From the IMG/VR virus record IMGVR_UViG_3300032050_000635, positions 1-28,339 of that record: a stretch of 28,339 nt of DNA. One strand, given 5' to 3'. Below are positions 1-28,339 of the stretch, piece after piece. The position numbers and the translations under genes were made by a program. Within the stretch, counting starts at the first letter, position 1, and the number at the start of each line of letters is the position of its first letter. The notes beneath the pieces were generated by a model. The model searched no databases. It worked only from the letters and a program-made list of their open reading frames with translations, and had not been told where the DNA came from. The DNA is from a virus.

Positions 1-85
1 TACTCAGCAACAGGGTGAAGCAACTATTACACATTGGGCAAATGCTACAGCAGACAAAACTTACGGATATATCGTTGTCGGTTGA
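1..85 (+). CDS. 3' end of an upstream phage gene (partial)
   Basis: A reading frame beginning at base 2 is open from the left edge and stops at TGA 83-85, giving 27 residues that end in KTYGYIVVG. The composition (Thr/Ala/Gly, ordinary hydrophobics) looks like the C-terminus of a virion protein rather than noise, and it overlaps the next gene slightly, as most neighbours here do. From its place directly before the virion-protein block it is probably a head-tail or neck protein, but too little is visible to name a family. Confidence 0.45.
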   Translation, partial: TQQQGEATITHWANATADKTYGYIVVG

Positions 86-479
86 GTTCCGATACATACC
101 AGTCGATCAACTAAGGAACTGGTGGGGGACTATTAAGCCGGGATTAGAGAAGGTAAAGACTCGGAGTCCTGAGAACTGGATTGTTGAGGACGTTTACACG
201 GACTGTTTTAACCAGAAGGCTATGCTGTGGGTGGTGTTAAAGAACCAGCGATTTGCGGGGTTCTTTATCTTGCAGCCGATGGGTAATGAGTGTCATGTAT
301 GGGCTGCTTGGACGTTAGAAAATGATTATCAACTGGTAGATTCAGGGTTAAAATACATAAAAGACATGGCTCGTCAAGCAGGGATGAAATACCTGACGTT
401 TTCGAGTCATAGGCATGGATGGCAGCGTAGGGCTAAGGCTTTAGGTTTCCGTCCTAGACGATGGATTTGCGAGGTGTGA
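75..479 (+). CDS. GNAT-like acyltransferase-fold protein
   Basis: The protein has the look of a compact GNAT (acyl-CoA N-acyltransferase) fold: a central strand pair around FAGFFILQP, a VWAAW strand, then a helix with an AR.AG..YL.F pattern and a C-terminal ALGF.PRRW segment typical of the last GNAT strands. Small GNAT-like proteins recur in podovirus virion gene blocks between head and ejection genes; their substrate is unknown. The frame is open to the left edge, and possible starts are GTG 15, ATG 42 and TTG 75. I prefer 75 because conserved-looking sequence begins there and the upstream frame ends at 85, but none has a strong ribosome site. The next gene follows after one base. Confidence 0.65.
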   Translation: MSVEFRYIPVDQLRNWWGTIKPGLEKVKTRSPENWIVEDVYTDCFNQKAMLWVVLKNQRFAGFFILQPMGNECHVWAAWTLENDYQLVDSGLKYIKDMARQAGMKYLTFSSHRHGWQRRAKALGFRPRRWICEV

Positions 480-480
480 T

Positions 481-1185
481 ATGGGTGGCGGCGGCGGAAC
501 TACAGTAAATAAAACGGAACTTGATCCGGAATTTAAGCCGGATTTACGCTTCCTCATAAATGAGTCTAGAAGGCTATATGAGGGCATGGCTCCTCCTCCT
601 GAGAGTTTGGCTGTTGGTCCATCAGCAGAGACTCAGCAAGCTCTCCAGATGGCTCAACAACGAGCTATTGCAGGTTCTCCGCTACTGCGGGCTGGTCAGG
701 AAGAACAACTGGCTACGATTCAAGGTCGGGGGATTAACCCATTCCTAGCGGGTGCTGCTGAGGCTCTATATCGTCCTACGACAATGGCTGGTCAAGAGGC
801 TATTCGAGGGCTTCAGTCTGAGGCATCATCCAGAGGGCGTTATGGTTCTGGAGCCATGTCACAAGCAGCAGAAAGAGCAGGTTATGGCATTAGTCAGGGG
901 CTTGGTGATGCTTATAAGCAACTAGCATATAGCTCGTCTGAAGCAGAACGCGCTCGTCAAGTTGCTGCATCTCAACTAGCTCCTACTCTTGGTGCTGCTG
1001 ATTACAGCGATATTGAAAAATTGCTAAGAGTTGGTCAAGGCAGAGAGCAATATCAACTGCAAGATATTCAAGGTCGATTGGCTGCTGCTGACATTCCTAC
1101 TCAGAGATTGCAACGTGCTGCTAATGTAATCTATGGTGCGCCATTGGAAACGACGACGACTTCTACTCCGCAGGGAGGTAAATAA
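481..1185 (+). CDS. Putative internal virion/ejection protein, glycine-rich N-terminus
   Basis: This 234-residue protein opens with MGGGGGTT, an N-terminus seen on many phage virion proteins encoded just before long ejection proteins. The rest is Ala/Gln/Arg-rich and predicted helical, with a Gly/Ser/Tyr-rich stretch around residues 118-140 (SRGRYGSG) and a Thr-rich tail. No enzyme motif is visible. It starts one base after the GNAT-like gene and shares its last base with the next start (TAATG), so it is part of a translationally coupled virion operon. The function is inferred from position and composition only. Confidence 0.6.
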   Translation: MGGGGGTTVNKTELDPEFKPDLRFLINESRRLYEGMAPPPESLAVGPSAETQQALQMAQQRAIAGSPLLRAGQEEQLATIQGRGINPFLAGAAEALYRPTTMAGQEAIRGLQSEASSRGRYGSGAMSQAAERAGYGISQGLGDAYKQLAYSSSEAERARQVAASQLAPTLGAADYSDIEKLLRVGQGREQYQLQDIQGRLAAADIPTQRLQRAANVIYGAPLETTTTSTPQGGK

Positions 1186-1730
1186 TGGGCGATCCGGTAA
1201 CTATGGCGATGATTGGTGCTGGCGTAGGTGCTATGACCAATCCTAGAAAGCCTCTACAGGGTGCGTTGTTAGGTGGTGCGTTAGGTGGTTTTGGTGGTGC
1301 TGCTGCAACTGGATTTAAGGCTGCTGGTAGTGCTGGAACTGCTGGTCTAGCTGGTGGTGGTGGCTCAGGAATGTTTACGGCTGGAACTCAGTTAGCTAAT
1401 CCCGCTGCCTCTGGTACTTATTTCGCAGCAGGAACACCCGCAGCAGCAGGATCACTACAAGCAGGTGGGAATGCCGTAATGAATGTGGGTCAGACTGCGA
1501 TAGGCACTAGTCCTACATTTATGGAACAAATGAGGGGTGGACTTCAGGGTCTTGGTCAGTTTAATCGTGAAAACCCTATGGTCGGTCAGGTAGGTTCTAG
1601 TGCGTTCCAGAGTTTGAATCAGCCTCAACCTATGGCAGCAGCACCTACACCGGGATTGTTGAGAGGTACTCCATCTCAGGAACAGCCTCAGCAGTATGCG
1701 ATGGCAATGCCACAAGTTAGTCTCATCTAA
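1185..1730 (+). CDS. Small Gly/Ala-rich putative ejection protein
   Basis: This 181-residue protein has a Gly/Ala-rich first third (residues about 8-60, with repeated GAG, GGA and GGG steps) that resembles membrane-inserting or glycine-zipper segments, then a Pro/Gln-rich C-terminal half. Such small glycine-zipper proteins often sit between larger ejection proteins in podoviruses and may help form the trans-envelope DNA channel; this is inference. The ATG at 1185 overlaps the previous stop by one base, and GGGAGG upstream is a good ribosome site. I cannot assign it to a named family. Confidence 0.55.
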   Translation: MGDPVTMAMIGAGVGAMTNPRKPLQGALLGGALGGFGGAAATGFKAAGSAGTAGLAGGGGSGMFTAGTQLANPAASGTYFAAGTPAAAGSLQAGGNAVMNVGQTAIGTSPTFMEQMRGGLQGLGQFNRENPMVGQVGSSAFQSLNQPQPMAAAPTPGLLRGTPSQEQPQQYAMAMPQVSLI

Positions 1731-1738
1731 GGTGACGT

Positions 1739-3562
1739 ATGGCTATTGAAGATTTTCTCTCTAAGTTACCTAAAGTCTTTGGAACGACTCCAGAGGTTTA
1801 TCGTGGGCTATTAGATGCTCCTGAACGGGCTTCTTTAGAAAACAGAGCAAACATTGGCGGCTTGCTAGGCTTTGCTGGTGCATTGGCTCAAGGAATGAGT
1901 CCACAAGGATACCGTCGTAGTGCTGCTCAGAACATTCTTACTGCGCTAGGTGCTGGTTATGGTGCTGCTGGTCAGACTTACGATGCTGGTCTGAATCAGG
2001 TCAGTAATGTAATGAAGTTGGCTCAGGCAAAGCGTCAAATTTCTGGTTTGGCTGCAATGAAAACGGCTAATCCTGATATAGCTTATCTTGCTGATGTTAG
2101 TCCTGATGAATTTGTACGTCTTGTATCTGCTCGTGAGAGAGCAAAAAGGTATGGGCTTTTGACTAATCCTAATGCTGCTCCTAGTGCTGCTACTAATGCT
2201 GTGCCTAGTGCTGCTCCTGCTGTTGTTGAGCCTCCTGCTCCTGCTGCTCCGGCTGGTCTAATGGCTTCTGATGGTGGTGGATTTTTGGGTGGCGGTTACG
2301 GTAGCGTTGGAACAGGTACTGTTCAACCAGCACCTGCTGCCCCTCCTCCTGCTGTTACGAGTCCTGCTGCTCCAGTACTTGCGCCTAGTGCTGCTACTCC
2401 TTCCGCTACAAAAAATATTTTAGTAAGTCCTGAAGATCAAGCAAAATCAGATCGCCTATATGCGGCTGCTGTTGAGGCAGACTTATATGGTGATAAAGCT
2501 ATTGGGGATGAGTATAGAAGGCAAGCTAAGATTTTGAACCCCGATGAAACCATCACATTTAGAGATGGGTATTTAGTTTCTAGTCGGCGTGGCGTATTAA
2601 TGAAAGTCTTTGAAACTAAAACTTTGACTCCAGAAGAATCTACTTCATTGCGGTTGCCTACAGATAGAGGACAAGTTTATCAGCGTGATCCTAGTGGGAA
2701 AATCTCTAGGATTGAGGGTACTGAGTCTACTGAGTTGGATAAAGCACAACTTATTAAGACATTGCCGGGGCAGTTTACGAATGTTTACCCGACACTCCAG
2801 AATAGAGCAAATAACCTTATTGCTAGATCCTCAACATTGACTAGAGATCAGATCAATGAAGAAACTAAGGCTATCCTAGATGCTGATTCTAAGATTCTTG
2901 CTGATCTTGACCCTAAGTTGCAAGCAGCAGAAATGGCACGACGTAAGGCTAGTGCTACTGTTCTTTATCCTCCGGGTGCTGTAGTTCCGGGTAAAGAGGG
3001 TTCAAATATTGTTGATAAGGAACTGCTGACACTTGGTGCTGGTCGTATGCAGTTGCAAGGGATTGCTCAAAAGTTTGATCCTAAGTATTTGACTGCGCCT
3101 TTCAAATTAAAAATGAAAGCTCTTGGTACACAAGAATATCTACTTGGCAAATTGCCACCAAAAGATCAAAAAGAACTAAGTGCCTATGCTGCATTTACTC
3201 AAGATGCTTATGGTCGTTTGAACTCTTATATTAACGAGGTTACTGGTGCTGCTGTAGGTTCTGGTGAGGAAGAAGCTCGTATTCGTAAGGGTGTTCCAGA
3301 CCCACAGAAAGATAGCCCAACTGAATTCCTGTCTAAGTTGCGGAACAAGATTCAGGAAGGTCGTTTGTTTGAGGCTCGTCTTGCATACATTAAAACAAAA
3401 GGGTTGAAGAAATTAACTGATGTAAAAGTTGATGATATTCCTAGACTGATGAAAGAAAGAGAAGATCAGATTTTTAGAGAAAATAAATTTGATCCAAAGA
3501 ATAAAGATCATGAGGAAATTGTCAGAAGGGTATTGGCTAAAGAATTTGGATTACTGGAGTAA
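1739..3562 (+). CDS. Large putative internal virion (ejection) protein
   Basis: This 607-residue protein has three visible parts. Residues 1-140 are helical and contain a glycine-rich amphipathic stretch (about 40-80). Residues 144-223 are a low-complexity Ala/Pro/Ser linker interrupted by a Gly-rich patch. Residues 225-607 are a charged helical domain with a run of basic and acidic helices at the end. This composition and its place between small glycine-rich and other long virion proteins fit an injected internal virion protein. No lytic transglycosylase motif is seen. It starts 8 bases after the previous stop (GGTGACGT upstream) and ends two bases before the next start. Confidence 0.6.
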   Translation: MAIEDFLSKLPKVFGTTPEVYRGLLDAPERASLENRANIGGLLGFAGALAQGMSPQGYRRSAAQNILTALGAGYGAAGQTYDAGLNQVSNVMKLAQAKRQISGLAAMKTANPDIAYLADVSPDEFVRLVSARERAKRYGLLTNPNAAPSAATNAVPSAAPAVVEPPAPAAPAGLMASDGGGFLGGGYGSVGTGTVQPAPAAPPPAVTSPAAPVLAPSAATPSATKNILVSPEDQAKSDRLYAAAVEADLYGDKAIGDEYRRQAKILNPDETITFRDGYLVSSRRGVLMKVFETKTLTPEESTSLRLPTDRGQVYQRDPSGKISRIEGTESTELDKAQLIKTLPGQFTNVYPTLQNRANNLIARSSTLTRDQINEETKAILDADSKILADLDPKLQAAEMARRKASATVLYPPGAVVPGKEGSNIVDKELLTLGAGRMQLQGIAQKFDPKYLTAPFKLKMKALGTQEYLLGKLPPKDQKELSAYAAFTQDAYGRLNSYINEVTGAAVGSGEEEARIRKGVPDPQKDSPTEFLSKLRNKIQEGRLFEARLAYIKTKGLKKLTDVKVDDIPRLMKEREDQIFRENKFDPKNKDHEEIVRRVLAKEFGLLE

Positions 3563-3564
3563 TC

Positions 3565-5604
3565 ATGGGCGCTACGGAAGAACTGCTTTACTCGTTTCCA
3601 GTAAGAAAATCATCAGATCGAGTAAGTGTTACGGATCAGTTGCTTTATGGGGATAGGGCTACGTCTGGTAGACAGGTAGGTACTGGTGAATTTGCTCCGA
3701 TAGAGAAGCCTCCTGTAGCTATTTCAGAGCCTTCTATGGGTGCTGGTGCTTTGACATCGTTCATGGCTGGTGTGCCTACAGATAAACAGGCTGCTATTCG
3801 ATTCTTTGCCCAACGTCGAGGTATTCCAGAGAACCGTTATCAGGTCATTGGTGGCGATATTGCGTATCAGGCTGATGATGGCAAGTTCTACAAGGAAGTC
3901 TCTGGTGTATTGCCTAACATTGCTTACTACACACCGGATGTATTGGAGATGGCTCCAGACGTAGCTGCTGGTGTGGCTATGGCTCCGGTAGCTATTTCTA
4001 GCCCTGTTGGTACTGCGGCTGCTGCTACAACGGTTGGTAGTGTAGCGGCTGGTACTAACATCATCCGTCAGAAGATTGCTGAACGTCTAGCGGGTCAGGA
4101 ATTTGACGTATCTCAGCCGATTATTGCTGGTCTATTATCTGGTGGTGCTGAGTTGGCTCCTGCTATTCGTAAGGGATTTGTAGAGCGTAGAACAGCTAGA
4201 GATATTGCTCAGGTTAATCCAAGCGTTGTTCAATCCTTGCGGTCTAAGGCTGGTAAATACAACATTCCATTGACTCCGGGTGAGTTGACTGGTCTATCGT
4301 CATTGCTAGGTCAGCAGAAGGTCATCGGTAACGCACCAGATTCTTCTGTAAAGATGCAGAAGTTCTACAAGGAAAGAGAAGCTAAGGTACAGAGTGCCGT
4401 AGATGACTATTTGGGTACGCTTTCTCAGGTTGAAGATGCCGCTATTGCTGGTAACAGGGGCGTTGCTGCGTTAGAGGAGCAAAGACGTAAGCTAATAGCT
4501 GATCGTGAGGCTGCTACTGAACCTATCTATACGGCAGCGTTTGAGCGTTCTGTGCCTGTTGATACTGCTCCTGTGCTGAACCAGATCGACAATATGCTAA
4601 AGACTCAGCCATCTAACGGTCGTGCTGCTGGATACCTACGCAAGATTAAGGACTTACTGCAACGTCCAGAGATTGATGTTGATGGCAATGAGCTAAAGAC
4701 ATTAATGCCAGAGAATAGGTTGCCAAATCTGCAAAACTCTAAGTTTGAGATTGACGCAATGTTCAAAGAAGATGCGTTTAGCTCTTTGGATAAGACTGTT
4801 CAGGCAAAACTATCTGCCATTAAGGAAAACTTGCTTACCCAAATGGGCAAGGATAACCCTGCTTACATTGAAGCGAATAGGGCATTTGAGCGTTTTTCTC
4901 AGCCTCTCAATGAGTTCAACGAGCGTATAACGGGCGTTTCCTTGATGCAGATGTCACCAGACAACATCAAGAACTTTTCAAATAGGATATTTGCTAATCC
5001 TAGTCCGGGAACTATCCAGTACGCTAAGAAGCAGATTATTGCTGGTGGTGGTGAGGAAGCATGGAACGCAGTTACTAGGGCTTTCCTAGAGGAACAATGG
5101 ACACTTGCTAAGAAACCTGCAAAGACTCAGCAGGGAGCTAAGTTAGATACCGGAAATACTTGGCAAAACATTATCATTGGTGATCCGAAGCAGATGAAGG
5201 CTATGCAAGCAGCTTTGTCACCGGATCAGTTCAAGGCATTGCGTGACTTGGCAGAAGTCCTAGAGGCTGCTGGTAGGGCTAAGAAACTAGGCTCTGATAC
5301 AGCGTTTAACCAGTTGATTAACGAGGAACTGTTTAAGAATCCTCCGGTTACTGGCGTAACGACTGGCATTGCTAGAACTGCTGGCGTTGCGTTACAGCCG
5401 TTGAACTGGGGCAAGATGATTTCTGATTGGGCAATTCGGCGAGATGCTGCTGCAAATGCAGGAAATATTGCTAACATAATCACAAGTCCAGACGGTATTA
5501 ACAGGCTTAAGGAATTGCGTCAGATGTCACCTACTTCCGCTAAGAGATGGGCTGGTACTGCTCAGTTGTTAGCTGATTACGGAATACTAGAAAGCAGGGA
5601 ATAA
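3565..5604 (+). CDS. Large putative internal virion (ejection) protein
   Basis: This 679-residue protein has an N-terminal globular part, an Ala/Val/Gly-rich hydrophobic stretch at about residues 125-165 that could insert in membranes, and a long helical C-terminal half rich in Lys, Glu and Gln. Its size, composition and place as the last long gene before the tail fibres match the largest ejection protein of short-tailed phages. No peptidase or transglycosylase catalytic motif is visible. The start has GGAG five bases upstream, followed by TAATC-ATG, a start context repeated at several genes in this operon. The function is inferred from context. Confidence 0.6.
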   Translation: MGATEELLYSFPVRKSSDRVSVTDQLLYGDRATSGRQVGTGEFAPIEKPPVAISEPSMGAGALTSFMAGVPTDKQAAIRFFAQRRGIPENRYQVIGGDIAYQADDGKFYKEVSGVLPNIAYYTPDVLEMAPDVAAGVAMAPVAISSPVGTAAAATTVGSVAAGTNIIRQKIAERLAGQEFDVSQPIIAGLLSGGAELAPAIRKGFVERRTARDIAQVNPSVVQSLRSKAGKYNIPLTPGELTGLSSLLGQQKVIGNAPDSSVKMQKFYKEREAKVQSAVDDYLGTLSQVEDAAIAGNRGVAALEEQRRKLIADREAATEPIYTAAFERSVPVDTAPVLNQIDNMLKTQPSNGRAAGYLRKIKDLLQRPEIDVDGNELKTLMPENRLPNLQNSKFEIDAMFKEDAFSSLDKTVQAKLSAIKENLLTQMGKDNPAYIEANRAFERFSQPLNEFNERITGVSLMQMSPDNIKNFSNRIFANPSPGTIQYAKKQIIAGGGEEAWNAVTRAFLEEQWTLAKKPAKTQQGAKLDTGNTWQNIIIGDPKQMKAMQAALSPDQFKALRDLAEVLEAAGRAKKLGSDTAFNQLINEELFKNPPVTGVTTGIARTAGVALQPLNWGKMISDWAIRRDAAANAGNIANIITSPDGINRLKELRQMSPTSAKRWAGTAQLLADYGILESRE

Positions 5605-5606
5605 TC

Positions 5607-6242
5607 ATGCCAAAAGACAAAGTTAGCGAGTGGAGTTCTACGGCTGCAAACAATAGCGATGTGGGTGGTATCAACATCGCTGAAGGCATGGCTCCTAGTG
5701 GGGTAAACAATGCCATGCGTGAAATCATGGCGCAGATCAAGGATATGCAAGCCGGTACAGACGGAGATTACTTCGTTGTCGGAGGTGCATTTACCGCTAC
5801 TGGAGCCGCTACGTTCAGCAGCACGATGTATGTTGCTAACCTTGCTACATTTAACAATAACGTAACTATCGGCGCATCGACTACGAATAGTCTGACGCTA
5901 AATGCGGCTACGATTGTTGCTCCTTCTGCACTAACGGTAAGCAGTACAGGGGCTATTAAATTGCCTTCTGGAACTGATGCACAACGTCCTACGGCTGCTG
6001 CTGGTCAGATTCGATATAACACCGATGCGGGTCGATTTGAGGGCTATACGACAGCATGGGGTGGTATTGGTGGTGGTGCTACAGGCGGTGGAACGGATGA
6101 AGTATTCCAAGAAAATGGCAATACTGTTAATACAAGTTATACAATTACGACAAATAAGAACGCTATTTCAGCAGGGGATATAACTATTGCCTCTAGTGCA
6201 ACTGTGACTGTTCCTACTGGTTCGCGTTGGATAATCGTGTAA
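5607..6242 (+). CDS. Tail fibre / adhesion protein
   Basis: The first 50 residues (WSSTAANNSDVGGINIAEGMAP) form a virion-attachment N-terminus shared by many phage tail-fibre proteins. The middle (about 55-115) is Thr/Ser/Asn/Ala-rich beta-repeat sequence. Then comes RPTAAAGQIRYNTD...FEGY, a short module widespread before fibre tips, and the protein ends in an alternating Thr/Val strand (ATVTVPTGS). All of this is typical of trimeric beta-structured fibres. It begins the fibre cassette right after the ejection block. At 211 residues it is short for a full fibre, so it may be a baseplate-proximal connector to which the later fibre proteins attach. Confidence 0.7.
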   Translation: MPKDKVSEWSSTAANNSDVGGINIAEGMAPSGVNNAMREIMAQIKDMQAGTDGDYFVVGGAFTATGAATFSSTMYVANLATFNNNVTIGASTTNSLTLNAATIVAPSALTVSSTGAIKLPSGTDAQRPTAAAGQIRYNTDAGRFEGYTTAWGGIGGGATGGGTDEVFQENGNTVNTSYTITTNKNAISAGDITIASSATVTVPTGSRWIIV

Positions 6243-6254
6243 AAGGATCAAATC

Positions 6255-6833
6255 ATGGCTTCTTTAGTTCTATCAGGCGATACATCCGGCTCGATTACGG
6301 TATCTGCTCCAGCGGTTGCGGGTAGTACGACACAGACGCTGGTGAATGTCACAGGTACGTTAGCACCGATTGTGAGTGGTACGGCGGTTGCATCAACCAG
6401 CGGAACCAGCATTGACTTCACAGGCATACCGTCGTGGGTAAAGCGGATTACGGTGATGTTTCAGGGCGTAAGTACGAACGGTTCTTCCGGCATACTGATT
6501 CAAATTGGCGCGGGTTCCATAACAAGCAGCGGTTATTTGGGAAGCGGATCGTCAATTGCCTCAACTGTTGGCTCTAGCAACTACACAACTGGCTTTGGTA
6601 TAGGGCAAAGTACCCAAACCGCAGCTTTTGTTCGTCATGGCATGGCATCTTTAGCTACACCGGCAAGTAATATTTGGTTTTTTAATGGGCTACTTGGGCA
6701 AAGTGATGCAGGGCAAACGCTTATTGGCGGTGGAACGCTTGCACTTGGCGGCACCCTCGATCGCGTCCGCATCACCACAGTCAACGGCACAGACACCTTC
6801 GACGCTGGCACAATAAACATCCTTTACGAGTAA
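6255..6833 (+). CDS. Tail fibre protein, paralogue A
   Basis: This 192-residue Thr/Ser/Gly-rich beta protein starts with SGDTSGSITVSAP, a common phage fibre repeat. Residues 42-68 (GTAV...IPSWVKRITVM) and the last 28 residues (GTLDRVRITT..GTDTFDAGTIN) are nearly identical to those of the protein at 7839-8378, while the middle (about 95-160) differs. It is therefore a modular receptor-binding or fibre-tip protein with a variable centre. The ribosome site AAGGA lies eight bases before ATG. No cleavage or chaperone domain is visible. Confidence 0.7.
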   Translation: MASLVLSGDTSGSITVSAPAVAGSTTQTLVNVTGTLAPIVSGTAVASTSGTSIDFTGIPSWVKRITVMFQGVSTNGSSGILIQIGAGSITSSGYLGSGSSIASTVGSSNYTTGFGIGQSTQTAAFVRHGMASLATPASNIWFFNGLLGQSDAGQTLIGGGTLALGGTLDRVRITTVNGTDTFDAGTINILYE

Positions 6834-6843
6834 GAGGTAAATC

Positions 6844-7311
6844 ATGGCTGGAACTGTTGTCGCAGATACGCTACAAGCCGCTAGTACTAGCACCTTAGTG
6901 CTAAAGAACGGTGTAGCTAATACGCCTCCTACGATTCAGGATAGTGCTGGTACGCAGATTGGTACGTTCTGTCTGGCGTGGGTGAATTTTAATGGTACGA
7001 CTGTTACGAACCCTGCTTCGATGACTGGTGTTCGCGGGTCGTTTAATGTATCGAGCATTCTGGATAACGGCACAGGTGACTATACGGTGAACTTTACGAA
7101 TGCGTTGCCTGATGCAAATTATTCTTTAGTTGCTACTACTGAAATAGTTCCGACTTCAAGTTCTACAAGAAGTGGTTATACATTTGGCATAAAATTTGGA
7201 ACAACACCAACCGCAAGTAGTGTTAATTTATTGTCAAAAACCGGCTCAAATACCGCTGCTAATGCAGCAGAGATAGACACAAATTACGCAAATGTTGCTG
7301 TTTTCCGCTAA
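6844..7311 (+). CDS. Tail fibre protein with GDYTVNFT module
   Basis: This 155-residue protein has an N-terminal segment (AGTVVADTLQAAST) like the oligomerising start of phage fibre proteins. Residues about 25-105 carry a module AWVNFNGTT..RGSFNVSSI.DNGTGDYTVNFTNALPDANY that recurs near the tips of many phage tail fibres and in prophage tail proteins. The last part is a variable beta region ending in VAVF. It most likely contributes to receptor binding alongside the two paralogues on either side. Its GAGG ribosome site sits seven bases before ATG. Confidence 0.7.
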   Translation: MAGTVVADTLQAASTSTLVLKNGVANTPPTIQDSAGTQIGTFCLAWVNFNGTTVTNPASMTGVRGSFNVSSILDNGTGDYTVNFTNALPDANYSLVATTEIVPTSSSTRSGYTFGIKFGTTPTASSVNLLSKTGSNTAANAAEIDTNYANVAVFR

Positions 7312-7321
7312 AGGATAAATC

Positions 7322-7519
7322 ATGAACCAACGAATAATTTTTCCTAACGACAATGGCGGCGTGTCGATCATTGTGCCAATCGAATCGTTTGAACTAGCCA
7401 TGCGTGACATTCCTAGCGGAAAGCCGTACCTAATCGTTGACGCTGCTGACATTCCGACAGACCGCGAGTTCCGTAATGCGTGGACTGCTGACTTTACTGG
7501 TGCAGAGGTGAAAGCATGA
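7322..7519 (+). CDS. Small fibre-associated phage protein
   Basis: This 65-residue protein has the pattern MNQRIIFPNDNGGVSIIVP...IPSGKPYLIVDAADIP..REFRNAW, which I recognise as a recurrent small protein encoded after tail fibres in proteobacterial phages, normally paired with a second small protein like the next gene. The role is unknown; tail-fibre assembly or chaperone activity is a reasonable guess from position. Ribosome site AAGGA lies before ATG, and the stop overlaps the next start (ATGA). Confidence 0.65.
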   Translation: MNQRIIFPNDNGGVSIIVPIESFELAMRDIPSGKPYLIVDAADIPTDREFRNAWTADFTGAEVKA

Positions 7520-7839
7520 TTGTTATCGACCTAGACAAAGCCAAAACCCTGACCAAAGATCGGCTTCGTGCTGAACGCACACCACTCCTAGCTGCTCAGG
7601 ATGTGCTATTCCAACGAGCCTTAGAGTCGAATAGCGACACCGCAGCGATTGTGGCTGAGAAGCAGCGTCTACGCGACATTACCAATCAGGTAGATGCTTG
7701 CACGACTACCGATGAACTAAAGGCACTATCGTGTGCTGTGGTTGCTGAAGTAGTGCCAGAGCCTACACCAGAGCCTGTAGTGGAACCTACGCCTGAGCCA
7801 GTAGCAGAGCCTGAGCCTACACCTGAAGGAGAAGCATAA
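7516..7839 (+). CDS. Small tail-fibre-assembly-like protein with Pro-Glu tail
   Basis: Residues 1-75 form a charged helical domain (IDLDKAKTLTKDRLRAERTPLLAAQDV...VDACTTTDELKAL) shared by a widespread family of short phage proteins found next to tail-fibre genes. Residues 78-107 are a low-complexity tail of repeated EPTPEPV units. The pairing with the preceding 65-residue gene by ATGA overlap is characteristic. It may help fold or attach fibres, by analogy only. The Pro/Glu tail could be an extended spacer and is encoded by an imperfect repeat of GAGCCTxxACC-like triplets. Confidence 0.6.
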   Translation: MIVIDLDKAKTLTKDRLRAERTPLLAAQDVLFQRALESNSDTAAIVAEKQRLRDITNQVDACTTTDELKALSCAVVAEVVPEPTPEPVVEPTPEPVAEPEPTPEGEA

Positions 7840-8378
7840 TGACTGTCACGATTAACGGTAGCGCAGGGGTTACCACGAACAGCGGTGCGGTGTATGACAG
7901 CTTGCAGAGAGGTACTGCGGTGTCTGCATCCGGTACGTCGGTGGACTTTACGTCGATCCCTAGTTGGGTGCGTCGGATTACGGTGATGTTGAGTGGGGTT
8001 TCATTAAGCGGAACTTCTAACTATGTGTTTCAGATAGGTGCTGGAAGTATTGCCAATACTGGTTATCTTTCAGGAGCAGCAAGTGTTTCTACAACAACGT
8101 CAAGTACAACAAATGGATCTAACGCTGTAACTACTTATATAGTGACTGGTGGTTATACCAGCACAGCAGCTAGTGTTGCATCAGGTCATGCCATATTTAC
8201 AAACATTAGTGGAAATACTTGGGTTGCTACTGGAATTTTGTATGTGGATGGTGCTGGTCGCATGGCATATTTCGGCGGCAATATAACTCTTTCTGGCACT
8301 CTAGATCGAGTCCGCATCACCACAATCAACGGCACAGATACCTTCGACGCTGGAACTATCAACATCATTTATGAATAG
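7839..8378 (+). CDS. Tail fibre protein, paralogue B
   Basis: This 179-residue beta-rich protein is a paralogue of the protein at 6255-6833. Residues 25-50 (GTAVSASGTSVDF.SIPSWVRRITVM) and the last 28 residues (GTLDRVRITT..GTDTFDAGTIN) match it almost residue for residue, while the N-terminus and the Thr/Ser-rich centre (about 80-150) are different. A second fibre tip with shared anchoring ends and a divergent centre suggests two receptor specificities or heterotrimeric fibres. The start shares a base with the previous stop (TAATG). Confidence 0.7.
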   Translation: MTVTINGSAGVTTNSGAVYDSLQRGTAVSASGTSVDFTSIPSWVRRITVMLSGVSLSGTSNYVFQIGAGSIANTGYLSGAASVSTTTSSTTNGSNAVTTYIVTGGYTSTAASVASGHAIFTNISGNTWVATGILYVDGAGRMAYFGGNITLSGTLDRVRITTINGTDTFDAGTINIIYE

Positions 8379-8380
8379 TC

Positions 8381-8659
8381 ATGGATAACCTAATCTCACA
8401 ATTTGTCGTAGGTCTTGGTGGTATTGGTGCTGGAGCTTGGGCTATGTACCAGAAGATCAAGGCTGATAACCGTAACAATCATGCTGCTGACGTTACTGGT
8501 GCTGCTTGGGAACAAATAGTTACGGCTTTGCGCGATGAAGTATCACGTTTGTCAGAGCGTTTGTCTGCTGTCGAGGAACAAAACCGTAAATGCGAGGAAG
8601 CTAACCATGCCTTGCATAACGAAATCATTAGCATGAAGAAACAGCTACACCTATTCTGA
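8381..8659 (+). CDS. Small membrane protein with coiled coil, possible holin
   Basis: This 92-residue protein has one hydrophobic segment near the N-terminus (about residues 5-23, QFVVGLGGIGAGAWAMY) followed by a hydrophilic helix with heptad-like spacing (about 50-90, LRDEVSRLSERLSAVEEQNRK). A single membrane anchor with a coiled coil fits a class III-like holin, an Rz-like accessory or a virion membrane protein. Its place between fibres and endolysin favours a lysis role. The start has no strong ribosome site and follows the fibre stop by two bases. No family is recognised. Confidence 0.55.
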   Translation: MDNLISQFVVGLGGIGAGAWAMYQKIKADNRNNHAADVTGAAWEQIVTALRDEVSRLSERLSAVEEQNRKCEEANHALHNEIISMKKQLHLF

Positions 8660-8660
8660 T

Positions 8661-9359
8661 GTGATCGATCCTGCGAGTATAGCTCTTGCTTATAAGGCTT
8701 GTACCACAGCAATCGACCTCGCCAAGAAAGGCGTAGACCTTTACAAGCAAATAAAAAATACTGGAAATGACGTAAGTGGCGTATTAAAGGACTTAAAGGA
8801 ACAATATAACAAGATCGTTGATCCTAGTCCTGAGCAGAAAAAACAATATAACGAAGAAGTTAAGAAGGTTCAGGAAGTAGCCAAGGCTGTACCTGATGAT
8901 GTGCTTAACGATATTTGGTCTAACCTTGGTAACTTTATTGACCAGTACGAAGCATTAGCAAAGATATACATCCAGAGTGAGGCTGAGGCTAAAGAAGTCT
9001 ATAGGGGTGATTTATCGTTAGGTCGTAGGGCATTAGAGCGTATTAGATTGGAATCTAAGCTCAACGAGATGCTGGCTCAGGTAAGGGAACAGATGGTCTA
9101 TAACACGCCACCAGAGTTAGGGTCAGTATGGGCTAGGTTTGAGAAGGCATGGACTGATATACAGAATGAGCAAGCCGAAGCACTAGCGATAGAGACGAGA
9201 AAGATTCAGGCGGCTAGATGGCAACGAAGAAGGGCGATAAATCGTCTCAAGGCGCGTCTGATTTACGTTGGGGCAGTCGTGTTTACGGTAATGTGGGCAA
9301 CGGGTCTACTGTGGCTAGTAACGAAAAGCGCGATTCAGAGGACGTACCTTGGTCTTTGA
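8661..9359 (+). CDS. Helical protein with C-terminal membrane anchor, unknown function
   Basis: This 232-residue protein starts at GTG 8661; the only nearby ATG (8659) reads straight into a stop. The N-terminus (IDPASIALAYKACTTAIDLAKKGVDLYKQI) resembles a family of aquatic-phage proteins of unknown, possibly structural, role. Most of the chain is charged helix. Residues about 185-200 are strongly basic (RWQRRRAINRLKARL), directly before a membrane segment (about 201-222), giving a positive-inside signature. The C-terminal 47 codons are also read in another frame by the next gene. Confidence 0.55.
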   Translation: MIDPASIALAYKACTTAIDLAKKGVDLYKQIKNTGNDVSGVLKDLKEQYNKIVDPSPEQKKQYNEEVKKVQEVAKAVPDDVLNDIWSNLGNFIDQYEALAKIYIQSEAEAKEVYRGDLSLGRRALERIRLESKLNEMLAQVREQMVYNTPPELGSVWARFEKAWTDIQNEQAEALAIETRKIQAARWQRRRAINRLKARLIYVGAVVFTVMWATGLLWLVTKSAIQRTYLGL

Positions 9360-9523
9360 TTACAGTAGTCCTAGCTGTGATCTTAATGTTCTTTATCGTA
9401 ATGCCTGTACTAGCATTTATGTACTACGATATGTATTATGCAACTCAAGCAGCCGTTATTGAGGTTCGCAAGATGAAAGAGTTACGCAAAGAGATACAGA
9501 TTGAGAGGATGTACAGTAAATGA
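9218..9523 (+). CDS. Small membrane protein overlapping the preceding gene
   Basis: This frame encodes up to 101 residues. It contains a hydrophobic segment (VPWSLITVVLAVILMFFIVMP) and then a basic amphipathic helix (RKMKELRKEIQIERM). ATG 9218 lies within the previous gene and gives a 142-base out-of-frame overlap. GTG 9311 would give a 70-residue product with less overlap. AGGCGG precedes 9218, which slightly favours the longer form. The stop overlaps the endolysin start (ATGA). Function is unknown; a holin or antiholin partner of the endolysin is possible. It has no lipobox, so it is not an Rz1. Confidence 0.5.
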   Translation: MATKKGDKSSQGASDLRWGSRVYGNVGNGSTVASNEKRDSEDVPWSLITVVLAVILMFFIVMPVLAFMYYDMYYATQAAVIEVRKMKELRKEIQIERMYSK

Positions 9524-10164
9524 TAACTCTGGCACAGTTCAAAAAGTTTGCTCCTAACACCAAGTATCCGCAGCAATGGTATGACGCACTCTTTAGCAAG
9601 CAGGATGAGCTAGGAGGTAAGTCTCTGCTAGAGGAATACGAGATCAACACACCTAAACGAGTCGCTGCTTTCCTAGCCCAATGTGGTCACGAATCCGGTG
9701 GATTTGTCTTTGTCACAGAGAACCTGAACTACTCTGCATCAGGTCTACAGCGGGTATTTCCTAAATACTTTCCTACCCATGAGATTGCCAAGCAATACGA
9801 GCGCAATCCTAAGAAGATTGCCTCGAAGGTCTATGCTGATCGTATGGGTAACGGTGATGAAGCCTCTGGTGATGGGTTCAAATTCCGTGGTCGTGGGATT
9901 TTGCAGCTAACGGGCAAAAATAACTACTTTTGGTTTGCAGCTAGCCTAGAGATTACGCCTGAACAAGCTGTTGACTATTTGGAAACATTCGAAGGAGCCT
10001 GTCAGAGTGCTTGCTGGTTTTGGAGTGAGAATAAACTCAATCGATTCGTAGATGCAGATGATTTTAAGGGCTTAACTCGCGCTATTAATGGCGGTTATAT
10101 AGGCTATGAGGATAGGAAACATCATTATGAGATTGCTTTGTCTATGTTTGGTTCTAGCTCTTAG
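9520..10164 (+). CDS. Endolysin, glycoside hydrolase family 19 (chitinase-like lysozyme)
   Basis: This 214-residue protein degrades peptidoglycan to release progeny. The GH19 lysozyme signature is clear: LAQCGHESGGF at 53-62 with the likely catalytic Glu58, TENLNYSA at 66-73 with a second acidic residue Glu67, DGFKFRGRGILQLTGK.NY in the centre, ACWFWS and AINGGYIGYEDR near the end. The length is normal for single-domain phage GH19 endolysins. There is no signal peptide, so it needs a holin; candidates lie on both sides. It overlaps the preceding gene by ATGA, and its 3' end overlaps the following lipoprotein gene. Confidence 0.93.
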   Translation: MITLAQFKKFAPNTKYPQQWYDALFSKQDELGGKSLLEEYEINTPKRVAAFLAQCGHESGGFVFVTENLNYSASGLQRVFPKYFPTHEIAKQYERNPKKIASKVYADRMGNGDEASGDGFKFRGRGILQLTGKNNYFWFAASLEITPEQAVDYLETFEGACQSACWFWSENKLNRFVDADDFKGLTRAINGGYIGYEDRKHHYEIALSMFGSSS

Positions 10165-10360
10165 TGGCTGTGATAGGTTCCGTTATCCCTGCCAAGACCC
10201 TGAGAATTGGGAAACTAAGCAATGCCAGAGACCCTATTGTTCGGCAACAGGAACCTGCCCGGATCAGTTGACTAAGCCAGAGGAAATTAAGGATGAACCC
10301 GCTAAAGTTGATAAGCCAGTTCCTTGCAATGACGCAGGAGCAGCACGATGCCGTAATTAA
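10127..10360 (+). CDS. Small cysteine-rich lipoprotein
   Basis: The product is a predicted outer- or inner-membrane lipoprotein: MRLLCLCLVLALSGC is a lipoprotein signal with lipobox LSGC, lipidated Cys at residue 15. The mature part has a pattern RYPCQDPENW...C..PYC...GTCPDQL that I recognise in lysis-region proteins of other phages, with further cysteines that may form disulfides. I chose ATG 10127 over in-frame ATG 10106 because it gives a normal signal peptide and has AGGA about ten bases upstream. It overlaps the endolysin by 38 bases. The function is unknown and distinct from the nested Rz1 downstream. Confidence 0.7.
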   Translation: MRLLCLCLVLALSGCDRFRYPCQDPENWETKQCQRPYCSATGTCPDQLTKPEEIKDEPAKVDKPVPCNDAGAARCRN

Positions 10361-10730
10361 GTTCTGTATCGCTGTAACCTTCTGCTGTACGGTCATTATC
10401 ATGGTCGGAGTATCGCTTTATAGCGTTGTGTTTGTAACGCAGCCTATGAACGGTATGGCTCCAGCGGATAAGCAGTTCTTCCTGATCCTATCTGACATGA
10501 GCAAGTATATTCTTGGCTCATTGGCAACGCTCCTAGCGGTCAAGGGTAAGGATGCTCTGCCTCAGTTTGTGCCACCTAATCTGTCCACAGAGAAGGAACG
10601 GTCAGATACGCCTACTCCACCAGCACCTAAGTCGCCTAGCCCTATACAAGCCCGTATAGAGCCTTCTATAGCCCCTGTGACGAGCCTTAAAGAGAAACCC
10701 GAACAACCACCTCACCCGGAGATCACATGA
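10293..10730 (+). CDS. Putative holin
   Basis: Two hydrophobic segments are visible, at about residues 24-49 (FCIAVTFCCTVIIMVGVSLYSVVFV) and 68-84 (MSKYILGSLATLLAVK), joined by a short polar loop, then a long Pro/Ser-rich cytoplasmic-type tail. Two membrane spans plus the location directly after the endolysin fit a class II-like holin that opens the inner membrane for the endolysin. ATG 10293 has AGAGGA upstream; internal ATG 10329 (MTQEQHD) could be a second start, recalling dual-start holins. It overlaps the lipoprotein gene by 68 bases and the next gene by ATGA. Confidence 0.65.
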   Translation: MNPLKLISQFLAMTQEQHDAVIKFCIAVTFCCTVIIMVGVSLYSVVFVTQPMNGMAPADKQFFLILSDMSKYILGSLATLLAVKGKDALPQFVPPNLSTEKERSDTPTPPAPKSPSPIQARIEPSIAPVTSLKEKPEQPPHPEIT

Positions 10731-10912
10731 TTATCTACCTACGCATGGCTGTTACCGTTCTGCTAAGTGCTTTCTTGGTGTTCCAGATTCATGCTGCCGA
10801 GACTAAAAAAGTCTGTCACGTTGAGAAGGTTAAGGGTGGTAAAGAGAAAGAAGTCTGTAGAGAGGTTAAAGTCCATAAGAAGCTCGACTCGACCAAAATA
10901 CCGTCTAAATGA
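10727..10912 (+). CDS. Small secreted basic protein
   Basis: This 61-residue protein has an N-terminal signal peptide (about residues 1-23, hydrophobic core VTVLLSAFLVFQI, cut near HAA-E). The mature part of under 40 residues is highly basic with two cysteines, in the pattern KKVCHVEK...KEVCREVKVHKKL. Similar short secreted proteins occur beside Rz genes of other phages. It is probably periplasmic with one disulfide; the function is unknown. ATGA overlaps link it to the holin-like gene and to Rz. Confidence 0.6.
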   Translation: MIIYLRMAVTVLLSAFLVFQIHAAETKKVCHVEKVKGGKEKEVCREVKVHKKLDSTKIPSK

Positions 10913-11373
10913 ATCCTTACTTTCTACTCGGTTCCTTGGTTGCCGTTATCGCGGCAGCAGGTGCAGGATATTTTCAGGGTTCAGAGCATGGTCAGGCGAA
11001 GATACAAAACTTGTGGGACAAGGAAAAAGCCGCTCAATATGCGGAATATGCCAAGGGTCAAGAAGCGGCTAGGGCGAAGGAACAGGAGCTACAGGCAAAT
11101 GCAGACCGATTAAGACAGGAGAAAGACCGTGAAATCCGTGACCTTAATGCTAGGACTACTGCTCTCACTAACAGCTTGCAGCACCGTCCAAGCTCCTCCC
11201 AAGCAGGTTCCGTGTCCGGTTCCACCAGCACTAGACCCGGTATCTCAGGATGTTCTGGAAAAGACCTTTTTAGAGAAGATGCAGAAAGTCTTGTCCAAAT
11301 AGCAATAGAGGCTGATACCCTGAGACTCGCGTTGAAGCAATGCTATGCACAATATGACTCACTCAGAAAGTGA
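10909..11373 (+). CDS. Rz: Rz-like inner-membrane spanin
   Basis: This 154-residue protein has an N-terminal membrane anchor (about residues 5-22) and a long periplasmic helix rich in Ala, Glu, Gln and Arg (about 30-95), the i-spanin architecture. The segment DREIRDLNARTTALTNSLQHRPS and the C-terminal EDAESLVQIAIEADTLR..L.QCYAQYD match the Rz family. With Rz1 it would fuse inner and outer membranes at the last step of lysis. A complete Rz1 frame is nested inside, at +1, which confirms the call. It is the last gene of the rightward lysis operon, and its stop lies inside an 8-bp hairpin. Confidence 0.88.
   Translation: MNPYFLLGSLVAVIAAAGAGYFQGSEHGQAKIQNLWDKEKAAQYAEYAKGQEAARAKEQELQANADRLRQEKDREIRDLNARTTALTNSLQHRPSSSQAGSVSGSTSTRPGISGCSGKDLFREDAESLVQIAIEADTLRLALKQCYAQYDSLRK
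11129..11302 (+). CDS. Rz1: Rz1-like outer-membrane lipoprotein spanin, nested in Rz
   Basis: The +1 frame inside Rz encodes 57 residues from GTG 11129 to TAG 11300-11302. It has a textbook o-spanin layout: a lipoprotein signal (LMLGLLLSLTAC, lipidated Cys17), a proline-rich mature start (APPKQVPCPVPPALDP), and a short helical end. AGGAG lies exactly seven bases before the GTG, so translation is well supported. The embedded arrangement is the same as in lambda-type Rz/Rz1. A later in-frame ATG at 11147 would truncate the signal peptide. Confidence 0.88.
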   Translation: MKSVTLMLGLLLSLTACSTVQAPPKQVPCPVPPALDPVSQDVLEKTFLEKMQKVLSK

Positions 11374-11376
11374 GTC
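11356..11376. terminator. Symmetrical hairpin between convergent operons
   Basis: GACTCACT (11356-11363) and AGTGAGTC (11369-11376) form a perfect 8-bp stem with a 5-base loop. The Rz stop (11371-11373) and the leftward gene's stop (11359-11361) both lie in the arms. It could act as a bidirectional transcription barrier where the operons meet, but neither side has a U-tract, so classical intrinsic termination is not certain. Confidence 0.55.
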
Positions 11377-11559
11377 CTGAGCCTCTGTAGCGATGCTAGA
11401 AGCCGTTTTTATTAGCTGGTCATAGGACAGACCACCCTTAGCAATTAAACCGCCCAAAGCGGCTGCAAAGAACAGGTTCCAGTCATAGTCTCTGGAAGGC
11501 TTAATCTCAGTTTCTTTGTTCCACTTAGGATCATCCGGGTTCTTTCTAGGTCTGCCCAT
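11359..11559 (-). CDS. Small hypothetical phage protein
   Basis: This 66-residue protein starts MGRPRKNPDDPKWN, a basic, AT-hook-like or terminase-small-like N-terminus, followed by a helical segment with a hydrophobic patch (WNLFFAAALGGLIAKGG) too short and polar to be a sure membrane span. No family is recognised beyond the GRPRK start common in small DNA-binding phage proteins. It is the last gene of the leftward operon; its ATG overlaps the upstream stop (TAATG), and its 3' end overlaps Rz by 15 bases. Confidence 0.5.
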   Translation of the reverse strand: MGRPRKNPDDPKWNKETEIKPSRDYDWNLFFAAALGGLIAKGGLSYDQLIKTASSIATEAQDSLSE

Positions 11560-11825
11560 TATTGCCCCCTTGCGCGGATAGCGGCACTTACATCGTTCTC
11601 AGGCATCTTCAAAAGCCACGCCATTACCTTCGCACACGCTTCGCGCTCTGCTTTTATTGCCGCAGGAAGAACACAGGCTTCAAAATCATCAAGCCCATCC
11701 TTATGCCCTTCTGCATACACAAGGGCGGCAAAGCGTCCAAGCGTTTCCCATTTCACAGGCTCCTGATCCCACGGCTTAGATATTCCAGCCTCCCGCGCCA
11801 TGCGGATAATGTCTTCTGTGTTCAT
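11559..11825 (-). CDS. Small phage protein of the REACAK/IRARG type, copy 1
   Basis: The protein (88 residues from ATG at 11825) begins MNTEDIIRMAREAGI, has LGRFAALVYAEG in the middle, then KAEREACAKV and a C-terminal AAIRARGQ. This layout recurs in many proteobacterial phage early regions as short proteins of unknown function. It is a tandem paralogue of the next gene upstream, sharing the EREACAK and IRARGQ blocks, and resembles the protein at 18284 in its N-terminus. The ATG overlaps the previous stop (ATGA) and has AGGGGA upstream; a start at 11873 would overlap the previous gene far more. Confidence 0.65.
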   Translation of the reverse strand: MNTEDIIRMAREAGISKPWDQEPVKWETLGRFAALVYAEGHKDGLDDFEACVLPAAIKAEREACAKVMAWLLKMPENDVSAAIRARGQ

Positions 11826-11846
11826 CCCTGTCCCCTTGCGCGGATA
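11566..11846. repeat. Direct repeats in tandem paralogous genes
   Basis: A 15-base word, CCCCTTGCGCGGATA, occurs at 11566-11580 and again at 11832-11846. A second shared block reading CGCACACGC-TCGCGCTC lies near 11631 and 11921. They mark the 3' ends and EREACAK segments of the two adjacent paralogous genes, consistent with an old tandem duplication or with recombination between short homologies. Confidence 0.7.
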
Positions 11847-12061
11847 CGGGCTAATAGCGTAACAAGAATGCAATAAGCCTCATCCTCAATTTCATCATTA
11901 ATTTCAGCGTTAATCTCTTTCGCACACGCCTCGCGCTCCTCTGCTGCAACTAGCTTGGCAAACTTCTCAAGGTGGTTCGCATCCATAACTACGCCTAATG
12001 CCATCATCCCGTGAAATAACTCGTTATCTTGGATGATTCGGTTAATTTGCTCTTTGTTCAT
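11822..12061 (-). CDS. Small phage protein of the REACAK/IRARG type, copy 2
   Basis: The protein (79 residues from ATG at 12061) reads MNKEQINRIIQDNELFHG, then HLEKFAKLVAAEEREACAKEI and a C-terminal ARIRARGQG. It shares the EREACAK and IRARGQ blocks with its downstream neighbour but has a diverged N-terminus and an acidic insert (INDEIEDEAY). ATG 12061 overlaps the upstream stop by ATGA and has AGAGGA upstream, so it is preferred over 12076. The function is unknown. Confidence 0.65.
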   Translation of the reverse strand: MNKEQINRIIQDNELFHGMMALGVVMDANHLEKFAKLVAAEEREACAKEINAEINDEIEDEAYCILVTLLARIRARGQG

Positions 12062-12276
12062 AATTTCCTCTGGCAACTAAATGCCTGAATATCTACTCTA
12101 AAAGCGTTAGCAAACTTACAATCTGACGCTATCCTAATCTCAGTCTGGATTGCTCCTACGTTATAACCAATTACGGCTAAAACAATAGCGACCATCGACT
12201 TAGCCCACCATGTATTGACCATAGCTATAACCTTTTGGAGTTCTTCAAGCATCTTTGACGAATACTCCTGTGGCAT
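12058..12276 (-). CDS. Small single-span membrane protein
   Basis: This protein of about 72 residues has one hydrophobic segment (MVAIVLAVIGYNVGAI) preceded by WWAK and followed by a conserved-looking tail DCKFANAFRVDIQAFSCQRK with two cysteines, a pattern I have seen in small phage membrane proteins without assigned function. The C-terminal part is probably periplasmic. The start is uncertain: 12276 (MPQEYSS, AAAGGG upstream) or 12252, which would overlap the upstream stop by eight bases. Its stop overlaps the next gene (ATGA). Confidence 0.55.
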   Translation of the reverse strand: MPQEYSSKMLEELQKVIAMVNTWWAKSMVAIVLAVIGYNVGAIQTEIRIASDCKFANAFRVDIQAFSCQRKL

Positions 12277-12550
12277 TGAGGTAGCCCTTTCTATCTTTAA
12301 TCTGTTCGTATGCTGAAGCAAAGCATTGTTTCAGATCGACATCTTCAATAGCAGCCACCATAGTAAGACATACAAGAACGTCGCCAAGTCCATCGATAAT
12401 TCCGTCACGATCTCGTTTGGTAATCGCATCTGCTAATTCCCCCATCTCTGAGAAAGCCTTGAGTAATTGAGTTTTACTATCTGAGTTCTGCACGATTCCT
12501 CTAGCCTCCCCCCATCTAACGACTTCAAGCTCCGTAGATTCATAGCTCAT
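12245..12550 (-). CDS. MazG-like nucleotide pyrophosphohydrolase
   Basis: This 101-residue protein is the single-domain all-alpha NTP pyrophosphohydrolase type common in phages. The metal-binding helices are visible as E35-MG-E38 in FSEMGELADAI and D53...D57 in IIDGLGDVLVCL, and the C-terminus has the usual AYEQIKDRKGYLNATGVFVKD. The family hydrolyses nucleoside triphosphates to monophosphates; phage versions may adjust nucleotide pools or blunt stringent signalling, which is inference here. It overlaps the repressor-like gene by ATGA. Confidence 0.85.
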   Translation of the reverse strand: MSYESTELEVVRWGEARGIVQNSDSKTQLLKAFSEMGELADAITKRDRDGIIDGLGDVLVCLTMVAAIEDVDLKQCFASAYEQIKDRKGYLNATGVFVKDA

Positions 12551-12738
12551 ATCAATGCCTTAATCTCTTTCACAGGGATATCAAATGTCTCATGGACAAT
12601 CAGGATAAACGCTGGCGTAATCGCTGTATGACCGTTCCTGATCTTGCTGATAGCTGGCGCACGAACACCCATAGCCAAAGCTAGATGACGGTCATTCTTA
12701 ATGTTGAATCTCTCTTTCAGAAAATCTAACAGTTTCAT
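12547..12738 (-). CDS. Xre/Cro-type helix-turn-helix regulator
   Basis: This 63-residue protein is almost entirely a helix-turn-helix domain: DRHLALAMGVRAPAISKIRNG (about residues 16-36) contains the two HTH helices, with ALAMGV as turn and PAISKIR as recognition helix, followed by ITPAFILIVHETFDIPV. The size fits Cro-like repressors without an effector domain. It likely binds phage operators; the TTTCTAT-type sites at 14779-14818 are candidates. AGAGGA precedes ATG. It lies downstream of a 261-base gap that may carry its own promoter. Confidence 0.8.
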   Translation of the reverse strand: MKLLDFLKERFNIKNDRHLALAMGVRAPAISKIRNGHTAITPAFILIVHETFDIPVKEIKALI

Positions 12739-12999
12739 GGTTTCCTCTTAGGTTAATCCTCGTCTTTCCGAGGTGTCCGCATACTCACAATCACGGGAGA
12801 CAACACGAAGGAGGTCATTGCGTATGCTGCTAGGGTTACACGCCACCACTAGCTAGGCGTTAGGAGTAATCGCTGCGTCTAGTGGAATTCGTCGGTGCGC
12901 TAACATCGACCTAGTATCCGCTTTCCTCCATAAGGGTGAGGTACTCGCTTATCTATCCTTCCAGACTCACTTGTCTGTAAATAAGTTTTCCCCCGTAGA
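12739..12999. other. 261-base gene-poor gap with short inverted repeats
   Basis: No convincing gene fills this stretch, which is unusual in so compact a genome. Visible structure includes CAGAC/GTCTG (12962-12966 with 12973-12977), CCTCG/CGAGG near 12758-12773, and CGCC/GGCG near 12841-12859. A leftward 21-codon frame (12818 to 12753, ending RTPRKDED) ends just before the regulator but lacks a ribosome site. The gap may hold a leftward promoter, an untranslated RNA or a leader peptide; none is proven. Confidence 0.4.
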
Positions 13000-13257
13000 T
13001 CAAAACGGCGTATCACTAAGATCATCATCCTCAAAATCATCTACAACCTTTTTACGAGCCTTAGAAGGCTTAGAGTCCTTTGGCTTAACCGCTAGAGAAA
13101 AGAACTTAGAACCGTCCTTCTTAGACTCTTTAAGCCAGCCTGAGAGCCAGTAATCCGTACCGTCAATGTTCAACTGACCACTATAGTCAGGATGACTGTC
13201 AGACTTCTTATTCAGGTTCTTACCTAGTGTTCCGCGATTCGTATTGTCGTATTCCAT
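13000..13257 (-). CDS. Single-stranded DNA-binding-like protein
   Basis: This 85-residue protein has a small beta-rich domain (NRGTLGKN...HPDYSGQLNIDGTDYWLSGWLKES..GSKFFSLAVKPK) followed by a flexible basic linker and a strongly acidic C-terminus (DDFEDDDLSDTPF). The acidic tail ending in a hydrophobic residue is the hallmark of SSB proteins, where it recruits partners. The core matches a family of short phage proteins often annotated as DUF736-like or SSB-like; a full OB fold is not certain at this length. It sits three bases after the ERF gene, a pairing that supports a recombination role. Confidence 0.65.
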   Translation of the reverse strand: MEYDNTNRGTLGKNLNKKSDSHPDYSGQLNIDGTDYWLSGWLKESKKDGSKFFSLAVKPKDSKPSKARKKVVDDFEDDDLSDTPF

Positions 13258-13260
13258 GTT

Positions 13261-13884
13261 TTATCCTTGAGCAAATTTCTTAATGGCTGATCGTTGCTTA
13301 CTATCCAACTGTGACCAAAGTGCAGTTTTCCAGTCTGCATCTAGTTCCAGAGAATTGATGTACTCGACTGCATCTCCGACCTTATCCTTATGAATCATCA
13401 TAATGATGTCAGCCGCATAGCTCTTAATCTCATTCTGAGATTGCTCGTCTAACGTATCGAATACGTCTTTGGTGACTGGTTTGGCTGATTTAGGCTCATC
13501 CTTACCAGTCGTAGCGTCTAGTGCATCGTGTTCACAGATCGCTAGAGCCATGACCAACAGATAACGAGTGATATACGTTATCGATGCTCCGAGGTTCTGG
13601 ACTGGATGACAGCCTTTAAGTTCAGCCGTAGCCATAGGGCAAGTGAACTTAGCTATGCCACCTTTCTCAAAGTCGATAACCTGCATTGTCGCTAGAGTAT
13701 CTGTGAACTCTAGGGTATGAGATAAACCGACTTCATTAAAGATAGAGTTGACCGTAGGTAGGAAGTCAGCAAGCTCAAAGTAACGATAGCCAGCAAATTT
13801 ATTGTGACCAGACTTCTTTAGCTCAACGTTCTGTAACTTGACACGAGCTAGTTGAAGTTTCTGGTAAACATTCATCGAGGTCAT
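13261..13884 (-). CDS. ERF-family single-strand annealing protein
   Basis: This 207-residue protein carries the ERF superfamily core in its first 130 residues: YQKLQLAR..L, then SGHNKFAGYRYFELADFLPTVNSIFNE and HPVQNLGASITYITRYLLVMAL. The C-terminal 70 residues are a charged helical extension. P22-type Erf proteins form rings that anneal complementary strands during phage recombination and genome circularisation. AAGGA lies eight bases before ATG 13884; ATG 13875 (MNVYQ) is an alternative start. The adjacent SSB-like gene is its probable partner. Confidence 0.82.
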   Translation of the reverse strand: MTSMNVYQKLQLARVKLQNVELKKSGHNKFAGYRYFELADFLPTVNSIFNEVGLSHTLEFTDTLATMQVIDFEKGGIAKFTCPMATAELKGCHPVQNLGASITYITRYLLVMALAICEHDALDATTGKDEPKSAKPVTKDVFDTLDEQSQNEIKSYAADIIMMIHKDKVGDAVEYINSLELDADWKTALWSQLDSKQRSAIKKFAQG

Positions 13885-13889
13885 ATTAT

Positions 13890-14072
13890 TTATCCTTGAA
13901 AGAATTTCTTATTGAAAATGATATTGTGAGATTGTGATTCCTGAATAGTTTGTACCGTTGCAGCCTCCTTTTGCTCTTTGCGAATACGATCAAAAGTCTT
14001 GCGAATGTTCGTCTTGCCCGAAGGAACATATTTAAAGTTCTGGTCTAAGATTGATGGAAAAACCTTCTTCAT
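13890..14072 (-). CDS. Small basic hypothetical protein
   Basis: The protein (60 residues from ATG 14072) starts MKKVFPSILDQNFKYVPSGKTNIRKTFDRIRKEQKE. It is basic and helical with no motif I can name. The start is fixed by an ATGA overlap with the tiny gene upstream and by GGAC about eight bases before it; a longer frame from 14111 would run through that gene. It lies just before ERF and may belong to the recombination set. Confidence 0.55.
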   Translation of the reverse strand: MKKVFPSILDQNFKYVPSGKTNIRKTFDRIRKEQKEAATVQTIQESQSHNIIFNKKFFQG

Positions 14073-14182
14073 GCAAAGCTGTCCATTAGCAGGGAAAGTA
14101 ATAGCATACACGCTAAGACTACTCCTGCATGGCGGTCTATGAAGTCAGCTAACTTATCGTCTGGATTGAATAACTTTCTCAT
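14069..14182 (-). CDS. 37-residue single-span membrane microprotein
   Basis: This tiny frame reads MRKLFNPDDKLADFIDRHAG followed by a hydrophobic C-terminal segment VVLACMLLLSLLM. Both ends are ATGA overlaps with neighbours (start at 14182 with the upstream stop, stop with the 14072 start), and GAGG lies seven bases upstream of ATG, so translation is well supported. It is a C-tail-type membrane peptide; the function is unknown, though host-takeover or exclusion roles are typical for early phage membrane peptides. Confidence 0.6.
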   Translation of the reverse strand: MRKLFNPDDKLADFIDRHAGVVLACMLLLSLLMDSFA

Positions 14183-14379
14183 TGGTTGCCTCTTTCTAAT
14201 TCGTCTACGAGTTGAATAACTGCATCAGGTGCGTTCTGTATGGCTCTGTATGCCATAAAGATGATTTCTTTATCCGAATCTGATGCTGCTCTACGTTCTA
14301 CTCTATCGATTAGTAACCGGAGACAGTACACGATCTCAGCTAGTTGCCAGTTACTAATCTCTGCTTGACTAGGATTCAT
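14179..14379 (-). CDS. Small hypothetical protein
   Basis: This 66-residue, predicted all-helical protein (WQLAEIVYCLRLLIDRVERR...EIIFMAYRAIQ...VIQLVDELERG) has no recognised motif. It is joined to genes on both sides by ATGA overlaps and lies second in the leftward early operon. I can offer no function; helix pattern and size would suit a small adaptor or inhibitor. Confidence 0.55.
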   Translation of the reverse strand: MNPSQAEISNWQLAEIVYCLRLLIDRVERRAASDSDKEIIFMAYRAIQNAPDAVIQLVDELERGNQ

Positions 14380-14711
14380 CTGCCTTCTGCCTCACGGTCT
14401 TTCATTTCCTGATATAGCCAATCACCGCGATCACGTTCACGATCTTCAGCGGATTCGACGTAATCGGGTAGATGCGATTCTTTAACCAGTCGATTAACGA
14501 TACCGACCAAATGTCTACGGACTGCTGCTTGTAGTTTGGCAGCATCAAACTGGAATATGGCACAAGTCTCAAGTAATAGGCAGAGTTCTTCCTCTAACCG
14601 TTCCTCACGCGACTGATTTTGTGTATCCTTGAAAAGGGCAGTCAACTCACCGGGGAAAGCATCTTGTAACGTACCGATGAGGAACTGCTCTAGCTCTTGC
14701 TTGTCGTTCAT
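14376..14711 (-). CDS. Hypothetical protein, first gene of the leftward operon
   Basis: This 111-residue acidic helical protein (EELCLLLETCAIFQFDAAKLQAAVRRHL) ends with DRERDRGDWLYQEMKDREAEGR, charged throughout. No family is recognised. It is the promoter-proximal gene of the leftward operon facing the TTTCTAT operator region, so it is probably expressed earliest. The stop overlaps the next start (ATGA). Confidence 0.6.
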   Translation of the reverse strand: MNDKQELEQFLIGTLQDAFPGELTALFKDTQNQSREERLEEELCLLLETCAIFQFDAAKLQAAVRRHLVGIVNRLVKESHLPDYVESAEDRERDRGDWLYQEMKDREAEGR

Positions 14712-14778
14712 ATTTAATCTCCTAGTGAATACGGCAAAAAGATAGTAAAGGAATACAGCATATTTCTAAACAAAAACA

Positions 14779-14818
14779 TTTCTATAGAGAACTGTATCTC
14801 AATAGAAACTTTCTATAA
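14779..14818. promoter_or_regulatory. Operator-like dyad with TTTCTAT half-sites between divergent operons
   Basis: TTTCTATAGAGA (14779-14790) and TCTCAATAGAAA (14797-14808) form a 12-bp inverted repeat with one mismatch and a 6-base spacer; a third half-site, TTTCTATAA, follows at 14810-14818. It lies between the leftward early operon (start 14711) and rightward genes. TATAAC at 14814-14819 could be a rightward -10, but no good -35 is visible. The Xre-type protein at 12547 is a candidate ligand. Confidence 0.55.
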
Positions 14819-14845
14819 CGAAACCTTACCATCTCTGGCAGAATT

Positions 14846-14995
14846 ATGGCTAAGAAAAAAGACTTACCAAAACAGCAACCTAAGCAACCGCAGTTATTGC
14901 CCAAGACTTCACCGCGAGGACAACCGATTGGACAGCAAAGATTCAAAACCCTTACGTCGCGGGTTAGAACGGTCTGGCTCGGAAACGATTTATAA
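14846..14995 (+). CDS. Small Lys/Gln/Pro-rich ORF, possibly first half of a frameshifted gene
   Basis: ATG 14846 opens a 49-residue frame starting MAKKKDLPKQQPKQPQLLPK, a composition like many small phage proteins. Its last 16 residues look less natural. A zinc-ribbon frame at +1 overlaps from 14928. Either the two are separate overlapping genes or a +1 shift near 14935-14950 joins them into one protein of about 87 residues. The ribosome site is weak. Confidence 0.4.
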   Translation: MAKKKDLPKQQPKQPQLLPKTSPRGQPIGQQRFKTLTSRVRTVWLGNDL

Positions 14996-15101
14996 CTTTG
15001 CAACTAAGTTATGTCCGGGATGTAAGCGAACTAGGTCAGTAGCTCAGTTCGTGAATAACGATTTATGCAGGAGTTGCAACCTGCGTAACGTTAAAGTATG
15101 A
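14928..15101 (+). CDS. Small zinc-ribbon protein
   Basis: This frame encodes 57 residues with two CxxC knuckles, C29-PG-C32 and C47-RS-C50, separated by TRSVAQFVNND, which fits a compact zinc ribbon. TTG 14928 is a plausible start: GAGGA lies seven bases upstream. Alternatively it is the second half of the frame at 14846. The product could be a nucleic-acid-binding or transcription-modulating protein. It ends six bases before the structured RNA at 15107. Confidence 0.5.
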   Translation: MDSKDSKPLRRGLERSGSETIYNFATKLCPGCKRTRSVAQFVNNDLCRSCNLRNVKV

Positions 15102-15106
15102 TTTAC

Positions 15107-15216
15107 ACACGCTTGGCGGCGTGTTTGGGTAAGCCCTAGCCGGGACTCTGCTGGTACCCACCAGTCCGCCAACACTAGACCTGCAGTCTGGTGAGAGTCT
15201 CGCCTAGGGCTTTTTT
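15107..15216 (+). ncRNA. Candidate structured RNA with three-way junction, possible pseudoknot and terminator-like end
   Basis: P0: ACACGC 15107-15112 with GCGTGT 15119-15124. P1: AAGCCCTAG 15131-15139 with CTAGGGCTT 15204-15212, then a U-run (15211-15216). P2: 15141-15149 with 15194-15202, nine pairs including one G-U, stacked on P1 past a C-C mismatch. P3: CTGGT 15151-15155 with ACCAG 15160-15164. P4: 15175-15180 with 15186-15191. The P0 loop plus one base (TTGGCGG, 15113-15119) is complementary to the P3-P4 joint (CCGCCAA, 15166-15172). It resembles an elaborate intrinsic terminator, riboregulator or small RNA. I match it to no known RNA family. Confidence 0.6.
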
Positions 15217-15231
15217 CATTTGAGGAAAGCT

Positions 15232-15447
15232 ATGAAATTAAAGCATACACTCGGAGTTGAGTTTTCAGTTACTGGAGAAGGTTTTATTTGCCTTAAACAA
15301 TTTTCTTTAGAGACACAACGAAATATCTATCTTTACATCACATTGGATCAGTTTCAACAGATGCACACTTGGGTTCATTCGAACGAAGGGTATATCAATG
15401 AAATTTGGAATAATGGGATAGATATTCATACTGAAGAAGAAGTATAG
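15232..15447 (+). CDS. Small hypothetical protein
   Basis: The protein (71 residues from ATG 15232) reads MKLKHTLGVEFSVTGEGF, then ICLKQFSLETQRNIYLYITLDQF and an acidic end HTEEEV. It is predicted mixed alpha/beta without a motif I recognise. GAGGA six bases upstream sets the start. It is the first gene after the structured RNA, so it and the replication genes behind it are the likely targets if that RNA regulates in cis. Confidence 0.55.
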   Translation: MKLKHTLGVEFSVTGEGFICLKQFSLETQRNIYLYITLDQFQQMHTWVHSNEGYINEIWNNGIDIHTEEEV

Positions 15448-15455
15448 GTGGTCAC

Positions 15456-16163
15456 ATGAAAAGACCATCTTTCCAGTTCTATCCTGCTGATTGGTTGCGG
15501 GATACTGCGCTCAGGTCATGTTCTACAGGAGCAAGAGGACTGTGGATCGACATGATCTGCTATATGCATGAAGGTAATCCTTATGGACACCTGAAGGTTG
15601 GCGATAAGGTTATCCTTCCTTCTAACCTTGCTCGTATGGTTGGTGAAACCTTAGAGGTTGTTCAGGGTTGGTTAGATGAACTCAAGGTAGCTGGTGTTTA
15701 CGACATTGGCGATGATGGGGTCATCATATCCAGACGAATGATCCGTGACGAAAACCTAAGAGAAATCAGGGCAAAAGGCGGGAAATTAGGTGGCAATCCT
15801 GCTCTTATGAAAGGCGATAAGGTTAACCTTGACGTTAACCACAAGGTTGAAATTGAGGATAAACAAATTCCAACCCCTTCATCTTCATCTTCATCTTCTA
15901 ATAAAAAAATAATTATTACCTGTCCTGAGAATGTTTCCGAAAGCACATGGAATGATTTTGTTGCGTTAAGGAAAACTAAGAAAGCTCCAGTTACACCTAC
16001 GGTGATTGACGGTATTGCTAAAGAGGCAACAAAACTTGGATGGTCTTTGGAAAGGGCTATGCAAGAGATGTGTACTCAAGGCTGGCAAGGTTTTAAGGCT
16101 GATTGGTTAAAGCCTAAAGACCAGAAATTAACTGAGACAGGCTTTGCAAGGAGACCACTATGA
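15456..16163 (+). CDS. Putative replication initiation / helicase-loading protein (O/DnaT-like)
   Basis: This 235-residue protein has an N-terminal winged-helix-like domain (about 1-115: FQFYPADWLRDTALRSCSTGARGLWIDM...LARMVG...WLDELKVAGV) of the type in phage replication proteins, a linker with seven serines encoded by a hexanucleotide repeat, and a C-terminal DnaT-like helical domain (about 160-220: TWNDFVALRKTKKAPVTPTVI...GWQGFKADWL). Such proteins bind the phage origin and recruit the replicative helicase, here probably that at 17106. AGGTGG lies upstream. Its stop overlaps the zinc-domain gene (ATGA). Confidence 0.7.
   Translation: MKRPSFQFYPADWLRDTALRSCSTGARGLWIDMICYMHEGNPYGHLKVGDKVILPSNLARMVGETLEVVQGWLDELKVAGVYDIGDDGVIISRRMIRDENLREIRAKGGKLGGNPALMKGDKVNLDVNHKVEIEDKQIPTPSSSSSSSNKKIIITCPENVSESTWNDFVALRKTKKAPVTPTVIDGIAKEATKLGWSLERAMQEMCTQGWQGFKADWLKPKDQKLTETGFARRPL
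15879..15899 (+). repeat. (TCATCT)3 hexanucleotide repeat coding for a Ser run
   Basis: Three copies of TCATCT (15879-15896) plus TCT encode seven serines in the linker of the replication protein. Gain or loss of a unit would keep the frame and only change linker length. Confidence 0.8.
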
Positions 16164-16576
16164 TTGGCGATTTCTTAAACAAGCTTGAAAAAGTCCAAGG
16201 TAAACGTGGTCATTGGGTAGCCTGTTGTCCAGCGCATGAGGATAAGCGTCCTAGCCTAGCGATTACCGAGACTGACGATGGCAGGATTCTGCTGAAGTGC
16301 TTTGCTGGCTGTAGTGCTTACGAAGTGGTTTCAGCCGTAGGCATGGACTTGACTGATCTGTTTCCTAAAGATCAATCTTTTACACCCCATAACGGCAATA
16401 AACCTGTCAAGCGTCCTTTCTATGCCACAGACCTAATGAAAATAATCCATTTTGAAGCCCTTATTACGTCCATAGCGGCGTTTGATATGGCTGAGGGTAG
16501 GCAGGTATCAGACGGTGATAAAAAACGGCTTAAAACGGCTTTTACGCGAATTAACGAAGCGATGGGTTATCTATGA
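16160..16576 (+). CDS. CHC2-type primase zinc-binding domain protein
   Basis: The zinc-binding domain of DnaG-like primases is clear: C23-PA-H26 (CCPAHEDKRPSLAI) and C47-FAG-C51 (LLKCFAGCS), followed by VVSAVGMDLTDLFP. In primases this domain reads the template and is followed by a TOPRIM catalytic core; this protein is only 138 residues and has no TOPRIM, just a helical tail. It may assist the host primase or act with the helicase downstream. ATGA overlaps on both sides place it in the replication operon. Confidence 0.82.
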   Translation: MIGDFLNKLEKVQGKRGHWVACCPAHEDKRPSLAITETDDGRILLKCFAGCSAYEVVSAVGMDLTDLFPKDQSFTPHNGNKPVKRPFYATDLMKIIHFEALITSIAAFDMAEGRQVSDGDKKRLKTAFTRINEAMGYL

Positions 16577-17013
16577 ATTTTCGTGCAGACCTTGAGCGAG
16601 GGATTGCTGTAGAGCAAAAGGTACTAGCGATTATCAGAAAGAAACACCCATGCGCTACGTTGATTGAAGGTTTCAAGGGTTACGACATTTGGATACCGGA
16701 GATCAGACAGGGGATTGAGGTTAAGTACGATCCGATGTCAAACGAGACAGGGAACATCGTTGTAGAGATAGAAATGTCAGGAGTTCCGTCAGCATTGTTT
16801 GCGACTCAAGCAACGTGGTGGGTTTTTTACGACGGAAATGTATTTGCTTGGATAAAGCTGAGAAACATTTTTGCTTGCATCATCCTGAATAAGCTGCAAT
16901 ATGTAGAGTTCGTTGGTGCTGGCGACAAGAATCAAAAAAAGGCGTTTTTGATACCGAAAGAGTTACTTTTTAAGTATGGGAAAGTTGTAAAGGAAAACGA
17001 TGAAAGAAAGTAA
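16573..17013 (+). CDS. PD-(D/E)XK-type endonuclease-like protein
   Basis: This 146-residue protein has the nuclease core KGYDIWIPE.R.GIEVKYDP, in which Asp38 and Glu49-Val-Lys51 form the D...E-x-K site, followed by NIVVEIEMSG.PSALFATQATWWVFYDG. This matches a recurrent phage nuclease family related to Holliday-junction-resolvase folds. It may process recombination or packaging intermediates; the substrate is inferred. Its position after the primase domain, by ATGA overlap, links it to replication. Confidence 0.72.
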   Translation: MNFRADLERGIAVEQKVLAIIRKKHPCATLIEGFKGYDIWIPEIRQGIEVKYDPMSNETGNIVVEIEMSGVPSALFATQATWWVFYDGNVFAWIKLRNIFACIILNKLQYVEFVGAGDKNQKKAFLIPKELLFKYGKVVKENDERK

Positions 17014-17164
17014 GTTGATTGAGTTAGGCTTCTCTGAAGTATCACCGGGGTTTTGGGTAGGCAGCGTATTTGCGTTAAATAAACTTTATCAACAAGGGAG
17101 ACAGGATGAGTCTGGAACAGAGAGCAGCGGAGCTAGACGAAGCGAGGAGATTGAGAGTTATTAA
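17000..17164 (+). CDS. Small hypothetical protein bridging nuclease and helicase
   Basis: ATG 17000, with AAAGGA five bases upstream, opens a 54-residue frame (MKESKLIELGFSEVSPGFWVG...LNKLYQQGRQ) that fills the gap between the nuclease stop and helicase start and then overlaps the helicase by 59 bases. Its first 35 residues look like real protein; the tail is Ser/Glu-rich, as expected of a frame shadowing the helicase. It may exist mainly to couple translation to the helicase. Confidence 0.45.
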   Translation: MKESKLIELGFSEVSPGFWVGSVFALNKLYQQGRQDESGTESSGARRSEEIESY

Positions 17165-18107
17165 GAGCGATTCTATTGACGTAGAGAAATATCTCCATGC
17201 TAACGATGTAACCATAAAGGTTAGGCAATGTAGGGATTTCCTAGACGCAATTAAAGAAAACTATCTAAGTACGACTAAAAATACAAAAATCCTACTGCCT
17301 TGGACTAAGACGCATGATTCTTTTGCGTTTAGATCGGGTGAGGTGACTGTTTACGCTGGTTCTAACGGTGGTGGTAAGTCCTTGCTAACCGGACAAATCG
17401 CGCTGCATCTAGTGAAGCAGGGTCAAAAGGTCTGTATCGCATCGTTTGAGATGAAGCCTGTCAAGACGATAGAGAGGATGCTCAGGCAGTTTGCAGGTGA
17501 GTATATTGATGATCCGTTAGCGTCAGACCGAGAGGCTTACATCACGAAACTTCTAGGAAGATTAGAGAAATATACGGCTGACTCTTTATACTTTTACGAT
17601 CAGCAGGGAACTACGTCACCAGACAAAGTTATTGCAATGGCGAGATATTGCGCTATGGAATTAGGTGTTCAGCACGTTTTTATCGACAGCCTGATGAAGT
17701 GTGTGCGAAATGAGGATGACTTTAACGGTCAGAAGTCTTTTATCGACGAGCTAACGGCATTGGCTAGAGACCACAATATCCATATCCACCTAGTCCACCA
17801 TATCCGGAAACAGGCTTCAGACGAGGTAACTCCGAATAAAAACGACCTAAAAGGCTCTGGTTCCATTAGCGATCAGGTTGATAACGTCTTTCTTGTGTGG
17901 CGCAATAAGAAGAAGGAAAACCAGAGGAACCGTGGCGAACAGATAGATGAGTCTCAGGGAGACACTTACCTAATGAACGAGAAACAGAGGAATGGCGAGG
18001 CTCAGGAGTGGTATCAGCTTTGGTATCACCAAGCTAGCCAGCAGTTTGTTGAATCGGCAGGATCAAGACCTATGGACTTTGATAACAATGGAAAATTTAG
18101 AGATTGA
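17106..18107 (+). CDS. DnaB-like replicative helicase (RecA-fold core)
   Basis: This 333-residue protein contains the hexameric helicase core: Walker A AGSNGGGKS at 84-92, the catalytic Glu115 in ASFEMKP, Walker B VFIDS with Asp194, HLVHHIRK at 228-235 and LKGSGSISDQVDNVFLVWRNKK around 248-270. Only about 60 residues precede the core, so the DnaB N-terminal primase-interacting domain is mostly absent, as in compact phage helicases such as the T7 gp4 C-terminal half. It should unwind DNA at the fork, loaded by the O/DnaT-like protein. Confidence 0.88.
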   Translation: MSLEQRAAELDEARRLRVIKSDSIDVEKYLHANDVTIKVRQCRDFLDAIKENYLSTTKNTKILLPWTKTHDSFAFRSGEVTVYAGSNGGGKSLLTGQIALHLVKQGQKVCIASFEMKPVKTIERMLRQFAGEYIDDPLASDREAYITKLLGRLEKYTADSLYFYDQQGTTSPDKVIAMARYCAMELGVQHVFIDSLMKCVRNEDDFNGQKSFIDELTALARDHNIHIHLVHHIRKQASDEVTPNKNDLKGSGSISDQVDNVFLVWRNKKKENQRNRGEQIDESQGDTYLMNEKQRNGEAQEWYQLWYHQASQQFVESAGSRPMDFDNNGKFRD

Positions 18108-18291
18108 GCGATTTAGGTGTGAAGTGAGGCAAATTTTGGCTTGGAGAACCGCAGACAGGGATTCAGCACTAAAGTACCTGAGCGTTGTCCGGCAGAAACG
18201 TGGCGATAAGGTAGCTGACCAGCTAGAGATTGTGTGTAAGGATCAATGGTCGAGAGGAAACCGAGGCAGAAAGGGGGATTGGCGTGACTAG
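18088..18291 (+). CDS. Small phage protein with GNRG..GDWR end
   Basis: The protein (67 residues from ATG 18088) reads IERFRCEVRQILAWR...ALKYLSVVRQKRGDKVADQLEIVCKDQWSRGNRGRKGDWR. The CEVR...KRG...QW..GNRG..G.WR pattern recurs in short early proteins of proteobacterial phages, with no known function (I believe an assigned DUF, unverified). Basic residues suggest nucleic-acid contact. It overlaps the helicase 3' end by 20 bases. Confidence 0.6.
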   Translation: MENLEIERFRCEVRQILAWRTADRDSALKYLSVVRQKRGDKVADQLEIVCKDQWSRGNRGRKGDWRD

Positions 18292-18574
18292 AGATGACAC
18301 TATTAGGATGGCGCAAGAGGCTGGTGTTTCTAATGCAAATGATGTTTGGTTAGCCCACCTTGATGGGCTTGAACGCTTTGCTGATCTTGTCTCTGCTGAA
18401 TGGCAAGAGAAGTGCAACACTTACATGGAACTACATGACGCTGTGGTTAAAGATTCTGACAGGCTATATGCGGCTGTAGCCAATCTCATCCGGGTCAAGG
18501 GTCGGCATAACACAGAACTTGCTTACCAGAGGTTAATTGCTGCTTACGATAAGAGGGAAAACAATGGTCTTTAA
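18284..18574 (+). CDS. Small phage protein with DDTIRMAQEAG N-terminus
   Basis: The protein (96 residues from GTG 18284) starts MTRDDTIRMAQEAGV and has LDGLERFADLVSAEWQEKC, resembling the N-terminus of the leftward protein at 11559-11825 (NTEDIIRMAREAG). The C-terminus differs: a helical LYAAVANLIRVKGRHNTELAYQRL segment replaces IRARGQ. GTG is chosen because GGGG lies six bases upstream and it overlaps the previous stop by eight bases. Function is unknown; the family is frequent in phage early regions. Confidence 0.6.
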   Translation: MTRDDTIRMAQEAGVSNANDVWLAHLDGLERFADLVSAEWQEKCNTYMELHDAVVKDSDRLYAAVANLIRVKGRHNTELAYQRLIAAYDKRENNGL

Positions 18575-18854
18575 GCGCGTGGACAATAACCAGACCCAAA
18601 TCGTCAAGGAATTGAGAAGGCTAGGCATGGAGGTAGTCCACTTGCATACTGTCCATCATGGCTGTCCGGATATTCTGGTGGGTTACAAAGGTAGAAACAT
18701 TTTGTTAGAAATAAAGAAAGACGAAAAAGCCAAGCTAAGTCCGGATCAGGAGATATGGCACAAGATGTGGCGAGGTCAGGTAGCGGTAGTGTCTAACCCA
18801 CAGGCTGCTATCAAGGCTGTAAGACTTGCCTGTAATGAAACTATTGAGGAATGA
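18564..18854 (+). CDS. VRR-NUC-like PD-(D/E)XK nuclease
   Basis: From ATG 18564 the protein has 96 residues: NNQTQIVKELRRLGMEVVHLHTVHHGCPDILVGYKGRNILLEIKKDEKAKLSPDQEIWH, spanning a small VRR-NUC domain with Asp36, Glu49-Ile-Lys51 and a following Q motif. The family contains structure-specific and junction-resolving nucleases. With the nuclease at 16573 it could resolve recombination intermediates before packaging. GAGGG lies six bases before the ATG. It ends the replication operon. Confidence 0.78.
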   Translation: MVFKRVDNNQTQIVKELRRLGMEVVHLHTVHHGCPDILVGYKGRNILLEIKKDEKAKLSPDQEIWHKMWRGQVAVVSNPQAAIKAVRLACNETIEE

Positions 18855-18951
18855 TTCTTGATAGAAATAATTGTCTAACACCCATTAAATGTTTCTCGAT
18901 AGAATTTCACACATGGACACAACGACTGTGTTCCCTACTAGGAGATGAGAT
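18855..18951 (+). promoter_or_regulatory. Intergenic region with TTTCTAT-like sites
   Basis: This gap of about 97 bases contains ATAGAAA (18861-18867, reverse of TTTCTAT) and TTTCTCGATAGAA (18892-18904), which resemble the half-sites at 14779-14818. TAGAAT (18900-18905) could be a -10 but has no good -35 at 16-18 bases. AGGAG before the next ATG is its ribosome site. It is probably a second regulated promoter. Confidence 0.4.
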
Positions 18952-19155
18952 ATGTCATACCAAATGCACCTAAACAAAAGCGGATCAGGGTTCACCAGCA
19001 AAACGGCTTGCGGCAGAAACATCTTGAGAACGCCAATGTCGGTAAATTGGGAAGAATTCAAAGCCGAACGCGAAGAACACAAGTGCTTGAAGTGCAGAAC
19101 CAGCAAACAAGCCGAAGTAAACACTAAGATGGATTTAAGAAAACAAAGCGTCTAA
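18952..19155 (+). CDS. Small Cys-containing phage protein
   Basis: This 67-residue protein has TACGRNILRTPMSVNWEEFKAE..EHKCLKCRTSKQAE. Cys20 and the C45-LK-C48 knuckle could bind zinc, although one ligand is not obvious. The layout recurs in short proteins of aquatic phages. AGGAG seven bases upstream sets the start at 18952 rather than the overlapping frame at 18945. It is the first gene of a new transcription unit. Confidence 0.6.
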   Translation: MSYQMHLNKSGSGFTSKTACGRNILRTPMSVNWEEFKAEREEHKCLKCRTSKQAEVNTKMDLRKQSV

Positions 19156-19157
19156 AT

Positions 19158-19178
19158 ACCGGGGGAAACCCCGGTTTC
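19158..19178 (+). terminator. Strong GAAA-tetraloop hairpin, terminator-like
   Basis: ACCGGGG (19158-19164), loop GAAA and CCCCGGT (19169-19175) form a 7-bp GC-rich stem followed by TTTCT. It lies right after one stop and eight bases before the next ATG, which has no ribosome site of its own. It may terminate transcription, or shape the 5' end of the next message. Confidence 0.55.
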
Positions 19179-19182
19179 TACT

Positions 19183-19512
19183 ATGAACTCAATCGATCCT
19201 CACGAAGCAATCAACTACATGATTAAGAACGCCAAAGCCTACGCACAAGCTAAGGCTGAGGTGACTTATCTGGAGCAGTATCGTAAGTCTAAGAAGGCTA
19301 TTCTTTTCGCTAGTGCGATGGGGAATACCATTGCTGACAAAGAATCCTACGCCTATAGCCATCCAGAATACTTAGAGCTACTGGAAGGTCTTAAAGCGGC
19401 TGTAGAGGAGGCTGAGAGGCTGAGATGGATGCTGGTAGCAGCACAGGCTAGGATCGATGTGTACAGAACTCAGGAAGCTAGCAATAGGTCATTAGACCGG
19501 ATTACTCAATAG
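19183..19512 (+). CDS. Conserved phage protein of unknown function
   Basis: This 109-residue helical protein has a pattern I recognise from many phages: AKAYAQAKAEVTYLEQYRKSKKAILF...YAYSHPEYLELLEGLKAAVEEAERLRWMLVAAQARIDVYRTQEASNR. The last 50 residues form a long amphipathic helix that may be a coiled coil. Its function is unknown. It lacks a Shine-Dalgarno sequence; the strong hairpin just upstream may matter for its translation. Confidence 0.62.
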   Translation: MNSIDPHEAINYMIKNAKAYAQAKAEVTYLEQYRKSKKAILFASAMGNTIADKESYAYSHPEYLELLEGLKAAVEEAERLRWMLVAAQARIDVYRTQEASNRSLDRITQ

Positions 19513-19520
19513 GAGGAAAT

Positions 19521-19727
19521 ATGAACGAGATAGACGATACCGAACTAGCACAATGCTGCTCCTGTGGGTTTGTGGACTATTGGGATGAGATTCCAAAGGG
19601 CAGATGTCCGTGGTCTGAGGATTACCTAACCGAGTGTCCTGAGTGTGGTGAGGTTGATAATATGGCTGACTACACGGTAGAGAGGGCTGAGAGGATTGCC
19701 AAGCTGAAGGAAAAGAATGGTTTTTAG
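19521..19727 (+). CDS. Acidic zinc-ribbon protein
   Basis: This 68-residue protein has CCSCG at 12-16 and CPECG at 39-43, with a further Cys29, giving a two-knuckle zinc ribbon in an otherwise acidic protein with a helical tail (VERAERIAKLKEK). Such proteins may bind nucleic acid or, as acidic ribbons, protein partners. GGAGG lies directly upstream of ATG. Its 3' end overlaps the HNH-like gene by 11 bases. Confidence 0.65.
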   Translation: MNEIDDTELAQCCSCGFVDYWDEIPKGRCPWSEDYLTECPECGEVDNMADYTVERAERIAKLKEKNGF

Positions 19728-20010
19728 AAATAAAAAGCTCTTAGAGATACTAAGAAACTTTCCTTGCCAGCATTGCGGAAAGCAGGATGGAACGGTAGTC
19801 GCAGCACATTCAAACCAGTTGCGAGATGGTAAAGGAAAAGGTATAAAGGCTAGTGATTACAGGGTCGCTAGCCTTTGTTTTATGTGCCATGCGGAACTCG
19901 ATCAGGGTAAGAATTTAAGCAAAGCAGAACGTCTAGAAATGTGGGAAGAAGCGCATAGAAAGACGATAGGTTTGCTTTTTGACAATGGACATTTACAGGT
20001 GATCCTATGA
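19717..20010 (+). CDS. HNH-like / DUF1364-like putative nuclease
   Basis: This 97-residue protein has C17-QH-C20, AAHSNQ with His31, GKGKGIKASDY, and C54-FM-C57-H58 followed by AELDQG and a helical SKAERLEMWEEAHRKT. The paired cysteine knuckles with a His between them and CH..LDQG match the zinc-stabilised HNH fold of phage proteins related to DUF1364/NinG-type recombination nucleases. The usual second catalytic His is replaced by CHAELD, so activity is uncertain. It overlaps the next gene by ATGA. Confidence 0.7.
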   Translation: MVFRNKKLLEILRNFPCQHCGKQDGTVVAAHSNQLRDGKGKGIKASDYRVASLCFMCHAELDQGKNLSKAERLEMWEEAHRKTIGLLFDNGHLQVIL

Positions 20011-20171
20011 AAAAGATGACTAAGGCGCAGAAAAAGGTCGGCAAGGTTATGGGTGAGTACAAGGAAGGCACTCTCCATAGCGGTAAGGGTGGCAAGGTAG
20101 TCAAGAACCCTAAACAAGCGATTGCCATTGCTCTTAGCGAGGCTGGAATGGCTAAGAAGGGTAAGAAATGA
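20007..20171 (+). CDS. 54-residue Lys-rich protein (DUF6496-like)
   Basis: The protein reads MKKMTKAQKKVGKVMGEYKEGTLHSG, then KNPKQAIAIALSEAG and a Lys-rich end. The GTLHSG...KQAIAIALSEAG core matches a short family, DUF6496 by memory, found in phages and bacteria. It is strongly basic and so may contact DNA. ATGA overlaps on both sides and AGGTGA upstream support expression. It begins a chain of four such genes. Confidence 0.68.
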   Translation: MKKMTKAQKKVGKVMGEYKEGTLHSGKGGKVVKNPKQAIAIALSEAGMAKKGKK

Positions 20172-20320
20172 AGCCCGGACTCTATGCCAACATTCACGCT
20201 AAACGTAAGCGCATTGAGGCTGGCAGCAAAGAGAAGATGCGGAAGCCGGGATCAGAAGGTGCGCCTACTGCTAAGGCTTTCAAACAAGCTGCTAAGACTG
20301 CTAAGGGGAAGAAAAAATGA
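20168..20320 (+). CDS. 50-residue Lys-rich protein
   Basis: The sequence MKPGLYANIHAKRKRIEAGS, then EKMRKPGSEGAPTAKAFKQAAKTAK and a Lys tail, is a recognisable small phage protein type whose GLYANI.AKRKRI.AGS..KMR..G..GAPT core is recurrent. It is almost purely basic, of unknown function, and may bind DNA or virion parts. AAGG lies seven bases upstream; ATGA overlaps join both neighbours. Confidence 0.65.
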   Translation: MKPGLYANIHAKRKRIEAGSKEKMRKPGSEGAPTAKAFKQAAKTAKGKKK

Positions 20321-20472
20321 TGAAGAACGGAAAGAAGATGTCCGACAAGGAATTGCTAAAGCAGTATCTTGAGGACGAGAAAGAGAAGAAAAAGAACGGT
20401 GTGAATGAGATAGAGATTGAAATCAAAATCCCTCTTATGGGCAAAAAGAAGGGTAAAAATGGCAAAGACTGA
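20317..20472 (+). CDS. 51-residue Lys-rich protein
   Basis: This frame reads MMKNGKKMSDKELLKQYLEDEKEKKKNG, then alternating NEIEIEIKIPLM and a Lys-rich end. The middle is a charged helix and the end a short strand. No family is recognised. It starts with an ATGA overlap after AAGGGG and overlaps the next gene by 14 bases, so it belongs to the same coupled cassette. Confidence 0.55.
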   Translation: MMKNGKKMSDKELLKQYLEDEKEKKKNGVNEIEIEIKIPLMGKKKGKNGKD

Positions 20473-20761
20473 GGCTTGGCAGCGTTCTGAGGGTAAGAAC
20501 AAGAAGGGCGGTCTTAACGAAAAAGGTCGCAAGTCTTACGAAGCTGCTAATCCCGGTTCTGACCTAAAGGCTCCAGTCAAAGCTGGTGACAATCCCCGGA
20601 GAGCGAGTTTTTTAGCACGCATGGGGAATATGCCGGGGGCAGAGCGTAAGCCTAACGGTGAGCCTACTCGGTTACTCCTGAGCCTGAAAGCATGGGGAGC
20701 TAGTTCTAAAGCTGATGCTAAGGCAAAGGCTAAAGCCATTTCAGCGCGAAATAAAAAGTGA
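20459..20761 (+). CDS. Basic DUF6321-like phage protein
   Basis: From ATG 20459 the protein has 100 residues with AWQRSEGKNKKGGLNEKGRKSYEAANPGS, DNPRRASFLARMGNMPG, PTRLLLSLKAWGASSKADAKAKAKAIS. This is the pattern I associate with DUF6321, a phage family of unknown function. It is highly basic throughout. AAGGG five bases upstream fixes the start; an earlier start at 20417 would run through the previous gene. Its stop overlaps the methyltransferase start. Confidence 0.7.
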   Translation: MAKTEAWQRSEGKNKKGGLNEKGRKSYEAANPGSDLKAPVKAGDNPRRASFLARMGNMPGAERKPNGEPTRLLLSLKAWGASSKADAKAKAKAISARNKK

Positions 20762-21276
20762 GTCATCAGAGCCAGCTAGACTTTGTAGCGATGGTTAAGC
20801 GTCGCTTTCCTCAATTCTTTTCCGATAAGAAAGTCCTAGAGGTAGGTAGTCTGGACATTAACGGTTCAGTCCGTCAGTTCTTTGATAACTGTGAGTATCT
20901 AGGCGTTGATTTAGGCGAGGGCAAGGGAGTTGACCTTGTTGCCAAGGGAGAGGAGCTAGACTTTCCTGACAAGAGTTTCAACGTCGCAATATCCTGTGAG
21001 TGTTTCGAGCATAATCCTGAATGGGTCAAGACGTTCGAGAACATGGCTAGGATGGCTTCAGGGATCGTTATTATGACCTGTGCTACGACTGGCAGGGCAG
21101 AGCATGGAACGAGGCGTACAAGCCCACAGGATGCGCCATTTTGCGGTGATTACTACAGGAACCTAACGGAACAGGATTTCCTAGAGAACTGCGACATGGA
21201 CAGGTTCCTACATTACGAGTTCAGCAGTAACTCTAATCCAGCAGACCTATATTTTTGGGGCTTATGCAAGCCATAG
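20758..21276 (+). CDS. SAM-dependent methyltransferase
   Basis: This 172-residue protein shows a class I methyltransferase fold: motif I VLEVGSLDING at 26-36, the acidic Asp51 after the second strand (YLGVDLGEG), an ELDFPDKSF segment and the motif ISCECFEHNPEW that starts the fourth strand. The target is unknown; the lack of a DPPY/NPPY motif argues against an adenine or cytosine DNA methyltransferase. Together with the glycosyltransferase-like gene it overlaps, it could decorate a glycan or small molecule. GTG start at 20758 overlaps the previous stop. Confidence 0.8.
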   Translation: MSHQSQLDFVAMVKRRFPQFFSDKKVLEVGSLDINGSVRQFFDNCEYLGVDLGEGKGVDLVAKGEELDFPDKSFNVAISCECFEHNPEWVKTFENMARMASGIVIMTCATTGRAEHGTRRTSPQDAPFCGDYYRNLTEQDFLENCDMDRFLHYEFSSNSNPADLYFWGLCKP

Positions 21277-21971
21277 TCATATGTCATGTAAGCAATCCGG
21301 GTATCTCGGTATTGCTAGAGAGCATCAAGGTATATGCACCTACCATCCCGGTTTACATTTATAGTGTTGACGTTGCCAGAGGAGAGAGATTCAAGCGAAT
21401 CCTTCCCAATGTTATCGTCAGACCCAATACTTGTCGAAATTTTGGAGACTCATATAATGAAGCCATCAGCGACGTTTTTGGAAGGATCGCAGTCGATTCA
21501 TTGATTGTGGCTAACGATGACGTAGTGCTGAATCCTCAAACTATTGAGTTATTGGGCGAGGACAGGCTGATTTTGCGGGAAAATGCTCATAAAGTAGGAT
21601 TTTTGGGAGCAAGAAGCGACTATGTATTGCCAGACCAGAACATTAGGTTCCCGGTACATGACGATAGGCGGCAAGGATTGTATTGGGCTAGCGAGGGGCA
21701 GATTAAGGAAACGGCTGTCATAGCACCAATATTTGCGACGATAACGAGAGAGGCTTGGAAGGTAGCCAAGTTTCCTAGCACGAATTGGTATTCAGATAAT
21801 ATAATCTGCCATGACCTGCAAGAAGCGGGATTTAGGCATTTCGTAAGCAGGGCGTATGTTCACCATGCTGGATCACAGACAGTAGGGATGGACTACAAGA
21901 AATGCCATGAGGAGCCTAGAGAGTGGATCAAGGCTCACAGACCGGATATGTACGGGGTAATTTATGGCTGA
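21264..21971 (+). CDS. Glycosyltransferase-like protein (GT-A fold)
   Basis: From ATG 21264 the protein has 235 residues. It begins with a Rossmann-type strand (QAIVICHVSNPGISVLLESI), has NFGDSYNEAIS at 59-69 (a donor-binding region of family 2-type transferases), NDDVVLNP at 84-91 as the DxD-like metal site, and HHAGSQTVG near the end, a motif frequent in such enzymes. The acceptor could be a virion glycan, capsule or modified base. It overlaps the methyltransferase by 13 bases and the next gene by 8. Confidence 0.72.
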   Translation: MQAIVICHVSNPGISVLLESIKVYAPTIPVYIYSVDVARGERFKRILPNVIVRPNTCRNFGDSYNEAISDVFGRIAVDSLIVANDDVVLNPQTIELLGEDRLILRENAHKVGFLGARSDYVLPDQNIRFPVHDDRRQGLYWASEGQIKETAVIAPIFATITREAWKVAKFPSTNWYSDNIICHDLQEAGFRHFVSRAYVHHAGSQTVGMDYKKCHEEPREWIKAHRPDMYGVIYG

Positions 21972-24060
21972 GTTTCGAAAGCTACCGACACAAGCAGAAC
22001 TCCAGAATATGCTCTTTATGGAGCAGATGCGGGTTAAGAATCCTCAGCAGATTGCTCAGGAGGCATTGGCTAGCGGTACGACAGTAAGTCCTATTCCAGA
22101 AAACGTATTCCAGAAGATTGCTGGTGGTGCGAGAACGTCTGGACAGTTTGTAAACCGTATTGGTACGGCTGCTGACATAGCGAAACTGTTTCCGGGTTAC
22201 AAGCCTCAGACTAAGGTCACGATTCCAACAGGATATAACTTTGCTCCGAAGCAAGCTCCTACGGGTGAGATTATTCCCGGCGGGTTGCAGACTCAAGATG
22301 CAAATTTAGGTCAGGTGCTAGGTGCGATTAAACCTGCTGATGTTTTAGGTCTGACAGGGTTTGAAAAAGCGTATACAGATGTTGGTTTAGGGAAGGCTCC
22401 ACAGCCATTAGACGTACTCGACGTAGCAGCGGTAGGGTATTTGCCAGCTAAGGCTGCAATGACTGGTGCGAGGGTTGGGAAAGCTGTTTTAAGCGGGGTA
22501 AGGACTGGCATGAATAGTGCCTTGCCTTCATTCGGAAAAGGATTAAAAGATGCCAAAAACTACCAAATCTCAGAAGAAGGCGGTTTCTACAACGTCACTC
22601 CCCGCCAGCTTGCAGAAAGCGGAGATGCTTTTAAGCAAGTACAGGGAATCGGGTTATACCCCGGAACTGCCGCTACCACCAGAGGAAAAGGACAAGCTAT
22701 ATATGGCTTTGATGAACAAGAGGCGAACCGGCAAGTTCTTGCTCGACTAAGCAATCCGCAACAAAATCCGTTACTAAACGTAGCAAACAGTTACACGCAA
22801 AGCATTTTAGGTAAGCCGTATGATCTAAATTTGAAGATGCCAGAAGGCAGTTTGGCAAAACAAAGTGGCATTGGTAGATCGTATGAGATTATGGTTGATG
22901 CGTCGAAGCAACAAAAAGACGCTGTATTCAATGCTTATGCCAATGACCCGGAATTTGCACAAATCATTCAGCAATTCAAGATTAAAAATTACGATGATTT
23001 GGTTGCAAAGTCATACCAACAATTAGAAAAAGAAACAGTAGACCAATTTAGGAAATTGCCTTTCCGTTTGCAATTCCACAGAGGTGAAGGGAATTATCTT
23101 GATTCTCCTGAAGCTGTGCGAGATATGCTTCTGCATGGCAACCTAACAGTTTACAAAGGTGGAGACCGACACGAATTTCTGCACAATATCGATAAGGAAA
23201 CTGGCTTAAACAGTAATGAGATGTTCCGGGCTGTGCATGATGCGTTCGGTCATGGTATTCGAGGGAATAGCTTTGGCGCGTTAGGGGAAGAAGTGGCGTG
23301 GGGTTCTCATGCTCAAATGTATTCACCTTTAGCAAGAATTGCGATGACTAGCGAAACCCGTGGTCAGAATAGTTTTGTCAATTACACGCCAATCAATGCT
23401 CGTTTAACCGAAGCAATGGAACAATTAAGAGAAATTCAATGGAACAAAAAGCGTGAGGGGGATATTGGTGCGGTAAATGAAATTGGTCAGCTTTTGAGAG
23501 AAATGGGGAACGACACAAAATATGCAAAACAGGCTTCACTTGTTCTGCCGCCTGAGTTTACAAGGCTGGATTTTGCAGGTGGGATGCCGGAATACTTACA
23601 AACAACTCAAAAAGTACCGCTAGAAACTGCGCCAGAGGCATTAACTCATTTTAGTAAACAAGCAGGTTTGCTTGGGCTTGATCCAACAAAATACGGAACA
23701 GGGATCAAAGGTGAAGAAGCTAGAAGACTGGCGCAAACAAGAAACCCTGTGATTGGAAGAAGTTATTTTTATCGAGGGGAGCCGGGATCAGTAACGCCAG
23801 AACCCGGACTAGGAACTAATATATATACAGCAACATTGCCAAATTTATATGATATTACTGCTGATCCATTAAGTTTAGGGCGGTTGGCTAATATCCGTAA
23901 TGTGACAAGTTATTCTGCAAAATATGGACAGGGTAGACGAGATGAGCCGCAGATGTTGACAGACTTAGAGCGTTTAACGAAAGAATATGGGTATGGTGGT
24001 TTACTTGATCCGTCAAAGGCTATCGTATGGAACCCAACAGCGGTTAGACAGGTAAAGTAA
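21964..24060 (+). CDS. Large multidomain protein with conserved HD/E-rich domain and ART-like C-terminus
   Basis: This 698-residue protein has a helical, virion-protein-like N-terminus (1-195), then a domain at about 200-475 rich in conserved-type residues: VHDAFGHG (His425, His430), GEEVAWGSH (Glu442, Glu443, His449), YSPLAR and SETRGQNS (Glu464, Arg466, Gln468, Asn469), suggestive of a metal-dependent active site. The C-terminus (about 560-698) has LTHFSKQAGL, GTGIKGEEARR, SYFYRGE and a final KEYGYGGLLD...IVWNP, like phage polyvalent-protein ADP-ribosyltransferase domains. Enzyme activity is inferred. It may be injected or act early on the host. Confidence 0.6.
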   Translation: MAEFRKLPTQAELQNMLFMEQMRVKNPQQIAQEALASGTTVSPIPENVFQKIAGGARTSGQFVNRIGTAADIAKLFPGYKPQTKVTIPTGYNFAPKQAPTGEIIPGGLQTQDANLGQVLGAIKPADVLGLTGFEKAYTDVGLGKAPQPLDVLDVAAVGYLPAKAAMTGARVGKAVLSGVRTGMNSALPSFGKGLKDAKNYQISEEGGFYNVTPRQLAESGDAFKQVQGIGLYPGTAATTRGKGQAIYGFDEQEANRQVLARLSNPQQNPLLNVANSYTQSILGKPYDLNLKMPEGSLAKQSGIGRSYEIMVDASKQQKDAVFNAYANDPEFAQIIQQFKIKNYDDLVAKSYQQLEKETVDQFRKLPFRLQFHRGEGNYLDSPEAVRDMLLHGNLTVYKGGDRHEFLHNIDKETGLNSNEMFRAVHDAFGHGIRGNSFGALGEEVAWGSHAQMYSPLARIAMTSETRGQNSFVNYTPINARLTEAMEQLREIQWNKKREGDIGAVNEIGQLLREMGNDTKYAKQASLVLPPEFTRLDFAGGMPEYLQTTQKVPLETAPEALTHFSKQAGLLGLDPTKYGTGIKGEEARRLAQTRNPVIGRSYFYRGEPGSVTPEPGLGTNIYTATLPNLYDITADPLSLGRLANIRNVTSYSAKYGQGRRDEPQMLTDLERLTKEYGYGGLLDPSKAIVWNPTAVRQVK

Positions 24061-24242
24061 TGCCGAACACTATTGGAGCTATCGAAACTAGCTTATATTG
24101 GCAAAAAGTTGTATTAAAGCAAACTCATAGCAAAGAGCAAAAAGAGAGAGCGCAAAGAGCGATTGAGCGTTTAGAATTAGAACTTGAGCAACTACAGCAA
24201 GACACCGAAAGGTATTGCAATTATGGAAACAGAAGAAAATAA
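24060..24242 (+). CDS. Small coiled-coil protein
   Basis: This 60-residue protein is almost all one charged helix (LKQTHSKEQKERAQRAIERLELELEQLQQDTERY) with heptad-like hydrophobic spacing. No family is recognised. It shares a base with the previous stop (TAATG) and overlaps the next gene by 20 bases, so it may be a partner of the large protein upstream or of the terminase small subunit. Confidence 0.5.
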   Translation: MPNTIGAIETSLYWQKVVLKQTHSKEQKERAQRAIERLELELEQLQQDTERYCNYGNRRK

Positions 24243-24549
24243 AATAGCCGAAGAAAAAGAAAATGGATTCGGCAAGGGTAGACCTAAAGGAGCAGTAAAC
24301 AAGTCTACTAAGGTCGTAAGAGAGGCTATTGCAGAGCTATTAAGCCGTAATAGTCAGTACATGGACAGATGGCTACAGAGGGTCGCAGAGGGCGATGAAG
24401 TCTTAGGCATGAAGCCTGATCCTTACAAGGCATTGGACATTATGCTGAAGATGAGTGAGTACCATATCCCTAAGCTAGCTAGGACAGAAGTAACGGGCAA
24501 GGATGGGGAAGCTCAAGAGATGGTTATCAAGTGGGGAGGAAAGAAATGA
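24223..24549 (+). CDS. Putative terminase small subunit / GRPKG DNA-binding protein
   Basis: From ATG 24223 the protein has 108 residues: an acidic start, then GFGKGRPKGAVNKSTKVVREAIAELLSR, the GRPKG..NK.T pattern of short phage DNA-binding proteins encoded directly upstream of large terminases, then PYKALDIMLKMSEYHIPKLAR. It probably recognises the packaging site and delivers it to the large subunit; the separation from it by two small genes is slightly unusual. The stop overlaps a microprotein (ATGA). Confidence 0.65.
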   Translation: METEENKIAEEKENGFGKGRPKGAVNKSTKVVREAIAELLSRNSQYMDRWLQRVAEGDEVLGMKPDPYKALDIMLKMSEYHIPKLARTEVTGKDGEAQEMVIKWGGKK

Positions 24550-24641
24550 GTTACAAGCCGACTAACTGCCCTATGTGCAGCGCATTTCTGGTCAGTAATA
24601 AGTGCCTTAACTGCGGGTATCAGAAGTATGCAGTTCGATGA
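24546..24641 (+). CDS. 31-residue zinc-ribbon microprotein
   Basis: ATG 24546 to TGA 24639-24641 encodes just 31 residues with C8-PM-C11 and C20-LN-C23, a perfect minimal four-cysteine zinc knuckle (CxxC-x8-CxxC). Its start overlaps the previous stop by ATGA, and AGGAAAGAA upstream supports translation; its end overlaps the cupin start by 14 bases. Function is unknown. Confidence 0.55.
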   Translation: MSYKPTNCPMCSAFLVSNKCLNCGYQKYAVR

Positions 24642-25071
24642 TTTAGAGCAGTTCAAAGACTGGTGGCTAGTCAACAGACCACTAAACACGCCAGACATAA
24701 GATCATTAACGTATGTGGCAGAAACGCATGGCGTAGTTTTATACAGGCAGGGCTGTTACCAAGTTGAGATGTTTTTAGTTAAGCCAAATTCAGAAATAGA
24801 GCCGCACATACATCCAAATGTAGACTCATTTGAGGTGTACATAGGTGGCGATATTGATTTTATGTGTAATGGTCAATGGTTTGGGCAGAACATGATTGGT
24901 GATTCAATCAGGGTTTATCCGAATAGTTGGCATGGTGGGAAGTTTGGTGATAGAGGTGGTTGTTTTATTTCTGTCCAGAAATGGCTAAATGGAGTTGAGC
25001 CAAAGTTTGTAGGGGATGACTGGGTAGACCAGAAGAACACAGGTTCCTATAAAGAAAACAGGCAAACGTAA
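24628..25071 (+). CDS. Cupin-fold protein
   Basis: This 147-residue protein shows a single cupin barrel: EIEPHIHPNVDSFEVYIGG gives His60, His62 and Glu69, and RVYPNSWHGG gives His102, the metal ligands of cupin motifs 1 and 2. Motif 1 has a slightly longer spacing than the consensus. Cupins include dioxygenases, isomerases and sugar-binding proteins; the substrate cannot be told. It sits between the small and large terminase genes, where it could be part of the sugar-modifying set with the methyltransferase and glycosyltransferase, or a virion decoration. Confidence 0.72.
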   Translation: MQFDDLEQFKDWWLVNRPLNTPDIRSLTYVAETHGVVLYRQGCYQVEMFLVKPNSEIEPHIHPNVDSFEVYIGGDIDFMCNGQWFGQNMIGDSIRVYPNSWHGGKFGDRGGCFISVQKWLNGVEPKFVGDDWVDQKNTGSYKENRQT

Positions 25072-25072
25072 A

Positions 25073-26329
25073 GTGACTGAGATTGTCATAGATTATGAAC
25101 CGAGGGTTCAGCAGCTAGAGATACATGATGCCATTGAGCAGCATCGTTTTACTGTGGTGGTTGCCCATCGTCGTATGGGAAAGACTGTTAGCGCAATCAA
25201 TCACCTTATCAAGTCCGCTATCGAGTGCGACAAGCCAGACCCACGATTTGCCTACATTGCGCCTACCTACGGACAAGCCAAGCGAGTAGCGTGGGATTAC
25301 CTTCAGAAGTACACCAGACCACTAGGAGCTACCTACAATGTCTCTGAGCTTCGTGCTGATTTCTTTGGGCGTAGGGTTAGTCTTTACGGGTCTGACAATC
25401 CTGACAGCTTGCGTGGTCAGTATTTCGATGGCGTGGTTATCGACGAAGTTGGCGATCAGAATCCGAGAATATGGAACGAGATCGTCAGACCTGCTCTTGC
25501 CGATAGGCTTGGGTGGGCTTGCTTCATTGGTACTCCTAAAGGCAATAACCATTTCGCTGAACTAGCGGACAGAGCCAAGTCTGAGCAAGGCTGGAAGTTC
25601 CTAGAGTTCAAGGCTAGCCAGACGGGAGTCCTGCCCGACTCAGAACTTAAAGCTGCCTATCGTGAGATGGGTGAGGACAGGTATAACCAAGAGTTCGAGT
25701 GTTCCTTTAACGCAGCGGTTGAGGGGTCTTACTATGGCAAGCTCATTAACGATCTTGAGAGCAACGGTCGTATTAGCGACTTTCCTACTGACGGTCTGTG
25801 CCGTAGCTTCGCTGCTTGGGATTTGGGGATCGGTGATTCGACTGCAATTTGGATTGCACAGATTGCCGGGAAAGAGGTCAGACTCATTGATTGCGTAGAG
25901 AATCATGGGGTAGGACTGGACTGGTATGTCGGTTGGTTGAAGGATAACGACTATGGGAAGTTTGACCAAATCCTGCCCCATGACGTACAGGTTAGAGAAC
26001 TCGGAACAGGCAAGAGCCGTAAGGAAGTGCTGGAGGAAGCTGGACTTAGCATCACAGTCGCTCCGAGACTTAGCGTTGCCGACGGGATACAGGCTGTGCG
26101 ACGTATGTTGCCGAGATGCTGGTTCAATCCGAGAACAAAGAACGGACTAGATGCGCTACGGAACTACCGTCGAGAGCATGATGAGCGTAGACAGATATTC
26201 TATGAGAAGCCTCTCCACGATTGGTCATCACACTTTGCAGACTCGTTTAGGTACTTAGCGATTGGTCTTGACGAGACAGATACTTCATGGCAGACATCGT
26301 TGCCAATTTCGACTAAATGGATTGTATAA
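25073..26329 (+). CDS. terL: Terminase large subunit
   Basis: This 418-residue packaging motor has ATPase motifs AHRRMGKT (Walker A, 31-38), VVIDE (Walker B, 121-125) and FIGTPKG (coupling motif, 151-157), then a C-terminal RNase H-like nuclease with Asp250 in AAWDLGIGDST, Asp304 in LPHD and the final acidic His/Asp segment HDWSSHFADSFRY (Asp390). It cuts and pumps concatemeric DNA into procapsids through the portal encoded next. GTG 25073 is the start, one base after the cupin stop. Length is normal for the family. Confidence 0.95.
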   Translation: MTEIVIDYEPRVQQLEIHDAIEQHRFTVVVAHRRMGKTVSAINHLIKSAIECDKPDPRFAYIAPTYGQAKRVAWDYLQKYTRPLGATYNVSELRADFFGRRVSLYGSDNPDSLRGQYFDGVVIDEVGDQNPRIWNEIVRPALADRLGWACFIGTPKGNNHFAELADRAKSEQGWKFLEFKASQTGVLPDSELKAAYREMGEDRYNQEFECSFNAAVEGSYYGKLINDLESNGRISDFPTDGLCRSFAAWDLGIGDSTAIWIAQIAGKEVRLIDCVENHGVGLDWYVGWLKDNDYGKFDQILPHDVQVRELGTGKSRKEVLEEAGLSITVAPRLSVADGIQAVRRMLPRCWFNPRTKNGLDALRNYRREHDERRQIFYEKPLHDWSSHFADSFRYLAIGLDETDTSWQTSLPISTKWIV

Positions 26330-26352
26330 TGAGCAAAACTTAGGGGTTTGCT

Positions 26353-28339
26353 ATGAAGATGGACGAAGGGCAGATCAAGAGTATTCTTGAGAATGAAATC
26401 GACAATGCGATTGGCTATGTCGATACCGAGACTACCGACCAACGTGCTAAGGCACTAGAGTATTACCTGCGTTATCCCTATGGCAACGAGGTAGAAGGTC
26501 GTAGCCAGATTGTGACGGGGGAAGTAGCCGAAGCGATTGACGGGTCTTTGCCTCAGCTAATCCGTGTGTTTACCACCACAGAGGATATTGTTTCCTTTGA
26601 GCCTCAGACTCCAGAAGATGAGGAGTCCGCTAGACAGGCTACAGACTACTGTAACTGGGTCTTTTACCGCGAGAATGACGGTCTAATCATCCTGCACAAC
26701 TGGTTCAAAGATGCGCTGATGCAGAAGGTCGGCGTAGTCAAGGCGTACTGGGAAGCTAAGGAAGATGTCAACAAGGAAACTTACAAGAACCTGACTGAAG
26801 ATGAGTTAGCTCTGCTTCTTAGCGATCCTGCTATTGAGGTGACTAGCCAAAAGGTTGAGATGCTTGATGGTGGCGTGGATATGATGGGGATGCCTATTCA
26901 GATTCCTATGTACACGGTCAAGGTCAAGAAGGTTAAGAAGTACGGCTGCGTAAAGATTGAGAACGTACCGCCGGAAGAATTCCTGATTAGCAAGTCTGCA
27001 CGAACCATTGAGGATAGTCCGTTCGTAGCTCACCGTCGTTTGATGACGCGCTCAGAGCTAACGGCTATGGGGTTCGATAAGGACATTGTGGAAGGTTTGC
27101 CTAGCTATGATGACCTTCAGTACACTCCTGAACGAGTAGCTAGGTTTTCTCAAGGTGAGCAGCCGGATGAGAACATCAGCCTTGACTACACGATGCAGGT
27201 GGTTGAGGTCTACGAGTGCTATATCCAGATTGATGTGAATGGCGATGGTATAGCCGAGCTACGCAAGATTACCTATTCTGGCAACGAAATCCTCGATGAC
27301 GAGGAATGTGACCTAGTTCCGTTCCACAGTCTCTGCCCTATCCCGATCCCGCATAAGTTCTTTGGTCAGTCGTTGGCAGACCGGACTATGGACATCCAGC
27401 TTATCAAGTCTACTGTTACGAGACAGATGCTTGATAACCTGTATCTGACGAACAATGCTCGTATTGCTGTGGTTGAGGGTCAGGTTAATCTGGATGATGC
27501 GCTGAACGCTACGCCGGGTGGATTGATCCGTGTGAAGTCGGGTGGTGCTATTGCGCCTATTGAGGTTCCTGCTGTAACGGCTCAGGCTTTCCCATTGCTT
27601 GAGTACATGGATGGCGTTCAGGCTAAACGAACAGGTGTTAATGACCAGCAACAGGGTCTTGATCCAGATGTACTGAACAATGTTTCCGCTACGGCTATTG
27701 CTGCGATGATGAAGTCTAACTCTGGCAAGCTGGAGTTAATCGCTCGTATCTTTGCTGAGACAGGCGTTAAGAGCTTGTTTAAGGGGATTCTGCACCTATT
27801 GGGCAAGTATCAGGATCAGGCAAAGATTGTCCGTATGCGTGGCAAGTTTGTGACGTTTGACCCTAGATCGTGGACTAACCAGTACGACGTAGCCATTAAC
27901 GTTGGGTTGGGTTCAGGGGATCGTGAGCAGAAATTGGCTATGCTCCAGATGATTATGGGCAAGCAGGAGCAGATTCTGACTCAGTTCGGCGCAAGTAATC
28001 CGTTGGTTAGCGTTGCTCAGTACCGAGATACATTGGCTCGAATGATTGAAGCGGCTGGTTTCAAAGATGCTAACGCTTTCCTTAATGAGATTTCTCCAGA
28101 GTTGAATGAGCAGTTGTCTCAGCCACAGCCACCAGCACCAGATCAACAGGCAGAAGTAGCTCAGATGTTGGCTCAGGTAGAGCGTGAAAAGACCGAAGCT
28201 AAGACTCAGATCGAGGCTGCGAAGCTAGACCTAGAGCGTCAGTCGTTAGAGGCTGAGTTTACCCGTAAGGGCATGGAAATGAGCATGAAAGCCCAACAGC
28301 AAGAGGCTGACATGAGGATTCGTGAGGCTGAGTTAGCGG
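26353..28339 (+). CDS. Portal protein, P22-like (3' end beyond window)
   Basis: An open frame from ATG 26353 (GGGG seven bases upstream) reaches the right edge, 662 codons. The N-terminus DEGQIKSILENEIDNAIGYVD, then ALEYYLRYPYGNEVEGRS and VTGEVAEAIDGSLPQLIRVFTT, is the signature of P22-type portals; the family dodecamer forms the DNA gate and binds the terminase. The last 80 or so residues turn into a long charged Gln/Glu/Lys coiled coil, resembling the barrel helices of P22 portal. The gene starts 23 bases after terL. Confidence 0.92.
   Translation, partial: MKMDEGQIKSILENEIDNAIGYVDTETTDQRAKALEYYLRYPYGNEVEGRSQIVTGEVAEAIDGSLPQLIRVFTTTEDIVSFEPQTPEDEESARQATDYCNWVFYRENDGLIILHNWFKDALMQKVGVVKAYWEAKEDVNKETYKNLTEDELALLLSDPAIEVTSQKVEMLDGGVDMMGMPIQIPMYTVKVKKVKKYGCVKIENVPPEEFLISKSARTIEDSPFVAHRRLMTRSELTAMGFDKDIVEGLPSYDDLQYTPERVARFSQGEQPDENISLDYTMQVVEVYECYIQIDVNGDGIAELRKITYSGNEILDDEECDLVPFHSLCPIPIPHKFFGQSLADRTMDIQLIKSTVTRQMLDNLYLTNNARIAVVEGQVNLDDALNATPGGLIRVKSGGAIAPIEVPAVTAQAFPLLEYMDGVQAKRTGVNDQQQGLDPDVLNNVSATAIAAMMKSNSGKLELIARIFAETGVKSLFKGILHLLGKYQDQAKIVRMRGKFVTFDPRSWTNQYDVAINVGLGSGDREQKLAMLQMIMGKQEQILTQFGASNPLVSVAQYRDTLARMIEAAGFKDANAFLNEISPELNEQLSQPQPPAPDQQAEVAQMLAQVEREKTEAKTQIEAAKLDLERQSLEAEFTRKGMEMSMKAQQQEADMRIREAELA

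Follow-up and report, generated by a model that had tools for sequence, protein, structure and literature searches.

The tR1/nutR region of phage lambda provides a terminator between cro and O, and the PR'-6S RNA-tR' unit makes a short RNA from its promoter until antitermination; both act via the N or Q protein and involve no conserved knotted RNA. Riboswitches of the terminator type that contain pseudoknots, for instance those for preQ1 and ZTP, combine a promoter, a knotted domain, a terminator and a ribosome-binding site, and C4-type antisense RNAs of P4 and P1 control phage early or replication genes. For another phage RNA, int-alpA (RF02996), we know of no function. A report on HK022 describes put RNAs of ~70 nt with two stem-loops, found in two copies per phage, which lie behind the early promoters, need no protein and antiterminate (PMC9378689). 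In a second source, C4 antisense RNA is entered as RF01695 and Polynucleobacter-1 RNA, RF01718, is listed for Burkholderiales and for fresh water or estuary (PMC2864571).

Here we describe a family of phage RNAs of ~100-110 nt that we take, with confidence that stops somewhat short of even, to be conditional terminators acting in cis before early genes, mostly those for replication. The likeness to the lambda units lies in the terminator position and in the short promoter-to-terminator RNA. With the preQ1 and ZTP riboswitches the family shares the order of promoter, knotted domain, terminator and ribosome-binding site, whereas here the terminator stem is the closing helix of the domain itself and the genes behind it are phage genes. 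Like the C4 antisense RNAs, it is a phage RNA ahead of early or replication genes, and like int-alpA it stands upstream of the same replication genes with a -10-like box on its 5' side, although fold and sequence are both different. Similar to HK022 putL and putR (PMC9378689), it would act in cis within early operons of lambdoid phages, from a place at the 5' end of the transcript or close to it; in contrast to them, it is ~105 nt long, has two pseudoknots, occurs in one copy and ends in a terminator-like U-run. The fold and the family appear to be new, while structured phage leader RNAs as such (put, int-alpA) were already known.

The RNA was identified in a stretch of viral DNA of 28,339 nt (hereafter the window), where it lies between a 57-aa and a 71-aa ORF. 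The window looks like a fragment of a tailed-phage genome in which divergent gene blocks meet around 14711-14846; it encodes an Erf-like annealing protein (13261-13884, - strand), a DnaB-like helicase (17106-18107, + strand) and a large terminase (25073-26329, + strand). The features of the locus are as follows.

15074-15102, + strand: sigma-70-like promoter, TTGCAA-17-TATGAT, by consensus match; expected start point ~15107-15109.
15107-15124, + strand: P0 hairpin, stem 15107-15112 / 15119-15124, from predicted fold and family alignment.
15113-15119, + strand: 5' strand of PK1, UUGGCGG, formed by the P0 loop and the first 3' stem base; partner 15166-15172.
15126-15131, + strand: 5' strand of PK2, UGGGUA, in the P0-P1 linker; partner UACCCA at 15155-15160.
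15131-15139, + strand: 5' arm of P1, partner 15204-15212; base 15131 is able to pair in P1 or PK2.
15140.15203, + strand: central C.C mismatch, the sole mismatch in the 19-position P1+P2 helix of the window.
15141-15149, + strand: 5' arm of P2, partner 15194-15202.
15150-15165, + strand: P3 hairpin, stem 15150-15154 / 15161-15165; its loop is the 3' strand of PK2.
15166-15172, + strand: 3' strand of PK1, CCGCCAA, exact complement of 15113-15119.
15173-15193, + strand: P4 hairpin, 8 bp in the window, of variable length in other members.
15194-15212, + strand: 3' arms of P2 and P1, from predicted fold and family alignment.
15211-15216, + strand: U-run, which with P1 gives an intrinsic-terminator-like 3' end.
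15217-15234, + strand: leader with a ribosome-binding-site-like stretch; ATG at 15232-15234.
15232-15447, + strand: first gene behind the RNA, 71 aa.
15456-16163, + strand: second gene, replication initiation O-like / primosomal protein (PHROG 678, E 1.9e-18).

The stretch 15107-15216 (+ strand) has a minimum free energy of -55.2 kcal/mol, compared with -37.5 for shuffles (sd 3.7, z -4.73; none of 200 as good), and P0, P1, P2, P3 and P4 are all present in both the minimum-free-energy and the centroid fold. This bears out the structured RNA that a first-pass annotation, made from the letters of the window, had proposed here, including every helix it named; it had counted these five helices as four, and the P4 it gave as 6 bp is present with 8 bp. 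The near-continuous stack of P1 and P2 that it described is indeed one helix of 19 positions with a single C.C mismatch, and its U-run after P1 is located at 15211-15216. The complementarity it noticed between the P0 loop and the joint of P3 and P4 (15113-15119 with 15166-15172), which we call PK1, is exact and covaries across homologues. PK2 and the sigma-70-like promoter, in turn, are features absent from that reading. The promoter match alone proves nothing, since the 6-kb stretch around it holds eight such matches versus 11.3 expected in shuffles. UUGGCGG or its complement occurs five times in the window, twice inside the RNA, and as many copies were seen in 7 of 100 shuffles. An intrinsic-terminator scan with a loop limit of 8 nt did not list the window element at P1 and the U-run.

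None of the 4227 models of Rfam 15 matched the window at the gathering threshold. A permissive search of 14950-15350 gave four matches, all with E 4.5 or worse, and across 14 loci with diverse members Rfam returned just two tRNAs, elsewhere in the loci. The int-alpA covariance model (RF02996) did not match at the RNA in the window or in these 14 loci, and C4 (RF01695) had no match in the window. RF01718 stayed below its cut-off in all 14 genomes or records scanned (13 phage records including the window, and a Polynucleobacter genome), with one chance-level match of 10.6 bits elsewhere in the Polynucleobacter genome. In the published literature, as covered by titles and the opening text of abstracts in main articles, we found no account of this RNA.

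Homologues were collected in several ways. A 25-nt core matched exactly in nine viral contigs, whose flanks conserve the whole element; one of them, L005, shows no difference from the window here. A BLAST search with this part of the window produced a faint match (E 0.08) in a Manatee Spring phage (MW202462, with MW202544 as its twin), and the version of the element in L013/L019 matched the Manatee Spring phage over 99% of its length with 76% identity (E 8e-8); in this phage the letters of P1, P2 and the linker are largely different and the fold is the same. A looser sequence pattern returned at least 119 stretches, and two patterns that excluded the commonest P3 or PK1 letters returned 40 and 54. 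A covariance model (R1), built from 58 sequences in which the PK1 and P3 letters were fixed by the search pattern, found one match in each of 90 loci searched. A second set of loci was fetched via the proteins encoded downstream, taking the best 80 of 431 and the best 80 of 497 confirmed stretches. R1 found the RNA in 40 of the former (plus one partial) and in 25 of the latter, which are not population frequencies, because the query proteins came from RNA-bearing phages and the best matches alone were used. Another loose pattern gave 86 further loci with six members and one chance match of 15 bits, and a pattern scan of genomes gave six loci with two members (L219, L221). The PK1 and P3 letters of pattern-found members are fixed by construction and their invariance there is thus uninformative; the changes in PK1 and P3 come from the opened patterns, the protein-fetched loci and the genome searches.

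The final set of 157 members corresponds to 160 distinct sequences minus a partial one (L339), one cut by the end of its stretch (L254) and an antisense artefact (L406). It includes the window itself (L001), with which the identical L005 was collapsed, both being tied to the window's phage. Among rejected candidates, L016 was dropped for a long palindrome around the pattern, as judged by eye; MT835622, which shares 22 identical nt, contains no member over the 5 kb tested; and a match of 40 nt inside an aminotransferase gene of a Pararhizobium plasmid scored 10.8 bits (E 0.53) and is a non-member. Matches in PQ867844 and Bacillus phage Moonbeam span 19-23 nt, and sequence searches of plasmids with two queries found no member.

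The comparison of members supports the fold throughout. In an alignment of 97 diverse members (A8, fitted to the model), 39 of the 44 proposed pairs show changes on both sides and 96.0% of the cells hold standard pairs. Covariation reached 0.647 versus 0.172 in shuffled controls and at most 0.106 when partners were slid by one to three columns, both of which are controls that ignore phylogeny. The first-pass annotation had made its case depend on covariation across homologues, and this was found in the 58-sequence as well as the 97-sequence set. Among the 97 members, both-side changes occur in four of five modelled pairs of P0 (95.5% paired), in four of five pairs of P3 (100% paired, with the G.U pair 15150.15165 unchanged in 97/97), in three of four modelled pairs of P4 and in four of six modelled pairs of PK1 (100% paired). 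For PK2 they occur in all five modelled pairs, in the set of 58 and in that of 97 sequences, with 74-94% of the 97 members paired at each pair, and the covariation of PK2 exceeds that of PK1.

Across 156 of the 157 members (one with a longer loop was left out) all 1092 PK1 cells are paired, in the combinations UUGGCGG/CCGCCAA (122), UUGACGG/CCGUCAA (24), UUGGCAG/CUGCCAA (3), UUGGUGG/CCACCAA (3), UUGGUCG/CGACCAA (3) and UGGGGAG/CUCCCCA (1). The PK2 run has a mean of 6.1 in the 157 parsed members; for the 112 distinct linker/loop pairs it is 6.03, whereas dealing the loops out to other sequences gives 3.81 (at most 4.14 in 500 deals). The arms of P1 and P2 are exactly 19+19 nt in 156/157 members; a single mismatch is present at index 9 in 82/156 and at the neighbouring index 10 in 41/156, and 14/156 have none. 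Eight diverse members folded singly gave the same helices, with z from -4.0 to -7.1.

An ordinary intrinsic terminator or insulator, in which the extra helices are decoration, would readily explain P1 with its U-run, and the family does have the stable P1/P2 stem and U-run of such terminators in most members, although it has much more. We consider this very improbable: the both-side changes include both pseudoknots, the arms keep their 19+19 length and the fold is kept in members that lack the U-run. Covariation in PK1 and PK2 refutes the plain terminator as a complete account. Homologues retain the whole fold; the outcome that would have refuted the first-pass annotation, namely homologues with P1 and the U-run as their sole remnant, did not occur, and the RNA forms a family of its own. 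Equally improbable, in our judgment, is a DNA element such as a replication origin or a single-strand structure near the initiator gene, an idea that draws on the frequent position of the RNA beside replication genes. Helix cells contain 245 G.U versus 73 A.C combinations, 62 of the latter at the central mismatch position, so the functional strand is the + strand RNA, and on these counts a DNA-only element was rejected; the promoter and the U-run are fixed to one strand, and some phages have the element ahead of genes for recombination or following a NinB-like gene.

The edges of the RNA are marked in most members. A -10 hexamer lies 4-13 nt 5' of the RNA in 135/156 members (mononucleotide-shuffled mean 44, maximum 57) and in windows further upstream in 19-34 members; it is missing at the expected place in 21/156. 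Because a -35 match (at least 4/6) accompanies 65 of the 135 versus 39 at a control offset, we regard the -35 boxes as weak. The U-run, counted as at least six T among the last two P1 bases and the next eight, is present in 152/157 members; five (L227, L228, L236, L240, L248) keep the fold without it. The genes behind L227, L228 and L236 belong to a cluster in which the longest protein has matches to HNH endonuclease families. In these three members the 3' arm of P1 is able to pair with the bases that follow (GGUCU...AGACC), as if, to judge by these letters, a different 3' hairpin stood in the terminator's stead.

Such a promoter-like 5' edge, a U-run and sharp ends would also befit a trans-acting small RNA, that is, an autonomous promoter-RNA-terminator gene whose shape is read by a host or phage protein (candidates being RNA polymerase, the ribosome, a nuclease or a defence protein) and whose adjacency to genes reflects compact operons. 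We hold this to be possible, if doubtful. The RNA occurs in exactly one copy in 50/50 long phage records (50 of the 68 first listed, some possibly incomplete), as a trans-acting RNA might. Against it, 151/157 members are followed on the same strand, after no more than 50 nt, by the start of an ORF of at least 60 aa, compared with 29.9% of 2829 random places in the same loci. Like a terminator-type riboswitch, the RNA thus occupies the 5' leader of a gene read in its own direction; on its other side, 13/157 members have the start of an opposite-strand ORF at up to 50 nt. With the criteria relaxed to 30 aa and 60 nt and all common start codons admitted, a same-strand ORF follows in 157/157. Coupling of the P1 3' arm to the leader (see below) speaks against a trans RNA as well, and a free RNA gene that ends in a strong terminator would, barring antitermination, interrupt the operon around it. 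Conserved bases of the RNA are mostly paired, and the window holds two exact 11-nt complements of it (G.U excluded) with none longer seen, which also led us to reject an antisense RNA directed at its own phage and sets this RNA apart from the C4 type.

The first ORFs behind the RNA fall into 30 BLASTP clusters, counted with ORFs down to 24 aa, of which 14 have at least two members and 26 a member of at least 60 aa; the co-orientation is therefore not inherited with one gene, and the same diversity fits a trans-acting RNA. PHROG assigned ten downstream proteins to primosomal, replication, replication initiation, ParB-like, RecT-like, RecE-like, HNH, endonuclease and, for two of them, unknown classes. 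No packaging protein is among these, which leaves unsupported the packaging RNA that the first-pass annotation had considered; the anti-defence RNA that it also named likewise gained no support here. Its placement of the RNA upstream of replication genes is supported. In the window an O-like replication protein is encoded second behind the RNA; a Pfam search assigned no family to this product, and Pfam and PHROG searches assigned none to the product of 15235-15447. On the upstream side, ORFs with a similar C-terminal end recur (by eye), and the upstream neighbour in L056 is a P22-type Cro protein.

Two named settings illustrate the range of positions. A prophage-like region of Polynucleobacter sp. 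UK-Kesae-W10 (L221/L231) carries the RNA in the order opposite-strand HTH repressor-like gene, 103-aa ORF, RNA and replication protein. In Pseudomonas phage AH02 (recorded host P. koreensis) the RNA lies at 29520-29625 (87.4 bits, model R2), mid-operon, with gene 50 (NinB-like) on one side and gene 51 on the other, and downstream of Cro-like and helicase-loader genes; given this place behind a NinB-like gene, the RNA is not tied to a replication gene, a further point for a trans-acting RNA. In bacteria the RNA is rare: it was found in Burkholderiales genomes, with 1/186 in the genus of UK-Kesae-W10, 3/398 in its family, 2/399 in its order and 1/369 in its class, the same Polynucleobacter genome being included in all four counts.

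A position ahead of early genes and a complex fold at the expected transcript 5' end would also suit a put-like element of the HK022 kind, whose nascent transcript attaches to RNA polymerase and lets it pass terminators further down the early operon. We think this quite unlikely. HK022 put likewise lies behind early promoters and needs no protein, but it is ~70 nt long with two stem-loops and two copies (PMC9378689), whereas the RNA described here has 100-110 nt and two pseudoknots and is present once per record. In addition, a conserved U-run would stop the very polymerase that had been modified, and Rfam gave no match.

Of the riboregulator and the small RNA that the first-pass annotation suggested, we favour control in cis, by a conditional terminator, because a co-oriented gene start is kept over many different genes and because the 3' arm of P1 is complementary to the leader around the ribosome-binding site. 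The latter complementarity, balanced by class, is 9.99 versus 8.73 in reshuffled pairings, exceeding them in 300/300 draws (152/157 members, phylogeny ignored). In the window, AAGCU at 15227-15231, just before the ATG, complements the P1 3' end at 15208-15212. This partner in the leader comes after the U-run and can thus have no effect ahead of termination; the complementarity may hint at processing or at a second hairpin on the read-through mRNA.

According to the model we propose, transcription would start at P0, and PK2 and PK1 would form before RNA polymerase has left the element. The P2/P1 helix would then close onto the U-run and most transcripts would stop, giving an RNA of ~105 nt, and the genes behind, mostly for replication, with some for RecT/RecE-type recombination or others, would be expressed by read-through. 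Speculatively, the knot could be coupled to the terminator through PK2, which links the 5' foot of P1 with the loop of P3, so that the state of the knot would set read-through; candidates for setting that state are the speed of folding, RNA polymerase and a factor from phage or host. Because the helix length is fixed (19+19) and PK2 makes this tie, a closed ring is suggested. A coarse rigid-body model in which the stem is straight over 19 bp is incompatible with full PK2 unless about three bases of the P1 foot open, and in the same model a bend of ~90-130 degrees at the mismatch permits stem and PK2 together. The modelled geometry is a hint and does not amount to evidence for a switch, since a hinge at the mismatch removes the conflict between stem and PK2.

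Several observations count against a conditional terminator acting in cis. One copy per phage and very different downstream genes fit a trans-acting RNA equally well, the RNA of AH02 lies mid-operon and not before a replication gene, and the U-run is absent in 5/157 members, the -10 box in 21/156, with weak -35 boxes. Moreover, the knot is left unexplained, as the P1/P2 stem is stable enough to terminate without pseudoknots.

A stronger form of the proposal, which we consider rather unlikely, is a terminator held under tension by its pseudoknots: a closed-ring RNA of 105 nt that alone times the early genes, with unrelated RNAs, int-alpA and others, doing the same job at the same place in sister phages. 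Here, two interleaved pseudoknots and a length-locked, hinged helix of 19 bp would open and close the foot of their own terminator. If true, this would constitute a new class of mechanism. The present data add a family of structured phage RNAs in which two pseudoknots are supported by covariation, and Pseudomonas phage AH02 and Polynucleobacter sp. UK-Kesae-W10 offer named settings in which its role is testable.

The place held by this RNA is shared. Among the 160 protein-fetched loci, 94 had no match to the RNA. In 48 of these 94, a pattern of our own, used without a shuffled control, found an int-alpA-like element 36-580 nt before the gene; 41 were blank to both patterns, four had too little sequence and one carried a third kind of hairpin with terminator. 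The Rfam int-alpA model scored over its cut-off in 2/12 scanned loci and below it in four of eight rescanned. Together, the 48 loci and these Rfam calls indicate that at least two unrelated RNAs occupy the same place, which makes the role of early-operon RNAs for phages directly testable. Among the 50 records with the RNA, an int-alpA match lies elsewhere in four, over the cut-off in two.

The int-alpA-like RNAs precede the same replication genes as the new RNA does, and many have a -10-like box immediately on their 5' side (for example L335, L338, L341, L366, L371, L376, L378 and L391, and further L402-L405, L407-L419, L422-L426 and L431-L434). Judged from these loci, the int-alpA family is probably wider than the Rfam model and linked to early operons. 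A third apparent RNA with a long 5' hairpin precedes a replication gene in L351 (~2140-2245) and L427 (~2200-2325). Inspected by eye, its hairpin loop (GUACGAG or GUACUAG) complements the interior of the terminator hairpin that follows (CUCGUAC or CUAGUAC); the two could form a kissing pseudoknot, and the letters of the two loci differ by a compensating change.
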